From Gammaproteobacteria bacterium (GTDB lineage: Bacteria > Pseudomonadota > Gammaproteobacteria > Thiotrichales > Thiotrichaceae), in NCBI GenBank assembly GCA_018822845.1, contig JAHJJD010000006.1:1-64000 (forward strand): 64,000 bases of DNA. The letters run 5' to 3'. Made by a program: the position numbers and the translations under genes. The notes under the pieces are model-generated. The model was not told where the DNA came from. It saw only the letters and a program-made list of their open reading frames with translations, and did not search any database. Below, piece by piece: positions 1-64,000 of this stretch. Within the stretch, counting starts at the first letter, position 1. Every line of letters starts with the position of its first letter.

Positions 1-177
1 CACTGCCCGTCTGGCAGGATTCCGGATAGTCCGGTAACGGTTATAGGCGATTCGGGCGGTGTTGAAGGACTGAACAACGGCAGACTCCGGGCGGGCGGGT
101 TACGCTTGAGGTGGCTGTTTGCCTGGAAAAAAACCGTTGGACGGATCAGGCAGTCTGGACGGCGTAAGCGGGATTAG
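1..177 (+). other. Edge segment with one stop-free frame, no assignable gene
   Basis: Frame 1 on the plus strand is open from the window edge to a TAG at 175-177. It encodes an Arg/Gly-rich tail of 58 residues with no recognisable motif and no internal ATG. It would converge on the WD40 gene with no gap. It could be the 3' end of a gene lying outside the window or chance openness in GC-rich DNA. I see no promoter, RNA gene or repeat here. Confidence 0.2.
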
Positions 178-1538
178 CTGGTAACTATATCCCATAACCT
201 CAATACATCATCGTCTGAAGCCGTAGCTAATTTTGTGTCCTCATCAACCGCTATCGCACTTAAAGGGTGAGTATGCATTTGCAAAATCTGTTTCAGTTCT
301 CCAGAAACCACATCCCACAACTTCACCTTATCGCTATAGTCGGAACTTGAAGCAAGCTGACCATCCCTACCAAAGGAGACTGATATTCCCCTATGAAGTC
401 CACCCTCATGTGCTTGCAAGATTTGTTTCAACTCTCCGGTGTCTACATCCCATAATTTCACGATGCCATTAAATGAGCCAGTAGCCATCTGACCATTTCT
501 ATCAAATGCTACGGACACTCTCCCCAAGGGACTTCCTTCATGTGCTTGGAAGGTTCGTTTTACTTTACCCGAGCCTACATCCCACAGTTCTACTACACCA
601 CCAAATGAACCGGTAGTCATCTGGCCATTTTCATCAAATGCGACTGACACTGGGCCAAACATTGAAAGACTTTCTTGTAGAGTTTGTTTTAATTTACCCG
701 TTTGTACATCCCATAGTTTTACCACACCGTCATTCGAACCTGAAGCCAATCGACCACTACTATCAAACGCCAGTGACCAGACACCGCTTTGTACATCCAA
801 GGTTTGTTTCAATTTGCCCGTTTGAACATCCCACAGTTTTACCGTACCGTCATCCGCACCTGAAGCCAATTGACCACTACTATCAAACGCCACTGAAAAA
901 ACTCGATCTTGCATTTGCCACGTCTGTTTTAATTTGCCCGTTTGAACATCCCACAGTTTTACCGTACCGTCATCCGCACCTGAAGCCAATTGACCGCTAC
1001 TGTCAAACGCCACTGAATTCACGCCGCTTTTAGTTTGTAGGGTCTGCTTCAGTTCGCCTGTCTGCACATCCCACAATTTTACCGTACCATCATCCGCACC
1101 CGAGGCCAGTTGACTGCCCCCATCAAACGCCACCGAATGTACACCGGAGTCCATATCGCTATTAACTTGTAAGGTTTGCTTCAGCAGGTCATCCACACTG
1201 CTATAGCCAAGTTCCTTGAGAGTGGTCTGGTAGGCCGGAGCAACGGGGATGCGTAGCAAAGGGGAATCAATAATGGATTTTGGATTTTTCTGTTGCTGTT
1301 GGTTTGGGTCAATGGGTGGGCTTGAGGTGTCGTCAGAGGCAAATAGAGGGAGAGTGAAAAACAGGGTGAGGATGAGAAGAAATCCCTCCCACCCCCCCCT
1401 TATCAGGGGGGGAGCGGAATGCACTCCGAATAGCTTACGGAGGCCCAGCAAAACTCCCTTCCCTGATAAGGGGAGGGGTGGGGAGGGGTTTCCTTCCCCA
1501 CCCTTTGCAAAAGGGGGGCTAGGGGGGATTTTCTTCAT
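174..1538 (-). CDS. WD40 beta-propeller protein with repeat-interrupted signal peptide
   Basis: The 454-residue protein is mostly eight WD40-type repeats of about 40 residues, each with a core like SVAFD..GQLASG and ending in LWDV or LWDI, so it should fold as a beta-propeller for protein binding. The start chosen is ATG at 1538, because its A overlaps the TGA stop of the upstream TIR gene (TGATG) and implies translational coupling. After Met-Lys-Lys comes about 47 residues of proline/glycine-rich sequence encoded by a short repeat element, then a hydrophobic stretch ending PLFASDD that looks like a signal-peptide core and cleavage site. The original signal peptide therefore seems split by the element, so it may now act as an uncleaved anchor or fail. 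Blades 2 and 3 are nearly identical in DNA, a sign of recent duplication. The partner protein is unknown; the neighbouring TIR protein is the obvious candidate. Confidence 0.85.
   Translation of the reverse strand: MKKIPPSPPFAKGGEGNPSPPLPLSGKGVLLGLRKLFGVHSAPPLIRGGWEGFLLILTLFFTLPLFASDDTSSPPIDPNQQQQKNPKSIIDSPLLRIPVAPAYQTTLKELGYSSVDDLLKQTLQVNSDMDSGVHSVAFDGGSQLASGADDGTVKLWDVQTGELKQTLQTKSGVNSVAFDSSGQLASGADDGTVKLWDVQTGKLKQTWQMQDRVFSVAFDSSGQLASGADDGTVKLWDVQTGKLKQTLDVQSGVWSLAFDSSGRLASGSNDGVVKLWDVQTGKLKQTLQESLSMFGPVSVAFDENGQMTTGSFGGVVELWDVGSGKVKRTFQAHEGSPLGRVSVAFDRNGQMATGSFNGIVKLWDVDTGELKQILQAHEGGLHRGISVSFGRDGQLASSSDYSDKVKLWDVVSGELKQILQMHTHPLSAIAVDEDTKLATASDDDVLRLWDIVTS
811..1017. repeat. Recently duplicated 120-bp WD40 blade unit
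   Basis: The 87 bases at 811-897 and at 931-1017 differ at only two positions and are offset by exactly 120 bp (40 codons). The neighbouring blades are clearly more diverged. This shows recent duplication or gene conversion of blades within the WD40 gene. Confidence 0.85.
1382..1531. repeat. GC-rich short repeat element inside WD40 signal peptide
   Basis: The segment contains imperfect inverted copies of CCCTTATCAGGGGGG and CCCTTTGCAAAAGGGGGG type sequence. Related pieces occur at 46846-46942 and 54570-54643. It lies between the ATG-Lys-Lys codons and the hydrophobic-core codons of the WD40 gene and keeps the frame open, so it is read as protein. Confidence 0.75.
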
Positions 1539-2962
1539 CACGCCATCCCCCCACACCCCAGCGCCACCCGCCCCGTCCGCCGGATCAGCTCACAGCGCCA
1601 CACCAGTTGCCGTTTGCGTGGCTCCACCTCGCGCACGGTCAGCAGGTTGCTCCAGTACAGGCCACGCACCACGGGATCAATCAGCCACGGCGAATAGCGC
1701 CCCAGTTGTTCCTTTTCCAGCAGCTCGCAGATGTATTCGCACTTGCTGCTGTCACTCAGGAACACGCTGAACAGTTGCACGATGTAGGGCGACACTTCCA
1801 GCGTATCCTCGCATTCCTGCGGATCAGGGATGCCCTCTTCCAGACAATGCTGGATCAGGCGCGGATGCTGCCCGGTCAGCGCCAGCAGGTGCTGCAACGC
1901 CTCCGCATCCAGCGGCAGGTCGTCAAATTCGCTGGCCAGCGTGTGTTGCAGGTCGGCCAGCCCCATTTCCGGCAGGCGGATTTCCTGCGCGTGATTGAGC
2001 AGCGACATGTCGCCGCGTGCGTAGCGCAATTCCGCCAGTTGCTCGCCGCCCACCATCACCAGCCGCAACTGGCGGCGGTATTGCTCGGTCAGCGAACGCA
2101 GCACCTTGGCCATGCGGTAGCGGTATTCCGGGTGGGCGTTTTCAAAGCGCGTCACCAGCAGGAAAAACTGCCCTCGCTGCTGGATCGCCTCCTCCAGCGC
2201 CCGGTTGAAATCCAGGCTGTTATGGCATTCCGGCAAGCCGCAACGGCGCGACACATAGGCGTAATATTCCGCTTCGTCGGCCTGCTCCACCGCTGGCATC
2301 GACAACTGGAACACCGCCGCTGCACCGTAGGTTTCTTCCGCACAGGCAAGAATCTGTTCGCACAGCAAGCCGGTATCACGCCCTGCCTGTGCCAGCACCA
2401 GCAACGGCTTGTTGCGAGCCAGTGCCTTGAAAATCTGGCTGGTAATGTCTTCGGTCTGGGTAACGGTTTCCACCCTGACCCGGTGCAGATCGGCGGGGAT
2501 TTCCAGCGCCCCCGTAAACCTGCCAGCCCCCGGCGGCTGGCCATTGAGCGCTGCGTGCAATTCGTGGAAAGCCCGCCGGTAGCCGCTTTCACTGCTGTCA
2601 CGGAAATCGACGGCAAGGATGCTTTTCAGGAACGGCAGCTCCGGCATTTCCCCAAATATCACTGGCAACAGGCAGAAACCCGGCTCGTGACGCGACCGCT
2701 CACGGAACAGGGCGTATTCATCCTTCACCCAGCCGGAATCCACCGCATCCGGCGTGCCGATCAGGATGGCGTTGTGGGCAGTACGTGCCGCCTGATGGAG
2801 CTGGTTGGCCAAGTCCTGCCCACGTACCAGCGACCATTGATCCAGAAACACCGAATAGCCTTGCGCCAACAGGTTACGCGCCAGCACTTCCACCCATTTG
2901 AAATGGCTGCTACGGTAACTGATAAAAATGTCTGGGGATTGGGGTGTATTTTGCATCAGCAT
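1538..2962 (-). CDS. TIR domain protein with degenerate NTPase-like module
   Basis: The N-terminal TIR domain (about residues 10-135) begins DIFISYRSS and has the SGWVKDEYAL segment whose Glu82 matches the catalytic glutamate of TIR NADases. The middle resembles a STAND/AAA fold, but its expected P-loop (about 184-197, AQAGRDTGLL) lacks the Lys-Ser/Thr of Walker A, and the Walker B-like strand (about 265-276) reads LLVTRFENA. It may therefore bind a partner rather than hydrolyse ATP. The last 60 residues look like a winged-helix segment. I chose ATG 2962 because the TIR fold starts within ten residues; an in-frame start at 3019 is possible. The stop overlaps the WD40 start (TGATG). TIR proteins paired with sensor propellers are typical of bacterial immune or cell-death modules; that role here is inference. 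Confidence 0.85.
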   Translation of the reverse strand: MLMQNTPQSPDIFISYRSSHFKWVEVLARNLLAQGYSVFLDQWSLVRGQDLANQLHQAARTAHNAILIGTPDAVDSGWVKDEYALFRERSRHEPGFCLLPVIFGEMPELPFLKSILAVDFRDSSESGYRRAFHELHAALNGQPPGAGRFTGALEIPADLHRVRVETVTQTEDITSQIFKALARNKPLLVLAQAGRDTGLLCEQILACAEETYGAAAVFQLSMPAVEQADEAEYYAYVSRRCGLPECHNSLDFNRALEEAIQQRGQFFLLVTRFENAHPEYRYRMAKVLRSLTEQYRRQLRLVMVGGEQLAELRYARGDMSLLNHAQEIRLPEMGLADLQHTLASEFDDLPLDAEALQHLLALTGQHPRLIQHCLEEGIPDPQECEDTLEVSPYIVQLFSVFLSDSSKCEYICELLEKEQLGRYSPWLIDPVVRGLYWSNLLTVREVEPRKRQLVWRCELIRRTGRVALGCGGMA

Positions 2963-3068
2963 CGCGACCGTTCTTGACTCACTCAGGAGTATACCGCATA
3001 AACCACATGGATTAAGCAAAAATGGAAATCACCCGATACAATCCAGCGGCAAAATACACAGGCACAGC

Positions 3069-3443
3069 ATGAAAACACTATTTTCCCTGATCGAATCCCC
3101 CGCGCACCCCAACTTCAGCGCCCTCTACCAGCAGCTTGGCATCCGGGAGGAACGCTTCAGCGCTGCCCGCAAGCTGCACAAGGCGTTGCAGCAACAGCAA
3201 CCGGATTTCCTGGTGGGGGAATTTATCTACGGCTACGGCAACAATTACGCCGGGGCGAACGTGTGCAATCTGGATGTGACCTTACGCGCCTTGCAACGCT
3301 TCGCACCGAATACCAAAATCATCGTGTTTTGCAGCAAGGACGAAATGCAGCACATCGACAAATTGGCGGCTCTGTTTTCGTTACATGCAGTGATAACATT
3401 GCCCGCCAACGTACAAGCCATGAAAACTGCACTGGAATCATAG
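3069..3443 (+). CDS. Conserved-looking small protein of unknown function
   Basis: The 124-residue soluble protein shows no signal peptide or membrane segment. It reads as an alpha/beta protein with a hydrophobic strand KIIVFCS near residue 90 and a tyrosine/glycine-rich loop YGYGNNY around residues 57-63. The start at 3069 was preferred over longer options because the upstream codons overlap the 5' end of the divergent TIR gene. I do not recognise the family. It is followed by a short palindromic repeat rather than by a gene. Confidence 0.6.
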   Translation: MKTLFSLIESPAHPNFSALYQQLGIREERFSAARKLHKALQQQQPDFLVGEFIYGYGNNYAGANVCNLDVTLRALQRFAPNTKIIVFCSKDEMQHIDKLAALFSLHAVITLPANVQAMKTALES

Positions 3444-3458
3444 ATAGGTGAAAGATGC

Positions 3459-3552
3459 CTTCGACTCTACTTCGACAGGCTCAGCACAGTGCGCTCAGGC
3501 AACGGACGTGCCATTGTTCAGCGGAAAACCCGAGGGCTGAGCGGAGTCGAAG
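3459..3552. repeat. CTTCGACTC...GAGTCGAAG palindromic repeat
   Basis: The terminal inverted arms CTTCGACTC (3459-3467) and GAGTCGAAG (3544-3552) enclose further CTCAG/CTGAG complementary blocks. The same family occurs inside the FAD oxidoreductase gene at 21722-21833. Here it fills the space between two convergent genes. Confidence 0.75.
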
Positions 3553-3562
3553 CCCTGTTGCC

Positions 3563-4297
3563 CTAATAACCTAAATCCCCTTCCAAATCAGCAATCAGCG
3601 CCGTTATAGTCTCACCCAGCGCCTGATTCATCGCCTCAACGATCTTGCCAGTCCGCACCGGCACATTTTCCTTGCGAATATCATAACGATGCTGCCCCAT
3701 CACGCGCTGATCCTGCACCCGCACGAGAATGGATTCCATCCCCAGCACCACGGCTACACTGCCTTTGCCCTGCGGCGGATATTCGGCCTGAAATGCCGAC
3801 ACCCGCAGCAACAGCTTGTAATTTCCCCCATTCCCCAGCAACTGGTCGGAAACCGACTGGAAAGCGCCACTGCGCGACAAGGCATCCAGCATAACCGCAT
3901 GCAAATAGCCGGAAAGGTCATCCGGCCAGCGGCTGTTGGCAATGAAATCCTGCTGGAACTGCTCCTTGACCAAGGTAATACGCGATGTATCCAGCGCCGG
4001 GGAAACTTCCACCCTGGGCAAATACAGATTCGCATTCGATTTGCCTGGAGCCGTGTTAACCTGTGGAACCAGCCGGTAAACCTGATCAGCAGGCAGGTCG
4101 CTTTTCAGCGGGGAGGAACAAGCTACTAATAGCGATAGCAGTAAAATGAAAACACCTGACTTCGCACCTCCCCCCCATCCCCAGCCCTTCCCCCGCAAGG
4201 GGGGCAGGGAGCAAGAAGGAAGAAGGGAGCGCCTCTTGTTCCCTCCCCCCTTGCGGGGGAGGGTTAGGGTGGGGGGTAAAACACTCATTATCTTCAT
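3563..4297 (-). CDS. ABC-type transport auxiliary lipoprotein (PqiC/MlaB-associated family)
   Basis: The 244-residue protein is the last gene of the Mla-like operon and matches outer-membrane auxiliary lipoproteins that accompany MCE transporters. A lipobox LLVACSS places the lipidated Cys near residue 60, far too deep for a normal signal peptide. The cause is a repeat-derived Pro/Gly/Arg-rich segment (about residues 8-47) between MKIMS and the hydrophobic core GVFILLLSLLVAC. The mature part shows the family pattern YRLVP...LYLPRVEVSPALDTSRI. Its start ATG overlaps the mlaD stop (ATGA). Whether the elongated leader is still processed is an open point. Confidence 0.8.
   Translation of the reverse strand: MKIMSVLPPTLTLPRKGGGNKRRSLLPSCSLPPLRGKGWGWGGGAKSGVFILLLSLLVACSSPLKSDLPADQVYRLVPQVNTAPGKSNANLYLPRVEVSPALDTSRITLVKEQFQQDFIANSRWPDDLSGYLHAVMLDALSRSGAFQSVSDQLLGNGGNYKLLLRVSAFQAEYPPQGKGSVAVVLGMESILVRVQDQRVMGQHRYDIRKENVPVRTGKIVEAMNQALGETITALIADLEGDLGY
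4168..4278. repeat. GC-rich short repeat inside lipoprotein signal peptide
   Basis: The two arms CCTTCCCCCGCAAGGGGG and CCCCCTTGCGGGGGAGGG are inverted copies flanking a purine-rich loop. The whole element is translated within the leader of the auxiliary lipoprotein gene, between its start and its hydrophobic core. Confidence 0.75.
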
Positions 4298-5232
4298 CGC
4301 GGCAACTCCGTCCCCTGCGGCGCAGGTTGGTAAATGATCTGCGAAGGATTCTGCCCCAGCTTGTCGCCCAACTGGCGGATCACCGCTGCGGTCTTGCGCG
4401 ATTCGTTGAGCAGTTGCTTGAGGCTTTCACCGCCTTCGCCCAATAGTTCGTTGACCTTGCCTTCGTTGGTGAGCACTACCCGGTCAACATCGGCAAGCAA
4501 CTTGTCGAGCCGTTGTGACGTGCTGCGGATGGAAACCAGGGTCGCCTGTAATTCCTGCATGTCGGCATCCAGCGCTTTGCCTGACCGGGTAACAGTGGTG
4601 TCGACATGCTGAATCAGTTCCTGCAACTGGCTATTGGTTTGCTCCAGGTTGGTGGCAAGCGCGGGCAAACTCGCTGATATTTTATTCATATTGGCCAACA
4701 GCCCGGCAAAGTTCTGCCGATTTTCGGGATTCAGAACCTCGGTGGCGGCCTGAACCAGCGCTGACAATTTCTGTTCCAGACTCGGCAGGCTTTCCACAAA
4801 GGCATCCATCGGGGTGCGTCTGGTGGAAATAATAGGTAAATCAGCTCCTTTGGACACGGTTAGCGGAGCTGGCGTAATACTTCCATCCTGCTCAAGATTC
4901 AGGAAAGGCACGCCGGTCAGCCCCTGTTGCTGCAAAGTTGCGATGGTAGCTGTGTTGACAGGTGTATCCGTTTCCACCGCAATCGCCACCCCGACTTGGG
5001 CAGGGTCGTCGGGCAACAGGAAAACCCGCGTCACTTCACCTTTCTTGATACCCATGTAGCGCACTTCACTGCCCGGTTCCAGACCCAGTACCGGCGTGTC
5101 GAAATGCACTTCATAGGCGTTCGTGGCGGTATAGGGTTGGTCATAGAACAGCCCCGCAAACAACGCACCCGCAATGGCCGTCACAATGACGAACAGCCCG
5201 ACCACGAAATAGTGGCTATCACGTTCCATCAA
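4294..5232 (-). CDS. mlaD: MlaD-like MCE-domain phospholipid transport protein
   Basis: This 312-residue protein has one N-terminal membrane anchor (about residues 9-30, VGLFVIVTAIAGALFAGLF) and an MCE domain with the typical core VLGLEPGSEVRYMGIKKGEV near residues 48-68. A long helical, coiled-coil-prone C-terminus follows. MCE proteins form hexameric periplasmic rings that carry phospholipids between inner and outer membranes. Its start overlaps the end of mlaF by four bases and its end overlaps the auxiliary lipoprotein gene by four, so all are made from one transcript. It is longer than E. coli MlaD and closer to single-MCE PqiB/YebT-related forms, so the direction of transport is not certain. 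Confidence 0.88.
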   Translation of the reverse strand: MMERDSHYFVVGLFVIVTAIAGALFAGLFYDQPYTATNAYEVHFDTPVLGLEPGSEVRYMGIKKGEVTRVFLLPDDPAQVGVAIAVETDTPVNTATIATLQQQGLTGVPFLNLEQDGSITPAPLTVSKGADLPIISTRRTPMDAFVESLPSLEQKLSALVQAATEVLNPENRQNFAGLLANMNKISASLPALATNLEQTNSQLQELIQHVDTTVTRSGKALDADMQELQATLVSIRSTSQRLDKLLADVDRVVLTNEGKVNELLGEGGESLKQLLNESRKTAAVIRQLGDKLGQNPSQIIYQPAPQGTELPR

Positions 5233-5987
5233 CTCTCCCTTAACAAGGCTTTGGCCCGGTCACCACCGAAATAACCCTGGATGGCCGGATGCGGGTTCGC
5301 CAGCAACTCGCGCAGGCTGCCCACGATGATTTTCCTGTCCGCCAGCATGGCAATGCGGTCACATGTCGAGAATAAACTATCCAGATCGTGCGTTACCATG
5401 ACAACCGTCAGACCCAGATTACCATGCAAGGTGGCGATAAGCCGGTCAAACTCCTCTGCTGACACCGGGTCAAGGCCGGAGGTAGGCTCATCCAGAAACA
5501 GCACTACCGGGTCGAGCACCAGCGCCCTGGCCAGCGCCACCCGCTTGACCATACCGCCGGACAATTGCGCCGGAAGCTTGTCGGCGACCTCGCGTTCCAG
5601 CCCGACCATTTCCAGCCGCACGTACATCAGTTCACGGCATTCATCTGCCGTCAGCGTGGAAAACTCGCGCAACGGAAACTGGATATTGTCAGCCACGGTC
5701 AGCGAAGAAAACAGCGCACCTTTCTGGAACATCACGCCCCAGCGACGTTTCAGGCGGGCGAAATCTTCCTCCGGCATGGTAACGAGTTCTTTCCCGCTGA
5801 AATGGATTTCTCCGCTGGCTGGTGCATTCAGGCCAAGGATGGTGCGTAACAGCACCGACTTGCCGGAACCGGAACCACCGACAATGCCCAGCACTTCACC
5901 CCGGTAAATGTCCAGATCCAGACCGTCGTGAACGCGCTGTTGGCCGAACTGGTTGACGAGCTGGCGGATGCTGATCAGCGTTTCCAT
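5229..5987 (-). CDS. mlaF: ABC transporter ATPase of the Mla-type lipid transporter
   Basis: The 252-residue ATPase has Walker A GGSGSGKS (37-44), signature LSGGMVKR (142-149), Walker B with FLDEPTSGLDP (164-174) and the switch His in VTHD (about 200). It energises the MlaE permease at the cytoplasmic face. The start at 5987 was chosen because the protein then opens METLISIRQLVNQFG as in the family, two bases after the mlaE stop. A longer frame to 6125 only reads mlaE out of frame. Confidence 0.93.
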   Translation of the reverse strand: METLISIRQLVNQFGQQRVHDGLDLDIYRGEVLGIVGGSGSGKSVLLRTILGLNAPASGEIHFSGKELVTMPEEDFARLKRRWGVMFQKGALFSSLTVADNIQFPLREFSTLTADECRELMYVRLEMVGLEREVADKLPAQLSGGMVKRVALARALVLDPVVLFLDEPTSGLDPVSAEEFDRLIATLHGNLGLTVVMVTHDLDSLFSTCDRIAMLADRKIIVGSLRELLANPHPAIQGYFGGDRAKALLRES

Positions 5988-5989
5988 GG

Positions 5990-7111
5990 CTAAAACCCCA
6001 ACCGGTAGAACAACACAGAAAACAACGCATCCAGCAGCAGCACCAGAAAGATGGAATCCACCACCGCCTGCGTGGTGTGCTTGCCCAGACTTTCGGAGGA
6101 ACCGCTGACGCGCATTCCCTGCCAACAGCCGATCAGGGCAATGACCACGGCAAAGAATGGAGCCTTGATGATTCCGGCGGCGAAGGTGCGGAACTCGATA
6201 GTGGTTTCCACCCGTGTGTAAAACTGCACAAAGGAAATGTCCAGAATGGTGGAAGAAATCAGCGCCGCTGCCGCCAGTGCAATGATGTCGGCCAGGATAG
6301 TGAGCAATGGCAAGGCTATCACCAGCGCCACCAGACGCGGCACGACCAGAATCAGGAACGGGTCGCTGCCCATCACCCGCAGCGCATCCACTTCCTGATT
6401 GGTTTTCATCAGGCCGATTTCGGCAGCGAAAGCACTACCGGAACGCCCTGCCACCATGATCGCGGTCAGCAGCACACCCAATTCGCGCAGCACCGAAATC
6501 ACCACCATGTCCACCGTGTAGATTTCCGCCCCCAGATCGCGCAACTGCCCACCACCCTGATAGGTGATGACGATGCTGATCAGGCAGGCAATCAGGCCAA
6601 CAATGGGAATGGCACTGACGCCAGTGGTGAAAACATGGTGCAGCACGGAACGCACCCGGAACAAATGTGGTGATAGCAGGCTGGCAAACAAAGCTTCCAG
6701 ACTGTGGCCGAAAAACGTAATCAAGGAACGCCACAAATGCAGCAGGTGGAAAACCTTTCTCCCCAGCAAATGCAGCGGGTCGGTTACACCCGCAAGAGCC
6801 TGCTGGCGGATGCCGGGTGCTGGCGGCTCGCCATTTGCTGCCCGCTCGAAATAGCCGAGGTATTCTTGCGGAAAATGCAGGAAACTGACCTCCCGGCCTT
6901 GTTGCTTCCACAACTGCGCCTGCCGGTAGACCAGCCATGCTGCGGTGACATCCAGATGGGAAACGGCCTCCACCTGAATGGCAACATGTTTAACAACGGG
7001 GGTAATAGCAGCCAGCGCAGCGCGGATTTCTTCCGTCTGATCAAACGTCCAGTCACCTTGCAAGTTGAGGTGAAGGGTGTCGTCCTGCTGTTGTTGCTCC
7101 AGATTAATCAT
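5990..7111 (-). CDS. mlaE: MlaE-type permease with fused N-terminal STAS domain
   Basis: The first roughly 100 residues form a STAS-like domain (core SHLDVTAAWLV near residues 49-59), equivalent to the separate E. coli MlaB. The remaining roughly 260 residues are the MlaE permease with several membrane helices and motifs such as VISVLRELGVLLTAIMVAGR and SGSAFAAEIG. At 373 residues it is the expected length of the fused form. It is the first gene of the operon, divergent from a DUF2157 gene 69 bp away, so the promoter must lie in that gap. Confidence 0.92.
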   Translation of the reverse strand: MINLEQQQQDDTLHLNLQGDWTFDQTEEIRAALAAITPVVKHVAIQVEAVSHLDVTAAWLVYRQAQLWKQQGREVSFLHFPQEYLGYFERAANGEPPAPGIRQQALAGVTDPLHLLGRKVFHLLHLWRSLITFFGHSLEALFASLLSPHLFRVRSVLHHVFTTGVSAIPIVGLIACLISIVITYQGGGQLRDLGAEIYTVDMVVISVLRELGVLLTAIMVAGRSGSAFAAEIGLMKTNQEVDALRVMGSDPFLILVVPRLVALVIALPLLTILADIIALAAAALISSTILDISFVQFYTRVETTIEFRTFAAGIIKAPFFAVVIALIGCWQGMRVSGSSESLGKHTTQAVVDSIFLVLLLDALFSVLFYRLGF

Positions 7112-7180
7112 TGGCTACCTGTACAATGCGAACAGTGCTAAGGTATTTGTACAAAAGCACAATAGCAATGGAAATGTCGT

Positions 7181-8380
7181 ATGGGAATGACCCAGAAAAA
7201 ACTCGAACGCTGGCAGCAAGCCGGGCTACTCACCCCCGGTCAGATTGAGGCAATCCTTGCGTTCGAGAATCAACACCCGCAGCGAGCCAACTGGTGGCTG
7301 TACAGCTTCATGATCCTTGGCACGGCCATCATCGGCCTTGGAGTAATTTCCCTGATTGCTGCTAACTGGGCAAATATTCCCGACGGCGTGAAGCTAGGAG
7401 CTGATTTCCTGCTGCTAGCCGTATTGGCGGGGGGAATTTACCAGCAGTATCCAAACCAGCAACACGGCATCTGGTTTGAAGTGCTGGTGGTTGGTTTCAT
7501 GCTCCTGTGTCTGGCCAGCATCGGGCTGATTTCGCAGATATTTCATGTTGGTGGGCAGTGGTATCACGCCCTGCTGTTCTGGGCAGCGATTACCTTCCTG
7601 TTAAGCTTGTTCGCCCGCAACGGGTTTACCCGGTTTTTCTGGGTGACGCTATTTTTGCCGGGAGCATTGTGGAGCATCGTGAGCGGCATGGGTTGGCATT
7701 TCCAGCATACGCTGGATGAGTTTCCTGCCGTCATCCTGCTGGCACCCTTGTTCGCCGCCGTGTTGTATTCCACCTGTATCCAGGTCAAATGGCTACGCGG
7801 TTTCAGCCCCAGCCTGTTTTTCTGGTTCCAGATCAGCGCCATCATGGCACTGGCGTTTGCGGACATTGCGCGTTCCGGCGGGGAAATGATGGATTATCAG
7901 GTGGTCTGGTATTTCCCTGCTTATATTGCTGCGGGCGTTCTCGCCGTGGGTATCGTGCTGCACAAGGATTACAAGTGGTTGAACAAGCTGTTGCTGCTGG
8001 CCGCACTGGTCTTGCTGCTGCTGTATTATCACCCCGACTGGCTGTTTAGCGGGGAACAGCGTTATACCCTGTTCGGCAGCCGCGACCATGCAGCGGTCAG
8101 TTTTTGGCGGGCGGATGACATCCGCGCCCCGCTGTTGACCTTGCTGATCCTGTTCCTGTATGCCATCCATGCCGGGAATGTGGGGCATCAACGCACCTTC
8201 AACCTGATCACGTTCCTGATCGGGCTGCGTTTCGTGATCCTGTATTTTCAGGCGATGGGCGGGCTGGCGGCGACAGGCATCGGGCTGATCATTTCCGGCA
8301 GCCTGATCATTGGTATTGCCTGGTTGTGGTACAAGGGGCGCGACCGTCTGCGCGCATGGACGAAGGAATTGAAGGCATGA
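7181..8380 (+). CDS. DUF2157 multipass membrane protein
   Basis: The 399-residue protein starts with a soluble helical DUF2157-type segment (QKKLERWQQAGLLTPGQIEA), followed by about ten hydrophobic segments. This is the family's standard layout. The molecular role of DUF2157 proteins is not established. Its stop overlaps the start of the next gene by four bases (ATGA), and the two genes are commonly paired, suggesting a joint membrane function. Confidence 0.85.
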   Translation: MGMTQKKLERWQQAGLLTPGQIEAILAFENQHPQRANWWLYSFMILGTAIIGLGVISLIAANWANIPDGVKLGADFLLLAVLAGGIYQQYPNQQHGIWFEVLVVGFMLLCLASIGLISQIFHVGGQWYHALLFWAAITFLLSLFARNGFTRFFWVTLFLPGALWSIVSGMGWHFQHTLDEFPAVILLAPLFAAVLYSTCIQVKWLRGFSPSLFFWFQISAIMALAFADIARSGGEMMDYQVVWYFPAYIAAGVLAVGIVLHKDYKWLNKLLLLAALVLLLLYYHPDWLFSGEQRYTLFGSRDHAAVSFWRADDIRAPLLTLLILFLYAIHAGNVGHQRTFNLITFLIGLRFVILYFQAMGGLAATGIGLIISGSLIIGIAWLWYKGRDRLRAWTKELKA

Positions 8381-8865
8381 ACAAGCGCATCCTGTTACTC
8401 ACTGCCCTGATCCTGCCTATTCTGGCACTGATGGCCAGCGCTTACCTGAAAAGTGCGCAGCGCAGCAGTGGCGAACAAGTCATCCTGCCGATTGAAGGTT
8501 TCGACCCACGCGATTTGCTGTCCGGGCATTACCTGATTTACCAGGTGGATTACGGGCTGGAAACCGGCTGTACGGAACATGACGTGGAAACCAGCATCTG
8601 CCTGCGCCCGCAACGCCAAATGTTCGCAGCAGACGCACTGCCTGAGGATTGCACACTGTTCATCCGGGGTTATTGCGACGGCAGCGCTGATTTCAGGGCA
8701 GGAATTGAGCGTTTCTACATCCCTGAGGAATATGCCGAAGCGCTGGAAAAGCAGGTGCGCGACAAGCGCGGCGAACTGGTGCTATCAGTGGATTCACAAG
8801 GCAACGCCGCCATCCGCGACCTGCTGATTAACGGCAAACCGTGGCAAGAAACCGTGCAACCGTAG
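8377..8865 (+). CDS. GDYXXLXY-domain membrane-anchored protein
   Basis: The 162-residue protein has one N-terminal membrane segment (RILLLTALILPILALMASAY) and then an extracytoplasmic domain. That domain carries the family core GHYLIYQVDYGL near residue 49, where the usual GDY is replaced by GHY. Three or four cysteines in the domain could form disulfides. The start at 8377 (ATGA overlap with the DUF2157 stop) was preferred to an earlier in-frame ATG that would read through the upstream gene. Confidence 0.85.
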   Translation: MNKRILLLTALILPILALMASAYLKSAQRSSGEQVILPIEGFDPRDLLSGHYLIYQVDYGLETGCTEHDVETSICLRPQRQMFAADALPEDCTLFIRGYCDGSADFRAGIERFYIPEEYAEALEKQVRDKRGELVLSVDSQGNAAIRDLLINGKPWQETVQP

Positions 8866-8898
8866 GATGCCCTGAATCGCGGTCAAGCATACGCCAAA

Positions 8899-9474
8899 TC
8901 AGGTTTCTTGCATAAAGGCCCAGTCGATGTGTAAATCGCTGAACAAATTGACAGCGGTCGGCTCATCCATTCCAAACATAAGCGGCAAGCCATATTGCCC
9001 GTCGTCTTTGAGCGTATACACCATTATCCAGCGGTCAGTTGGATGAATAATCCAGTATTCTTTCACACCGTGGCGCTCGTATAACCAGCGTTTTTTGTCC
9101 ATGTCTTTGAGGGCGGTGGAGGGGGAAAGCACTTCGATAATCCAGTCCGGTGCACCCCGGCAGCCTTTGTCATCCAGCTTGTTTTTATCGCAAATCACCG
9201 CAAGGTCGGGTTGCACGGTGGTGTCTACATCATCGTCGGCTTCGTTGTGGTTGGGTAGGCGTATATCGAACGGGGCGGGGTAAACTTCGCAGCTTTTTCC
9301 GCGTAAATAAGTGGCAATTTGCACACTCATCTCCAGGATATATTTTTGATGTATGCGTGACGGGGCAGCCATTGCATATGCCACGCCATCAATCAGCTCC
9401 CAACGCTCATCTTCCGGCCACTTGGCGTAGTCGGCATAGGTAAAGTGTTGCTGTAATTGCTGTGCTGCACCCAT
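8899..9474 (-). CDS. Uma2-family PD-(D/E)XK nuclease-fold protein
   Basis: The 191-residue protein matches the Uma2/DUF820 family, with an N-terminal YADYAKWPEDERWELIDG, a QPDLAVIC strand and PDWIIEVLSPST followed by a lysine-rich helix KDMDKKRWLYE. The Asp, Glu and Lys in these blocks correspond to the nuclease active site. Such genes are very abundant in cyanobacteria and filamentous sulfur bacteria; their biological target is unknown. It stands alone, with no obvious partner. Confidence 0.85.
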   Translation of the reverse strand: MGAAQQLQQHFTYADYAKWPEDERWELIDGVAYAMAAPSRIHQKYILEMSVQIATYLRGKSCEVYPAPFDIRLPNHNEADDDVDTTVQPDLAVICDKNKLDDKGCRGAPDWIIEVLSPSTALKDMDKKRWLYERHGVKEYWIIHPTDRWIMVYTLKDDGQYGLPLMFGMDEPTAVNLFSDLHIDWAFMQET

Positions 9475-9561
9475 CGGTCATGCCCCCGGCATTTTTATTG
9501 CACTAGTTCAAACATAGCATATCCCTTCTCATGGTCACGGATAAATTGTATGGCATACGCC

Positions 9562-9870
9562 CTATTCCTCTTCCCACGGCTCCCAGTCTGCACCCATTTC
9601 CGGCACATCTAGCACCAGATCGGAAGCAGGCAAACCGACGCAGAACAACCCCTTGCCCGCATCGGCATCCTCTTCAAACAGCGCCAATGGTTCACCGTCC
9701 GGGTAAACCATTTCGCCCGACACGATCTGCCCCATGCACACGCCACAGACGCCGCCGCCACAGCCCCACGGCACAGGAATTTCCTGCCGCAAGGCTGCCT
9801 GCAAAACGGTTTCGCCCTCGCTTACCTCAAAACGCCAATCGGTATTCAGGATAGTAACGCTGTAACTCAT
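9562..9870 (-). CDS. Plant-type [2Fe-2S] ferredoxin
   Basis: The 102-residue protein has the cluster-binding pattern C-x4-C-x2-C (CGGGVCGVC, about residues 36-44) and a fourth Cys in LFCVGLP near residue 80. It is an acidic electron carrier. It sits seven bases downstream of a c-type cytochrome gene on the same strand and is probably co-transcribed with it, which suggests a shared redox pathway; the partners are unknown. Confidence 0.88.
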   Translation of the reverse strand: MSYSVTILNTDWRFEVSEGETVLQAALRQEIPVPWGCGGGVCGVCMGQIVSGEMVYPDGEPLALFEEDADAGKGLFCVGLPASDLVLDVPEMGADWEPWEEE

Positions 9871-9877
9871 GGCATTA

Positions 9878-10267
9878 CTACTTGGGGAAATGGTAGTAGC
9901 TGTCGTTCAGGTATGCCGCAATTTTGTCCATGTCCTCGTCGAACAGCTTGCTGCCCAGATTGGCATCGCAACGGCGCACCTGCGCAGACAACATGGCGAA
10001 ATCCTGCATCTTGCGGTCAGCACGAGTGTAAACACCGGAATCGTGGCAACTGATGCAGTTGGCATCATGAATGGCTTTGCCAGGGTGGTCGCCAGCGGCT
10101 GGAGCCTGGGCAGTTTCAGTAGCGGCAGGCGCAGCACTGGCCGGGGTGGCGGCCTGTTCGGCAGGCTTGGCAGCGTCAGGTGCTGCGGCAGTGTCGGTTT
10201 TCTTTTCGCCGCAGGCTGTCAGGGTGAAAGCCAGCACCAGTGGCAACAGGATAGTCATTTTTTTCAT
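9878..10267 (-). CDS. c5-type cytochrome c lipoprotein
   Basis: The 129-residue protein has a lipobox LAFTLTACGEKK, an Ala/Pro-rich linker (about residues 25-60) and one heme-binding motif CISCH (about 76-80). The C-terminal domain includes the segment ANLGSKLFDEDMDKIAAYLN typical of class I cytochromes c5. No clear methionine axial ligand appears at the usual C-terminal place, but MLSAQ after CISCH could serve. It is lipid-anchored, facing the periplasm. Confidence 0.88.
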   Translation of the reverse strand: MKKMTILLPLVLAFTLTACGEKKTDTAAAPDAAKPAEQAATPASAAPAATETAQAPAAGDHPGKAIHDANCISCHDSGVYTRADRKMQDFAMLSAQVRRCDANLGSKLFDEDMDKIAAYLNDSYYHFPK

Positions 10268-10433
10268 TGGTCAAACTCTCTGAAATGAACAGTGTGACAG
10301 GCAAGTATACCACAGGCTATTCCGCCCACACATTTTCCCGCACCAGCCTGACTGTCACCTGCGCCAGCGCTTTCACCTTGCGCTCCATCTCATCCAGCGC
10401 GGCTGGCTCGCCCGCAGCAAAAAGCGCAGGGAT

Positions 10434-11516
10434 TTATACAGTGCTGGCATGTGAAACCTGCTTTTGCAAACGCGACCACAAGCGCTCAAATGCCTGAACC
10501 ACCATGCCTGTACTGATCAGTTCCATCGCGGCTTCATCTTTCACCCGCGTGCGCCACGGCAGCGTATCGAGTGCTTGGGCGTGTTCTGATTCCACCAGCG
10601 TTTGGTAGATGCTGACCACGTTTTCCTGCCCGCCATAGGGGCCAACCCGTGCCGGGTTGTGATGGGCATACAGGGCGATCACGGGTGTACCGACCAACGT
10701 TGCCATATGCACTGGCCCCGAGTCTGGCGCAAGCAACAGTTGCGCCCGCCGGATCAAGGCCAGCATTTGCTTGAGACTGGTTTTGCCGGTCAGATTCAAC
10801 ACCGTGCAGGAACAGGCTTGCTCCACCTGGGCGGCCAATGCCTGTTCCGCCGGGCTGGAGCTGCCACACAACACCACTTGCAAACCGGCTTGCGCGGCAT
10901 GATCGGCAACAGCGGCATAACCTGCCACTGTCCAGTTTTTATAGGGTTTGCTGGAGCCGGGCACGATTATCATGCTGGCTTTGCTGCCCAGCACACTGGC
11001 TGCCCACTCATCGTCTGCCGGGGCAACTGGCACATCCCAGCGAGGTGTAACATCATTGACGCCCAAGGCAGCAGCAAACGCCATCAAGCCATCCACCACA
11101 TGCGGTGCGGCAGGCGAAGCCACTTTATGATTGGTAAACAACCATTGCGCATCATTGGCGCGCTGGCGGTCAAAACCCAGCTTGTACCTTGCCTTGATGC
11201 CCAGCGAGAGGATACTGGCGCGCAAGGCTGCCTGCACATGCAACAGCGCATCGAAATGCCTGCCATGCAGTTGTCGCCAGACACTACGGTAGGCTTGCCA
11301 GCCCTGTTTCTTGTCAAAAATGATGGTTTCGATGCCGGGCAAATCCCCCAGCAGGCTGGCTTCCACCTTACCCATGATCCAGGTGATTTGCGTCGTTGGC
11401 CATTGCCGCTGGATGGCTTGCACCAGCGCCACGGTATGGCATACATCACCAATCGCAGAGAGGCGCAATACGCACAGGGAACGGGGGGCAGAGGAAAACA
11501 GGGCCAAAGTCGTCAC
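10434..11516 (-). CDS. GT9-family LPS heptosyltransferase (WaaC/WaaF type)
   Basis: The 360-residue enzyme shows the GT9 pattern: N-terminal VLRLSAIGDVCHTVALVQAI near residue 16, a central PGSSKPYKNW block and the C-terminal APDSGPVHMATLVGTPVIALY sugar-nucleotide region. It adds heptose to the Kdo-lipid A core at the inner membrane. The closest likely role is heptosyltransferase I, but I cannot separate WaaC from WaaF by eye. It is divergent from kdkA. The reading frame continues open for 37 codons after its TAA stop. Confidence 0.85.
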   Translation of the reverse strand: MTTLALFSSAPRSLCVLRLSAIGDVCHTVALVQAIQRQWPTTQITWIMGKVEASLLGDLPGIETIIFDKKQGWQAYRSVWRQLHGRHFDALLHVQAALRASILSLGIKARYKLGFDRQRANDAQWLFTNHKVASPAAPHVVDGLMAFAAALGVNDVTPRWDVPVAPADDEWAASVLGSKASMIIVPGSSKPYKNWTVAGYAAVADHAAQAGLQVVLCGSSSPAEQALAAQVEQACSCTVLNLTGKTSLKQMLALIRRAQLLLAPDSGPVHMATLVGTPVIALYAHHNPARVGPYGGQENVVSIYQTLVESEHAQALDTLPWRTRVKDEAAMELISTGMVVQAFERLWSRLQKQVSHASTV

Positions 11517-11595
11517 CGGGTAGCAAGGAAGCCGCCATTATGCAAAGCTGTCACAAAATTGTAAAATTCGCAGCTTCACAGCAACTTCGGCCAAT

Positions 11596-12315
11596 ATGGA
11601 TATTATCACTCACGGCAACACCACTTACGGTATCCACCCCACCTACTCCGCCCGGTTCCAGCCCGAACACTTCGACCCGACCTGGTGGCAGGCGCAGGAT
11701 GCCATCATCGGGCAATCACAGGGGCGCGGCATTACCTGGTTTGTACGGCTGGGACAACGGGAAATGGTGTTACGCCATTATTATCGGGGCGGAATACTCG
11801 GCAGGCTGCTGCACGATCGCTATCTGTTCAACGGTTTCTTGCGTAGCCGCGCAGTCATGGAGTTCCGCTTGCTGGAACAAATGCGCCAGCAGGGTTTGCC
11901 CGTACCCCGGCCTTGCGCCGTGCGCCTGATCCGGCATGGCCTGATTTACCGTACCGACATCCTGCTGGAACGTATTACCGGGGCACGCGATCTGGTGCAT
12001 ATCCTGCAAGAGCGGGCACTGGATATGGCGGAATGGCAAGCCATTGGGCGCATGATTCGCCATTTCCATACAGCCAACATCGACCATGCCGACCTGAACA
12101 GCCACAATATCCTGCTGGATACCGACGGCAAACCCTGGCTGATTGATTTCGACAAGGGCAAACAACGCGCTGATGGTAGCTGGAAACAGGCCAATCTTGA
12201 CCGCCTGCTACGCTCGTTGCGCAAGGAATGGGAGCTGAATCCAGCCTCGTATTGGCAGCAAAGTGACTGGCAGGCGTTGCTGGCAGGCTATGGCAGGAAC
12301 GGCTCCAGTTCCTGA
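11596..12315 (+). CDS. kdkA: 3-deoxy-D-manno-octulosonic acid (Kdo) kinase
   Basis: The 239-residue kinase phosphorylates Kdo in the LPS inner core. It has the kinase-like catalytic loop HADLNSHNILLD (about residues 163-174) and metal-binding IDFDKGK (about 182-188), as in KdkA of Haemophilus and related bacteria that carry phosphorylated Kdo. Its 3' end overlaps the convergent waaA gene by 28 bp, so the two Kdo genes are physically interlocked. Confidence 0.9.
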   Translation: MDIITHGNTTYGIHPTYSARFQPEHFDPTWWQAQDAIIGQSQGRGITWFVRLGQREMVLRHYYRGGILGRLLHDRYLFNGFLRSRAVMEFRLLEQMRQQGLPVPRPCAVRLIRHGLIYRTDILLERITGARDLVHILQERALDMAEWQAIGRMIRHFHTANIDHADLNSHNILLDTDGKPWLIDFDKGKQRADGSWKQANLDRLLRSLRKEWELNPASYWQQSDWQALLAGYGRNGSSS

Positions 12316-13577
12316 AGGGTTTTCTGCAAAGCACCCCGGTTGGCAGCGACCACTTCGCTGGCTGCCTTGCCCATACGTTCGCGCTTGGCGGCATCCTGCA
12401 AGCATTCACACACGGCAATTGCCAGTTCCTGCGCATCCTCAACGATTTGCGCCCCGCCCTGCGCCACCAGCTGGCGGGTAATGTCGCCGAAATTGAAATA
12501 ATGCGGCCCGGTCAGGCAGGGCTTACCCAGCGCCGCAGGTTCCAGCAGGTTATGGCCACCGATATTGACCAGACTGCCACCGACGAAAGCAACATCCGCC
12601 ACTGCCAGCATCAGCGGCAATTCACCCATGGTGTCACCCAGATAGACTTGCGTTGCAGGCGTGACCGCTCCGCCCGTGCTGCGTCGCACCAACGCAAAAC
12701 CTTCCCTTGCACACAACTCCGCCACCGCATCGAAACGTTGCGGATGGCGTGGCACCAGTATCAGTAAAGCATCCGGCAACTGCGCCAATACCTGCCGGAA
12801 CGCTTGTAACACCTGCTCGTCTTCACCCTTGTGGGTGCTGGCCGCAATCCACACCGGGTGGCTTCCCCAGCTTTCACGCAAAGCCACACCGTCTACGAGG
12901 ATGTCAGGCGGAAACGTCATGTCGAATTTGGTGGAACCGGTAATCGTCATTTTTTCTGCCGCCACGCCCAGTGCAGCAAAACGGCTGGCATCATCTTCAT
13001 GCTGTACCAGCAACCTGCTGAGCGGTTCCGCCCATAAGCGGAAAAATGCCGGAAACTGCTGATAGCGACGGAACGAGCGCGGCGACAAGCGTGCATTCAC
13101 CACCACCACCGGAATATTGCGCTGCTGGCAGGCCAGCATGTAATTCAACCAGCGTTCCGTCTCGATGATCAGCAGTACGTGGGGACGGGTACGTTCCAGA
13201 AAGCGCTTGACCATGGACGGGCAATCCAGTGGTGCAAAGCGGTGGGTAACCAGCTTTCCCAAAGCTGCTGCTTGCTCTGCGCCTGTATGGGTGGTAGTGG
13301 TGAGCAGGATGCCCATCTCCGGATGCGACGCTTTTAGCGCCTGAATCAGGGGTTTGGCAACCATAACTTCACCCACGCTGGCCGCATGAATCCAGACGGG
13401 ACGGGCTGTTTCCACAGGTGTTACCCAGCCAAAACGTTCTTTCCAGCGACCTGTGAAAGCGTTGTCCACCGGACTGTTTTTGTGCAGCTTGAACAGGGCA
13501 AACGGCAACAACAGGCAAAACGCCACATTGTAGGCGAGCCGGAGAATCCAGCGGGGCAATATCAGCAAACGAACCAT
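12288..13577 (-). CDS. waaA: Kdo transferase
   Basis: The 429-residue membrane-anchored GT30 enzyme transfers Kdo to lipid IVA. It has an N-terminal anchor (VRLLILPRWILRLAYNVAFCL), the block WIHAASVGEVMVAKPLIQAL and the C-terminal FVGGSLVNIGGHNLLEPAA motif characteristic of WaaA. The start at 13577 gives the usual length; an upstream ATG at 13610 would add 11 residues. A kdkA gene beside it suggests mono-Kdo, phosphorylated inner core, as in Haemophilus; that is inference. Confidence 0.92.
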   Translation of the reverse strand: MVRLLILPRWILRLAYNVAFCLLLPFALFKLHKNSPVDNAFTGRWKERFGWVTPVETARPVWIHAASVGEVMVAKPLIQALKASHPEMGILLTTTTHTGAEQAAALGKLVTHRFAPLDCPSMVKRFLERTRPHVLLIIETERWLNYMLACQQRNIPVVVVNARLSPRSFRRYQQFPAFFRLWAEPLSRLLVQHEDDASRFAALGVAAEKMTITGSTKFDMTFPPDILVDGVALRESWGSHPVWIAASTHKGEDEQVLQAFRQVLAQLPDALLILVPRHPQRFDAVAELCAREGFALVRRSTGGAVTPATQVYLGDTMGELPLMLAVADVAFVGGSLVNIGGHNLLEPAALGKPCLTGPHYFNFGDITRQLVAQGGAQIVEDAQELAIAVCECLQDAAKRERMGKAASEVVAANRGALQKTLQELEPFLP

Positions 13578-13676
13578 CAAGGCATCCTGAAACTGAAAAT
13601 TTACGTGCAAATGGTAACGTGATCAGCATATCCTTACCATCCGTCAACACACTGGATGACCTGTACCGGAATTTGC

Positions 13677-14465
13677 ATGAGTACCAAGCCTACCTTGGCA
13701 GCCGCCTTGATCGTTAAAAATGAAGCCGAAAACCTGCGCCAATGCCTGGAAACGGTAGCAGGCTGGGTAGATGAAATCGTGATCATGGATTCCGGCAGCA
13801 GTGACGATACACTTGCCATTGCCCAATCTTTCGGCGCAAAAATTTTCACCAACACCGACTGGCCCGGCTTCGGCAAACAACGCCAGCTTACCCAGAATCA
13901 TGTCCAGTCCGACTGGATATTGTGGCTGGATGCGGATGAGCGGGTTACACCAGCCTTGCGTGATGAAATCCAGGGTATGTTGCGTGATCCACCTGCGGAT
14001 ACTGTATTTGCCATGCCGCGCCTGTCATGGGCATTTGGGCGGTTTATCCGTCATTCCGGGTGGTATCCGGGGTATGTCATGCGGTTCTACCCGACTCATC
14101 TGACAACCTACGATAATTCATTAGTCCATGAAAAGGTCATCGTTCCGCCACAAACCAAAGTACAATATCTGCGAAGTGATTTGATACACTACCCTTATCG
14201 TGACATTCAGCACTACCTCGTCAAGGTCTCGGGATATACCGCATCATGGGCCCAACAGCAAAAAGAGAAAGGCAAAAAGGTAGGCATATTTCAAGGGATT
14301 AGCCATGCCATTGCCTGCTTTATCAGAATGTATATATTCAAAGCTGGCTTTCTTGATGGTGTGCAAGGTTTGATTCTTGCCATGGTCGGTGCTTACACAA
14401 CATTCATCAAATATGCAGACTTATGGGTGCTTACCCATGCCAAGCATCCTGAAGGAAAATCATGA
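13677..14465 (+). CDS. GT2 glycosyltransferase, WaaE/KdtX type
   Basis: The 262-residue protein starts AAALIVKNEAENLRQCLETV and has IVIMDSGSSDDT and LWLDADERV (the DxD-type metal site). This is the pattern of the beta-glucosyltransferases that extend LPS inner core. A C-terminal amphipathic/hydrophobic stretch may dock it at the membrane. I chose ATG 13677 because homology begins directly after it; a start at 13656 is possible. It begins a plus-strand run of tightly spaced LPS genes and overlaps the next gene by four bases. Confidence 0.85.
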   Translation: MSTKPTLAAALIVKNEAENLRQCLETVAGWVDEIVIMDSGSSDDTLAIAQSFGAKIFTNTDWPGFGKQRQLTQNHVQSDWILWLDADERVTPALRDEIQGMLRDPPADTVFAMPRLSWAFGRFIRHSGWYPGYVMRFYPTHLTTYDNSLVHEKVIVPPQTKVQYLRSDLIHYPYRDIQHYLVKVSGYTASWAQQQKEKGKKVGIFQGISHAIACFIRMYIFKAGFLDGVQGLILAMVGAYTTFIKYADLWVLTHAKHPEGKS

Positions 14466-15175
14466 AACCTGCCGACTTCCAGAAAAAACATGTCTACCGC
14501 TTCAAAAACCGTCCTGACGGTGAGCAGGAGCTTGTGCGAGACTTTTTCAACCACAAATCAGATGGTTTTTATGTTGATGTTGGCGCAAACCACCCAACGA
14601 TAGAATCGCAAACCTACCATGTAGAGCAAAGAGGGTGGGATGGGTTATTGATCGAGCCACTTACCTCATACGTCAAACTCCTCAAACAGCAACGTAAGGG
14701 GTATACAGTACAGGCTGCCTGCTCCAGTCCCGAGAATCATGACAAAATACTTAAACTACTAGTTGCAGGTGGGCATTCAACACTCAATGCTGACCCTATA
14801 GCGGTAGGAACCCACAGTTCCGAATATGCGCAAGTAACGTGCAAAACACTCGACTCAATCCTTGAAGAAAACCATGTCCCCCTTGGCTTTGACTTTATCT
14901 CTATTGATATAGAGGGGCACGAAATGGAAATGTTCAAAGGATTTACCCTTACCAAATGGAAACCCCGTTTGGTATTGATTGAAGACCATGTAACCACCCA
15001 TGAAAAACACAATCATATGATCAACAACGGCTATCAACTCTTGCTGAGGACTGGGCTAAACAGCTGGTACGTACAGGACTCAGAAAACTTCTCACTATCT
15101 TTACGTGCAAAACTTGAATTTTTCAGAAAGTATTGGCTTGGCCTTTTCCCCCGCAAACTCAGATATAGTCGCTAA
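14462..15175 (+). CDS. FkbM-family methyltransferase
   Basis: The 237-residue SAM-dependent enzyme has a DVGANHPTIES motif-I-like block near residue 40 and SIDIEGHEMEMFKGF near residue 143, the hallmarks of FkbM methyltransferases. These O-methylate sugars in surface polysaccharides. It is preceded by AAGGA eight bases before its ATG and overlaps the upstream glycosyltransferase by ATGA. Codon use here is visibly more AT-rich than in the waaA/kdkA region. Confidence 0.87.
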   Translation: MKPADFQKKHVYRFKNRPDGEQELVRDFFNHKSDGFYVDVGANHPTIESQTYHVEQRGWDGLLIEPLTSYVKLLKQQRKGYTVQAACSSPENHDKILKLLVAGGHSTLNADPIAVGTHSSEYAQVTCKTLDSILEENHVPLGFDFISIDIEGHEMEMFKGFTLTKWKPRLVLIEDHVTTHEKHNHMINNGYQLLLRTGLNSWYVQDSENFSLSLRAKLEFFRKYWLGLFPRKLRYSR

Positions 15176-15185
15176 TCAGGAATAA

Positions 15186-15899
15186 ATGGTCATGCCAAGA
15201 AAATTCAGTCACGTAGCCAATTTTACTGGATACATGAAAGTAGTACTCCAAATCATCCTGGCAAAAGGTGGGCAGCAACGCATTCTCGACATTCCCGCAG
15301 GAAATGGCTTGCTGGCGCAGAAACTGCGCGAACACGGGCACACCGTCATTTGCGGCGACATCAATGAAGAGCAAGAGCATTACATCTTCGCTGACATGTC
15401 TGGAACCCTACCATTTCAGAATGGTGAATTTGATACGGTTGTATGCATGGAAGGTATCGAACATGTAATTACCCCTTCACTCTTGGTATCAGAACTTTGC
15501 CGTATCTGCAAACCGGGGGGCAGGATTATCCTTTCGCTGCCCAACATCCAGAACCTTTACTCAAGACTGCAATTCATGTGCAGTGGCACATTCTACCAAT
15601 TTCCACCATTTCTGCCGGAAGCACACCACAAAACGGAAAAAGTTGATCTGGGGCATATTTCCTCCCTGAGTTACGTGCAGCTGCGTTATCTTTTCAGTTA
15701 TTTTGGCGCAAAAGTCACTCATGTATCGGGAGACAAATACAAGCGTAAATTCCTGACCCCCATATTACTGCCTTTCGTTGCCATCGGCTGGCTATGGTTT
15801 AAAGTCGCACGCAAGCCAGATGAAACCGACCCTGCCCTCTTCAGCAACAGGAAACTGCTGCTAAGCCGCTCACTCATCATGGTTCTTGAGAAGGAATAA
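15186..15899 (+). CDS. Class I SAM methyltransferase
   Basis: The 237-residue protein has motif I ILDIPAGNGLLAQKL (about residues 35-49) and a post-core FDTVVCMEGIEHV and SRICKPGGRIILSLPN-like segment, as in Methyltransf_11/23 enzymes. The C-terminus holds a hydrophobic stretch (LLPFVAIGWLWFKVA) that could anchor it to the membrane. An AGGAATAA site precedes ATG 15186. It sits in the LPS cluster, so its substrate is probably a glycan or lipid intermediate; the exact one is unknown. Confidence 0.8.
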   Translation: MVMPRKFSHVANFTGYMKVVLQIILAKGGQQRILDIPAGNGLLAQKLREHGHTVICGDINEEQEHYIFADMSGTLPFQNGEFDTVVCMEGIEHVITPSLLVSELCRICKPGGRIILSLPNIQNLYSRLQFMCSGTFYQFPPFLPEAHHKTEKVDLGHISSLSYVQLRYLFSYFGAKVTHVSGDKYKRKFLTPILLPFVAIGWLWFKVARKPDETDPALFSNRKLLLSRSLIMVLEKE

Positions 15900-15903
15900 C
15901 GTC

Positions 15904-16776
15904 ATGCGTATCAGTGGATTTACCTTCATCCGCAATGGCTGTTCACTGGGGTATCCGTTTGCAGCCAGTATCCGCTCTGTTATGCCCTTATGTGACGAGT
16001 TCATCATTGCCGTCGGGGAATCCAGCGATGATACATTGCAGGTATTAAAAAAGCTGCAACAGGAATACCCCCTCATTCGCTTGTTGGAAACACGCTGGAA
16101 TGAAAACATGCAGGATCGGGGTTTTGTGTACGCACAACAGAAAATGATTGCGCACTATAGTTGCACCGGTGACTGGGCATTTTACCTCGAAGGTGATGAG
16201 GTGTTACATGAACAAGATATTCCCCGTCTACGTCAACGACTGAAAGAAGTTCATAACAAGCCAGAAGTAGAATGTTTGGTATTTGATTACTACCATTTCT
16301 TCGGCAGCCCGGAATGGGTTGCTATTAGCCCCGGTTGGTATCGGCGTGCTCCACGCATCCTGCGCAATACGCTCCGTAGTTATTCACCCGATGGCCTGTA
16401 TTTCTTGGTCATGGATAAGAAAAAACAAGGGCGCTACCCCAATGCAGCCACAGCCAACGTCCCCATATATCATTACGGTCATGTAAGAAAACGTGAGGAT
16501 ATGCAGCGCAAGGTAGAACAGGTCAGTAAATACTGGGGAAAAACGGAGAGCTTTGATCAATATGACATCGACCCAATGGCGCTAGCTCCCTTTACCGGAC
16601 AACATCCCGAAACAGTGAAAAGCTGGCTGGATAATGATACCGAAACCAACTTCCAGCCCAACCCTGTCCACAAACTCACCTCAAGGGAAAAAAAACATCG
16701 CTGGATGATGAAACTGGAAAAGCGTTTTGGCTGGGAACTCAGTAAAAAACACTATCGTTTACTCAAGGATGTGTGA
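15904..16776 (+). CDS. GT2-like glycosyltransferase
   Basis: The 290-residue protein begins MRISGFTFIRNGCSLGYPF and has DEFIIAVGESSDDT and a DxD-like YLEGDEVLHEQD near residue 95, typical of a distinct group of GT-A enzymes in LPS clusters. ATG 15904 follows AAGGAATAAC; the stop overlaps the next gene's GTG by four bases (GTGA). The acceptor cannot be told from sequence. Confidence 0.78.
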   Translation: MRISGFTFIRNGCSLGYPFAASIRSVMPLCDEFIIAVGESSDDTLQVLKKLQQEYPLIRLLETRWNENMQDRGFVYAQQKMIAHYSCTGDWAFYLEGDEVLHEQDIPRLRQRLKEVHNKPEVECLVFDYYHFFGSPEWVAISPGWYRRAPRILRNTLRSYSPDGLYFLVMDKKKQGRYPNAATANVPIYHYGHVRKREDMQRKVEQVSKYWGKTESFDQYDIDPMALAPFTGQHPETVKSWLDNDTETNFQPNPVHKLTSREKKHRWMMKLEKRFGWELSKKHYRLLKDV

Positions 16777-18023
16777 AAAACGTGGACATACTAACAACCC
16801 ACAGGGACAATACAGTTTCTCAACAATCCATGATTGAGTCTTGGCGTAGGCAATTTTATCTGTTATCTGCACTTCTGGCTGGTGTTGCGATACCCATTTC
16901 TACTGCCGCAGAAAATATCGGTGCTTTATTATTACTAGTAGCATTACTGGTTTCACCTTTCCTATATCCCCAGATCAAATCAACCTATTCAAAACCTTTC
17001 GCAATTGCCGGAACCACGTTGGGCATTGCACTTGCCATTGGTATCATCTGGTCATCTGCCACACCATCAGATGCATGGGGATTCTTCATAAAGATGCACC
17101 CCTATTATTTAATCCCATTCTTCCTGGTGATATTTTCCGTTCCCAAGGTACGCAATACTTTTTTTGCAGGGTTTGCACTAGGTGTACTGATCAATGTCGT
17201 TCTTTCCTGCATCGCAGCATGGAATGAATACTACATACTGAATGCCGTGCCCGATGACTGGTCCATGTTCCGCAGCCATTCATACCACAATTATTTTGCC
17301 GGACTACTGGCAGTAAGCATACTGATCGGCTTGCTAAACAATAAATTCAGAGGCATTTACAGGTGGGTAGCCATAGGCTTCTTCTTACTGATCAACTACA
17401 ACATTCTATTTCTGGTTGCGGGGCGTACCGGCCAATTGATTTACCTGTTAATGATAGGACTTACACTGATTTCATGGAAACCCCGTGCAGGCATTATAGC
17501 GGGGGTTATTCTAGCGCTTAGTACTGCATTTATACTCCCGAATTTTTCACCTGCCATACAGAAAGGAGTCAACATTACGCAGTCTAATTTAATCTCGTAT
17601 TCAGAAGGCAACGTTGAAACACCAACCGGATTGCGCTTGGATTACTACAAAAGCAGTATCGCCCTACTAAAAGAGAAGCCTTTTTTTGGGCATGGGACTG
17701 GCAGCTTTGTTAATGAATATCGTAAGTTGACGGGCATCCATGAAGGCCAGCGCGCAACAAACAACCCTCATAATGACTATCTAAAACTTGGCATCGAACT
17801 CGGCATCATTGGCATAATATTGTTGCCATTACTCTTGATCACCGCTGCCTGGCAAGGGCGTCATTTGGTCGACCCGTGGCGCTGGATGCTTTATGCTGTA
17901 CTGACAAGCATGGGGGTAGCCACACTCGCCAACTCCTTTTTCATGGACACCATCACCGGGGTAGCCTTTGTTTTACTAACGTGCGCCCTATTGAACGGAC
18001 CACAAAGGGATCCAACAGCGTGA
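16773..18023 (+). CDS. O-antigen ligase / polymerase family membrane protein
   Basis: The 416-residue protein has about eleven hydrophobic segments and a large periplasmic loop with GHGTGSFVNEYRK and NNPHNDYLKLGIELG (about residues 308-345), the Wzy_C signature shared by WaaL ligases and Wzy polymerases. It starts with GTG overlapping the previous stop. Its place in the core-sugar operon favours WaaL, joining O-antigen to the core. That fits the ABC-exported O-antigen operon near 47-57 kb. Confidence 0.85.
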   Translation: MKNVDILTTHRDNTVSQQSMIESWRRQFYLLSALLAGVAIPISTAAENIGALLLLVALLVSPFLYPQIKSTYSKPFAIAGTTLGIALAIGIIWSSATPSDAWGFFIKMHPYYLIPFFLVIFSVPKVRNTFFAGFALGVLINVVLSCIAAWNEYYILNAVPDDWSMFRSHSYHNYFAGLLAVSILIGLLNNKFRGIYRWVAIGFFLLINYNILFLVAGRTGQLIYLLMIGLTLISWKPRAGIIAGVILALSTAFILPNFSPAIQKGVNITQSNLISYSEGNVETPTGLRLDYYKSSIALLKEKPFFGHGTGSFVNEYRKLTGIHEGQRATNNPHNDYLKLGIELGIIGIILLPLLLITAAWQGRHLVDPWRWMLYAVLTSMGVATLANSFFMDTITGVAFVLLTCALLNGPQRDPTA

Positions 18024-18835
18024 TCAGTATTATAACAGCCATTTACAATCAACGGGCCGTCAACGAACTCTATTGGGAAAGCCTTCAACGTTACACACAC
18101 TACCCGTTTGAGCTGATTATTATTGATAACGGCTCAACGGATGGCAGCGCTGATTTCTTTGAATCTGTCGGCGCAACCGTCATCCGCAATCATGCCAATT
18201 TCTCCTACCCATACAGTCAAAATCAAGGAATTGCTGTTGCCCGCTACCCATGGTTGGCATTTCTGAATAACGACATCATCGTTTCACCTGACTGGGACAA
18301 ACACATGCTAGCCAGCATGGAAAAAAATGGGTTGGATGTAGCCACAGTTTGTGGCATTGAACAAGTTGAAAACGCCACAGCAACCAAAGCACTTAAGCGC
18401 CGTTGGAAAAAAATCAAAAATCTGCTGGGTTTATTTGGCCACAGCAAAACCATATTACGCCTCATGCACAAATGGATGTATGGCGATTGGGAAACATTTT
18501 GCCAAACTCGGCAGCAAAAATTTGCCGGACAAATCAAAGAAGGCTTTGTCGGCAATAGCGTCGTCATGAACAGGCAAGCTATTGAAAAAATCGGTCTGTG
18601 GGATGAACGACTGCAAGCTGCCGACTTTGATCTGTACCTACGTAGTAAACAACGTGCGGAACAAATGGGTGACATGAAACCCATCCACCTGTTGCTGGAT
18701 GTTTACAATCACCATTACATTCGCCTGACAGCCAAAAGCAAATACCCACCATTTGCTGATCGTGCAAACCTTGTCAACCTGGATAATAAGTGGTCAGAAG
18801 CAGAACGCTCAGCACTGTTACAATTAAACCGTTAA
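18020..18835 (+). CDS. GT2 glycosyltransferase
   Basis: The 271-residue enzyme starts at GTG 18020 overlapping the ligase stop (GTGA). The start is supported because the GT-A fold opens immediately with ISIITAIYNQ. It has ELIIIDNGSTDGSADFF and LAFLNNDIIV (DxD variant NND), placing it in the rhamnosyltransferase-like GT2 group. The ORF is AT-rich like its neighbours. Confidence 0.83.
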   Translation: MISIITAIYNQRAVNELYWESLQRYTHYPFELIIIDNGSTDGSADFFESVGATVIRNHANFSYPYSQNQGIAVARYPWLAFLNNDIIVSPDWDKHMLASMEKNGLDVATVCGIEQVENATATKALKRRWKKIKNLLGLFGHSKTILRLMHKWMYGDWETFCQTRQQKFAGQIKEGFVGNSVVMNRQAIEKIGLWDERLQAADFDLYLRSKQRAEQMGDMKPIHLLLDVYNHHYIRLTAKSKYPPFADRANLVNLDNKWSEAERSALLQLNR

Positions 18836-18859
18836 TCAATAGACGTAATCCATTTATTC

Positions 18860-19666
18860 ATGATTTCCATCATCCTCACCACCTACAACCGACCTGATGC
18901 CCTGAATGCAGTACTCGCGGGTTTAGCCGCCCAACAGAATGATGATTTCGAAGTTGTCATTGCCGATGATGGCTCAACATCAAGCACCACCAACATCATT
19001 GCAAACTGGCAAGACAAGCTGAAATTACGGCATGTCTGGCATGAAGATAACGGTTTCCGTGCCGCTGCCATTCGCAACAAGGCTATTCTTCAAAGCCGGG
19101 GAAACTACATGATATTCATGGACGGTGATTGCATTCCCCGCCCCGATTTCGTGTCGCAACACAAGGCATTGGCCGAGCAGGGCTATTTCGTGGCAGGCAA
19201 CCGCGTCCTGATCAGTCAGTCAGCCACTACACGCTACCTTGAAACCGGGGAAGCACTTCATACCTGGCCATTTGCCCAATACCAGCAAGCCGCGCAGCAG
19301 AAAGACTTGCGCCGCTCATTTGCCCTGCGGCAGTTTCCGGGGCAATTCTGGCGTAAACACATTTCACAAAGCTGGAAAGGTGTACGCACCTGCAATCTGG
19401 GTGTATGGAAACAGGATTTGTTGACCATCAATGGCCTGGATGAAAGCTATACCGGATGGGGTCACGAAGACGCCGACTTGGCCGTGCGTCTTTTACGGGC
19501 TGGAATCCAACGTAAGGACGGGCGTTTTGCCACCACTGTTCTGCATCTATGGCATCCCGAAAACGATCGTAGCCAGCTAAAGGAAAACGAACAGCGGCTG
19601 ACCGCCATTCTGTCTGCAAACCATACTGAAGCAAAAACCGGTTTGCGCGAACATCAAGCAAACTAA
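18860..19666 (+). CDS. GT2 glycosyltransferase with GT7-like C-terminus
   Basis: The 268-residue protein begins MISIILTTYNRPDALNAVL, with VVIADDGSTSSTT and IFMDGDCIPRPDF (DxD) in the GT-A core. A C-terminal DESYTGWGHEDADLAVRLLR block (about residues 192-211) is of the galactosyltransferase/GT7C kind found in chondroitin-polymerase-like enzymes. It ends the plus-strand LPS run; its last four bases overlap the convergent aldo/keto reductase gene. Confidence 0.83.
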   Translation: MISIILTTYNRPDALNAVLAGLAAQQNDDFEVVIADDGSTSSTTNIIANWQDKLKLRHVWHEDNGFRAAAIRNKAILQSRGNYMIFMDGDCIPRPDFVSQHKALAEQGYFVAGNRVLISQSATTRYLETGEALHTWPFAQYQQAAQQKDLRRSFALRQFPGQFWRKHISQSWKGVRTCNLGVWKQDLLTINGLDESYTGWGHEDADLAVRLLRAGIQRKDGRFATTVLHLWHPENDRSQLKENEQRLTAILSANHTEAKTGLREHQAN

Positions 19667-20454
19667 GCCAGAATTCCGTTTGCCACTGCCACATTCTCCC
19701 GCAAATGCTGCGGATTAATCGTCCCCAGCACCACACTGGTCGCACCCGGCTGGGCAAAAATAAACTCCAGCGCATGTTCCACCGGATTACTTCCCCCCAG
19801 CTTATCCAGATGGCCGCTGGCAAACGCCTTCTTCACCAGTACGGCCTTGCCCTGTTCCGCAGCCGCTTCCAGCACTGCCAGCTCATCCACATACACCGGG
19901 TTGTAGGCGGCCATCACCACATCACAACCCAGCTCATACGCCAGCAAGCCACCTTCCACCGTTTTCGAGGAAATGCCTACTGCCCGCACCCAGCCTTCCT
20001 CACGCATTTGCAACAAGGTATCCAGCACGGCCTCCTCACGCAGAATCCGCACATCCTCGCCGTCGGAATGGATCAGCACCATATCGAGGTAATCGGTTTT
20101 CAGCAGGCGCAGGCTGTTTTCCACGCTGCTGCGCGTACCGGCAGCCGTAAAGTCGAAACTGGATTCGCCAGCGCGAAAACTTTCCCCCACCTTGGTTTCA
20201 ATCACCCAGTCGTGACGGGAATTCGGCAGCAACTTGCCAATCCGCTCCTCGGCAAGGCCATAGGCAGGTGCCGTATCCAGCAGATTGATACCGAGATCAG
20301 AAGCCAGCGCCAACAGATTGCGCACCTCCTTGTCGGAAGGCAACTCGAAACCTTGCGGGTATTTGACGCCCTGATTGCGCCCAAACTTGACCGTGCCCAA
20401 ACCCAGCGGGCTGATGTCGATGCCAGTCCGGGCAACAGGTCGGCGCTGCATCAC
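19663..20454 (-). CDS. Aldo/keto reductase
   Basis: The 263-residue NAD(P)H-dependent enzyme has the catalytic tetrad in place: Asp and Tyr in LLDTAPAYGLAEE (about 59-71), Lys in IETKVGE (about 85-91) and His in VLIHSDGE (about 127-134). The C-terminal cofactor-binding segment is ATSVVLGTINPQHLREN. It is slightly short for the family but complete. It overlaps the preceding membrane-protein gene by four bases, so the two are co-transcribed. Confidence 0.88.
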   Translation of the reverse strand: MMQRRPVARTGIDISPLGLGTVKFGRNQGVKYPQGFELPSDKEVRNLLALASDLGINLLDTAPAYGLAEERIGKLLPNSRHDWVIETKVGESFRAGESSFDFTAAGTRSSVENSLRLLKTDYLDMVLIHSDGEDVRILREEAVLDTLLQMREEGWVRAVGISSKTVEGGLLAYELGCDVVMAAYNPVYVDELAVLEAAAEQGKAVLVKKAFASGHLDKLGGSNPVEHALEFIFAQPGATSVVLGTINPQHLRENVAVANGILA

Positions 20455-21131
20455 GCAAAGAGTTCCTTATGGCTGACGTACACGGCAATGGCAGTAACCG
20501 GAATTACAACCAGCAAGCCCAATCCGAACGGGATGGAAGCAATCGCCGCAGCAACCGCATAAAGCAGGAAAAACACCAGTAATGGCGCGATCTGGGTGCT
20601 GGCCGTAGCAGCACAGGATTTCAGCGCATCAAACAACGGCATGTTGCGGAACAACATCAACGCAACCGTATAGTTGAACATCACAAACGAAGCAAACCCC
20701 ACGATCAGCATGAACAGCATTCCGCCAAAACCAAAGCCCATCAGGCCGGAACTGGCACCACGCAACAAACTGTCACCGACAAAAGCAGCGCTGATAATGG
20801 CAATAGTAACAGCAGCTGCGAACATGATGCCGCCCAAGGCCAGAAACTGGTTGCGCTGGCTGGAAGACTTCAACACGCTCCACAGATATTCCAGCTTGAC
20901 CGGACGACCTTCACTCGCCTCCTGGGCTGCAAACTGCAAACCGCCAATCAGCGACGGCATCAGCACCAGTAAAATGATCTGACCGATAATCGGCAACACA
21001 TTCAACACAATAGCGCCAACGCCCAGCAACAGCGCCATCAGCACCCAGTTGGTCATGTCTTTGGAAAAGATTGCCCAGCCCTGTTTATACCAATCTACAG
21101 CGCGGCTCATGGGAATATTATTGGTTTGCAT
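20451..21131 (-). CDS. BPSS1780-like multipass membrane protein
   Basis: The 226-residue protein opens MQTNNIPMSRAVDWYKQGW and has about six hydrophobic segments in paired arrangement, with a glycine-rich stretch GLMGFGFGGMLFMLIVGFA. This matches the BPSS1780 family of unknown function. The start at 21131 is preceded by GGAGC about nine bases upstream; an upstream in-frame ATG at 21233 lacks a site. Confidence 0.78.
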   Translation of the reverse strand: MQTNNIPMSRAVDWYKQGWAIFSKDMTNWVLMALLLGVGAIVLNVLPIIGQIILLVLMPSLIGGLQFAAQEASEGRPVKLEYLWSVLKSSSQRNQFLALGGIMFAAAVTIAIISAAFVGDSLLRGASSGLMGFGFGGMLFMLIVGFASFVMFNYTVALMLFRNMPLFDALKSCAATASTQIAPLLVFFLLYAVAAAIASIPFGLGLLVVIPVTAIAVYVSHKELFA

Positions 21132-21207
21132 ACAAGCTCCTTTATCAGTCCTTTTGAATATGAATTCCTGCGGTGCAATAGCCTTTGTGATTATGCTTAT
21201 AGGAATG

Positions 21208-22476
21208 TTACAGCCTGATAAAATCCACCTCATTCCAGATACTGTGCGCCACTGGCGGCGTAGGCAGAGATTCCACCGGCCATTTGCCGACTGATTTTGC
21301 CACGCTCAGGGCTGATTGCAAGCTGCTTGCCAACATTGGCGCGAATGCCAGCTTGGTTGGCCAGGCTAAGGTTACGTTTGCCATGTGGAAAAATGCTGGC
21401 TGGTCGGGGCGGCTGCCATCCGGCTGGCAACCCTCGGCACGATCCACGTTCCAGGTCGCCCATTCCATCCCATCGAAATCCACCCACGGCAATAGTTCGG
21501 CCAGTTCATGCCGGGTTGCCGCAATGACTTCCGCCGCCGGTTTGCCGACGCCCTGCTCAGCCGGTTGCCCGCCGATGTACCAGACTGTCTGGCCTTGCGC
21601 ATCCTTGTGGGAAGTGATGGTGGCGCGCGGCTTGTCGCTCATGCCGAGGGCGTGGGCGTAAATCATCGGCAGACCGCCGCGCAGCATGACCATTTGCAAG
21701 GGGCGGCGCTGCATGGTGGGTAGTTCCCTTCGACTCCCTTCGACTCCGCTCAGGGAACACCGCTCAAGGAGCGACTCCCCCCGTTGGCTGAGCACCCCTC
21801 CCCGTTGGCTGAGCGGAGTCGAAGCCAACGGAGCCATCAGCGCCTCATTGCCAGCACCCGCCGTCAGAACAATCTGGCTGGCATCAATTTCCAGTTCCGA
21901 CCCATCCGGCAATACTGCATGGTAACGGAACGTATTCCCCGCCTGCTGCAAGCCGGAACGCTGCACATCCACCTGCACCAGTGCATCCGCCAGTTGTTCC
22001 CGCAGACAAGCCAGCAGCGCAGGCACATCCAGCACCGGCTCATCCAGCCGATACAAACCGCCATGGAAAGCAGGATGCCGGAACAATTCCGGGTACTCCG
22101 CGTGCGGCACGGCATCCATGCGGCTTTTCATCGCCTTGCTGGCGAAAAAGCCGGTCATGCGTGAGCCAATCCCGCCCGAAGTCCACAACAGCTGCGATTC
22201 CGCCAGTATGTTTACCTTGCTTAAATCGACTGAACCTTCACCATTGAGCGCCGCACGCCAGATGCGCGGCATTTCGCCGATGGCCATCGCAGCACCGGTC
22301 AGCTTGCCAGTGAGGGCATATTTCGTACCGCCGTGGATAATCCCTTGGGAAGCAATGGTCTGCCCCTTGCCGAGCTCATCGGTTGCCAGTAGCGCATTGA
22401 TGCCTTGCGCGCGCAATTCCGCCAGCAGCCACAAACCGGCAATGCCGCCACCGACAATCAACACATCGACTTTCAT
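21208..22476 (-). CDS. FAD-dependent oxidoreductase (DAO family) with in-frame repeat insertion
   Basis: The 422-residue protein has the dinucleotide-binding motif VLIVGGGIAGLWLLAEL (about residues 5-21) and the GQTIASQGIIHGG block of glycerol-3-phosphate-dehydrogenase-like DAO enzymes. At about residues 217-254 a Ser/Arg/Leu-rich stretch (PLSQRGGVLSQRGESLLER and following) is encoded by a CTTCGACTCCGCTCAG-type repeat. It splits an otherwise continuous domain between GAGNEALMAPLA and MQRRPLQMVML. The frame is kept, so the protein may still fold with a surface loop. Its start overlaps the hldE stop by one base (TAATG). Confidence 0.82.
   Translation of the reverse strand: MKVDVLIVGGGIAGLWLLAELRAQGINALLATDELGKGQTIASQGIIHGGTKYALTGKLTGAAMAIGEMPRIWRAALNGEGSVDLSKVNILAESQLLWTSGGIGSRMTGFFASKAMKSRMDAVPHAEYPELFRHPAFHGGLYRLDEPVLDVPALLACLREQLADALVQVDVQRSGLQQAGNTFRYHAVLPDGSELEIDASQIVLTAGAGNEALMAPLASTPLSQRGGVLSQRGESLLERCSLSGVEGSRRELPTMQRRPLQMVMLRGGLPMIYAHALGMSDKPRATITSHKDAQGQTVWYIGGQPAEQGVGKPAAEVIAATRHELAELLPWVDFDGMEWATWNVDRAEGCQPDGSRPDQPAFFHMANVTLAWPTKLAFAPMLASSLQSALSVAKSVGKWPVESLPTPPVAHSIWNEVDFIRL
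21722..21833. repeat. CTTCGACTCCGCTCAG repeat translated inside an oxidoreductase
   Basis: The segment contains CCTTCGACTCCGCTCAGGG near its left end and its complement CTGAGCGGAGTCGAAG near its right end, with two GTTGGCTGAGC direct copies between. It belongs to the same family as the intergenic element at 3459-3552. It lies wholly within the FAD oxidoreductase coding sequence. Confidence 0.8.
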
Positions 22477-23912
22477 TATGATTCTTTTTCCATATTCTGA
22501 ATCCGCGCAATGGTATTGGTGGTCGAAATACCATCGACAAAACCCAGCACCACCACATCACCGCCGTTATCCCACACGCAACGGTTGCCGGGAATTTTCT
22601 GCGGATCATTATCGCCACCTTTCACCAGCAAATCAGGTTTGACCGCACAGATCAGGCGTTCCGGCGTATCTTCGCTGAAATCCACCACCCAGTCGACGCA
22701 AGACAGCGCCGCCAGCATTTTCATCCGGTTGATCATGCTATTGACCGGGCGGGTAGGCCCCTTGAGCGCACGCACGGATTCATCGGTATTCACCGCCACA
22801 ATCAGCCGGTCGCCGAGCTTGCGGGCTTCTTCCAGATAAGTCACATGGCCAATATGCAGGATGTCGAAACAGCCGTTGGTCATGACGATACGCTCACCAT
22901 GAATGCGCGCTTCCTGCACCGCAACCAGCAATTGTTCCTCGCTGACCACGCCCTTGAGCGGTGCATGGTGCGCCTGCAAGGCCTTGTGCAATTCGGCAAC
23001 GCTGACGGTGGCAGTACCCACTTTCCCGACCACGATTCCGGCAGCGAGGTTGGCCAGCGCCATTGCCTGTTCCACCGGCAAACCGGCAGCCATGCTGGCA
23101 GTAAGCACTGCGACCACGGTATCGCCCGCCCCGGTCACGTCGTAGACTTCGCGGGCACGGGTTGGCAGGTTGTAAGGTTCCTGCCCGCCACGCAGCAAGG
23201 TCATGCCGTGTTCACTGCGGGTAATCAACAGGTTGCCCAGTTCACAACGCACCAACAGCTCCTGCCCGCGCCGCACCAGATCGGCCTCACCCACCCAGTC
23301 ACCCGCCGCTTCACGGAATTCCGCCAGATTGGGGGTAATGACCGTCGCGCCCTGATAGGTGGAAAAATCTTTCGCCTTGGGGTCAACCACCACTGGCTTG
23401 CCAGCGGCACGTGCCAGCGTGATCAATTGCTGCGCCTGTTCCAGCGTGCCTTTGCGGTAATCAGATAGCACCACCGCATCCACGTCGGCCAGCAACTGGC
23501 GGAAATTTGCCAGCAAACCGGCATGATCCTGACCAGCGAAACCTTCCTCAAAATCCAGCCGGATCAGTTGCTGATGGCGGCTTAAAACCCGTAATTTGGT
23601 GATGGTCGGCACATTATCCAACCTGACAAAACGGGTTTGTACGCCACGCTGCTGCAATACGCTTTCCAGCGACCTGCCAGCTTCATCATTACCGACATAA
23701 CCCAGCAACACAGCTTCACCACCCAGGCTGGCGATATTCAACGCAACGTTGGCCGCACCGCCAGGGCGTTCCTCATTGCCATTCACATGCACTACCGGCA
23801 CCGGGGCTTCGGGTGAAATGCGCGAAGTCTGGCCTGACCAATAGCGGTCAAGCATGATGTCGCCAACCACCAGTACACGCGCCCGTTCAAAGGCTGGAAT
23901 TTGTAAACTCAT
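22476..23912 (-). CDS. hldE: Bifunctional heptose-7-P kinase / heptose-1-P adenylyltransferase
   Basis: The 478-residue enzyme makes ADP-heptose for the LPS core. The N-terminal ribokinase-like domain (about 1-315) carries [17 protein letters not shown] and the catalytic [13 protein letters not shown]. The C-terminal nucleotidyltransferase domain (about 345-478) has [19 protein letters not shown] with the HxGH motif. Length equals that of E. coli HldE. ATG 23912 was chosen over the GTG one codon upstream. It is divergent from lpxL, fitting shared LPS control. Confidence 0.95.
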
Positions 23913-23979
23913 CACTCATCTCTGCACAAAAACAGGAAAAAACAGGTTGGAAAGTTTACCATATGGCGCTTGTCCGGGT

Positions 23980-24921
23980 ATGAATCAACACGTGGAAAAA
24001 ACTTCAGGAAAACACTTTTTACACCCCCGTCACTGGCCTACCTGGCTGGGGCTGGGTTGTCTGTGGCTATTGGTAAAACTGCCGTGGCGTGCACAAATGT
24101 GGCTGGGCAAGTGGTTTGGCCTGTTGATGTATTATGCACTGCCGCGCCGCCGTTTCATTTGCTGCGTCAATCTGGAGCTGGCTTTCCCTGCGCTCACCCC
24201 GGCAGAACGGCAACAGCTTAACCGCGAACATTTCATTTCCCTCGGCAAGGGTCTGTTTGAACTCGGCCTGAGCTGGTGGGGCAAGCTCGACCAGCTTAAC
24301 CGCCAGACCCGCATCGAAGGCATGGAACATCTTCAATCTGCCCTGCACTACGGCGGCGTGCTGCTGCTCAGCGCCCATTTCACCAGCCTGGAACTCGGTG
24401 GGCGTTTGCTCGCACAGCATCAGCCCCTGCATGTCATTTACCGCCCCCACCAAAACCCGCTGATCGAATGGCGCACTACCCGCTTGCGGGCAAAACGCTA
24501 CGGCAAGGCCATCTCGCGTGACAACATCCGCGACATGATTCGCAGCCTGCAACAAGGTAATGCCGTCTGGTATGCGCAAGACCAGAATTTCAATCGCAAA
24601 AACGGCATTTTCGCCCCGTTTTTTGGCATACCCGCAGCCACCAACACCGCCACCAGCCGCCTGGCGAAGCTGGGCAAGGCGCGAGTCGTACCGTTTTTTA
24701 CCGTGCGCACACCGACCGGTTATCTGCTACGCTTTTTGCCAGCACTTGAAAACTTCCCCGGTGACGCCATACTGGACGACACAATTCGCATCAATCACAT
24801 CATTGAGCAACAGGTACGCGAGTTCCCCGCCCAATATTTGTGGACTCACCGCCGCTACAAGGATCTGCCCGAAGGCGGCAACCGTTACCAACTCCATCCC
24901 AAGGATTCATTATGCAAATAG
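23980..24921 (+). CDS. lpxL: Lipid A late acyltransferase (LpxL/HtrB type)
   Basis: The 313-residue inner-membrane enzyme has an N-terminal anchor (LGLGCLWLLVKLPWRAQMWL) and the acyltransferase motif HFTSLE (HX4E form, about residues 130-135), followed by VIYRPHQNPLIEW and WYAQDQNF. These are typical of lauroyl/myristoyl transferases. The start at 23980 gives the family's standard N-terminus MNQHVEKTSGKHFLHPRHWP. Its last ten bases overlap slyD. Confidence 0.9.
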   Translation: MNQHVEKTSGKHFLHPRHWPTWLGLGCLWLLVKLPWRAQMWLGKWFGLLMYYALPRRRFICCVNLELAFPALTPAERQQLNREHFISLGKGLFELGLSWWGKLDQLNRQTRIEGMEHLQSALHYGGVLLLSAHFTSLELGGRLLAQHQPLHVIYRPHQNPLIEWRTTRLRAKRYGKAISRDNIRDMIRSLQQGNAVWYAQDQNFNRKNGIFAPFFGIPAATNTATSRLAKLGKARVVPFFTVRTPTGYLLRFLPALENFPGDAILDDTIRINHIIEQQVREFPAQYLWTHRRYKDLPEGGNRYQLHPKDSLCK

Positions 24922-25406
24922 CAGAAAACTCGGTCGTTACCATGACCTACACCCTGACTGACGATCAGGGGCAAGTGCTTGATCAGGCCGATGCCAGCCA
25001 GCCCTTCGTATACCTGCACGGCTCGCAGAACATCATCAGCGGACTGGAAGATGCCCTCACCGGCAAACAGGCCAATGACAGCATGCAAGTCACCATCGCA
25101 CCGGAAGATGCTTACGGTGTACGTGACGAACGCATGACCCAGCAGATTCCACGCGACATGTTTGGCGACGTTCCGGCTGAAGTCCTGGTTCCCGGTGCAA
25201 AATTCCAGGCGCACACCAACGGCGGGATTGAGGTTATTACCATCGCAGCAGTCGATGGCGATATGATCACCATCGACGCAAACCACCCGCTGGCAGGCGT
25301 TACACTGACGTTTGACCTGACCATTCTGGATGTCCGCCTGGCAACGGCAGATGAACTTGCCCACGGCCATGTACATGCGCACGGCGGCTGTGGACACGAT
25401 CACTAA
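24912..25406 (+). CDS. slyD: FKBP-type peptidyl-prolyl isomerase SlyD
   Basis: The 164-residue protein begins [20 protein letters not shown] and has [31 protein letters not shown] and the inserted chaperone flap domain of SlyD. It ends in a short His-rich, metal-binding tail ([12 protein letters not shown]) for nickel or zinc. The start lies inside the end of lpxL, so the two are probably coupled. This tail is shorter than that of E. coli SlyD. Confidence 0.92.
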
Positions 25407-25438
25407 ACCACCCAAAAACAAAGGAAAGGAACACACTC

Positions 25439-25933
25439 ATGGCTACGATTACCCTGCAAGGCAACCCGATTGAAACCATTGGCAGCCTGCCTGCCGTTGG
25501 CAGCGACGCCCCTGCTTTCTCGCTGGTCAAAACCGACCTGTCGGAAGTCGGCCTGGGCGATTTCGCTGGCAAAACCGTCGTCCTGAACATTTACCCCAGC
25601 GTGGACACTGGCATTTGTGCTGCTTCCACCCGTCGCTTCAACGAAGTCGCCAGTGGCAATGACAATGTAGCAGTGCTGTGCATTTCTGCCGACCTGCCAT
25701 TCGCCCACAGCCGTTTCTGCGGCGCTGAAGGTCTGGAAAACGTGGTTTCCCTCTCCACCTTCCGCGATACTGATTTTGGCAAGGATTACGGCGTCACCAT
25801 CACCACCGGCCCACTGGCTGGCCTGATGTCCCGCGCCGTTGTCGTCGTCAAGGATGGCAAGGTCACCTATACCGAACAGGTGCCTGAAATCGCCCAGGAA
25901 CCCAACTATGACGCAGCACTGGCCGCCCTCTAA
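25439..25933 (+). CDS. tpx: Thiol peroxidase, atypical 2-Cys peroxiredoxin
   Basis: The 164-residue enzyme has the peroxidatic Cys60 in [12 protein letters not shown] and the resolving Cys94 in [11 protein letters not shown], as in E. coli Tpx (Cys61/Cys95). It reduces lipid hydroperoxides with thioredoxin. AAAGGAAAGGAA lies upstream of ATG 25439. A rho-independent terminator follows 20 bases after the stop. Confidence 0.96.
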
Positions 25934-25953
25934 TCAGGTGCGCTGATGCTACC

Positions 25954-25979
25954 AAAGCCCGCTTCATGCGGGCTTTTTA
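25954..25979 (+). terminator. Rho-independent terminator after tpx
   Basis: The stem AAAGCCCGC / GCGGGCTTT with loop TTCAT is followed by TTTAT. It closes the lpxL-slyD-tpx run. Confidence 0.9.
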
Positions 25980-26110
25980 TTTCGTATTAAAAATCATCAG
26001 GATACCCTGATGCTGCCTGTTTAGTACTACACTCCAGTTAACGCCAACCCTGTGTAAACCATTACCCCACCTAGGCGTTACTGAATATTGAGTGTTTCAG
26101 GAATACGACA

Positions 26111-26662
26111 ATGCGAACTGTGAATTTGTCCCTTACCGCCCTGACCCTGATTGCGGGGATGACTACTGCCCCGACTACAGTGGCTGACGGCTGCATCAAC
26201 TCTTTCTACTGCTACGGCAATTCGGCGGAAGCAACAGTACGCACGGCTACCCGCCCACCACCGCTTCCACCACCCAACCCCAACTACGTGCGCCAGCGAA
26301 ACCGCGCCCAGCTTGCCGCCAGAGCTGTTACCCCCGTAGCGCCAAGCGCTGTGGAGCGGGCAGTTCCGGCCCGCCCCGTTACGGCAATTCCCGCTCCGCC
26401 CCAACCTGCAAGGGCAACGCCAGTACGGCCCGCACCAGCATTCCGCACCAACGCCCAGCCTGTTCCGCCAGCTACCAACCAGCCACCAGCCATTGACCGG
26501 ACAGGATGCAGTGAAGCAAAGGATGTATTGCTGAAACGGGCCGCCAGTATCGAAAGCCAGGCCGTCGTCGCATCAACGCGCGGACAAAGGCAGCGTTCCG
26601 TCAGCCTGTTCCGGGACGCAGGCAAAATGCGCGCCGACGCCCAGCGGATGCAGTGCCGCTAG
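26111..26662 (+). CDS. Secreted proline/alanine-rich protein of unknown function
   Basis: The 183-residue protein has a signal peptide (LSLTALTLIAGMTTAPTTVA, cleavage near residue 26). A Cys pair in DGCINSFYCYGNS follows, then a long low-complexity Pro/Ala/Arg region (about residues 45-140) and a C-terminal helical part starting CSEAKDVLLKRAAS with a last Cys before the end. An AGGAATACG site precedes the ATG. I recognise no family; an envelope or cell-wall role is a guess. Confidence 0.65.
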   Translation: MRTVNLSLTALTLIAGMTTAPTTVADGCINSFYCYGNSAEATVRTATRPPPLPPPNPNYVRQRNRAQLAARAVTPVAPSAVERAVPARPVTAIPAPPQPARATPVRPAPAFRTNAQPVPPATNQPPAIDRTGCSEAKDVLLKRAASIESQAVVASTRGQRQRSVSLFRDAGKMRADAQRMQCR

Positions 26663-26671
26663 CGGTGCCAC

Positions 26672-29600
26672 TTAACGCCCCCACGCTGAAATCCGGTAAA
26701 GCACCGGAATGGCAAACAGCGTCAGCACGGTAGAGAAACCCACCCCCCACACAATGGCAGTCGCTACCGGCCCCCAGATCAGCGACTTCCCCCCTAACCC
26801 GGTTGCAAGCGAAAACAGCCCCGCAATCGTGGTCAGGGAAGTAATCAGGATCGGGATCACCCGCCGCCGCGCCGCATACACCGTAGCGTGCAGCACGCTC
26901 ATACCCTTTTCCAGCCGATCATTCGCTGCCGAAATCAGCACGATGGCTGCATTCACCGCAATCCCCGCCAGCGCCACTACTCCGTAAAGCGTATACAGGC
27001 TCAACGGGTTCTGCGTCACCAGCAAGCCGAACACCACCCCTGTAAAAGCCATTGGTACGGTAAACAGGATCATCAGCGGCTGCCAGTAACTGCCGAACTG
27101 CGTCCCCAAAATCAGATACATCAGGCCAACGCCAAACAGAAACAGGATGCCGATCGAATCCAGGCTTTCCTGTATGTCATCCAGTTGCCCGGCAAAATCC
27201 AGGTCGATATTGGGGAACTGCGTCTGATACTGCTTCCAGCCCTCCACCAGCAACTGGTTGGCCTGCACCGTATCCAGTGCGCACTGCGAATAATCCGGTG
27301 CCTCGCCACTGAACCCTGGCTGGATGCGGCACTGGTAAAATGGCTCATCCGGGCGCTTCACCAGATCGGCTTCCAGCGTAATGGCGCGGCGGAAATTGTA
27401 ATGACGGATGTTGCCCAGTGACACCCCCTTGCTCTCCTCCACCAGCTCACGCAGCGGGATGCTGCCACCATCCGCAGTAGGCAAACGGAAATCCAGCACC
27501 TGGTCAACCGTGCGCAGGTCGCCCTCCTGACGTTTGACGCGCACTTCCAGCTTTTCGCCCTGATCCTGCATGTCGGCCACCACTTCACCATCCACCAGCA
27601 GGCGCAGGCTGCGGGAAACCTCGTCCGGCGACACCCCGGCACGGCGGATATTGTCGTGGCGCAGCCGCAGGGTCATCTCCATCTGGCCGGGGCTGGCATC
27701 GTCGGTGACATCCTTGATACCGGGATTGGAACCCAGCAGCTGCTTGAGCACCTGGGTTGCCCCCTGAATCTCTGCATAATTATCACCACGCACTTTCACG
27801 CTGATCGGCTTGGCGGCAGGTGGCCCGCCCGCCAGTTCCAGAAACGCAATATTCACCGCCCCCGGCACATTCACCACATCCGCCCGCATGTCCTCAATGA
27901 TGGCCTTGACCTCGCGCGAACCTGCCGACAGCGGGTTCAGGCTGACCACCATCTGCCCGTAGCGGGAACCGTACAGCGGCTCGGTTTCGGTGAACATCAT
28001 GCCTGCATACGCCACCACTGAACGCGCGTCGTCGGGCTGCAAGTGCTTTTTCACCTGCTGCTCAACCTGTTGTACCTTCTGCATGGTTTCATCCAGCGCA
28101 GTGGAACTGGGCATTTCCACATTCACGTAAAAAATCCGCAGGCTGTCGGCAGCGAAGAAGTTCATCGGAATCAGTCCCGCCCCTACCACCCCGATGGCGA
28201 GGAAAAACAACAGCACAATGCTGCCCAGCGCCAGACGCGGGTAACGCAGCACCCTGATCAGCAGTATGGAGTATTTGATCTGTATCCAGTGGGTAGCGCG
28301 GCTGCGCAGCCGCTGGATGCGCGCAGGTCTGTCGAAATTGATCCCGGCCACCCCGATATGCGCAGGCAACATCCAGAACGCCTCGATCAGGCTGATCGCC
28401 AACGCCATCGTCACCACCATCGGAATGACCTGCATGAATTTACCCAGAATGCCCGGCAACAACATCAGCGGCAGGAAAGCGGCAATGGTGGTCAGCACGG
28501 CAGTCGTCACCGGCAGGGCAACCTCGCGCATGGTTTCCAGCGAAGCATTGAGCGCATCCATGCCACGTTGCAGACGGTAATAAATGGACTCGACCACCAC
28601 CACGGCGTCATCCACCAACATCCCCAGCACGATCACGATTCCCAGCAATACCGTAACATTGAGCGTTTCCCCTATACTCGACAGCATCCAGAAAGTCGCA
28701 GCCAGGATGAACGGTATGCCAATCGCCGTCAGCAGCGCAATACGGGTGCCGAGGAACAGCCAGGCCACCAGCAACACCATCAGCAAACCAATCATGGCGT
28801 TGCTTTCCATAATGCCGATGGCCTCACGGGTGGGAATGGTCTGGTCATCGACCAACACCAGCCTGACCCCGGTTACGCTGGTTTGCTGGTTGCGTTCGTC
28901 GATGTAGGTCTGGAGGCGTTCCACCAGTTCCAGTACGTTGGACTTGTCCTGTTTCATCACCGCGAACAGTACCGCCGGTTCGCCGTCGAGGCGCACTTTC
29001 TGCGTCGCTTTTTCGCGGGCGCGTTCGATGCTGGCGACCCGCGACAGCGGCACTTCGCCCTGAAGGCCGGGCACGGGCAATTCCCCCAATGCCTGCGGGT
29101 CACTGGTCTTGCCGGTCAGCCGCACCAGCCAGCTTTGCCGGTCTACATCCATGCTGCCCGCTGACAGGTCGCGGAACCAGGCGCGTACCGTATCCGCCAG
29201 TTGCCCCGGCGACAGGCCAAGTGATTCGAGCGCTGTGGTGTCGAAACGCACCTGCAACTCCGGGTCGTCCAGCGCCACCGGATCAACCCGGTCAACGCCC
29301 TTGAGCTGTTCGATGGCTTTTTCGATGTTGCGGGCCTGCACACGCAGGTTTTCATCATCGGCCACGCTTTGCACCGCAATCATGGCCGAGGGGAAAGCGT
29401 TGGCTGTGGTGATTTCCAGCACGATCGATTCCACTGCCTCTTCCGGCAACAGGCTCTCAGCATTCTGGATTTCGCGCCGCAGGTCAGCCAAACGTTTGTC
29501 GAAGGTGCGTTCGTCGATGTCCTCAAAGCGTACCAGCAGGCTGGAAATGTTGGCGCGGCTGTTGCTGGAAACGAATTTCATGTCCGGTACGTTGCGGATA

Positions 29601-29803
29601 GCATCTTCCAGCGGGTCGGTGACACGTTTTTCCACATCTTCCGCACTCGCCCCCGGCAGGGCGGTGATGATGGAAATCCAGTTGAAATTGATGGTCGGGT
29701 CTTGCTGGCGCGGCATCAGCTTGTAGGACATGAAACCAATCAGCAGCACCAGCACGAAAGTGAGGTTGGCGAGAACGTGATTTTGTAGCAGGCGGGCGTA
29801 CAT
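26672..29803 (-). CDS. RND efflux permease
   Basis: The 1043-residue inner-membrane proton antiporter follows the AcrB/MdtB plan: a first helix (LANLTFVLVLLIGFMSYKLMP), a first large periplasmic region, central helix block LGIVIVLGMLVDDAVVVVES (motif A-like, about 395-415), a second periplasmic region and a C-terminal helix block. N-terminal text such as PRQQDPTINFNW and GASAEDVEKRV is typical of the family. Its adaptor gene lies upstream but is separated by a kinase-like gene. Substrate is unknown; no outer-membrane channel gene is adjacent. Confidence 0.92.
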   Translation of the reverse strand: MYARLLQNHVLANLTFVLVLLIGFMSYKLMPRQQDPTINFNWISIITALPGASAEDVEKRVTDPLEDAIRNVPDMKFVSSNSRANISSLLVRFEDIDERTFDKRLADLRREIQNAESLLPEEAVESIVLEITTANAFPSAMIAVQSVADDENLRVQARNIEKAIEQLKGVDRVDPVALDDPELQVRFDTTALESLGLSPGQLADTVRAWFRDLSAGSMDVDRQSWLVRLTGKTSDPQALGELPVPGLQGEVPLSRVASIERAREKATQKVRLDGEPAVLFAVMKQDKSNVLELVERLQTYIDERNQQTSVTGVRLVLVDDQTIPTREAIGIMESNAMIGLLMVLLVAWLFLGTRIALLTAIGIPFILAATFWMLSSIGETLNVTVLLGIVIVLGMLVDDAVVVVESIYYRLQRGMDALNASLETMREVALPVTTAVLTTIAAFLPLMLLPGILGKFMQVIPMVVTMALAISLIEAFWMLPAHIGVAGINFDRPARIQRLRSRATHWIQIKYSILLIRVLRYPRLALGSIVLLFFLAIGVVGAGLIPMNFFAADSLRIFYVNVEMPSSTALDETMQKVQQVEQQVKKHLQPDDARSVVAYAGMMFTETEPLYGSRYGQMVVSLNPLSAGSREVKAIIEDMRADVVNVPGAVNIAFLELAGGPPAAKPISVKVRGDNYAEIQGATQVLKQLLGSNPGIKDVTDDASPGQMEMTLRLRHDNIRRAGVSPDEVSRSLRLLVDGEVVADMQDQGEKLEVRVKRQEGDLRTVDQVLDFRLPTADGGSIPLRELVEESKGVSLGNIRHYNFRRAITLEADLVKRPDEPFYQCRIQPGFSGEAPDYSQCALDTVQANQLLVEGWKQYQTQFPNIDLDFAGQLDDIQESLDSIGILFLFGVGLMYLILGTQFGSYWQPLMILFTVPMAFTGVVFGLLVTQNPLSLYTLYGVVALAGIAVNAAIVLISAANDRLEKGMSVLHATVYAARRRVIPILITSLTTIAGLFSLATGLGGKSLIWGPVATAIVWGVGFSTVLTLFAIPVLYRISAWGR

Positions 29804-29890
29804 ACAGCTTCCCGGTAATATTGGTATGGGCGCTAGTGTACCTGCTTCTGTGTGTATTCGGGATTACCCGAGCAAATTTTCGGGTACCCG

Positions 29891-30709
29891 CTAAACCAGC
29901 GCGCCTTCCGCACTTGGCAATTGCTTGTAAGCGGGCTGCTCCTGCGGCTGGGGCGGCATTTTGTACTTGGTCAGCACCACGCCCAGCACATTGGCCTTGA
30001 CGTGCCGCAAACGCTGTAGACCTTCAGACACATCCTGCCTTTTCGATTGGGCAAATGCGGCAATCATCAGACAGGTTTCGCTGTATTTGCACAGCGCCAG
30101 CGCATCGCTCATGTCCATCGTTGGCGGCGCATCAAGAATGATGATGTCGAAACGTTCCGGTGCAAGTGCAAACAGCTCCTGCAAACGGCTACGCGCCAGC
30201 AGTTCACCGGGGCGGAATGTCACCGGCCCCGCAGTAATGACGCTTACGCCGGGGATCAGGCTTGGCTGGATAACATCATCCGCTTCGGCCTGTTCCGCCA
30301 GATAATTACTCAGGCCATACAGGTTGCCAAGCTCGAAACGCTGATGGGCAGTTGGCCTGCGCAGGTCGGCATCCACCAGCAATACCCGTTTTCCCTGCCG
30401 GGCGAAAACGGTTGCGAGGTTGATGCAGGTGCTGGACTTTGCCTCTGAGGCCATGGAACTGGTAACCGCCAGGGTGTGCGGAAGTTTTTCCCGATTAACA
30501 GCCAGCAAGTTGTTGTGCAGGGTCTGGAAGGATTTTGCCAGTTGCGACGCCGGGTTATTGATGCTGACGAAGGAATGTTCACAGACATCCTTGCTCGCCA
30601 AGGCGGGCGTGACGCCAACCAGCGGAACCCTGAAAAGTTGCTCAATGTCGTCGACGCTCCGGATTTTGTTGTCCAGATACGTCATGAAGGATCGGATCAT
30701 GTCAGGCAT
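29891..30709 (-). CDS. Shortened Wzc/CpsD-like tyrosine kinase domain protein
   Basis: The 272-residue protein matches only the cytoplasmic kinase half of exopolysaccharide autokinases. It begins with the linker YLDNKIRSVDDIEQLFRVPLVG that normally follows the Wzz domain, then a P-loop region and VLLVDADLRRPTAHQ (Walker A') and IIILDAPPTMDMSDAL (Walker B). The P-loop reads SSMASEAKSS instead of the usual SS.PGEGKS, so the glycine before Lys is lost. The C-terminal tyrosine cluster is reduced to two Tyr. The start at 30709 has AAGG upstream; a TTG at 30727 is an alternative. It sits between an RND adaptor gene and its permease, an unusual place. It may be a remnant or a regulator. Confidence 0.75.
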   Translation of the reverse strand: MPDMIRSFMTYLDNKIRSVDDIEQLFRVPLVGVTPALASKDVCEHSFVSINNPASQLAKSFQTLHNNLLAVNREKLPHTLAVTSSMASEAKSSTCINLATVFARQGKRVLLVDADLRRPTAHQRFELGNLYGLSNYLAEQAEADDVIQPSLIPGVSVITAGPVTFRPGELLARSRLQELFALAPERFDIIILDAPPTMDMSDALALCKYSETCLMIAAFAQSKRQDVSEGLQRLRHVKANVLGVVLTKYKMPPQPQEQPAYKQLPSAEGALV

Positions 30710-30831
30710 ATGGTCTACCTTATGCAACTCAACGGGCTGGGAGGGTTTCTATGCCACCATAATCTATCATAACTTTAACTTGGGGAAGGAATAATTAATC
30801 AAGCCCATCTATTATGTCGATAAAAGGAATA

Positions 30832-31878
30832 TTACCTGACCACCACTTCCACCAGCTGCCCATCGCGCGCCCGTAACCTGTTCTGATCGATTATGCGGGT
30901 TTCCGGCGGCAGGTCGAGCAAGACTGGCTGACCTTCCTGCGCATCAGGCAATGGGTGGAATTTTGCCACACCATTGTCTTCCAGCATTACGCCCAAGCCA
31001 CCTTCGCGGCGCACGATCCAGCTTGCTGGCAACACCGGCAACTTGCCCTGCCAGACTACGCGGCCAGAGCGCCCCACCGGTAAATCGTGCTCGCCCTTGA
31101 GCGTAAAGCGGACTTCCTGTGTGCGGGTATTTCCGGCAATCTGGCCAATCACGGCACGCCGCTCCAGCGGGATGGAAACGCCATCCGCCACGAAACGCAA
31201 TTCCGTCCCCTGCGCCTGATCCTGCACCTCGTTGACTGACAGGCTGGCACTGACTTCCAGCGCATCTCCCTGCAAAAGCTGGAAAGCGGGCGTACCGGGC
31301 GCGACCTGTTGCCCCAGTTGCAAATGACGCCTGGTGATCTGCCCGGCAAATGGTGCCTGTATGGCGCAACGGGAAACCGCCAGGCGGGCCGTTTCCACCT
31401 GCGCTTTCGCTACTGCCAGATCAGCTTTGGATGCATCGGAATCGGCAGCAGCCTTGTCGAGTGTTTCCGCAGGAATGACACCGGTCTTGCGCAAACGCTG
31501 ATTGCGCTGCAACTGGGAACTGGCGAAACCGTAACGCGCATTGGCAGCCGCCTCCCCTGCTTTGGCCTGATTGAGGGCAAAAGCGTAATCACGGCAATCG
31601 AGTTCCGCCAATACCTGAGCGGCTTTCACCCTATCCCCGGCATCAACCAGCAATTTGGTCACTCTTGCAGAAATTTCGGCACTGAGCGTGCTATCGTTCA
31701 AACTGATCAGGCTTGCTGCTACACTACGTTCAGAGGTTTGCAGGACTTCTCCCAAAGGACGCAAAGTGACAGGCAGGCGATCGTTCTCCGCCGGGTCTGC
31801 GGCCAAGACATTAACAGGGAGAAGCAAAATAACAGCCACACACCAGGCTGGATTAAAGACAGGCAGCTTAAGCAGCAT
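30832..31878 (-). CDS. RND periplasmic adaptor (membrane fusion protein)
   Basis: The 348-residue protein has a signal peptide (WCVAVILLLPVNVLA), a split lipoyl domain (AEISARVTKLLVDAGDRVKA and APFAGQITRRHLQLGQQVAP), a helical hairpin between them and a beta-barrel/MP domain after it. This is the HlyD/AcrA plan. ATG 31878 gives a normal leader; upstream ATG codons would precede it by 41 residues without a purpose. It probably works with the RND permease gene downstream. Confidence 0.88.
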   Translation of the reverse strand: MLLKLPVFNPAWCVAVILLLPVNVLAADPAENDRLPVTLRPLGEVLQTSERSVAASLISLNDSTLSAEISARVTKLLVDAGDRVKAAQVLAELDCRDYAFALNQAKAGEAAANARYGFASSQLQRNQRLRKTGVIPAETLDKAAADSDASKADLAVAKAQVETARLAVSRCAIQAPFAGQITRRHLQLGQQVAPGTPAFQLLQGDALEVSASLSVNEVQDQAQGTELRFVADGVSIPLERRAVIGQIAGNTRTQEVRFTLKGEHDLPVGRSGRVVWQGKLPVLPASWIVRREGGLGVMLEDNGVAKFHPLPDAQEGQPVLLDLPPETRIIDQNRLRARDGQLVEVVVR

Positions 31879-31992
31879 TCTGATTATCACTTTTTGCAGG
31901 TTGCGAAAATCAAGAATGCAGGATATACAGACTTTTGTAAAATTCAAATTCAACAATAGTAACTTCACAAACACGCAACTAGGAGAGGAACA

Positions 31993-32397
31993 ATGCCACA
32001 ACTTTTTTCTGCTGACTGGATGAACGAGCTCAAGGATCTGTGGAACGGCGAGCCTGAAATCAAGGACAAGCTGGCAGCAATCGGGTTCAATTCCATCATT
32101 ACCTGCGGTCTCAAAGGCGACCCCAAGCCGCTGGGCGTCTTCGTGGTCGAGAACGGCGAATGCGTCCGCGCAGGTGACTATAACGGTGAAACACCGGACT
32201 GGGACATGCGCGCTGACCGCAAGGACTGGCTGAAATGGACCAAGGATCCACTGGGCATGGTTGGACTAGGCACTGCTTACACCTTTGGCAAACTGAAGTT
32301 CCAGTCTGGCGACTATGGTGCCATGATCAAGAACCCCGCCATGGCAGGCCCATTTATCAAATCTTTCGGCTTGATGGCGAAGATTGACACGCAATAA
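31993..32397 (+). CDS. SCP2-like sterol-carrier-type small protein
   Basis: The 134-residue soluble protein has the feel of an SCP2-domain protein: an alternating beta sheet with PKPLGVFVVENGECV and a helical C-terminus FQSGDYGAMIKNPAMAGPF. These may form a lipid-binding tunnel. AGGAGAGGAACA precedes ATG 31993. The stop is followed by a rho-independent hairpin, so it is a single-gene unit. The family assignment is by eye. Confidence 0.6.
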   Translation: MPQLFSADWMNELKDLWNGEPEIKDKLAAIGFNSIITCGLKGDPKPLGVFVVENGECVRAGDYNGETPDWDMRADRKDWLKWTKDPLGMVGLGTAYTFGKLKFQSGDYGAMIKNPAMAGPFIKSFGLMAKIDTQ

Positions 32398-32428
32398 ATA
32401 TTCCCCCCGCATGGAATATTTTGCACAG

Positions 32429-32455
32429 GAAAGCCATCAACAGATGGCTTTCTTA
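32429..32455 (+). terminator. Rho-independent terminator
   Basis: GAAAGCCATC and GATGGCTTTC form a perfect 10-bp stem with loop AACA, followed by TTAT. It lies 31 bases after the SCP2-like gene. Confidence 0.75.
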
Positions 32456-32483
32456 TGTTTATACCCAGTCCAGGAGACACCAC

Positions 32484-33110
32484 ATGAACCTTATCCGTAA
32501 CCTTCTCGCCATCATCGGCCTGATTGCCATCATCGGCGGCGCATTCGCCTATTCCAAATTCAGCGGCATGATGACGCAAATGGGCGACATGGATATTACT
32601 GCCGAAAAAGCCGCACTCGACCAGCTTGACCCCAAGGCCAAGGATGTCTACATGAACATGTGGACCAAACTGAAAGAAACCGGCAACAGCGCTGATGCCA
32701 CTGTCGTGGTTTACCCTGTCAATGACGGTGTTACCCCTGAACAGGTTGAAGCTGCCATGAAGTTCAAGGCCAATGAGCTGAACATCAAGGGCGTCGGTGA
32801 GCTGCCCCTATCCGAACAGGTCAAGCTGGAAACCGGGAAGGATCAGCGGTTCCTGAAAATCTACCAGTTTTGCAATCCACAGACTGCCATGAAAATGGTG
32901 GAATACAGCGATGCATTCTCGGCTTACCTGCCTTGCCGGATCGCCCTGATCGAAGACAAGCAGGGCAAGCTGCAACTGTATGCACTGGATATGGACATGA
33001 TGATCCACGGCGGCAAAACCCTGCCACCTGAACTGCTGGAAGAAGCCCAGGGCGTACAGCAAATCATCCTGGGTATCATGCAGCAAGGTGCAACCGGCGA
33101 AGAATTCTGA
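32484..33110 (+). CDS. DUF302 domain protein, membrane-anchored
   Basis: The 208-residue protein has one N-terminal membrane segment (NLLAIIGLIAIIGGAFAYSKF) and a DUF302 domain, recognised from KFKANELNIKGVGELPLS, FLKIYQFCNPQTAMKMVEY and LPCRIALIEDKQGKLQLYALD. The domain's role is unsettled; some DUF302 proteins are linked to thiol or heavy-metal stress and to sulfur metabolism. The start follows an AGGAG at 32472. It converges on the next membrane-protein gene. Confidence 0.8.
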   Translation: MNLIRNLLAIIGLIAIIGGAFAYSKFSGMMTQMGDMDITAEKAALDQLDPKAKDVYMNMWTKLKETGNSADATVVVYPVNDGVTPEQVEAAMKFKANELNIKGVGELPLSEQVKLETGKDQRFLKIYQFCNPQTAMKMVEYSDAFSAYLPCRIALIEDKQGKLQLYALDMDMMIHGGKTLPPELLEEAQGVQQIILGIMQQGATGEEF

Positions 33111-33127
33111 TTCTGTTGCCCTGCTGC

Positions 33128-33162
33128 CGGGATTCGTCGGGAATTGGCTCCGGCGAATCCCG
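33128..33162. terminator. Hairpin between convergent genes
   Basis: CGGGATTCG and CGAATCCCG form a nine-bp stem with a further CGG/CCG pairing inside. There is no T-run on either side, so it may be a weak bidirectional terminator or a REP-like palindrome. Confidence 0.4.
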
Positions 33163-33163
33163 T

Positions 33164-33604
33164 TCATGGCTCCCCGGATACTTTATCCTCCGCTGAGCCA
33201 AAAATTACCCCCAGCGTAACCAGCACAATACTGGCGTACCACAACCAGAACCCCATCCCGAGCCGCAAGACATGCATGCTGGTTTCCTGGCCGGGAATAT
33301 CGTCGAACCAGAACGCCTGCCCGGCCAGTAACACACCCGCAACAGCCAGGCCCATTGCCACGTTAGGACGCCGATACATCAGCAATACGCCCAGCAACGC
33401 CAACAGGTTTGAATACCAGGCAAACTGGAAAAGCGCAAACCCCATCCAGCCTGTTACCAGCACCCAAAATCCGCTCACTTGCCCATGGGTAGTGTGGAAC
33501 ACCACCTGCGTCAGGGAGATTACCCAAAACAAGCCCCCCAGAAACAGGCTCACTTCCGGCAACGATAGCCATACCGGCCTCATTATACGTAATACAACAT
33601 CCAT
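33164..33604 (-). CDS. Small multipass membrane protein of unknown function
   Basis: The 146-residue protein has four hydrophobic segments (from LPEVSLFLGGLFWVISLTQVV onward) and no motif I recognise. A GGGGA about nine bases upstream supports ATG 33604; an ATG at 33634 would add ten residues. It is divergent from the ammonium transporter. Confidence 0.6.
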   Translation of the reverse strand: MDVVLRIMRPVWLSLPEVSLFLGGLFWVISLTQVVFHTTHGQVSGFWVLVTGWMGFALFQFAWYSNLLALLGVLLMYRRPNVAMGLAVAGVLLAGQAFWFDDIPGQETSMHVLRLGMGFWLWYASIVLVTLGVIFGSAEDKVSGEP

Positions 33605-33634
33605 ACCGATTCCCCGGAAAACTCCAGTCTTCAT

Positions 33635-33938
33635 TGCTCACAATGTTTCAGCCAACAAGTATAGAAACAGGCGGTATTGCCTGCATGATGAAGCGGCAGG
33701 ATTTATAACAAAAACCTGTCACAACAGTACAATGATCGCTTTTGGTGCACATAAAGCACTACTTGCGTGCAATATGACTTATGCGCACCAAGATCGTGAT
33801 TTTTTCACGTGCTTTAAAAATACAGATGAAAAACTTCCTTTAAAATCACTAATTTTGTGCATATTCGTCTGGAAAGTCGCAGGCAAGTGTTTATGATTGG
33901 GCATCTTTTTTCTGCTTCAGCGTCTGGAGGAAAACCGC
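33635..33938. promoter_or_regulatory. Divergent intergenic region upstream of amt with a dyad
   Basis: This 304-bp stretch holds no convincing gene and is AT-rich near its right end. A seven-bp inverted repeat TTGGTGC (33742-33748) and GCACCAA (33785-33791) lies about 150 bp before amt, with extra GCAC/GTGC copies between. Ammonium transporter genes are often under nitrogen control by NtrC, whose sites contain GCAC/GTGC halves. The spacing here does not match the classic site and I found no clear sigma-54 promoter, so this is only suggestive. Confidence 0.3.
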
Positions 33939-35135
33939 ATGGAACAAATTGTACCCGCCCTGGATACCCTGTTTGTCCTGATAGGGGCCGTCATGGTGCT
34001 TGCGATGCACGCAGGCTTCGCCTTTCTGGAAGTCGGCACGGTGCGCCACAAGAACCAGGTCAACGCACTGGTCAAAATTATCACTGACTTTGCCGTTTCG
34101 ACCATTGCTTACTTCTTTATCGGGTACATGGTGGCCTATCAGACCGGTTTCTTCAGCAGCGCCAGCGTACTGGCTGAAAAGAATGGTTACGATCTGGTCA
34201 AGTTCTTCTTCCTGCTGACGTTTGCAGCAGCGATTCCGGCCATCATTTCCGGCGGGATTGCGGAACGCGCGAAATTCTACCCACAACTGCTGGCGACCTT
34301 CATTATCGTGGCGTTCATCTACCCGTTTTACGAAGGCATGATCTGGAACAGTTTGTACGGCGTGCAAGACTGGATTGAAGCCACCTTCGGCGCAAAATTC
34401 CATGACTTCGCCGGTTCCGTCGTGGTACACGCGATGGGCGGCTGGCTGGCGCTGGGCGCGGTAATCCTGCTGGGGCATCGTCATGGCCGTTACAACAAGC
34501 ACGGCCAGCCCATGTCGGCACACCCGCCCTCCAGCATCCCGTTCCTCGCGCTGGGCGCATGGGTACTGGCAGTGGGCTGGTTCGGCTTTAACGTCATGTC
34601 GGCGCAAAGCATCCAGGGCATCAGCGGGCTGGTGGCAATCAACTCACTGATGGCGATGGTAGGCGGTATTCTGGCTGCCCTGTTCGCGGGCAAAAATGAC
34701 CCCGGCTTCATCCACAACGGCCCGCTGGCGGGTCTGGTAGCAGTGTGCGCAGGGTCTGACCTGATGCATCCGATGGGCGCGCTGTTCGTCGGTGCTGTCG
34801 CTGGTGCACTGTTCGTGTGGGCTTTCACCCTGACCCAGAACAAACTGAAAATCGACGACGTGCTGGGTGTATGGCCGTTGCACGGCCTGTGCGGCGCATG
34901 GGGTGGTATTGCGGCTGGCATCTTCGGTCTGGAAGCCTTCGGTGGCATGGGTGGAGTCAGCTTCGGCGCGCAACTGGTGGGCACGCTGCTCGGCGTCGGT
35001 ATCGCAACTGCGGGTGGTTTCATCGTTTACGGCATCCTCAAAGCGGCCATGGGCGGTTTGCGCCTGTCGCAGGAAGAGGAATACAACGGTGCTGACCTGA
35101 CCATCCACAAGATCAAGGCGAATCCGGATACCTGA
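33939..35135 (+). CDS. amt: Ammonium transporter
   Basis: The 398-residue protein has eleven hydrophobic segments and the Amt core: AMHAGFAFLEVGTVRHKNQVN, the first pore histidine in VVVHAMGGWLALGA and the second in HGLCGAWGGIAAGIF. It conducts ammonium across the inner membrane. Strong CTGGAGGAAAA precedes ATG 33939; a longer frame to 33897 lacks support. No glnK/PII gene is next to it, unlike the common glnK-amtB pair. A terminator follows about 60 bp after the stop. Confidence 0.93.
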   Translation: MEQIVPALDTLFVLIGAVMVLAMHAGFAFLEVGTVRHKNQVNALVKIITDFAVSTIAYFFIGYMVAYQTGFFSSASVLAEKNGYDLVKFFFLLTFAAAIPAIISGGIAERAKFYPQLLATFIIVAFIYPFYEGMIWNSLYGVQDWIEATFGAKFHDFAGSVVVHAMGGWLALGAVILLGHRHGRYNKHGQPMSAHPPSSIPFLALGAWVLAVGWFGFNVMSAQSIQGISGLVAINSLMAMVGGILAALFAGKNDPGFIHNGPLAGLVAVCAGSDLMHPMGALFVGAVAGALFVWAFTLTQNKLKIDDVLGVWPLHGLCGAWGGIAAGIFGLEAFGGMGGVSFGAQLVGTLLGVGIATAGGFIVYGILKAAMGGLRLSQEEEYNGADLTIHKIKANPDT

Positions 35136-35192
35136 AGAAACCCCGGAAATGGTGGGTATCGTTCCTCAACCCACCCTACCTGCGTAAAATCA

Positions 35193-35222
35193 ACCCCGTG
35201 ATTGATACCCACGGGGTTTTTC
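35193..35222 (+). terminator. Terminator after amt, overlapping the next gene's ribosome site
   Basis: ACCCCGTG and CACGGGGT form an eight-bp stem followed by TTTTTC. The T-run ends one base before the TTG start of the following gene, so the stem's GGGG would also be its only Shine-Dalgarno-like sequence. Confidence 0.8.
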
Positions 35223-35223
35223 T

Positions 35224-35601
35224 TTGGAACAGCTTTTTACCTGGCTGGGCGTAATTTCCGCCCTGACCTTTATTTTTTCACTACTGATGCTGCCGTGGTT
35301 TGTCGGCAGGATTCCGGCTGACTATTTCACCCGCCCGCGTGATCCACATCGCTGGCATCTGTTGCTGCAACCGCGCTTCATCCTGCGCAACCTGCTGGGT
35401 TTGCCCATTGTGATTGCGGGCATTGCCATGCTGGTGCTACCGGGGCAAGGTATCCTCACCATTATGGTCGGGTTGGGCGTCATGTATTTTCCGGGGAAGT
35501 TTGAACTGGAACGCTGGGTCGTTACCCGCAGAGGTGTGCTGAAGGCGCTGAACTGGATACGCAAGAAGGAACGGCATCCACCGATTGAATCTCCCACGTA
35601 G
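35224..35601 (+). CDS. PGPGW-type transmembrane protein
   Basis: The 125-residue protein has two or three membrane segments and the block GLPIVIAGIAMLVLPGQGIL followed by GLGVMYFPGKFELERWV, as in the PGPGW family of putative membrane proteins of unknown role. The likely start is TTG at 35224. The TAG stop lies at the left edge of a palindromic repeat, so the C-terminus ...IESPT may have been cut or altered by it. Confidence 0.75.
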   Translation: MEQLFTWLGVISALTFIFSLLMLPWFVGRIPADYFTRPRDPHRWHLLLQPRFILRNLLGLPIVIAGIAMLVLPGQGILTIMVGLGVMYFPGKFELERWVVTRRGVLKALNWIRKKERHPPIESPT

Positions 35602-35679
35602 GGGCGACCGGCGGTCGCCCTCTTCGGGTTGGCCAATTACACTAGGCGCTACAAGGGCGACCGCCGGTCGCCCCTACGT
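35596..35679. repeat. 84-bp palindromic element between two convergent genes
   Basis: Perfect 25-bp inverted arms (35596-35620 and 35655-35679, starting ACGTAGGGGCGACC) flank a 34-bp centre. Each arm is itself a GGCGACCGGCGGTCGCC palindrome. The same family is at 42168-42235. The arm ends contribute the stop codons of the PGPGW gene (TAG 35599-35601) and of the DUF3683 gene (TGA 35681-35679). Confidence 0.92.
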
Positions 35680-38600
35680 CAAATCAACACCTTCTCAATC
35701 CCACCGTGCGTGGCTTTTTCCACAAAGCCCTGCTGCCAGCCCTTGCCCAGCAGGTGATTGGCCATTTCCACCACGATGTAATCGGTTTCCATGCCGGTAT
35801 CATCCACATAGCGTGACAAACCCTGTTGGCAGGCCGGGCAGGAAGTGAGGATCTTGACGTTGCCACCTTGCGCCATCTCACTGCCGGTCAGCTCCTTGAC
35901 GCCAGCACGCAGGCTTTCGGCCTTGCGGAAACGTAGCTGGCTGGCAATGTCCGGGCGGCTGACGGCAAAGGTGCCCGCTTCCCCGCAACAGCGCTCGCTT
36001 AGCACCACGTTGGAACCGGTCAGTGCCTGAGCCACTTTCAGCGGGTTGACCTGTTTCATCGGCGTATGGCACGGGTCGTGGTAAACGTACTGGATGCCAC
36101 TCACCCCTTCCATTTTTACGCCCTTTTCCAGCAAGTATTCGTGGATGTCGAGCAAACGGCAGCCGGGGAAAATCTTGCCGAATTCATACTTCAGCAACTG
36201 ATCCATACAGGTGCCGCAAGACACAATCACGGTCTTGATGTCGAGGTAACTCAGCGCGTTGGCCACACGGTGGAACAGCACGCGGTTTTCGGTGGAAATC
36301 TGCGTACCTTTCTTCAAGTCGCCACCAGCATTCTGCGGGTAGCCGCAGCACAGGTAGCCCGGCGGCAGCACCGTAGTTGCACCAGTTTCATGCAGCATCG
36401 CCAGCGTCGCCAGCCCCACCTGACTGAACAGGCGTTCGGAGCCGCAGCCGGGGAAATAGAATACCGCATCGCCACGCTTGTCCGCCGTTTTCAACGGGTC
36501 GCGCAGGATGGGGATTACGCTATCGTCTTCCAGCCCCAGCATCGCGCGGGTCGTCTTGGCCGGAAGCCCCGCAGGCAGCGGTTTCTTCACGAACTGGATG
36601 ATCTGTTCCTTGATCGGCGGCTTGCCCAGCGTGGCAGCAGGCGGCTTGCCATTGCCCAGCAGGCCCGCATTCTTCGCCAGCTTGTAGGCGAAACGTTGCG
36701 CCGTGTAACCAAACTGGATCAGCCCCTTGCGCATGAGCATGATTTTCGTCGGGTCTTTCAGGTTCAGGAACTGCATGGAAGCCCAGGTCGCCGGGCTGAG
36801 TTTCTTCTGCCCGCGTTCGCGCAGGATGCTGCGCATGCGCACGCTGACTTCGCCGAAATCGATATTGACCGGGCAAGGCGTAACGCACTTGTGGCAAACC
36901 GTGCAGTGATCCGCCACGTCATTCATTTCGTCGAAATGGCGGATGGAAATGCCACGCCGGGTCTGTTCCTCGTACAGGAACGCCTCAATCATCAGCCCCG
37001 TCGCCAGAATCTTGTTACGTGGCGAATACAGCAGGTTGGCACGCGGAATATGCGTATTGCACACCGGCTTGCACTTGCCGCAACGCAGGCAGTCCTTGAT
37101 GTCATTGTTGAGCGCACCAAGTTCGTTGTGCTCCAGCAGCAAGGCTTCACGCTCGACCAGCCGCAATGATGGCGTATAGGCGTTCTGCAAACCAGAACCG
37201 GGCAACAACTTGCCCTTGTTGAAATGTCCCTGCGGGTCAATCTGCTGCTTGTAAGCGGCGAACTCGTTGATTTCGCGTTCATCCAGATACTGGAATTTGG
37301 TCAGGCCAATGCCATGTTCGCCGGAAATGACCCCATCCAGCTCCCGCGCCAGCAGCATGATGCTATCCACCATGCGCTCGGCTTCGTGCAACATGTCGTA
37401 ATCGTTGGAGTTGACCGGAATGTTGGTGTGCACATTGCCATCACCTGCATGCATGTGCAGCGCCACGAACAGGCGGCTGGAACGGATGCGCCCATGGATT
37501 TTCTCCAGCGACGCCAGCAGCGGGGCCAGTTCACGCCCGACAAAAATGTCTTGCAACGGCTTGAGGATTTCCTGACGGTAGGAAATGCGCAACTCGCGCC
37601 GCAGCAGCAGGTCAATCACCCGATCCTGCGGGCGCTGGGTGGCTTTCGCCGTCTCATCCAGCAAATCCTGATGCCCAGCGGCAGGCGCGTTGAAATTATC
37701 CAGAATCTGTTCCCAACGCTGCTTGCGCTGTTGCAGGAAAGCGGTGGCGTGCGCCAGCTTGTTGGCGAGGATAGTGCTGCGTTCCTCACTCGCTTCATAG
37801 CCGGTAACGGTGCGCAGTTCCGGCAAATCGCCCGCCAGATATTCCAGCAGTGCATCAATCATGCGCAACTTGTTCTGCATCGACTGGCGGATGTTGATGG
37901 TTTCGATGCCTTCGGTATAACGCGCCAGGTTATGCAGCGGAATCACCACGTCTTCGTTGACCTTGAAAGCGTTGGTGTGGGCGGCAATGGCAGCAGTGCG
38001 CGAACGGTCGGCCCAGAACTGGCGACGCGCTTCCGGGCTAATGGCAATGAAACCTTCGGCGTTGCGGGCATTGGCCAGCCGCACCACTTCGGCAGCAGAT
38101 TCGGCTACCGCCTTTTCATCATCGCTCACGATGTCGGCAATCAGCACCATTTTCGGCAACATGCCGCGTGCGCCTTTCGGGGTGTATTTCACCGCCTTGA
38201 CGTAGCGTTCGTCGAGGTGTTCGAGGCCGGAAAGCAGCACATCAGTGCGCCCGTCAAGGTAGTCTTTCACTTCGACGATGGCAGGAACGGCTTCGTGCAA
38301 ATCCGTGCCGTAGAATTCGAGGCAAACCGTGCGAATCTGCTCCGGCATCCGGTGCAGGACGAATTCACCGGAAGTGATCAAACCATCACAACCCTCTTTC
38401 TGCACACCCGGCAAACCACCGAGGAACTTGTTGGTAACGTCCTTGCCCAGCCCTTCCTTGCGGAAATAGCGGCCTTCAAACGTCAGGATTTGCGCCTCAC
38501 CTTTGCGCGTTTTGCCATCTGGCTGGAAACGCTGCACGGAAAACTGCACGGTTGGCTGGTCGTGGATTTTGCCAAGGTTATGGTTCAGGCGCGTGACTTC

Positions 38601-39542
38601 CAGCCAGTCGGCATCCGGCGTGACCATGCGCCAGGAAAGCAGGTTGTCGAGCGTCGTTCCCCACAATACAGCCTTCTTGCCACCTGCGTTCATGGCGATG
38701 TTGCCGCCGATGGTGGAAGCATCCTGCGAAGTCGGGTCGACCGCAAACACCAGCCCGTGCTTGCCAGCCAGATCGGAAACGCGGCGGGTAACAACCCCGG
38801 CCCCGGTACGCACTACCGGCACGGTTTTATCCACGCCCGGCAGGTCGTTACGGTGCTGGACTTCGCTGATGAATTCGAGCTTTTCGGTGTTGATCACGGC
38901 GCTGTGTGCATCCAGCGGGATTGCACCACCGGTATAGCCAGTGCCGCCGCCACGCGGGATCACGGTCAGGCCGAGTTCGATGCAGGCTTGCACCAGCGCG
39001 GCCATTTCTTCCTCGGTATCCGGCGTCAACACTACGAAGGGCAATTCCACCCGCCAGTCGGTTGCATCAGTCACATGGGAAACGCGCGCGAGGCCGTCGA
39101 ACTGGATGTTGTCCTTGCGGGTGATCTTTTGCAGGCGCTTGCGGGCTTTTTCGCGCAGTTCGGAATGCTTGTGGAAATCCTCGGAGAATGCGTTCAGCGC
39201 CTGGCGGGCGATCTGCATCAGCTCCAGCGTCAGGGTGTTGCCTTTGGCGCGCTCCTCAATCTTGCCGACCCGTTCGCACAGGGTATCGATCAGGGATTTC
39301 TGCCGGTCGCGGTTTTCCAGCAGGTCGTCCTGGATGTAGGGGTTGCGCACCACTACCCACATGTCGCCGAGCATTTCCAGCAGCATGTGCGAGGAAATGC
39401 CGGTTTCACGCTTTTCGCGTAGGGCTTGCAGGATTTCCCAGGCACGTTCGCCCAGCAGGCGCTGGACAATTTCCTTGTCGGAGAATGAAGTGTAGTTGTA
39501 AGGGATTTCCCGGATCGGGTGCATGGCTGTCATTACGGTCAT
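35679..39542 (-). CDS. DUF3683 FAD/Fe-S oxidoreductase (GlcD-GlcF-like fusion)
   Basis: The 1287-residue protein has an N-terminal DUF3683 region (about 1-140), an FAD-binding type 4 domain with [16 protein letters not shown] (about 193-208) and an FAD-oxidase C-terminal domain (about 480-790). Two 4Fe-4S motifs [11 protein letters not shown] (about 815-830) and [12 protein letters not shown] (about 877-892) follow. The C-terminal CCG domains include [19 protein letters not shown] and CCGEAG (about 1027-1190). It thus joins a D-lactate/glycolate-dehydrogenase-like flavin unit to a GlcF-like electron-transfer unit in one chain, probably passing electrons to quinone. The substrate is unknown. 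Three ATG codons lie at the start; MTVMTAM at 39542 is used, [14 protein letters not shown] at 39524 is possible. Confidence 0.88.
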
Positions 39543-39641
39543 CGTGCTAGTGCAAAGATGCGTAGTGTAACGCGCCGCAGCATTGAAAAAAACCAGTGGT
39601 TTAGGGTGGGATTATGAAGAGACCCCACCCCCAGTCCCCTC

Positions 39642-39890
39642 TTATTTCCCCCCATCAGCGACATCAGGCCAAAAGTCAGCATCCACAAACTGTTCGAATG
39701 ACCATGGGCATTGCTCTGGAAAGGTGGACGAGGGGATACCGGTTTCTTTTTCTGCCCCAGACTTTGCCAGATCATAGGCACGTCCAATAGCTTCAGGAAG
39801 TTTCGACTTTAGCCCCGGATTGTCCTCAAGATGCCATTCCAGTCGCTTGCGCTGTTCTACGATCACAGAAAACGGGGTCTGTCCCTGATT
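39642..39890 (-). pseudogene. DUF29-family C-terminal fragment
   Basis: The fragment reads WHLEDNPGLKSKLPEAIGRA and later FPEQCPWSFEQFVDADFWP, the hallmark end of DUF29 proteins (normally about 150 residues). The N-terminal half is missing. The frame starts abruptly at a copy of the GGGTCTGTCCC tag (39867-39892), which supplies the first residues. It is a decayed gene. Confidence 0.75.
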
Positions 39891-39892
39891 TC
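39867..39892. repeat. GGGGTCTGTCCC tag, copy 1
   Basis: AGAAAACGGGGTCTGTCCCT and the following GATTTC match the tag seen four more times up to 45.06 kb, here with one mismatch in the second arm. It marks the truncated 5' end of the DUF29 fragment. Confidence 0.7.
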
Positions 39893-39936
39893 CGTCCCGT
39901 TGCTTCCCGTGCACTAATGATCCGAATTCGCCTCAC

Positions 39937-40284
39937 TCAAAAGATGGATAAGCTTAATTTTAAGCCTTCATCCAGTGCCGGTATTTTTTTTTCAGGCAAT
40001 CTGCCAACCTTCTCGATTAGAAAAGACTTATCAATAGTCAAAATCTGTGACACATTGATAACTGACTCTTTTGAGAGTCCTGAATCTCGTTTGGCTATGG
40101 AAATATTGCCTGGGGCAGTAGCTAACCGTAAATTTGAGGTTATTGTGGCAACGATGACTGTTTGTATTTTGCTTTGGTTGAAAGCGTCAGATGAAACGAT
40201 CACAACAGGTCTTTTGTAACCCCGCTCTGAACCTCGGGGTTCTTCAAGAGAAGCCCACCATATTTCTCCTCTCTTCATTACCAC
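39937..40284 (-). CDS. MazF/PemK-family endoribonuclease toxin
   Basis: The 115-residue toxin opens MKRGEIWWASLEEPRGSERG and has RPVVIVSSDAFNQ, the beta-barrel core of MazF mRNA interferases, with NVSQILTIDKSFL near its C-terminus. It overlaps the end of the upstream antitoxin gene by seven bases, the usual layout. It looks intact. Confidence 0.9.
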   Translation of the reverse strand: MVMKRGEIWWASLEEPRGSERGYKRPVVIVSSDAFNQSKIQTVIVATITSNLRLATAPGNISIAKRDSGLSKESVINVSQILTIDKSFLIEKVGRLPEKKIPALDEGLKLSLSIF

Positions 40285-40514
40285 TCCTCGTAGGGAATGG
40301 ATTTGATCTGCATTGAATATAATTCATCATCCAAGGCAGAAGACTCGTCTCCATAGATCTTGTTGAGTGCTTCAGTAACATTTATGAATCGTCGTGATGC
40401 TATGTATTCTTCAATAGCCTTGGCGTAAAGCTCACTTCTGGAGATACCAAAGTGATTGGCAAACAGCTCTGCTGCCTGGAATATTGGGTCGGGTATTGAT
40501 ATTGCTGTCTTCAT
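40278..40514 (-). CDS. Ribbon-helix-helix antitoxin of the MazF/PemK pair
   Basis: The 78-residue protein begins MKTAISIPDPIFQAAELFA and has the FGISRSELYAKAIEEYI helix pair of RHH DNA-binding antitoxins. The acidic C-terminus would neutralise the toxin. Upstream DNA carries the second tag copy. Confidence 0.87.
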   Translation of the reverse strand: MKTAISIPDPIFQAAELFANHFGISRSELYAKAIEEYIASRRFINVTEALNKIYGDESSALDDELYSMQIKSIPYEEW

Positions 40515-40584
40515 GCTGCTTAGGGTATGACGATGGTTATACCTTTGTCAAGAAGATGATCTATCAATGAGCATAACGTAACAA

Positions 40585-40615
40585 CAGAAAACGGGGTCTG
40601 TCCCCGATTTCTTGG
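40585..40615. repeat. GGGGTCTGTCCCC tag, copy 2
   Basis: CAGAAAACGGGGTCTGTCCC followed by CGATTTCTTGG. The core GGGG-TCTGT-CCCC is a perfect dyad. It lies between the RHH antitoxin start and the stop of the Rpn nuclease. Confidence 0.8.
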
Positions 40616-40617
40616 AA

Positions 40618-41529
40618 TTAGTGCTGCATCCGCAGCTTCTGGACTTCTTCCAAAGGCAACCCTGCAATCCGGGCAATCTCGGTCTCTGGAATAACACCCA
40701 GTTGCAGCAGGTTACGGGCAACTTCCCTGGCTTTTTTCAATTCACCTTCCAGACGGCCTTTCTCGATGCCTTTCTCGATGCCTTTCTCGATGCCTTTCTC
40801 GATGCCTTTCTCGATGCCTTTCTCGATGCCTTTCTCGATGCCTTTCTCGATGCCATCTCTCATCCCCCAGCTATAGGAGGCAAATTTGGTTACATCCACT
40901 TGTGTCAACATTTGTTCAGCCTCTTTGATGTTGGGTTGCAGGTCACGGTTTTCAGCCAAGGTTTCGAGCATCTCGAAGTAGTTGCGGAAGCCACGCTCAT
41001 CTTCGCCCATCAATTCCCGCAGCCTTAATACGATGTAGTTTACCATATCCTGCGTTGGCTTCTCTTTGAAATCACACAGGATTGCCAGCACCAAGGCATC
41101 TGGCGTGTCCTGATCCAGCAGCAGGCTGCAATCGACATTGTGCATATCGAGGATGGGGTAATGGTAAGCCAGGGTCGGGGCATTGAAATGGCCTGGCATC
41201 GTCAGGCGGCCACGCCCGATGTAAATCAGGTGTTGGTGGATGGAAGAACCAGGGTGCGCCAGTTGGATGTCAGTAAAATAGCGCAACATCCGCAGCGGCA
41301 TGGTGCTGTCATTCTGGTTCTGGATTTCGATGTGCAGAATGAAGTTTTCACCGTCGGCCTGACGGCGCATTCGTGCCACCAAGTCGGCGCGGCGCTGCTC
41401 CACCCTTTGCTGTTCGGTGTCGAGCAGCTCCACCGCATCCATGTCCACGCCCAATCCCAGCAGCAAGTTGGCGATGTCTGCCGCCAAGTGACCGAGGACT
41501 GATTTGCTGATGATGTCTTTGTTTCTCAT
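40618..41529 (-). CDS. Rpn/YhgA-like PD-(D/E)XK nuclease, putative transposase
   Basis: The 303-residue protein has the nuclease core ILHIEIQNQNDSTMPLRMLRY (ExQ active site, about residues 66-86) and DALVLAILCDF, as in the Rpn family of recombination-promoting nucleases. At about residues 227-258 eight exact Gly-Ile-Glu-Lys units form a predicted single charged helix. The C-terminal 40 residues (ELKKAREVARNLLQLGVIP...) match the usual tail with a small helical motif. A tag repeat follows its stop. Confidence 0.85.
   Translation of the reverse strand: MRNKDIISKSVLGHLAADIANLLLGLGVDMDAVELLDTEQQRVEQRRADLVARMRRQADGENFILHIEIQNQNDSTMPLRMLRYFTDIQLAHPGSSIHQHLIYIGRGRLTMPGHFNAPTLAYHYPILDMHNVDCSLLLDQDTPDALVLAILCDFKEKPTQDMVNYIVLRLRELMGEDERGFRNYFEMLETLAENRDLQPNIKEAEQMLTQVDVTKFASYSWGMRDGIEKGIEKGIEKGIEKGIEKGIEKGIEKGIEKGRLEGELKKAREVARNLLQLGVIPETEIARIAGLPLEEVQKLRMQH
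40756..40851. repeat. Perfect 12-bp tandem repeat, 8 copies
   Basis: The unit GCCTTTCTCGAT is repeated eight times without mismatch inside the Rpn gene, encoding (GIEK)8 on the minus strand. Copy number can change by slippage without a frame change. Confidence 0.95.
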
Positions 41530-41560
41530 GCGGGAAGTATAGCACCGCAGGGTGGGCTGA

Positions 41561-41590
41561 GGGAAAATGTGGTCTGTCCCCGATTTCCTG
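41561..41590. repeat. Tag repeat, copy 3
   Basis: GGGAAAATGTGGTCTGTCCC followed by CGATTTCCTG. The left arm is changed to TGTGG. It lies between the Rpn gene start and the stop of the BrnT partner gene. Confidence 0.75.
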
Positions 41591-41591
41591 T

Positions 41592-41828
41592 CTATGCCGC
41601 TTGTTTGTGTTCTTCGCGGTCTTTTTCAGCTTGCGCCGACATCAGACGAATCAATGTCCGCAGCGCCTGGTTCACTGCCTCGGCATCAGGGAAAACCTTG
41701 GCAACATCTTGCTCGATACCGACCATGATCGTTACGCCCTTCCGATAAGCCTCATAATGCTTGCCGCGTACCCCACCAGAAAAATCGTATTCGGGGCGCA
41801 TAGTGTCTTCTTCCATCTCATTGCTCAT
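41592..41828 (-). CDS. Putative antitoxin partner of BrnT
   Basis: The 78-residue protein opens MSNEMEEDTMRPEYDFSGG and has RGKHYEAYRKG, the short signature of antitoxins that follow BrnT-type toxin genes. The rest is helical (AEAVNQALRTLIRLMSAQAE). The start at 41828 overlaps the toxin's end by 11 bases. It does not look like canonical BrnA. Confidence 0.75.
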   Translation of the reverse strand: MSNEMEEDTMRPEYDFSGGVRGKHYEAYRKGVTIMVGIEQDVAKVFPDAEAVNQALRTLIRLMSAQAEKDREEHKQAA

Positions 41829-42090
41829 ATTGCTTATGCTCCTTTTTGGTTGCTTCCCTTGCGCTAATGATCCTGATATGACCATCGTAACGCTCTGTAA
41901 ATGAAACGACAAGTAAACGACCATTGGACGACATACCCAGGCTCAGGAAACGATATTCACCTTCCGAGTGGTCAGGGTCGCTAACCGTCATTTCCAAAGG
42001 ATCATCAAACGCTGTCACAGCCTCGTCAAAAGATACCCCATGCTTGTGCTGATTAATTTCTGCCTTCTTCTCATCCCACTCAAACTGCAT
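41818..42090 (-). CDS. brnT: BrnT-family ribonuclease toxin
   Basis: The 90-residue toxin has FEWDEKKAEINQHKHGVSFDEAV, written here as its two typical parts FEWDEKKAEINQHKHG and VSFDEAV, then LSLGMSSNGRLLVVSFTER and IRIISAREATKKE, which make up the BrnT RNase fold. It is intact and is followed by its putative antitoxin. Confidence 0.9.
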   Translation of the reverse strand: MQFEWDEKKAEINQHKHGVSFDEAVTAFDDPLEMTVSDPDHSEGEYRFLSLGMSSNGRLLVVSFTERYDGHIRIISAREATKKEHKQYEQ

Positions 42091-42110
42091 TTCTTATTCT
42101 CCATTAGAAA

Positions 42111-42141
42111 AGAGGAAACAGGGTCTGTCCCCGATCTCTTG
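42111..42141. repeat. Tag repeat, copy 4
   Basis: AGAGGAAACAGGGTCTGTCC followed by CCGATCTCTTG. It lies just upstream of brnT and abuts the left inverted arm of the 131-bp element at 42141. Confidence 0.75.
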
Positions 42142-42271
42142 TCCTGAAATAACTTCCCGACTCCCCCAAGAGGGCGACCACCGGTCGCCCCTACGAAGAT
42201 CATCCCCTGTAGGGGCGACCGGTGGTCGCCCTCTTCATGGCAGCCTGGATACAAGGAAGTTATTTTGGGAC
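42141..42271. mobile_element. 131-bp MITE-like element containing a second palindrome
   Basis: Terminal inverted repeats GTCCTGAAATAACTTCC (42141-42157) and GGAAGTTATTTTGGGAC (42255-42271) differ at two of 17 positions. Inside lies the separate palindromic element at 42168-42235. There is no coding capacity. The structure resembles one small element inserted in another. Confidence 0.75.
42168..42235. repeat. GGGCGACCACCGGTCGCCC palindromic element, inner copy
   Basis: Perfect 27-bp inverted arms (42168-42194 and 42209-42235) with a 14-bp centre. It belongs to the family of the element at 35596-35679, but with a shorter centre. Confidence 0.9.
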
Positions 42272-42277
42272 TGTTTC

Positions 42278-42322
42278 TTAAGCCCCTCTACCTCTGGAAG
42301 AGGGGCTGGGGTGAGGGTCTTC
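42278..42322. repeat. CCCCTCT...AGAGGGG GC-rich repeat
   Basis: AGCCCCTCTACCTCTGGAAG followed by AGGGGCTGGGGTGAGGGTC. The same family occurs at 42948-43071 and 45575-45618. Its right edge supplies the end of the BrnA gene. Confidence 0.7.
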
Positions 42323-42584
42323 AAGAATGCTGGTGGGCATTCACATAGGCAGTCAGTACGGCTGCCATCCGCGCAGTGTAACCTTTAGGATTCTCTGCTT
42401 TAAAATAATCCAGCACTTCCTGTGGCAGGCGCAGACTTATGGTTGGCTTGGCTTGTGGTGCAATAACACGGGCATTTTTCCAGAACTCCTCATCCAGTTC
42501 AGGTATATCGCTGGTATCAATCTGATCATCTGGCAAAGCTGCCAGCTCCTCAACGCTCAAGGCGCGTATATAGGGCTTTTTCAT
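42321..42584 (-). CDS. brnA: BrnA-family antitoxin, orphaned
   Basis: The 87-residue protein has the BrnA form: PELDEEFWKNARVI, then SLRLPQEVLDYFKAENPKGY and MAAVLTAYVNAHQ (ribbon-helix-helix). ATG 42584 was chosen; a longer frame to 42662 reads the toxin out of frame. Its upstream toxin gene is disrupted by a nonsense codon, so this antitoxin seems to have no full-length cognate toxin. Confidence 0.87.
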   Translation of the reverse strand: MKKPYIRALSVEELAALPDDQIDTSDIPELDEEFWKNARVIAPQAKPTISLRLPQEVLDYFKAENPKGYTARMAAVLTAYVNAHQHS

Positions 42585-42843
42585 AACGTTTTCTTTCCTG
42601 TTTGGTTGCTTTTCGAGCTGAAATGATCCGCACCATATTCGCCCCTCTATCTGTGTGCACAACCGTTAGCAATAAAATACCATCAATCAATCCGATACTA
42701 ATTTCACGATCTTCACCATAGTCATGCCGAGCATCCAGACTGGTTATAACGTAATGCTCGAAGATTCGCTTCGCCAGATTGAAGTCGACACCATGTTTTC
42801 AGATATTTTGCTGATTCTTTTCTTCATCCCACCCAAACTTCAT
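42550..42843 (-). pseudogene. brnT toxin pseudogene with internal stop
   Basis: From ATG 42843 the frame reads MKFGWDEEKNQQNI, then TGA (42801-42799), then KHGVDFNLAKRIFEHYVI and on to MVRIISARKATKQERKRYEK, ending at TGA 42552-42550. Apart from the single stop it is a full BrnT toxin of 97 codons. The site normally holds Arg, so a CGA-to-TGA change would explain it. It overlaps the intact antitoxin by 35 bp, as in a working pair. Confidence 0.85.
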
Positions 42844-42947
42844 AGATCATGACCACCACATATCATGTATCACGAATCGCAATACTTTTCATTTTATACA
42901 CCAACAACCATTGAATTGCGACGACTTATTTTTATGCGCCCCATAGA

Positions 42948-43071
42948 AGACCCTCTCCCGGAGGCAGAGGGGGAGCAAGAAAGCAACTGCCACGCCTCTT
43001 AAGCCCCTCTACCTCTGGGAGAGGGGGTTGGGGTGAGGGGGTTGGGGTGAGGGGGTTGGGGTGAGGGTCTT
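42948..43071. repeat. GC-rich repeat with three 14-bp tandem copies
   Basis: The segment starts AGACCCTCTCCCGGAGGCAG and contains TTAAGCCCCTCTACCTCTGG. Three exact copies of GAGGGGGTTGGGGT follow at 43021-43062, then GAGGGTCT. It is an expanded member of the family at 42278 and 45575, lying downstream of the porin terminator. No gene is present from 42844 to 43083. Confidence 0.8.
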
Positions 43072-43083
43072 TTCCCCAACGCA

Positions 43084-43107
43084 AAAAGGCTCCCGAAGGA
43101 GCCTTTT
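43084..43107 (-). terminator. Terminator of the porin gene
   Basis: AAAAGGCTCC and GGAGCCTTTT with loop CGAA. On the minus strand the stem is followed by T-rich sequence. It lies 28 bases after the porin stop. Confidence 0.88.
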
Positions 43108-43135
43108 CGCTTAACTGTAAACCAACCCGTCAGGA

Positions 43136-44149
43136 TTAGAATTCAGTAACGATACCGACCAGAGAAGACTTGCTACGACCTGTGCCGCCAACAGTACGAC
43201 CAGTATTCTTGTTATCTTTCAGCTCAAGATAAACATCAGTCTTCTTACCCAAGTTGTAAGCAGCACCCACAACGGTCATTTTTTCTTTACCATTGTCGCC
43301 AGCCGCTGTTTCACCTTTACGCTTGCCTTCACCGTAAGCTGCTTTCAGGGTTGTATTACCCATTTTGTAGCCACCACCTACATAGATGTTGGTATCTTTC
43401 GCTCCGTCAGTATTTACCGCAGCGTTACCATTGAGTGAGCCAGCAGCTTGAACACCGCTATACTTAACTGTTTCATAAACCAGATTTGCGAAATGGCCTG
43501 CCTCAGCCTTATACGCAACACCGATATTGGTATTCTTGCGAGTACCGTTAATAGCAGTGTGACCTAAAGCTGCGTACCAAGGGCCATTGCCGTAGTTAAC
43601 CAGCATCGTGTTAGCATCGCCAGGAGTGAGTCCATTGTCTTCATTCGCTTCAGCAACACCAGTGGAGTGAGCTGCTGCAAAACCAACCGGGCCAAACTTG
43701 TTGATGTAAGCGACTACGTTATCAACACGCTCACCATCAGCAGCGATGATATTGGCCATATCAGCAGAGCCATCAGCAAAGACATCCAGACCAACAGTAG
43801 CCAGTTTAGCAGGAGTGTCATGACGACCGACACGGACTTCACCAAAGCCGCCCTTCACGCCAACGAACTGGTTACGGCTAGTAGCCAGCGCAGTATTTTC
43901 ATCCAAAGTCAAGCCGTATTCCATACCATAGGTAGCTTCCAAGCCATTATCCAGTGCGGTGGAACCTTTGATGCCGATACGGGAGTTATGGCTTTCAACA
44001 CGGGTATTTTTGGTCTGAACATTAGCAGTGCTAGTTTCATCCCACTGGCCTACGGTGGCATGCAGTTTGCCGTACAGAGTTGTGTCTGCCATTGCAGCGG
44101 CTGGTGCTACCAGAGCAGCAGCGATAGAGATTGCGAGTAAATTTTTCAT
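43136..44149 (-). CDS. Gram-negative general porin
   Basis: The 337-residue outer-membrane protein has a signal peptide (NLLAISIAAALVAPAAAMA, cleavage near residue 20). The porin start DTTLYGKLHATVGQWDE follows, then alternating beta strands, FVGVKGGFGEVRVGRHDTPA near residue 95 (loop 3 region) and a C-terminal strand ending in Phe (LVGIVTEF), as needed for BAM insertion. ATG 44149 is preceded by AGGAGTCGACTC. A strong sigma-70 promoter lies about 75 bp upstream and a terminator downstream, so it is a one-gene unit within a repeat-rich zone. Confidence 0.93.
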   Translation of the reverse strand: MKNLLAISIAAALVAPAAAMADTTLYGKLHATVGQWDETSTANVQTKNTRVESHNSRIGIKGSTALDNGLEATYGMEYGLTLDENTALATSRNQFVGVKGGFGEVRVGRHDTPAKLATVGLDVFADGSADMANIIAADGERVDNVVAYINKFGPVGFAAAHSTGVAEANEDNGLTPGDANTMLVNYGNGPWYAALGHTAINGTRKNTNIGVAYKAEAGHFANLVYETVKYSGVQAAGSLNGNAAVNTDGAKDTNIYVGGGYKMGNTTLKAAYGEGKRKGETAAGDNGKEKMTVVGAAYNLGKKTDVYLELKDNKNTGRTVGGTGRSKSSLVGIVTEF

Positions 44150-44220
44150 GAGTCGACTCCTATTGAAGGTTTGTCCTGTCATTAACGTTGAAATTCGATT
44201 TGTTCAATCTGACGGGAGTA

Positions 44221-44249
44221 TTTATACATCCCTTGCCAGCGTCTTGCAA
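44221..44249 (-). promoter_or_regulatory. Sigma-70 promoter of the porin gene
   Basis: On the minus strand: TTGCAA (44249-44244), 17-bp spacer, TATAAA (44226-44221). It lies about 72 bases before the start codon. The rest of the 317-bp gap up to 44467 holds no gene that I can support. Confidence 0.75.
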
Positions 44250-44466
44250 CAGCTTTTTTGCAAATACGCTACAAAGTTTAGCTCAATTGTTGTAGAAATG
44301 CCACATTCACTGACTCGCTCATGTTGCAGTAAGGCGGGATCAAGGGAAATGCTCTTTATTTCAGCAACATGCGTGCTGTAAAACAACAGGAAAAGGAGTG
44401 GGTGTGGTGTGGAAGTCAGAGGGAGGGGGATTCCGTAGCAACAAGCAGGGGCTGCTGCCCCCGATT

Positions 44467-44893
44467 TCAATGCTCGTTTTTGATCTGCTGGAGTTCTTCC
44501 AGTGTAAGCCCTGTTACCTTAGCGATGTCGGCTTCGGCTAATACGCCAAGGCTTAGCAGGTTACAGGCAATCGCCCTGGATTTTTCGCGTTCGCCTTCTG
44601 TTCTGCCCTCCACCTTGCCTTCCATCTTGCCTATTTTGACCCCTTGCGTCATACCACGCTCAATGCCTTGTTTCATACCGCGCTCAATACCGCGCTCAAG
44701 ACCTTGCTGTATACCGCGCTCAATACCGCGCTCAAGACCTTGCTCAAGCCCTTTAGTAAGACCAGCACGCATCCCCCATTGATAAGATGCAAACCGGGTA
44801 ACATCCACTTGTGTCAACATTTTATCCGCCTCCTCTATGTTTGGCTGCAAATCACGATTTTCGGCAAGTGCTTCCAGCATTTCAAGACAGGCG
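44467..44893 (-). pseudogene. Rpn-family nuclease C-terminal fragment
   Basis: From about 44893 the frame reads CLEMLEALAENRDLQPNIEE and MLTQVDVTRFASYQWGMRAG, matching the C-terminal half of the intact Rpn gene at 40618-41529 (YFEMLETLAENRDLQPN). The nuclease core is absent. A degenerate series of Gly-x-x-(Gly/Arg) four-residue repeats (GLEQGLERGIERGIQQ and so on) corresponds to the GIEK array. The open frame runs upstream into a 105-bp inverted-repeat element. Confidence 0.8.
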
Positions 44894-44919
44894 ACACTCT
44901 GCACCAAACGTGTGCAATT

Positions 44920-45024
44920 GTCTGAACCTGGATTTATGTGATTGGTGTGATTAACTATGATTTTGATGGTAGCACGCCCAAAAATCACAGTTAATCTGGA
45001 AAATCAGCGTAATCCCGGTTCAGA
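44920..45024. mobile_element. 105-bp MITE-like element with GTCTGAACC ends
   Basis: The ends GTCTGAACCTGGATTTA and its near complement TAATCCCGGTTCAGAC form terminal inverted repeats. The inner parts, with TGATTAACTATGATTTT and AAAATCACAGTTAATC, are also complementary, so the whole folds as one hairpin. No coding capacity. It lies between the Rpn fragment and the truncated YafQ gene and is read into by both frames. Confidence 0.85.
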
Positions 45025-45197
45025 CACACGGCGCAAAAACGGGGTCTGTCCCCGATTCCCCTACAAAGGGCTTGTGGCAAATCTTCATCATTTGCCAGCA
45101 AAAGAATTACAGCGTTTATTTTCCCCATATCCTTCCCCCGCTTGTTCATCAGCTTGTATTCACGCTTGAAGCGGTTGGATTGCCTGATTTCCCGCAC
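44991..45197 (-). pseudogene. YafQ/RelE-type toxin truncated by tag and MITE
   Basis: The first 44 residues (REIRQSNRFKREYKLMNKRG, then KDMGKINAVILLLANDEDLP) match YafQ toxins of about 90 residues. The frame then runs into tag copy 5 (45032-45060) and the 105-bp element, giving an unrelated tail. The catalytic C-terminal half with its histidines is lost, so the toxin should be inactive. Confidence 0.8.
45032..45060. repeat. Tag repeat, copy 5
   Basis: GCAAAAACGGGGTCTGTCCC followed by CGATTCCCC. It sits exactly where the YafQ similarity stops. Confidence 0.8.
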
Positions 45198-45209
45198 AGG
45201 GCTTAACCC

Positions 45210-45479
45210 TTAATCAGCAAAAGAGAACGGGGTGTAACCCTTTTCGTGATCTGGCTTGAGCAGATCACGTGCCAGCCCATCATTGGGGATATGCCCATTG
45301 CCAACCGGGCAACGTTCAGTTTTTCTGATAGGGAAGGGAAGGGAGCGGGTTTCCACTACTTGACGCAGGAACAAGCGGACGGCTTGCGCCGGGGTAATGC
45401 CAAGCTCCTGGAAAACTGAGAATGCGGCTTTTTTTTCTTCATCAGAAAGCCGGACTTGATATGAGGTAGAACGGGACAT
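45210..45479 (-). CDS. DinJ/RelB-family antitoxin
   Basis: The 89-residue antitoxin has SYQVRLSDEEKKAAFSVFQE and LGITPAQAVRLFLRQVVET, the RHH-like N-terminus of DinJ, and an acidic-aromatic tail that would bind YafQ. It is 12 bases upstream of the truncated toxin. It looks intact and may persist as a free regulator. Confidence 0.88.
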   Translation of the reverse strand: MSRSTSYQVRLSDEEKKAAFSVFQELGITPAQAVRLFLRQVVETRSLPFPIRKTERCPVGNGHIPNDGLARDLLKPDHEKGYTPFSFAD

Positions 45480-45574
45480 ACTACAACCATTTCAATAAAT
45501 GTAATTCCATTGTAGTGACAACCACAGGGAAAGCAAGTTACCCGGCGTTACCAACAAACGTACATTCCACCTGC

Positions 45575-45618
45575 TTAGCCCCTCTCCCTCCGGGAGAGGG
45601 GTTGGGGTGAGGGTCTTA
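45575..45618. repeat. CCCCTCTCCCTCCGGGAGAGGGG repeat
   Basis: AGCCCCTCTCCCTCC and GGGAGAGGGGTTGGGGTGAG form a hairpin of the same family as 42278-42322. It lies between the dinJ-type gene and the rpsI terminator. Confidence 0.8.
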
Positions 45619-45633
45619 AGGGCCCTCAAACGC

Positions 45634-45666
45634 AAAAAGCCACCCAGGTTGCCCCAGGTGGCTTTT
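45634..45666 (-). terminator. Terminator of the rplM-rpsI operon
   Basis: AAAAGCCACC and GGTGGCTTTT pair around an internal CAGG/CCAGG segment. On the minus strand the stem is followed by TTTTTGCG. It lies 23 bases after the rpsI stop. Confidence 0.88.
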
Positions 45667-45688
45667 CGTATCGCGAAGCAGCGCTGAA

Positions 45689-46081
45689 TTAACGCTTGGA
45701 GAACTGTGTAGCGCGACGTGCTTTGTGCAAGCCGACTTTCTTACGTTCAACTTCACGTGCGTCGCGGGTCAGGAAGCCTTCGGCTTTCAGGTTGCCACGC
45801 AGGGTTTCGTCGTACTTCAGCAGTGCGCGTGCGATACCCAGACGGATAGCGCCAGCTTGACCGGTGATGCCACCGCCACATACTGTCACGTTGATGTCGA
45901 ACTTGTCAGCCATATCCACGGTATGCAGTGGTTGACGAACGATCATGCTGCCGGTTTCACGGCCAAAGAAGTCATTCAGCGCTTTGCCGTTGACAGTGAT
46001 AGTGCCGCTACCTGCACGCATGAATACGCGAGCAGCAGAAGATTTGCGACGACCAGTTCCGTAATATTGTGTATCAGCCAT
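45689..46081 (-). CDS. rpsI: 30S ribosomal protein S9
   Basis: The 130-residue protein has [15 protein letters not shown] at the start and ends [11 protein letters not shown], the conserved C-terminal tail that reaches the decoding centre. Length equals that of E. coli S9. It is 16 bases downstream of rplM, the standard L13-S9 operon. Confidence 0.98.
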
Positions 46082-46097
46082 TTTGTGTCCTGCCCGA

Positions 46098-46526
46098 TCA
46101 GAATTCCAGCGCTTGAGGCTGCTGTGCTTGATGGTTATGTTCTGTGCCTGCGTAAACCTTCAGCTTACGGTACATGGCGCGACCCAGTGGGTTCTTGGGC
46201 AGCATGCCCTTGACGGCCATTTCGATGACACGGCCTGGCGCACGCTGCTGCATTTTCTCGAATGAGAAAGCACGCATGTTGCCAATATAACCGGTGTGGT
46301 GGTAGTAAATCTTGTCTTTGGCCTTGTTGCCGGTGATACCTACCTTGTCAGCATTGATGATGACGATGTAATCGCCAGTATCAACGTGCGGGGTGTATTC
46401 CGGCTTGTGCTTGCCACGCAAACGGCGCGCAACTTCGGTGGCCAGACGGCCTAGCGCCTTGCCTTCGGCATCGACGACGTACCAGTCGCGTTTCACCTCA
46501 GCTGGCTTTGCACTGAATGTTTTCAT
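46098..46526 (-). CDS. rplM: 50S ribosomal protein L13
   Basis: The 142-residue protein opens [20 protein letters not shown] and has [20 protein letters not shown], the same length as E. coli L13. ATG 46526 was chosen by homology; an in-frame ATG at 46535 would add three residues. A strong promoter lies about 80 bp upstream. L13 is known to control its own operon in E. coli through its mRNA leader. Confidence 0.98.
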
Positions 46527-46604
46527 CTTGCTCAATCCACTTCTTAAATCTGTTTTGCCGATCCACCCAAACCCTGAAAAGGTGGGGGAACAAAGAAACG
46601 CGGC

Positions 46605-46633
46605 ATTTTAGGGTAAGTGCGGGTATTTCTCAA
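46605..46633 (-). promoter_or_regulatory. Sigma-70 promoter of rplM-rpsI
   Basis: On the minus strand: TTGAGA (46633-46628), 17-bp spacer, TAAAAT (46610-46605). Transcription would start near 46598, giving a leader of about 70 nt. That leader contains CCCCCACC and GGGTGG, which can pair as a short hairpin before the L13 start. Confidence 0.85.
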
Positions 46634-46671
46634 GTACTTCCCGTCAGCCCGCAGCAAAAAATGCCTGACAC

Positions 46672-46699
46672 AAAAAAAACGCGACCCGTATGGGTCGCG
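46672..46699 (-). terminator. Terminator of the O-antigen operon
   Basis: On the minus strand CGCGACCC, loop ATAC and GGGTCGCG are followed by a GTTTTTTTT run. It is the only strong terminator between the ten-gene operon starting near 56.9 kb and rplM. Confidence 0.92.
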
Positions 46700-46808
46700 C
46701 AATTACCACCAAAGGAGGATGGAGGAGTGTTAATCAATCAATATGAGAATATACTAATACTCTAATCTTCGACTGTCAACATCCTGTAATAAATTTTTTG
46801 CCCAATCT

Positions 46809-47876
46809 TCATAATTTTTCGGCAATAGGCGTGGCGATCAGGGAAACACCCCTTGCCGCCCCCTTTTCAAAGGAAGCAACTGCCCCCGTCAGGCACTCTT
46901 GCATCCCCCTTTGCAAAAGGGGGATTGAGGGGGATTTTCTCCCCTCTTCCCAATAAGCTTTTTGCACGCTGATCATGGCGCACAACCACCTGGGCAACTG
47001 CTGGTAACGCTTGCCCAGCCGGAATGCCAGCAACTTGACCAGGGTCTGCAAAGCCGCCAGCGGCAGCAGCAACTTGCGGCGCTGTGCCAGATAGCGGATC
47101 AGGGAACGCACATAGACCCATGCTTCGCGATCTGGCATGCCTACTGCCTGCATCAATGGCTGTTCGGAGGCGTGGAATACCCCCACGTCAAAGTAGCGCC
47201 GGAATACCTGCAACAGGGAATACTGATGGGAATGTTCCACCGTGCTTTCCGCCGCATACACCGCTTTCCAGTTGGCCAGCAACAACCGCGCTGCCACGTA
47301 GCTGTCTTCGCTGACAATAATGTGTTGCGGGAAACCGCCGATGCTGCGCAGCGCCCGCGCCCGGTACACCGCATATACGTCGGATGAAAACGCCGCCCGG
47401 TAGCCCATGCTGCGGAAACTGTTGCGGTCACGGATGGATGCTTCCGGCGGGTAGGTGAAACTGCGCGCATGGCATTCCAGCAAGTCAGCGCCCGGACGCG
47501 GCAAGTGCCTGCCGTAGGCCAGCCCGACCTGCGGATCGTGGTCGAACCTGGCAAGGATGCTGGCCAGCGAATCCGCCTGTTTAAGCAGCGCATCCTGGGT
47601 GAGGTAAACCAGCAATTCGGCATCAGGGCACAATTCCGCCGCCAGTTGCCGGGTTCCACCATGGCTGAAATCGCGCGGGTCGATGCTCTGCACTTCCATG
47701 CCTGCCGCCCTGGCCAGTTCTGCGGTATGGTCTTCGGAAGCGGAGTCGATCACCAGATAGCGCCCTGCTTCCACCGTCTGGTTCTGGATGGCACTGATCC
47801 ATTCCGGCCACAAACGCCCGGCATTGCGGGTCAGGACAATGACCGCCACATCCGGGCGGCTGATTTTATTCTTCAT
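46809..47876 (-). CDS. GT2 glycosyltransferase with repeat-derived C-terminus
   Basis: The 355-residue enzyme begins MKNKISRPDVAVIVLTRNAG and has YLVIDSASEDHTAEL and LVYLTQDALL (metal-site variant TQD), as in rhamnosyltransferase-type GT2 proteins, with a conserved DFSHGGTRQLA block. About the last 45 residues (from GRKSPSIPLLQRG) are encoded by a GC-rich short repeat, so the native C-terminus was probably altered. ATG 47876 has GGG upstream; an ATG at 47882 is possible. It is the last gene of the O-antigen operon. Confidence 0.85.
   Translation of the reverse strand: MKNKISRPDVAVIVLTRNAGRLWPEWISAIQNQTVEAGRYLVIDSASEDHTAELARAAGMEVQSIDPRDFSHGGTRQLAAELCPDAELLVYLTQDALLKQADSLASILARFDHDPQVGLAYGRHLPRPGADLLECHARSFTYPPEASIRDRNSFRSMGYRAAFSSDVYAVYRARALRSIGGFPQHIIVSEDSYVAARLLLANWKAVYAAESTVEHSHQYSLLQVFRRYFDVGVFHASEQPLMQAVGMPDREAWVYVRSLIRYLAQRRKLLLPLAALQTLVKLLAFRLGKRYQQLPRWLCAMISVQKAYWEEGRKSPSIPLLQRGMQECLTGAVASFEKGAARGVSLIATPIAEKL
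46846..46942. repeat. GC-rich short repeat at the 3' end of a glycosyltransferase gene
   Basis: CCCCTTGCCGCCCCCTTTTC and CCCCCTTTGCAAAAGGGGGA, followed by TTGAGGGGGA, are members of the family at 1382-1531. The element is translated as the C-terminal tail of the glycosyltransferase. Confidence 0.75.
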
Positions 47877-47892
47877 ATACATACCCAATACA

Positions 47893-48798
47893 TTACCCAA
47901 ACAGCAGCAGCGCCAGATTGTCCACAACCCCCGGCTTGAACAGCCGATGCCGCAGAATGTGCTGCCGCCGCGCCCAGCCCTGCAAATGCTGCAATTCCGC
48001 CAGCGCGGATACCAGCCGCTGGTCATCCCCTTCCAGCCTGTCGCCAAACTGATGCAGGAAAACTTCCGCCTGCATGCTCCATGCCTGAATGCGCTCACCC
48101 AGCGAGCCAAGGGAAGCATTTGCCTGTGCACCAATCTGGTTGTTTTCATGCTGCCGGTACAACAGCAGCGGATGCTGCAAAGCGCGGACATGCCCAAACC
48201 AGGCACATACCAGCGCCAGCCAGCGGTCATGCTCCATGGCCGCCTGTGGCAGCGGGAAAGCCATTTGAGCCGCCGTCCGGTTGAACGCCGCCGCACAGCC
48301 TGTCACCACATTATTCAGCAGATACGCCTGCTTGCGCTGTGCGGAATCAAACCCACGAGATTCCCAGAAAGAAGCCGACAGCAGTTTTTTGCGTTGGTCG
48401 ACGACAGCGAGATCGGAATGCACCAGCAGCGGCACTTCCCCCCCGTATTCCCCCGCCAGTCGCCGCAGGGCAAGGTATTGCAACTCCACCTTTTCGGGGA
48501 ACCAGATGTCATCCTGATCGCAGAAAAACAGGCAAGGCGCGGTGCTGGCTTCCACCAGACGGCTGAAACTGTGCTTGCTGCCAATCCGCACCCCATCGGT
48601 CATCAGGTCGGAAAGCTTGTCAGGATGTTGCGCGCCCCATTCCACCAGGATATGCAGGGTGCTATCAGTAGAGCCGTCATCGCGCACCAGCAATTGCCAG
48701 TCCTGAAACGTCTGCTTTTCGAGGGAATCCAGCAATTCCGGCAACCAGCGCTCACCGTTCCAGGTGGACAGCAGGATTTGTACGGGAGCGGGTTTCAT
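47893..48798 (-). CDS. GT2 glycosyltransferase
   Basis: The 301-residue enzyme opens VQILLSTWNGERWLPELLDS and has LLVRDDGSTDSTL and FFCDQDDIWFPEKVEL (DQDD metal site), matching GT2 rhamnosyl- or related O-antigen transferases. Its start overlaps the small upstream gene by four bases (ATGA). The gap to the next gene is 16 bases, so it is coupled within the operon. Confidence 0.88.
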   Translation of the reverse strand: MKPAPVQILLSTWNGERWLPELLDSLEKQTFQDWQLLVRDDGSTDSTLHILVEWGAQHPDKLSDLMTDGVRIGSKHSFSRLVEASTAPCLFFCDQDDIWFPEKVELQYLALRRLAGEYGGEVPLLVHSDLAVVDQRKKLLSASFWESRGFDSAQRKQAYLLNNVVTGCAAAFNRTAAQMAFPLPQAAMEHDRWLALVCAWFGHVRALQHPLLLYRQHENNQIGAQANASLGSLGERIQAWSMQAEVFLHQFGDRLEGDDQRLVSALAELQHLQGWARRQHILRHRLFKPGVVDNLALLLFG

Positions 48799-48983
48799 GG
48801 CGAATCCCTTTCAAACCGCGCCCGCCACCATTTCGCCAGGGAACGGTCGAACAGGAACTGTTGCAAACGGCTGGCATACCAGATCGACAGCGCCTTGAAA
48901 CCGGGGCTAAAACAGCGCCCGCGCCCTGACGAAAAGCGGAAAGCCAGCGCATATACAAACAGTTTTGCCGGATTCAGCACCAT
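48795..48983 (-). CDS. 62-residue basic protein in the O-antigen operon
   Basis: The small protein (start MVLNPAKLFVYALAFRFSSG) is Arg- and aromatic-rich, with no motif I know. It is likely real: AAAGGGGTAGGGT precedes its ATG and its stop overlaps the next start as ATGA. One amphipathic helix (YASRLQQFLFDRSLAKWW) could sit at the membrane. Confidence 0.6.
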   Translation of the reverse strand: MVLNPAKLFVYALAFRFSSGRGRCFSPGFKALSIWYASRLQQFLFDRSLAKWWRARFERDSP

Positions 48984-49002
48984 ACCCTACCCCTTTCTTG
49001 TT

Positions 49003-51072
49003 CTATTTCTTGACAGTATGCAAATACATCATGCGGAAAGCGAAATTCGCCACCCCGGTCGGAATGCCATCAAACAGCGCATAACGCCATGCACTCAGTT
49101 CCAGTTTCTGCACCAGACCGCGCGGGCGTAACAGGTCGCGCAAACCCAGTGCCTGATTGCCCAGCTCCAGCACATGGTCATGACCGAAGTCCTCGGTATG
49201 CACAAGGCGCGTCAGTTCACGGGTTTCCTCGCGTGTCGGGTAAACAACGGCGCGCTCCAGTACGCCATGCACGTAAGGCAGCAGTTGCTGGCTGGCGTAA
49301 CCAGTCAGTTGCTGCACGGCACGGAAATGTTCCCAGTGGCAGCGTATGCCTTCCTGCATCCGCGCCACCGATGCATTGCAACGTAATTCCGCCTGCCGAT
49401 CCGGGGCACTATCCGGTTTCAGCACAGGCTCGATACGCCCTTCGCATTCACGGTAGCCGATGGTGGTGGCTTCATGCGAACGCGCGCCCTGCTCGAAAAT
49501 TTCCTCGAATTCAGCCGGAATGCGCTCGCAGGCATTGCCCCGGCGCGAGTCGTGCACGATACCTTCGCACACATTGTTGTCACCGAAATCGGCGTACAGC
49601 TTGGGTACGAATGCAAAGTAATAGCCATGCAGTGCCGGGAAATCGTTGCGCTCGCCAAACGCCTGTTTGAGGAACTTCTGCACAGTGCCATTCCAGCCAA
49701 TATCAACCAGTGCCACCCGTTTGTGGGCAAAGAAGCCAACCTGTTCCAGATAACGCTGCAACAAGTCGCGGTGTTTCTGCCCGACCCTACGGATAATGGC
49801 TTGCACCTGATGGTCGCGCAGGAAGTTATGCAGGCGCACATCCTGCCAGTCATGGATGGGTTCGGCGAAATCGTTGAAACCATACTCTTTCGCCAGTGGC
49901 TGCAATTTTTCCTGCGGCAGGCCGTAAACCTTGCAGACTGATTCCAGCCCGTGCTGTTTCGGGTTGTAGAAAGCCACTATCGCCTGCTCGTGCGTCAAGC
50001 CCTTCGCCACTGCTGCGGCAGTAATGACCTTACGCGACAGGTATACGTATTCCGACGGCAATTGCTCATCCAGTTCGCGGTACATGCGCTCGAACAGGAA
50101 ACCATCACGCGCCACGAACAGCAGCTTTTCCACCGCCTGCCCGTTTTTCGCCTGTTGCTGCAAACGCTCCTGCAAACCCTGCATGAACACGCTGAAAGCA
50201 GGCCCCAGCACATCGCGCCCGTAGCGGAAAAAGAAATTGCGCGGATTCAGGCTGTCGTCCTGATGGATGCGGGTTTGCACCGCTTCAAAGAAATGCCGCC
50301 CGACCCAGATGCTGCCACGCTGCGCCATGCGGTGGGAAAGCGCCAGACGTTCACGACGGCGCAGTTCCTTTTTTTCATACAACCACACGCCCTGGATACC
50401 TTCCCGGCAAGCCATGCGCCGGTCAGAAACCGGGTTGTCGCCGATGTGCACGACCTGCGCGGCTTGCTGCGCCTGTTGTTGCAACATGCGCCGGAACAGC
50501 TTGCCCGTGTATTTGCCTTCCTGATAATCCGCCGAGACGAATACCTGATCGAAGTAATGCAGCAGCCCCTTGCGCCCCAGCAATTCAGCCATCAGGTCGC
50601 CGTTGAGGTACATGTCGGAAACGGCGACCATTTTCACGCCCTGTTCCCGCACCCAATCCATGAATACGCGGGCTTCCGGTTTGACGTGCAGGCTGGCGTC
50701 TTCCAGCGACAGCTCGGTCTGGCACATGAAGCGCCCCAGCGACAGGTCATGTTCCCTGAACAGCTTGTCCATCCAGCGGGGTGCCAGATCGACATAGCGG
50801 CATTCATGATCGAAACCGGCGGCAACCGCCTCACTACGCAATTCCTGCTCAGCTTCCTGACGTGCCTGCCAGACGATGGCGGGCGCAATGCCGATTGAAT
50901 GACCGACTTTGCGGCAAACAGCATGCTGCACGATTTCCGGCGGCTCCACGCAGCGCGCCAGCAAAGTGTCGAAAATATCCAGTGAAATCAGCCTGACTTG
51001 CCCGCGCTGGATACGCGGCTCCAGCCATGCGCGGATTTTTTGCCAGTCACGCACTATCAGTTTTTCGCTCAT
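49003..51072 (-). CDS. HAD-family hydrolase with large C-terminal domain
   Basis: The 689-residue protein has a HAD domain in the first about 240 residues: motif I LDIFDTLL with its nucleophile Asp, motif II VAVSDMYL, a Lys in EGKYTGKLF and motif IV VVHIGDNPVSD. The remaining about 440 residues include KLLFVARDGFLFERMYREL, which looks like a second degenerate HAD-like start, and a segment with VALVDIGWNGTVQKFLKQAF. Such two-part proteins occur in polysaccharide clusters, but their substrate is unknown. ATG 51072 has GGGAG and GGGG upstream and overlaps the glycosyltransferase stop by 26 bp. Confidence 0.8.
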   Translation of the reverse strand: MSEKLIVRDWQKIRAWLEPRIQRGQVRLISLDIFDTLLARCVEPPEIVQHAVCRKVGHSIGIAPAIVWQARQEAEQELRSEAVAAGFDHECRYVDLAPRWMDKLFREHDLSLGRFMCQTELSLEDASLHVKPEARVFMDWVREQGVKMVAVSDMYLNGDLMAELLGRKGLLHYFDQVFVSADYQEGKYTGKLFRRMLQQQAQQAAQVVHIGDNPVSDRRMACREGIQGVWLYEKKELRRRERLALSHRMAQRGSIWVGRHFFEAVQTRIHQDDSLNPRNFFFRYGRDVLGPAFSVFMQGLQERLQQQAKNGQAVEKLLFVARDGFLFERMYRELDEQLPSEYVYLSRKVITAAAVAKGLTHEQAIVAFYNPKQHGLESVCKVYGLPQEKLQPLAKEYGFNDFAEPIHDWQDVRLHNFLRDHQVQAIIRRVGQKHRDLLQRYLEQVGFFAHKRVALVDIGWNGTVQKFLKQAFGERNDFPALHGYYFAFVPKLYADFGDNNVCEGIVHDSRRGNACERIPAEFEEIFEQGARSHEATTIGYRECEGRIEPVLKPDSAPDRQAELRCNASVARMQEGIRCHWEHFRAVQQLTGYASQQLLPYVHGVLERAVVYPTREETRELTRLVHTEDFGHDHVLELGNQALGLRDLLRPRGLVQKLELSAWRYALFDGIPTGVANFAFRMMYLHTVKK

Positions 51073-52315
51073 ACCCCAAGCTCCCGGCAAGCTGCCTCAC
51101 AAAACGTAATGGCGACAACAGGCTTTCCCCCAAACGGAAGGCCCGGCTGGCGCGCAGTTCTTGTTGTTGTCGTTGTAATTGGCGGATCGTTGCATCGCGT
51201 TCTTCAATCCAGCCGTCGCGCTCACCAATCCACAGGTCACGCTCGGCCACCCAGTGCTCACGTTCCACCAGCAAATCCACCTGTTGACGGATCACTGCGT
51301 CACGCTGCGCAATCCAGCCATCACGCTCAGCCAGCCCCGCCTGATGCTGTGCCAGTTGCTGTTGCAATTGCCCGATCAGCGCATCCCGTTCCCGCACCCA
51401 ACCATCACGCGCATGGATCAGGGGGAACAGCTCCTGCTCTTTCGCCACCAGACGCTTATGCACGGTCGTTTGCCATTCCTCACCCGTATAGCGGTACAAG
51501 CCCTGCAACTGGAATTGCAAGCCTGCCAGCCGTTGCTCATTCAGCAAGCCATCCAGACAAGGCAGCCAGTTCAGCAGCAGACGGGTGTTTTCCTCAATAG
51601 CCGCCAGCGGCTGCTCGCGGATGGTATTGGCACCGTGCAGACGATAACCCAGCAGCTTTTCTCCGCTCAGGAATCGCACCTGGAAACCGGCGACCAGCAC
51701 CCGCAGCACATAATCGTAGTCATGCACGTAACGCAGGTCGGCAAATTCCCCCACACGCTCGTAGACACGTCGATGAAAAAAGAAATTGGAAGTCGTGATC
51801 AGGCAGTTACCGCGCAGCAAGGTGGCAAAAATATCCCCGTGCCCGGCGTAATCCTGTTTCAACGCCTCAAACCAGGCAATCCAGTGTGGTTCCTGCTGAC
51901 CACAATCGCGGGAATCGGCATCCAGCAAGCTGACATCCGTGCCGATGAAGTCCTGTGCTTCGCTGTGCGCTATTTGCAGCAGGCGTTCCAGCCGGTTGGG
52001 TTCCCATACGTCATCGGAATTGATAATGGCGAGGAATTCACCCTGCGCGTGGCGCAAGCCTTCATTAAGGGTGGCGGGTGCGCCCTGATTGTGGTGGTGG
52101 CGGATGCATTGCAGGCGCAAGTCTGCGGATTCGTTACGCACAGCTTCGATCAGCTCCCAGCTTGCATCGCTGGAAGCGTCATCGATCACAATGAATTCAA
52201 AGTGCGTAAAGGTTTGCGTGAGAACGGATTCCATCGCCTGACGGAGCCAGCGGGCGTGGTTGAAGGCTGGCATAATAATGCTGACCTTGATGTAACCCTC
52301 TGTTCGCCCTGTCAC
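51047..52315 (-). CDS. GT2 glycosyltransferase with coiled-coil tail
   Basis: The 422-residue protein has a GT2 domain (about 1-270): VSIIMPAFNHARWLRQAMES, FIVIDDASSDASW and FLAIINSDDVWEPNRL (SDD metal site). After about residue 295 it changes to a repetitive coiled coil with units such as RDGWIAQRDAVIRQ, then a conserved-looking end ELRASRAFRLGESLLSPLRF. The start is GTG with GGGGTAAG before it. The tail may dock it to the methyltransferase encoded upstream, which ends in a similar way. Confidence 0.85.
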   Translation of the reverse strand: MTGRTEGYIKVSIIMPAFNHARWLRQAMESVLTQTFTHFEFIVIDDASSDASWELIEAVRNESADLRLQCIRHHHNQGAPATLNEGLRHAQGEFLAIINSDDVWEPNRLERLLQIAHSEAQDFIGTDVSLLDADSRDCGQQEPHWIAWFEALKQDYAGHGDIFATLLRGNCLITTSNFFFHRRVYERVGEFADLRYVHDYDYVLRVLVAGFQVRFLSGEKLLGYRLHGANTIREQPLAAIEENTRLLLNWLPCLDGLLNEQRLAGLQFQLQGLYRYTGEEWQTTVHKRLVAKEQELFPLIHARDGWVRERDALIGQLQQQLAQHQAGLAERDGWIAQRDAVIRQQVDLLVEREHWVAERDLWIGERDGWIEERDATIRQLQRQQQELRASRAFRLGESLLSPLRFVRQLAGSLGYERKTDSA

Positions 52316-52368
52316 TTTGCTTACCCCAACATATTATTATTATTGCGATTTGACCGCTTGTCAGTGTA

Positions 52369-53265
52369 TCAATCGGCTGTGAACCTCGACTGAATGTCCC
52401 GCCAGGCACTCGCCCCACGGCGCAATACTTGCCAGCTACGGGTAGCGTAAACGCGCTGCAATTCGGCTTGCATATTTGCCAGTTCCTGCCGAGCCTGTGC
52501 TAAATCGCTTTGCAGGCCAGCCCAGGTATCCTGGGAGGATTGCAATGGCTTCAGCGGCAGGCTGGCGGATTCCCTCGCGCTTTCCTGCACCGGCTGAGCC
52601 ACCACAATGAACTGGTAAGCCATGGCTTCCGGCGTATGGAATGCCGCCAATGCTTCAGGCGTGACTGGCAAACCGGCTGCCTGCAAGCCTTCGCTGATCA
52701 CAGTGTCGGCCAGATCGTGCCAGGTATATTCCAGCACCTGCACGGCGTAACCGGCTTCCTGCAACAGTGCCTGCAAACTGTTGGCAGTAAAGAATTTCAG
52801 GTGGGTAGTATCCAGAATGCCGCTGTTTTCATACTGGAAATTGCCGCCCAGCAACTCCAGCCGCACCGAAGCATGGGCAACGTTTGGAACAGAAAGCAGC
52901 AATTGCCCTTCATCCAGCAGCAGTGGTTTGAGGCGTTGCAGCAACCCGACAGGATCTTTCAGGTGTTCCAGCACATCCACCAGGGTAATGGCATCGAACT
53001 TTTCGAATTCGAGCGCATCCAGGCTGTGCGGGTCATCCAGATCTTGCGTGAAAACATAATCGCAGAAACAGCTCGCCTGCCATGCTGTACGCGGGTCGCT
53101 ATCCACGCCAATAATGGTGGCTTCGCAATGTTCCTTGAGCAGTTTCGACATATTGCCAACGCCGCAACCCAGCTCCAACACATGCGCATAGAGCGGTACG
53201 CGGCGCGCAATCTGGCTGTGTGAGTGGTTGTCATGCAATGGCAAGTTGTGTTCGGCCTTATTCAT
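52369..53265 (-). CDS. SAM methyltransferase with C-terminal coiled coil
   Basis: The 298-residue protein has motif I HVLELGCGVGNMSKLLKEHC (about residues 28-47) and FDAITLVDVLEHLKDPVGLL, as in Methyltransf_23 enzymes. The last about 50 residues are a coiled coil (AQARQELANMQAELQRVYAT) ending RSWQVLRRGASAW. ATG 53265 overlaps the acyltransferase stop by eight bases. In ABC-exported O-antigens a methyl or phosphate cap stops growth and is read by Wzt; this enzyme is the candidate capper here. Confidence 0.85.
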   Translation of the reverse strand: MNKAEHNLPLHDNHSHSQIARRVPLYAHVLELGCGVGNMSKLLKEHCEATIIGVDSDPRTAWQASCFCDYVFTQDLDDPHSLDALEFEKFDAITLVDVLEHLKDPVGLLQRLKPLLLDEGQLLLSVPNVAHASVRLELLGGNFQYENSGILDTTHLKFFTANSLQALLQEAGYAVQVLEYTWHDLADTVISEGLQAAGLPVTPEALAAFHTPEAMAYQFIVVAQPVQESARESASLPLKPLQSSQDTWAGLQSDLAQARQELANMQAELQRVYATRSWQVLRRGASAWRDIQSRFTAD

Positions 53266-54166
53266 GGTTGTTATCCCGTTGTAACAGCGGTAACGCAGGC
53301 CATAACCACCAGTGTCCGGGATTTTCCCTGATCCTTGTCTCCAACTGGCTGGCAAGCTGGCGCATCATCGCTGGTTCATTGTGGTCATCCGGATCAAGCA
53401 GGGCTGAAAATTCCGCGCTTACCCGTCCATTCCCCTGATCGCGCATGAAGAAGGGCGCGACCACTGCCTCTGTTTTTTTTGCAATCCTGTAAATACCGGC
53501 AGGTAATCCAATCCTACTACCAAGAAAGGGGACTGTCACGCTGCCGCTGTGCCCATTTGGGTACGGAACATCAAAAATCAATGCAATCAGATGCTTGTCC
53601 AGCGCCCTGTAAAGTGGCCGCAAGTCGTTTCCCTCCACCAGAAACGGCCCGCCTAATGCCTGTTGCAGGCGTTGCAGCTTGAATAAACGGTGACGGTATT
53701 CAGCCGGATGCAGGCCGTGTATATTTTCATCACCGCCATCGCGGGTAATGGTGCCGGTGGTGTGACCGAGTGCGCGCATGGCCGGGCCAGCCATCCAGAA
53801 ACGTCCGAAATGCCCACCGGTCAGCAGCACCCGCCGACCTTGCCTGCGGGCTTCCGCCACTGCCTCGAAACCGTGCAACTCCACGATGTCGCTGATCGGC
53901 TGGTGTTGCAGATACCAGGTATCCAGCGCTTCCTGTTCCACCATGCGGTAATAATCATCCAGCCAGCCATCGAGTTGCGCAGCGGTTGCATCCGGCAAGG
54001 CTGCCTGCATTTGGGTACGGATTACACTTTCCTCTGCCTGCCTGCGCTGGCGAAAAATAGCTGCCTGACCCGCCGCCAGCCGGTAGCCTAGCGCAGGTCG
54101 TAGATGCGCATACGCCGGAAACAGCAGCTTGTAACGGATGGAAAAGGTATCAGGCCGCCAGCGCAT
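53258..54166 (-). CDS. LpxL-like acyltransferase-fold protein with altered active site
   Basis: The 302-residue protein follows the lipid A acyltransferase plan: GRRVLLTGGHFGRFWMAGPA, FLVEGNDLRPLYRAL and VTVPFLGSRIGLPAGIYRIA. The expected HX4D/E site reads HFGRFW (about residues 118-123), so the acidic partner is missing. It may be inactive, use another residue, or acylate a different substrate. It lies between wzt and the methyltransferase gene in the O-antigen operon; its start overlaps the wzt end by 17 bp. Confidence 0.75.
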   Translation of the reverse strand: MRWRPDTFSIRYKLLFPAYAHLRPALGYRLAAGQAAIFRQRRQAEESVIRTQMQAALPDATAAQLDGWLDDYYRMVEQEALDTWYLQHQPISDIVELHGFEAVAEARRQGRRVLLTGGHFGRFWMAGPAMRALGHTTGTITRDGGDENIHGLHPAEYRHRLFKLQRLQQALGGPFLVEGNDLRPLYRALDKHLIALIFDVPYPNGHSGSVTVPFLGSRIGLPAGIYRIAKKTEAVVAPFFMRDQGNGRVSAEFSALLDPDDHNEPAMMRQLASQLETRIRENPGHWWLWPALPLLQRDNNHE

Positions 54167-55373
54167 CTTCCGCCACCTCTACCGTTTCCCAGCGATGTGG
54201 CAGCCAGACCATGCCTATACCCTGCTGCTGCCCGGCTTGTTGCACGCGGAAATGGCAGCAACGTTCGCGCGAGTCGTAGACATGCACGCCGCTGCTGTCG
54301 ATCAGCCAGACTTCCAGACAGTATTCGCCGGAAAGCAGTGGCAAGCGATCAATGGTGAATTTCGTGGCAATTACGCCCTCGCCTAGCGGCTGCATGGCTA
54401 CGCCATCGTGCAGGGTGCTGATGCCGTAACACTGAATATTGTCATTGCGGCGAATAACAATGCCTGCGTGGATGTCGGATAGCGGGCGGTCGCCACAGCT
54501 GGCATGGAGGGTGACGCTGAACGGGGCGTGGGTCTGGAAGATATTGTTGTTGAGGGTGACGGAGAGCAAAGAAACCCCTCCTAACCTCCCCTTGTCAGGG
54601 GAGGGACAAGACGCTCCTGCACTCTTACCCTCCTCCCTATTTCTTCCTCGCACATCATCCTGATACGCATCCACCACTACTTGCGCATCGCCCAGCATCC
54701 GCACCCTGCCCCGCTCCAGCCATACGGCCTGACGGCACATTTCGCGCACCTGATAGAGATTGTGGGAACAGAACACCAGCGTTGCGCCACCGCTGAGGAT
54801 TTCCCGCATCCGGTCGAGCGACTTTTTCTGGAAGTATTGATCGCCAACGGAAAGCGCTTCGTCCACGATCAGTACGTCCGGCTCAATCACGGCAGAGATG
54901 GAGAACACCAACCGTACTACCATGCCGCTGGAATAGTTTTTCACCGGCTGGTGGATAAATTCGCCCAGTTCGGCGAAGGCCAGCACTTGCGGCAGTTTCT
55001 GTGCGATTTCGCCATGCGCAAGGCCGCGCAAGGCCAGCCCCATGCGGGCATTTTCCTCGCCACTGAATTCGGACTGCAAGCCACTACCCAGTTCCAGCAA
55101 GGCCGAGCGCCTGCCGCGCACCTCGCATAGGCCAGTGCTGGGTGGCAGGTTGCCCGCCAGCATTTTCAGTAAAGTGCTCTTGCCCGCGCCGTTGTCACCG
55201 ACGATTCCCAACGAATCGCCTGCCCGCACATCCAGACTGACATCCTGCAAAGCGTGGAAATGGGTATGGCGCGGTTTGCGTAGCAGCCATTCCAGCAAGG
55301 CGTCACGCGGATGCTGGTATTGGCGGTAGGCAACTCCGGCCTGCTCCAGACGAATGGCAATTTCCACACTCAC
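54150..55373 (-). CDS. wzt: O-antigen ABC transporter ATPase with C-terminal glycan-binding domain
   Basis: The 407-residue protein has Walker A GDNGAGKST (about 60-68), the signature in KNYSSGMVVRLVFS and Walker B VLIVDEALSVGD. A C-terminal domain from about residue 270 should recognise the capped O-antigen, as in Wzt of serotypes O8/O9a. Between the domains a Ser/Gly/Pro stretch (CPSPDKGRLGG) is encoded by a GC-rich repeat element. The start is GTG at 55373, overlapping the wzm stop as GTGA. Confidence 0.9.
   Translation of the reverse strand: MSVEIAIRLEQAGVAYRQYQHPRDALLEWLLRKPRHTHFHALQDVSLDVRAGDSLGIVGDNGAGKSTLLKMLAGNLPPSTGLCEVRGRRSALLELGSGLQSEFSGEENARMGLALRGLAHGEIAQKLPQVLAFAELGEFIHQPVKNYSSGMVVRLVFSISAVIEPDVLIVDEALSVGDQYFQKKSLDRMREILSGGATLVFCSHNLYQVREMCRQAVWLERGRVRMLGDAQVVVDAYQDDVRGRNREEGKSAGASCPSPDKGRLGGVSLLSVTLNNNIFQTHAPFSVTLHASCGDRPLSDIHAGIVIRRNDNIQCYGISTLHDGVAMQPLGEGVIATKFTIDRLPLLSGEYCLEVWLIDSSGVHVYDSRERCCHFRVQQAGQQQGIGMVWLPHRWETVEVAEDALAA
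54570..54643. repeat. GC-rich short repeat in the wzt interdomain linker
   Basis: ACCCCTCCTAACCTCCCCTT is followed by GTCAGGGGAGGGACAAG, giving a hairpin of the family at 1382-1531. It is translated in frame between the ATPase and the glycan-binding domain. Confidence 0.7.
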
Positions 55374-56143
55374 AGCACATACCTCGCCCGTGGCATCAGG
55401 CGCTGGAACAACAGCACCGCCAGCCCAAGTGACAGCAGCGCCAGCATCAGCAGCACAGCAAAGGTTTCCCACGGAAACACGCCATCCAGCAACACTGCCC
55501 GATAAGCCTGCACCAGTTGCGCCAGAGGATTCCAGGCAAACCACGCATGGAATTTTTCCGGCACAGCTTGCTGCGGATACACAATCGGGGAAACCAGCAG
55601 CAGCACGCTCAGCAGCGGCGGCATCATCTGCCGCAAGTCGCGCAGGAATACGCCCAGCACCGCCAGCCCATACGCCAGTGCCAGCGACAGCAGCACCCGT
55701 AACAGCAGCAACGGCGGATAAAGAAAGACGCTTTGCCAGTGACATTGCCCCTGCACACACAGCCACAGCAGCAACAGACCGACCGACAGTAACTCCAGCA
55801 CCAGCGACGCCCCTACCGGCAACAGCGGCAGCAAGGCAGGAGGCAAAGGGGAATTGAGCAGCAAATCGCGCCGCTCGGCAAGAATGGCGGGAGCACGCAC
55901 CAGCACTTCCGCCAGCGCATTGAACACACTCAACCCGGCAAACAGCCAGACGGCAAAGCTTGCCGAATCAGTCTGCGTTCCCAGCCGCAGTTGCAGCACT
56001 TCGCCAAACACCAGCGCGTAAACCAGCAGCATGAACAGCGGTTGCGCCAGTAACCAGAACACGCCCAGCACGGTTCCGGCATAACGTTCCTGTACGTCGC
56101 GCCGCAGCAGTTGCCAGAGCAATGTCAGTCTGGCCATGTTCAC
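55370..56143 (-). CDS. wzm: O-antigen ABC transporter permease
   Basis: The 257-residue protein has six hydrophobic segments and the ABC-2 start RDVQERYAGTVLGVFWLLAQ with PLFMLLVYALVFGEVL after it, plus LVSPIVYPQQAVPEKFHAWF with FAWNPLAQLVQAYR near the end, as in Wzm/TagG permeases. The start is GTG overlapping the parvulin stop; ATG at 56137 is possible. With Wzt it exports lipid-linked O-antigen across the inner membrane. Confidence 0.92.
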   Translation of the reverse strand: MNMARLTLLWQLLRRDVQERYAGTVLGVFWLLAQPLFMLLVYALVFGEVLQLRLGTQTDSASFAVWLFAGLSVFNALAEVLVRAPAILAERRDLLLNSPLPPALLPLLPVGASLVLELLSVGLLLLWLCVQGQCHWQSVFLYPPLLLLRVLLSLALAYGLAVLGVFLRDLRQMMPPLLSVLLLVSPIVYPQQAVPEKFHAWFAWNPLAQLVQAYRAVLLDGVFPWETFAVLLMLALLSLGLAVLLFQRLMPRARYVL

Positions 56144-56907
56144 ATGCCTGCGGGTTTCGCTTGTTCAGCAAGTTTTGCCCCTGCTGTTTGGCGGTACTGC
56201 TCACGTAAGCTTTCCAGCAGGGCTTTTTCCTGCGCCTGGCGGTGTTCCTGCTGCAATTCGGTGATGATTTCCGGCTTCACCTCGTCCAGTGAACGGGTTT
56301 CCGGCTCCTTTTTATCCATGAAATACAGCAACCAGGCAGTGCCACGATGGACAATAATGCTACTGAGTGGATGTTCCTCGGTCAGCTTTTCTGCGGCATC
56401 AAAGAAAACATCCGGCTTCTGCCCCTGGTGGAACCACTGGCTGTCACCTTCGCTCAACTTGCGGTCAGCCGCTTCACTGTGCTGGAGTACGGCAATCCTG
56501 AAATCGAGCTGGCCGGAATCGATTTGGCTGCGAAGCGCTTCCAGCTTGTTACGCACTGTCTCTTCCTTGTCCCCGCTGGCGTCCATTTCCAGTACGCGCA
56601 CCCGCAGGCGTAACGGTAACCTGTATTGCTTGTCCTTGCGTGCCTGATAGATTTCTTCGGCACGCGCCTCGAAGTCCGGCATGCCTTCGCCCACACTGGC
56701 TTCCAGCGCCAGACGGGCAAGCTGATCCTTGCGGAATTCCTCTACCAGTTTGAGCAGTTCGGGGTTCTTGTCCAACCCTTTGCTCAAGCCCTTTGCGGCC
56801 AAGGCATCACGGATGAACAGGTTTTCGGCGGACGATACGGGGGTGTCGGCGGCATGAGCCGTCAGGGAAAGCGCGCACAGCAGCGCGATGGCAAAATTAC
56901 GCAGCAT
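56140..56907 (-). CDS. Periplasmic parvulin-type peptidyl-prolyl isomerase
   Basis: The 255-residue protein has a signal peptide (FAIALLCALSLTAHAA), a helical chaperone-like region (about 25-105) and a PpiC-type domain with RVRVLEMDASGD, FRIAVLQHSEAADRKLSEGD, and SSIIVHRGTAWLLYFMDKKE. It is the first gene of the operon and overlaps wzm by four bases. It probably helps fold an outer-membrane or periplasmic partner, but why it is coupled to O-antigen export is unclear. Confidence 0.83.
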   Translation of the reverse strand: MLRNFAIALLCALSLTAHAADTPVSSAENLFIRDALAAKGLSKGLDKNPELLKLVEEFRKDQLARLALEASVGEGMPDFEARAEEIYQARKDKQYRLPLRLRVRVLEMDASGDKEETVRNKLEALRSQIDSGQLDFRIAVLQHSEAADRKLSEGDSQWFHQGQKPDVFFDAAEKLTEEHPLSSIIVHRGTAWLLYFMDKKEPETRSLDEVKPEIITELQQEHRQAQEKALLESLREQYRQTAGAKLAEQAKPAGM

Positions 56908-56983
56908 AAGCTTCAGAACCAGTTAGCAAGCCAGAAAAACAGGCAGGGATGGAGAATACTCCACCCCTGCCACCAGTCAGGTA

Positions 56984-58540
56984 TTAGTCACGCTGGATTT
57001 TGTGCGGCATGGCATCGCCCAGGCGATGGCCACCCGTGCCGCCGGTAGTGCCTTCGATAAAGGCTACACCCGTTGCAGGAACACCTTTGTAGATGTTGCT
57101 ATCCGCTGCGTAAACCGCTGGCGAAGCACTATAAGCTGTTGCCGAGACAAAGCCATTGGACAGGTCATAGTCAGGGAACGACAAACGCGCCCAGCCACTG
57201 ATGAATGGCCCCACGCTCAGGGTCTGCTTCGCCGGGCTGGACAAGACTGTCCGCGTGGCGTTGTAGGACAGATCCGTCGACTTGAAGCTGATGACATTGA
57301 CCTCACGCAGCAAGCGGCTGGAATCATCCACGGTAGCATTAATGCCTACCGGTGGAGAGAAGCCGAAGCCACCGCTGGTCACACCGCCACCTGTTGGTGC
57401 AGTCCAGTTGGCACGACCTTCTTCACGGTCATAGATACCGTTTTCGAAGTTGGCCAGCACATCGGTTTTGGCGGCATGGATGCCGTGTTTCTTCATCGGG
57501 AAGGTCACTACCCAGTCAGTATGACCGTCATAACCGAAAGTAGAATCCAGGTAGTATTCGTTCATCAGGTTGGGCGCGAGCAATACGTGCGCCAGCGGAT
57601 ACGGGTTGGTTCCGCAAGCAGGCGTCAGGGCATCGCCATCATTCAAACAGGCATCCTGCGTCTGTTGCCAGTTGGTAATGACCAGCTCTGCTTCGCCAGA
57701 AGGTTTCCTGACCATGACGCTACTCTTGGATACGTCACCAGAGGCCAGTGATGGCAGCAGGAATTTATCAGGGTCATGGGACAGGTAATGTTGTGCCTGG
57801 GTGCTGTAGTTGTCGATGGCGACCGGATCAAGCGCGAACGCGGAACCAGCCGCCACATTCAGTACCGCAGAGGAACCAAACAGGCCACCGGTTGGTGCAC
57901 TCAGCCCCTTGGCCGCAGCCCCAGCGCCTTGGGCAAAGGCTCCGCTGATCCATGCATCTTCGACCGATTTACAGTCAGCTGGCTTGCCGTTGTGATGCAG
58001 GACACCCGCCTTTACCGCTGCATCTTCCACCACGCCCATTTCAATAACTTCGACATAACCTTCACGGGTATCTGCCGCAGAGACATTCTTGTAAAGGTTA
58101 TGGCCGGTAAACGGCACTACGGATTCACAGCGGCTCTTGCCATTGGCATCTTTTGCCTCACAGTCTGCTGCTGCTTCCAGTGGCAGGGCGCAAGTCCTGT
58201 CGGTGGTGCGCAGATGGCCAATCAGGTTACCCGCGCCATCCGGGCCAGCCCTGACAGTGCCACTCCAGACATCTTCCGGCGACATGTACAGGTTGAAGTC
58301 GAGGATATCGTTACTGTATTTGCCTTCGCGGAAGCGGATTTTGACAGCCTTGGTCTGGTCAGTGGAATTCACCAGATTGATATTGGTCTGATAGCCTTCT
58401 TCGGCATTGAAGTAAGGGAACAATAGAACCTGACCAGTTCCGTCCGGGTTCAAATGCACAGCCTGCGCGCTCGTGATGACCCCCACAGCGCCAAGGATGC
58501 CTGCCGAGACGCCCATGGCGATTTTATGTTTTGTGAACAC
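56984..58540 (-). CDS. Large secreted protein of unknown function
   Basis: The 518-residue protein has a signal peptide (MGVSAGILGAVGVITSAQA, cleavage near residue 27). The mature start is VHLNPDGTGQVLLFPYFNAE, with NINLVNSTDQTKAVKIRFRE after it. The rest is beta-rich and polar with few cysteines (CESV, CKSV, DACLND, PACGT), likely disulfide-bonded. I know similar proteins only as uncharacterised. It stands alone, upstream of no operon partner. Its closeness to type II secretion genes makes it a possible T2SS substrate; that is a guess. Confidence 0.7.
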   Translation of the reverse strand: MFTKHKIAMGVSAGILGAVGVITSAQAVHLNPDGTGQVLLFPYFNAEEGYQTNINLVNSTDQTKAVKIRFREGKYSNDILDFNLYMSPEDVWSGTVRAGPDGAGNLIGHLRTTDRTCALPLEAAADCEAKDANGKSRCESVVPFTGHNLYKNVSAADTREGYVEVIEMGVVEDAAVKAGVLHHNGKPADCKSVEDAWISGAFAQGAGAAAKGLSAPTGGLFGSSAVLNVAAGSAFALDPVAIDNYSTQAQHYLSHDPDKFLLPSLASGDVSKSSVMVRKPSGEAELVITNWQQTQDACLNDGDALTPACGTNPYPLAHVLLAPNLMNEYYLDSTFGYDGHTDWVVTFPMKKHGIHAAKTDVLANFENGIYDREEGRANWTAPTGGGVTSGGFGFSPPVGINATVDDSSRLLREVNVISFKSTDLSYNATRTVLSSPAKQTLSVGPFISGWARLSFPDYDLSNGFVSATAYSASPAVYAADSNIYKGVPATGVAFIEGTTGGTGGHRLGDAMPHKIQRD

Positions 58541-58690
58541 TTGCGTGCCTCCTCATTCTATCTTTTCTATTTATTGACGGAGTGTAATCAGATGTTTTTT
58601 TATTAATTTTTTTGTTCCCGAACCCAAACCGGCCCCAGAGCAACATGCGGATATTATACGATAGCAAAGCAGTTTAACTTATACCTATCA

Positions 58691-59098
58691 TTACTCTTTT
58701 ATATACCGCCAGTCAGAAAACCAGCCTTCCTTGACCCAGGTTTCAACAATATCATCCGTGCTCTCAACCGGCTTGGGCAGGCCGCGCATTTTCATACTGA
58801 CAGCGACCGTCAGCATGACATTGCAGCGCTTGCCACTGTCATCACAGCTGACCTGGTTCACTTCGGCCCGGCTCCACAAACCGGTGCCATGAATCATGTT
58901 CCTGAAATTCCTCAACGGTACTGTCTGCTTGAAAGCATCCGTGTAATAGTGGTAAGCCTGCTCCAGGTCGCCACTGATCAGATAGTCCCAGCGTTTCTGG
59001 GCAGATTCAGCCACGGTTTTTTCCGCTGACAGGCCACAACCTGCCAGCAGGAATAAAATGTACAAACCCACAGCCAAGCGGAAAGCTTTAATTAACAT
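58691..59098 (-). CDS. Small lipoprotein co-transcribed with gspD
   Basis: The 135-residue protein has a lipobox FLLAGCGLS (Cys about 22) and a compact domain with RWDYLISGDLEQAYHYYTDA, which suggests an NTF2-like fold. Its start overlaps the gspD stop by 11 bases, so it belongs to the secretion operon. A pilotin-like role for the secretin is possible but the fold differs from known pilotins. Confidence 0.65.
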   Translation of the reverse strand: MLIKAFRLAVGLYILFLLAGCGLSAEKTVAESAQKRWDYLISGDLEQAYHYYTDAFKQTVPLRNFRNMIHGTGLWSRAEVNQVSCDDSGKRCNVMLTVAVSMKMRGLPKPVESTDDIVETWVKEGWFSDWRYIKE

Positions 59099-61304
59099 AT
59101 TGCCCTCTCAGTTGCGGCAGGAATTTATCCCCATCCATCAGACGCTTCATGCGGTCACGCATTTCCTCACCCGTTTTAACCAGATCACGTTGGCTCCTGG
59201 CTACGGTCGGCGTGATCAGCACCAGCAATTCGGTACGTTTGCCGCTGCTGCTGCTGCCACTGAACAGGCCACCCACTACCGGTACCTTGCTCAGGCCCGG
59301 CACACCGTTACGGCCATCCGTTGAGTTATCCCGGATCAAGCCACCCAATACAATGGTTTCACCCGACTTGACGGCCACGTTACTCTTGATATTGCGTTGC
59401 AGGAAACTGCGGTTACCCGTTGCCGAGTCAATTTCACCCACATCGGTAATATCCTGCTGGATGTCCATTTTGACCAAACCGTTGGTATTGACATGTGGCG
59501 TCACCTGCAAGGAAACACCCGTATCCTTGTACTGCACCGTCGTCGCCGTCGTCAGTGTCCCACCGGTACCCGGTGTTGACAGGCTACCGGTAAAAATTGG
59601 CTGCTGGTCACCCACCCGGATCGAAGCTGTCTGGTTATCCAGCACCAGAACGGACGGCGAAGACAGCACCCTAACCTTGGACTCACGTGCCAGGGCGTTG
59701 ATGGCTCCCAATACCCGCTCTGCACCCAAGGTTGTCGAGAACGAGAATCCACCCGGCTCGGCAGCCAGATCGCCCAGCCCTTTGGCCCCAAACGCATTAC
59801 CGTTGTTCTTGAAGTACCATTGCAGGCCGTATTCCAGCCCGTCGGTCAGGGTCACCTCCATGATGGAGGCTTCCACCTGTACCTGCATCGGCATTACGTC
59901 GATGCGCTTGAGCGCTTCCAGAATCTGTTGATAGGTATCATCAGCCGACATGATCATCAGCGAGTTGTTGGTCTTGTCAGCTACGATGCGTACTTCCGCA
60001 TCTGGATCAATGCTTACGCCTTCGCTGCTGTCGCCCAGCATGGTTTTGGCGGTGGCCGCACCCGACTGACCATCCGCGCCCACAGTTGCAGGCTCCAGTC
60101 CGGGGGCGAGACTGGAAGTATCACTTCCCGGCAAACGTGTGCTGGAACTGCTTTTCTTACCGCTAAAAATCTGGTTGAGCATATCCGCCAGATGTTCCGC
60201 GTCGCCATTTTGTACCTGGTAAACGAACAATTGCTGGCCTGCCGTTGCACTGACCTGATCGAAGCGGTCTACCCAGTCTTTCATGTCCTTGAGGTAATCG
60301 GGGTTGGCGGAAATGATCATGATGCTGTTCATGTGCTCGATCGGCATAATCTTGATCATACCAGCCATCGGGCTGTTGCCACTTTCACCAAACAGGGCAT
60401 CAAGGTTTTTCGCCACGATTCCAGCTTCCACGTTTTTCACCCGGTACAAACCGACCGACATGCCTTGCAGCACATCCACGTCAAAGGTCTTGATGGTCGC
60501 CAGCAGGTTGGCAAGCTCGGAACTGGTGCCCGCCAAAACCAACAGGTTACGGTTGGAATCAACCCGCACGAAGGCTTCCGGGTTCGCCAGCGGCTCCAGG
60601 ATCTTCTGCATCTCGGCTGCCGGAATGTAGCGCAACGGCACTACCTGAATCCCGTAGCCCGGCGCAATCTTGCCTGCGGAGGGTATGAAACCCCGCCCTT
60701 TCAGATTGGCGCGCGCCGCCACCCGGTAATTGCCGGTATCATCGCGGTACAGTGCCGCACCTTGCGTTTGCAACAGGGATTCGAGGGTCGGGATTAATGC
60801 ATCGCGTGGAATGGGTTCGCTGGAACTGATGGTGACTTCGCCTTCCACCCCCGGCTCTACCGTATAGGTTTCCTTGAGGATATCACCCAGCACGACTTTC
60901 ACCACTTCGCGGATGCTGGCACGTTCGAAATTCAGCGCCACACCAGCGTCTGAACCCTTGCCACCAACTGCCGGGCGCTTGATGTCGGAACGGTAATACT
61001 GCTGGTTACCCATAATCAGCTCCACATCGTCGTCACCTTTACTGGCCTTGGCAGGCTGCATTGCATCCCACGCTGGTGCCGGAGCTGTTTCCCGATAGGC
61101 GACAGGCCGCACGCTCCCGCTATCCACTGGCCTGAGCACAGGATGGGAATAAGTGCTGTCGTCAAGTTCCTTGATGGCTGAACTGCGCTGGAAGCCGCCC
61201 GATTTGACGTTGTCACGGTAACCTGGGCTGTTTTTGATCGACGTACAAGCGGACATAAGTACCGCAACGCTGACCAGCCCAATCATGCTGCCCCTGTAAT
61301 TCAC
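59088..61304 (-). CDS. gspD: Type II secretion system secretin
   Basis: The 738-residue protein has a lipoprotein leader (LVSVAVLMSACTSIKN). N0-N3 domains follow (for example VPLRYIPAAEMQKILEPLA and LLATIKTFDVDVLQGMSVGL), then the secretin core with VRVLSSPSVLVLDNQTASI and ETIVLGGLIRDNSTDGRNGV. It forms the outer-membrane channel of the T2SS. A lipidated secretin of this form could self-target to the outer membrane. It lies 126 bp downstream of gspC. Confidence 0.95.
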   Translation of the reverse strand: MNYRGSMIGLVSVAVLMSACTSIKNSPGYRDNVKSGGFQRSSAIKELDDSTYSHPVLRPVDSGSVRPVAYRETAPAPAWDAMQPAKASKGDDDVELIMGNQQYYRSDIKRPAVGGKGSDAGVALNFERASIREVVKVVLGDILKETYTVEPGVEGEVTISSSEPIPRDALIPTLESLLQTQGAALYRDDTGNYRVAARANLKGRGFIPSAGKIAPGYGIQVVPLRYIPAAEMQKILEPLANPEAFVRVDSNRNLLVLAGTSSELANLLATIKTFDVDVLQGMSVGLYRVKNVEAGIVAKNLDALFGESGNSPMAGMIKIMPIEHMNSIMIISANPDYLKDMKDWVDRFDQVSATAGQQLFVYQVQNGDAEHLADMLNQIFSGKKSSSSTRLPGSDTSSLAPGLEPATVGADGQSGAATAKTMLGDSSEGVSIDPDAEVRIVADKTNNSLMIMSADDTYQQILEALKRIDVMPMQVQVEASIMEVTLTDGLEYGLQWYFKNNGNAFGAKGLGDLAAEPGGFSFSTTLGAERVLGAINALARESKVRVLSSPSVLVLDNQTASIRVGDQQPIFTGSLSTPGTGGTLTTATTVQYKDTGVSLQVTPHVNTNGLVKMDIQQDITDVGEIDSATGNRSFLQRNIKSNVAVKSGETIVLGGLIRDNSTDGRNGVPGLSKVPVVGGLFSGSSSSGKRTELLVLITPTVARSQRDLVKTGEEMRDRMKRLMDGDKFLPQLRGQYVN

Positions 61305-61395
61305 AAAGCTAACCCCATTTTGTTTTTATTCTTTTTCAGCTACATCCCTGTGTAAACAGATATGCATGCGTAATCATCATACTAATCGTTTTATT

Positions 61396-61423
61396 ATCCG
61401 ATAAGAAGTGCAGTTTATCGGAT
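61396..61423. repeat. Inverted repeat between gspC and gspD
   Basis: ATCCGATAA and TTATCGGAT form a nine-bp stem with a ten-base loop. It is only eight bases after the gspC stop and has no T-run on the minus strand, so it may stabilise the gspC message or partly separate gspD expression. Confidence 0.55.
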
Positions 61424-61430
61424 GATCGCT

Positions 61431-62249
61431 TTACTGCCGCTGACCAACTGCATTTGGCGCTTTATTTGCTGCCCCATTGGGTTCGGTGACGGAAGGCGTT
61501 TCCTCATTGGCTCCACCCAACGCTCCCCAACGGGCTGCCATCAGGCGCTGCCGGGCTTCCAGTGCATCCTTGACCGACAGGGCTGGCGGCTGCTTGCCAG
61601 TATCTGCCGGAAACGGCAAACCTGCATTTTGCACCGCAGTATTAACAGGTGGTGCCGCCTGTTGCGCTGCCTGGGCTGCTTGCTGCTGCCTTGCCTGTAC
61701 CTGTTGCTGCTGCCTGACCTCGCGCTCCTGGGCGACCTGCGGGTTTTCCTGTGGAGCGGCAAAATCGCCCACCAATGGAATGGTTTGCTCCTGCTCCCCC
61801 AGTTTCAGGATCAGCCGGTCAGGGTCTATACCACTTACTTTCCAGGCTCCCCACATGTCATCCTTACGCAAATGCACGCTATTGCCGAGAGCATTCTGCA
61901 TAATGCCAAACAGGCTGTCACCCAGATCAATGATGCCTATCAGGCGGCCTTCCGGCAGGGTTGTATCCACCGGCATAGCGACTGGCTGGGCAACTTCGGC
62001 CTTGGGTGGCTTGACTGCCTTGCGGCTTTCCCAGAACAACGGGGCTTGTACCATTTGCGCATACGTATTCAGGTCAGGTGCATCCAGCACGCCTGCATCC
62101 GGAATCCGCACACTGACGCTGCCCCCCGTATCGGCCTGACTGGCATCCTGCACCTTCAGGCTGAACAGGCTCCAGCCAGCAATCGCCAGCAAACCAACCG
62201 CGCCCAGCAATAACAGGGACTGCACAGGTGGATCAATCAGTTTCTTCAT
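61431..62249 (-). CDS. gspC: Type II secretion inner-membrane protein GspC-like
   Basis: The 272-residue protein has one membrane anchor (SLLLLGAVGLLAIAGWSLFSL, about residues 11-31). Its homology region is LPEGRLIGIIDLGDSLFGIM followed by VHLRKDDMWGAWKVSGIDPD, which binds the N0 domain of GspD. Then comes a Gln/Ala-rich helical stretch (about 180-215). There is no PDZ domain, so it is a short GspC/N form. The start at 62249 overlaps gspM by 17 bp. Confidence 0.82.
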   Translation of the reverse strand: MKKLIDPPVQSLLLLGAVGLLAIAGWSLFSLKVQDASQADTGGSVSVRIPDAGVLDAPDLNTYAQMVQAPLFWESRKAVKPPKAEVAQPVAMPVDTTLPEGRLIGIIDLGDSLFGIMQNALGNSVHLRKDDMWGAWKVSGIDPDRLILKLGEQEQTIPLVGDFAAPQENPQVAQEREVRQQQQVQARQQQAAQAAQQAAPPVNTAVQNAGLPFPADTGKQPPALSVKDALEARQRLMAARWGALGGANEETPSVTEPNGAANKAPNAVGQRQ

Positions 62250-62838
62250 GCTTAACCTCCCCGCCACGCCAGTAGGTGGAAATCCTGACTTCCGCCTTGA
62301 CGATCTGTTTGTCTTCGCCCAAACCTTCCAGCGGCTTGATGTCGAGGCTTTCGACGAACATCAGCGGGCGCGCCCGGTATGCCTGGTGCAAGACTTCGCG
62401 CAGCAAGGCAGGGCTGGACTGGAATACCGCCTTGACCATGACGCGCTCATACACCGAGTTTGCTTCCGCGTCTTCCCTTGGCTGTTCTGCAACCACTTCA
62501 GAGCTGATCAGCACGCCACTGTCACGGGTAATCACGGTCGTCAGATGTTTCTGCAATTCCTTCGCCACCTGCGCCGAAGTCATCCCGGCGGGGTAAAAGA
62601 GCTTGTCCAGCCCCTGCTGTTGCACACGTTGGTATTCCGACATGAACTCGGGTGCACCATTGGCAATCTGGCGGAAACGGGCAAGTTGCTGGTAGCCGGT
62701 TTCGATCCGCTGGCTATAATCCATCGACAGTTGCAGCAGCGGCAGGATCGCGAAAAACACCAGCGCCAGCAGCAGGACAACCAGCATCCCCCACGCCAGC
62801 AGACCCCGATGCCTGTTCAGTTCAGGGTTATTCAGCAT
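62233..62838 (-). CDS. gspM: Type II secretion protein GspM
   Basis: The 201-residue protein has a membrane segment (LLAWGMLVVLLLALVFFAILP) and a coiled-coil plus ferredoxin-like periplasmic domain, the GspM/PilO plan. It links GspL to the pseudopilus base. ATG 62838 was chosen because the 28 residues before it overlap gspL and look like shadow; the overlap with gspL is then 11 bp. Confidence 0.85.
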   Translation of the reverse strand: MLNNPELNRHRGLLAWGMLVVLLLALVFFAILPLLQLSMDYSQRIETGYQQLARFRQIANGAPEFMSEYQRVQQQGLDKLFYPAGMTSAQVAKELQKHLTTVITRDSGVLISSEVVAEQPREDAEANSVYERVMVKAVFQSSPALLREVLHQAYRARPLMFVESLDIKPLEGLGEDKQIVKAEVRISTYWRGGEVKHEETD

Positions 62839-63883
62839 GAGCCACCTCCACGGTTGCTTCGATGTGGAAGCGGTCGCGCCCATTATCCTTGTTGCGGGTG
62901 ACGGGCGACTTGAAACGGACATCGGCGAATTCCGGAGCCTCTTCCAGTATGTCGATCAGATTCAATGCCTTGCCTGACTCACCCCGGATTTCCAGCATGC
63001 GCCCATCCAGACTCAGGCGCTCCAGCCAGGTATGATCCGGAATGTCTGTCGACAGCTTCTCCACCACATCCAGCGCCACGGGCGAGGTGCGGCGTTTTTC
63101 CTCCAGAAAATGCAAGGCATCTTCCGCCTCCATCAGTTTGTCACGCACCGTCATTTGTTCGGCGGAAGACTTGCGTACTTCGGCCAGTGCTGTTTCGACC
63201 TGCTCAAGACGACGGAATTTGTAGCCCAGCGGTGCCAGCAGCGACAAGGCCAATGCACCGATGAACAGATAAAGTGGAATCATTGACCAGCCACGTGTGG
63301 CAGCGGCATCCTGCTCACGACCCAGGCGTACCTTGCCCGCAGTTTCTCCAACCGAAATGACATCTACGCCATCAATGCCTGCATCCGTCATTTGTCGCAC
63401 GAGACGATCGACGACGTGGCGGGGTGCGACATAAATATCGGCCAGCACTTCCTTGCGGGTCTTGTCGTGCCGCAGGATTTGCGCATCAAACAGGGCATTT
63501 TCCGTGGTAAATGGTGTCAGGCGGTCAAGCTGATAGCCAACGACCTGGCGCAGATTATCCTTGACCGCTTCCGGGAAATGGCGCTGCATTTGCAAAACCT
63601 GGCCCTGCCCAAGACGCAACTCAACCTGATATGGTTTCCCCGCAGCTCTGGATGGAACGAAATCGGTTAGTGAAGCATCTGTATCAGTCAGCAGGAAATT
63701 ACCACGCTCCTGTTGCTTGCCATCCTGCTCCCACAGGACGCTGCCCTGCTGACCATCCTGCATGTGCAGCACCAACCGTGGCGGATCACTGCGGAACAGT
63801 TTGCGCAAGCCATCCGGTAGGCTGGCAGACAGCCCTTCACCCCACCAGCGCATGAATGCTTGAAATTTTGCAATGAGTGACAT
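62828..63883 (-). CDS. gspL: Type II secretion protein GspL (PilM/PilN-like)
   Basis: The 351-residue protein has a cytoplasmic actin-like part (about 1-190, with LRQVVGYQLDRLTPFTTENA), one membrane helix (MIPLYLFIGALALSLLAPLG, about 207-226) and a periplasmic PilN-type domain. It recruits the GspE ATPase. ATG 63883 is used; an upstream start at 63940 lacks similarity. It appears to lead the operon, since no coding sequence is seen from 63884 to the window end. gspE to gspK must be elsewhere. Confidence 0.87.
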   Translation of the reverse strand: MSLIAKFQAFMRWWGEGLSASLPDGLRKLFRSDPPRLVLHMQDGQQGSVLWEQDGKQQERGNFLLTDTDASLTDFVPSRAAGKPYQVELRLGQGQVLQMQRHFPEAVKDNLRQVVGYQLDRLTPFTTENALFDAQILRHDKTRKEVLADIYVAPRHVVDRLVRQMTDAGIDGVDVISVGETAGKVRLGREQDAAATRGWSMIPLYLFIGALALSLLAPLGYKFRRLEQVETALAEVRKSSAEQMTVRDKLMEAEDALHFLEEKRRTSPVALDVVEKLSTDIPDHTWLERLSLDGRMLEIRGESGKALNLIDILEEAPEFADVRFKSPVTRNKDNGRDRFHIEATVEVAHAE

Positions 63884-64000
63884 GTTTTTCTGTTTTTTAT
63901 TGTTAACCCCAATGGCAAGCCTAGCGCATCTGTTAAGCAACTGTCGAACCCGACCCGACCAACTGTCTATTTACACGCTGTCAAACCAATTCACAGTTTA

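Follow-up and report, generated by a model that had tools for sequence, protein, structure and literature searches.

Two neighbouring genes in the stretch of DNA analysed here (the window, 64,000 nucleotides) belong to a conserved module in which a transmembrane STAND receptor is encoded beside a pseudo-STAND protein with a TIR domain or another head. In the window the module, which may be a bacterial alarm system facing outward, is broken: its WD40 gene is not a complete gene but a receptor gene split by an insertion sequence inside the propeller. We regard a two-protein transmembrane STAND switch, which would answer an envelope signal by cleaving NAD+, by proteolysis or by some other output, as the probable interpretation of these sequences.

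The WD40 ORF runs from 1556 to 174 on the reverse strand (460-aa form) and has a strong WD40 match (Pfam). An earlier note on this DNA had described a WD40 propeller gene following the TIR gene; the propeller stands, the completeness of the gene does not, since the stop codon lies inside the insertion sequence and the rest of the gene is found on contig C99 (Table 1). Joined across the window and C99, the receptor frame is open for 1,532 codons. The insertion sequence end in the window has matches, mostly partial, at 6 further genomic positions, including 5 contig ends, and the opposite end (C99:1-139) has matches at 5 other places. Adjacency of the window contig and C99 is independently supported by a relative (G013) in which both flanks are retained and the middle is deleted. 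As the insertion sequence has cut the receptor inside the propeller, the module is presumably off in the window genome. A working soluble pair, in which the WD40 protein is exported and the TIR protein stays in the cytosol, is extremely unlikely: the two ORFs of the window have open frames, and the receptor fragment retains a signal-peptide-like segment and 8 WD motifs, but the stop codon belongs to the insertion sequence, the gene goes on in frame on C99 with an 8-bp duplication, and the intact receptor of a relative (locus L036) extends to 1,526 aa. The soluble exported sensor is rejected as a product of truncation; in a draft genome, an insertion sequence can make a receptor resemble a free secreted sensor.

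Table 1. Features of the module in the window and on contig C99 of the same genome (G000).
Feature	Position	Strand	Details
TIR-pseudoSTAND effector/adaptor gene	1538..2962	-	474-aa ORF, frame intact; L036 ortholog 74-75% identical
TIR domain, residues 12-129	2576..2929	-	Pfam TIR_2, E 1.2e-23
Glu82 codon, putative catalytic Glu within GWVKDE	2717..2719	-	kept in 8/10 aligned TIRs
Pseudo-STAND (inactive NTPase) adaptor region without Walker A	1541..2488	-	alignments A3/A5; profile comparison with receptor STAND
Receptor gene, 5' part: signal-peptide-like segment and 8 WD motifs	181..1556	-	start GTG 1556 or ATG 1538
Receptor gene, 3' part	G000:C99:140-3370 (L045)		continues the same frame on contig C99
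Signal-peptide hydrophobic core GWEGFLLILTLFFTLPLFA	1338..1394	-	Kyte-Doolittle 1.69 over 19 residues
8-bp target-site duplication, ATAGTTAC on the gene strand	181..188		also C99:140-147
Multicopy insertion sequence end	1..180		gives the truncated ORF its stop codon, 174-176
G/C-rich repeat element	1376..1496		1376-1414 matches 1454-1496 in inverted orientation; precedes the signal-peptide core, in frame

The G/C-rich repeat element is also matched in L037, L038, L039, L042 and L043 and at window positions 46907-46940 (blastn, query 1371-1540, against the window and 9 loci).

Intact receptors in relatives consist of a signal peptide, one or more WD40 propellers, an Ig-like region, one transmembrane helix and, on the cytosolic side, a STAND NTPase that has a Walker A motif. 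The N-terminus is a signal peptide or an N-terminal hydrophobic segment, and the outer sensor varies: WD40 propeller(s) with Ig-like domains are often found, and in some receptors an NHL propeller or a small domain takes that place. Judged by hydropathy, the receptors combine an export segment, an ectodomain, one transmembrane segment and basic residues on its cytosolic side, which makes a periplasmic sensor most likely. In 16 of the 39 receptor loci, hydropathy peaks both near the N-terminus and again further on; many of the remaining loci are cut by contig ends or have no ectodomain, and three (L129, L131, L137) have no N-terminal peak at the threshold. The Walker A and Walker B columns are invariant in 8/8 aligned receptors, and a GxxxxGK[ST] motif occurs in 39/39 receptor loci versus 0/25 adaptor loci. 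The Pfam family nSTAND1 scores above the cutoff in L036 (E 1.6e-7) and L041, and below it in L039. In L036, the intact receptor adjoins the ortholog of the window TIR gene, and the arrangement of TIR and WD40 on different chains, as proposed in the earlier note, is conserved in relatives. The further proposal of an exported sensor split off from the TIR protein is probably right as to a periplasm-facing sensor and fails as to a soluble separate protein: in intact relatives, the sensor forms the ectodomain of a STAND NTPase that spans the membrane. For the L036 receptor, structure prediction from one sequence (mean pLDDT 38.8) was too poor for use, and solved structures, searched with the profiles of receptor and adaptor, included no convincing relative (best E 0.24 and 0.63, respectively). 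Against plasmids, the receptor gave a single weak partial match (Euzebya, 28.8%). Among the loci, L042 (G005) contains unknown bases and frame shifts, which may be sequencing errors, and the ectodomain of L037 is mostly N.

The TIR protein of the window agrees with most of what had been read from its sequence. In sequence it combines a TIR fold with a Glu at WVxxE, the pattern of a TIR NADase, and Glu82 takes the position that we assume to be that of the catalytic Glu in SARM1-type TIRs, as the catalytic-type Glu of the earlier reading requires. SARM1 provides the best PDB matches of this TIR, in alignments shown up to residue 77, before Glu82. Loss of the Glu in orthologues, which had been named as grounds for refutation, is seen in 2 of the 10 aligned TIRs, both from distant relatives. 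The P-loop without its Lys is confirmed by AQAGRDTG at the P-loop position, no adaptor frame of the 25 related loci has a GxxxxGK[ST] motif, and the TGATG overlap with the WD40 ORF is present at 1540-1536 on the reverse strand. The winged-helix-like tail found no support, with no Pfam match in that region and an AlphaFold model of the protein, made from two sequences (mean pLDDT 50.0), that was too poor for use. A Pfam match to AAA_35 in the 474-aa protein lies below the cutoff, and profile comparison of the pseudo-STAND region with the receptor STAND domain gives E 9.8e-5 and probability 58.

The linkage of the two genes had been proposed as open to refutation by its absence in relatives, and this outcome is rejected by the neighbourhood and co-occurrence counts. 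Larger neighbourhoods were fetched for 30 receptor matches out of a larger set, in which some matches are short or weak and some contigs are of unstated length. Of 21 evaluable loci from receptor searches, 14 have an adaptor next to the receptor in the same orientation; the other 7 have none within the stretch read, and in one of these 7 (L143) an adaptor is matched farther up that contig. Across all evaluable loci, 21/28 carry an adaptor, each on the same strand as the receptor. The loci behind profiles A2-A5 first came from a TIR or adaptor query and are therefore ascertained for linkage; the count of 14 comes from receptor-search loci only. In the window's own family, both genes occur in 7 genomes, the adaptor alone in 0, the receptor alone in 3 (short partial matches) and neither in 53 (Fisher, p 2e-7, shared ancestry ignored). 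The corresponding numbers in the order of G318 are 18, 2, 7 and 15 (Fisher, p 1.5e-4, likewise ignoring shared ancestry). Whole-genome adaptor searches left out G518 and G541. Chance neighbourhood of the two genes is rejected on the linkage and co-occurrence counts.

Such close coupling, with overlapping genes, would also fit a toxin-antitoxin-like pair, in which the receptor keeps the TIR or CHAT protein inactive and receptor loss sets it free. However, the effector frame is open next to a broken receptor in two genomes (the window and L041), which argues against an antitoxin-like receptor, and 2 of the 20 adaptor-bearing genomes in the order of G318 (G067 and G843) have no receptor match. 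We consider this model highly unlikely and reject it on account of the open effector frames.

Across loci, the sensor and the head vary and both STAND parts are constant. The adaptor consists of a variable head (TIR, CHAT, CHAT+TIR, HTH-like or transmembrane) fused to a Walker-dead relative of the receptor STAND domain. Based on this architecture, the two-protein switch would probably operate as follows. An envelope ligand would bind the top face of the propeller, the signal would pass the membrane, and the STAND domain of the receptor would bind ATP and oligomerise. The pseudo-STAND region of the adaptor would then be drawn into the receptor STAND oligomer, which would bring the heads together; NAD+ would be cleaved by TIR heads and proteins by CHAT heads, so that the cell is killed or arrested, and other heads would give other outputs. 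The receptor would thus act as an activator, not as an antitoxin. A very improbable alternative is that the pseudo-STAND domain itself senses invaders as a nucleic-acid receptor, merely tuned or anchored by the membrane protein. In its accessible parts, Kaur et al. 2021 (PMC8195603) proposes inactive STAND domains as nucleic-acid sensors, a role that differs from the adaptor role considered here; the partner here, however, has an elaborate ectodomain that varies between loci and most likely lies outside the membrane, away from cytosolic nucleic acid.

The WD40 repeats are alike within one protein, and amino-acid changes appear to gather at those top-face positions that are familiar from fungal receptors for non-self. 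At four top-face sites, designated after a first scan, mean pN exceeds that of other sites in 5/5 arrays (p 0.0001-0.04), two of which have 3 units only; the fourth site is invariant in the three 40-residue arrays. Only in L040 is pN clearly above pS (0.53 versus 0.17). Diverse hotspot sites are described as general in highly repetitive WD40 proteins (PMC5587647, available text). Tentatively, the two-protein switch may serve outward-facing, diversifying non-self recognition in filamentous bacteria: a periplasmic WD40 receptor, with a top face diversifying as in fungal incompatibility genes, would act through a transmembrane STAND switch and pseudo-STAND proteins with TIR/CHAT killers, and a foreign or damaging agent would be sensed before entering the cytosol and answered by death or a growth stop.

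An immune role of the module is inferred. The flanking genes scanned are mostly housekeeping, with no known defence genes among the neighbours checked. PADLOC returned partial, generic TIR/CHAT/NTPase matches in 4 proteins, and NCBIfam likewise gave partial, generic matches only. A general envelope-to-cytosol switch, in which the core senses envelope state, most heads are regulatory, and TIR and CHAT serve signalling rather than killing, appears somewhat doubtful to us. A segment read as HTH-like, with neither TIR nor CHAT, is present in 13 of the 26 adaptors read, which suggests that the core may be a general switch, and the Glu missing in two TIRs and the housekeeping flanks point the same way. 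So do the weak sub-cutoff HTH matches that Pfam returned in 3 of 7 such heads scanned. The other 4 gave no HTH match, the TIR and CHAT heads of the window's own family keep their catalytic motifs, the repeat sites appear diversified, the presence of the module is patchy and copies are broken, all of which argues against a mostly regulatory switch.

Single-chain bacterial STAND proteins unite TIR, NTPase and WD40 as effector, switch and propeller. Here the modules are divided between two chains, STAND is present twice, once in a dead form, and the propeller would lie across the membrane. The best-studied bacterial STAND/NLR-like proteins (Avs and relatives) sense in the cytosol. Toll-like receptors with MyD88 combine an outside sensor, one transmembrane helix and cytosolic TIR assembly; this is an analogy without a claim of homology, and here the partner carries the TIR, and clustering would be the work of an ATPase. 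Among titles and opening lines of abstracts in the open-access literature, no description was found of a TIR/CHAT pseudo-STAND protein whose partner is a transmembrane STAND receptor.

The nearest described relatives are the iSTAND conflict systems, but with other partners. As far as their accessible parts describe them, the iSTAND MoxR-vWA ternary systems (Kaur et al. 2020, PMC7159879) and iSTAND2 (PMC8195603) share with the present adaptors an inactive STAND domain and, in some cases, TIR or caspase-like N-termini; the likeness is one of described features, and here it rests on the missing Walker A motif and the TIR and CHAT heads. The same parts report enrichment in multicellular bacteria, some membrane-proximal cases and one case in a Thiotrichaceae bacterium (PMC7159879, PMC8195603). 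The partners there are a MoxR ATPase and a vWA protein (PMC7159879), whereas the partner here is a transmembrane STAND receptor; neither MoxR nor vWA was found by Pfam among 23 flanking proteins (window, C99, L036, L039, L040, L041, L064). Thiohalocapsa PB-PSB1, in the available text (PMC10907252), likewise is a multicellular gammaproteobacterium with STAND conflict systems, with one STAND target predicted to be periplasmic and TIR and CHAT at some loci; there a retroelement (DGR) diversifies a C-type lectin sensor, whereas here propellers with like repeats are found. The fungal NWD/HNWD receptors HET-D, HET-E and HET-R, as far as described in the accessible parts (PMC1805685, PMC2873952), share homogenised WD40 repeats and, apparently, diversified sites flanking a conserved d-a loop residue and the b-c turn, but are single-chain, intracellular NACHT-WD proteins; here the propeller would be outside and the effector head on another protein. 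If our reading is true, a fungal-type diversifying sensor would be tied to bacterial NADases and caspase-like proteases, and bacteria would have their own counterpart of surface immune receptors: a STAND switch joined by a transmembrane helix to an outer propeller that varies, together with a dead STAND relative as bearer of interchangeable TIR/CHAT heads.

The TIR/WD40 pair at the start of contig C64 (106 kb, with the window from base 1; assembly of 4.0 Mb in 130 contigs) is a real, conserved two-gene module. Both genes of the earlier note and their TGATG overlap are borne out by open reading frames and Pfam matches, with the ATG of the WD40 frame at 1538 (see table); the TIR protein also has a weak, sub-cutoff Pfam match to AAA_35 (residues 292–403). 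The earlier note misread one point, taking the WD40 frame for a whole gene, because an insertion sequence interrupts it. The stop codon of this frame lies within the element at the window start, which has, whole or in part, six further copies in the same genome (98–100% identity), five of which lie at contig ends. The C-terminal half of the receptor at L036, a locus of a Thiotrichaceae MAG, finds only one match in this genome, 65% identical and near the start of another contig, C99, whose first bases are the other end of an element of this kind (five other copies). The octamer ATAGTTAC flanks the element on both sides. Joined at one octamer, window and C99 give a frame open over 1,532 codons, with the junction LWDIVTGELEQIL in an unbroken WD40 repeat.

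Features of the TIR/WD40 module, its flanks and related loci
Locus	Positions	Strand	Feature
Window	2962..1538	minus	TIR protein ORF, 474 aa; TIR_2 at residues 12-129, E 1.2e-23 (Pfam)
Window	1556..174	minus	WD40 ORF, 460 aa; 7 WD40 stretches (Pfam)
Window	1-180		Insertion element
Window	181-188		Octamer beside element
C99	1-139		Opposite element end
C99	140-147		Octamer beside element
Window	1376-1496		G/C-rich inverted repeat (read as PPSPPFAKGG and similar), in frame before signal-peptide core
Window	3563-4297		Lipoprotein ORF; similar repeat in frame before signal-peptide core (by eye)
Window	2901-3367		Aligned in G013, one side (81%)
Window	2857-2899		Aligned in G013, same side (86%)
C99	3140-3366		Aligned in G013, other side (89%), abutting match to window 2857-2899
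C99	4142-6767		Aligned next in G013 (85%); GcpE and DLH genes
L043 (G013)	6866-8905		Deletion scar, gcpE locus; early TIR codons joined to last receptor codons
L125	550-8284		Row of cyclase (Pfam Guanylate_cyc), NACHT-TPR and WD40-TM-STAND genes
L126	3107-10778		Same row (another class, as L125); cyclase by eye, CHAT on NACHT-TPR gene
L127	4884-6038	minus	Third gene between adaptor and receptor, opposite strand
L132	4473-5963	minus	As L127
L141	4663-5805	minus	As L127
L142	6426-7496	minus	YhcG/DUF1016 PDDEXK nuclease gene between adaptor and receptor

The putative adjacency of the two contigs is independently supported by alignment with G013, a genome of the same genus. The middle of the system is deleted there; what is left is some 35 codons of the TIR gene and 76 of the receptor gene, and a 1.3-kb insertion separates the two TIR pieces.

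The L036 locus displays the intact architecture. A TIR gene 74–75% identical to that of the window is followed by a 1,526-aa receptor with a hydrophobic segment at its N-terminus, then 14 WD motifs spaced at about 40 residues, an Ig-like region (in L039 with sub-cutoff CARDB and NPCBM_assoc matches), one strong hydrophobic segment (residues 953–971), and a cytosolic region that matches AAA_22 and nSTAND1 and contains the motif GGRQLGKS. L039 follows the same plan, which is also visible, with gaps, in the joined window/C99 receptor, L037 (ectodomain mostly N), L042 (frame shifts) and L040 (two overlapping frames, NTPase partly missing). None of the eight aligned receptors departs from the Walker A G and K or the Walker B D-E, and GxxxxGK[ST] occurs at 39/39 receptor loci versus 0/25 loci of the adaptor, the partner that joins a variable head to a pseudo-STAND part. 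The collinear alignment of the two STAND parts (hhalign E 9.8e-5, probability 58) points to a probable common ancestry.

G/C-rich inverted repeats are also found in L038, at the place equivalent to the one preceding the window's signal-peptide core, and in frame within the receptor linker of L037, L039 and L042. These repeats are elements that insert without frame breakage.

Among the 26 adaptors read, a subset of all adaptor matches, 11 heads are TIR (one, L039, with CHAT besides), one is CHAT only (L041), 13 were read as HTH-like and one has TM segments only (L142). A Pfam scan of seven HTH-like heads gave sub-cutoff HTH matches in L064, L122 and L127, and no HTH match in L061, L062, L136 and L138. 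L039 and L041 both carry the CHAT His and Cys motifs (HFSGHG, NACYS). Loss of the putative catalytic Glu82 in orthologues, which the earlier note had held to count against its reading, is seen in part: 8/10 aligned TIRs keep the residue, which is Lys in L128 and Gln in L135. Sensors vary likewise, with WD40 (at least three motifs) at 21/39 receptor loci, NHL propellers in L136, L137 and L144, and, in L061, L122 and L123, a small domain some 130 residues long (sub-cutoff pilin match in L061 only, of L061 and L122 scanned). In L127, L132 and L141 only a TM segment precedes the STAND part, with no ectodomain; the third gene there is coiled-coil-like by eye, with no Pfam family above cutoff. As judged from sequence, the two STAND parts are therefore the constant core, while input and output vary.

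Linkage in relatives, a check proposed in the earlier note, holds at 14 of 21 evaluable receptor matches (those with at least 4.5 kb upstream, among 30 neighbourhoods read), with the adaptor 13 times upstream, once downstream, and always on the same strand; with earlier loci added the count is 21/28, again same strand throughout. No adaptor lies in the stretch read at L125, L126, L129, L133, L143, L149 and L150; the L143 contig has an adaptor match outside it. L126 carries a CHAT-NACHT-TPR protein gene upstream instead, and the upstream gene of L125 falls into two frames, of which the second matches NACHT and TPR. In this gene row a different effector replaces the pseudo-STAND. The adaptor profile matches 7/63 genomes of the window's family and the receptor profile 10/63, namely the same seven and three more, G013, G418 and G031, whose matches are short and partial (that of G031 is cut off at a contig end). 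The class sample yields adaptors in 4/369 genomes and receptors in 3/369, all three having an adaptor too and having contributed to building the profile; the phylum sample yields receptors in 8/398, own genome and G400 included. In the order of genome G318, receptors occur in 25/42 genomes (two weak, E about 1e-11), adaptors in 20/42 and both in 18. Co-occurrence gives Fisher p 1.5e-4 in this order and 2e-7 in the own family, with shared ancestry ignored. Two genomes of 8.5–8.8 Mb (G831, G833) show an expansion, with 6–8 matches each to both profiles.

WD40 repeats within a receptor are up to 97% alike at DNA level in L040 (median 85%) and up to 95% in L039; the median in L140 is 50%. Fungal NWD genes have four positively selected codons per repeat, paired on either side of a conserved residue in the d-a loop and in the b-c turn (PMC1805685). 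The matching sites, x-V-x and GS-x-D-x, show a mean pN (amino-acid-changing differences) of 0.38–0.58 versus 0.07–0.18 elsewhere in four arrays (permutation p 0.0001–0.008 each; window/C99 array p 0.04), under a random-site null that is lenient, WD40 consensus sites being constrained, and with the sites named after a first scan. This diversity fits, and may support, variable ligand binding. It falls short of proof of immunity, because the fourth site is invariant in all three 40-residue arrays, the L135 and window/C99 arrays hold only three usable units each, null and site choice are as stated, pN is well above pS (silent differences) only in L040 (0.53 vs 0.17; pS elsewhere 0.43–0.53), and diverse hotspot sites are reported to be general in highly repetitive WD40 proteins (Hu et al. 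2017; PMC5587647).

Based on this dataset, we infer the most likely mechanism, from ligand through killing. The propeller would bind an envelope ligand, and the signal would be relayed via the TM segment to the STAND domain, which would bind ATP, then oligomerise and recruit the partner's pseudo-STAND through the related domain; clustered TIR would cleave NAD+, and clustered CHAT would cut proteins. An antitoxin role of the receptor is disfavoured by open effector frames beside broken receptors. The receptor is better read as a putative activator, because in the window the TIR gene keeps an open frame despite the broken receptor and the CHAT-pseudoSTAND frame of L041 is open next to a receptor without ectodomain and TM. 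Within one family the copies are broken in different ways, by an insertion sequence (window), a deletion (G013), a truncation (L041) and a frame split (L040), which fits a system that is costly and useful only under some conditions; some of these breaks may be assembly or sequencing errors.

Around several of the copies, most genes serve housekeeping or transport; they are listed as AIRS/HypD/HypF, an aconitase-family gene, TruB, exonuclease, DEAD helicase, SRP54-type GTPase, GcpE, MlaD/MlaE, ABC genes, histidine kinase and sigma-54 response regulator. These surroundings do not look like a defence island. No description of this receptor/adaptor pair was found in the open-access literature searched. 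Nucleic-acid sensing, proposed for inactive STAND domains by Kaur et al. 2021 (PMC8195603), is kept as a rival to recruitment by the receptor. Of the systems described, the iSTAND conflict systems come nearest; their inactive STAND may have TIR or caspase-like domains ahead of it, and their partners are MoxR and vWA proteins (Kaur et al. 2020; PMC7159879). Neither partner is among the 23 flanking proteins scanned here, and hence we keep the pair apart from them. The parts are known, and what is new is how they are arranged: a membrane-spanning STAND switch and, carrying the effector, its dead relative.
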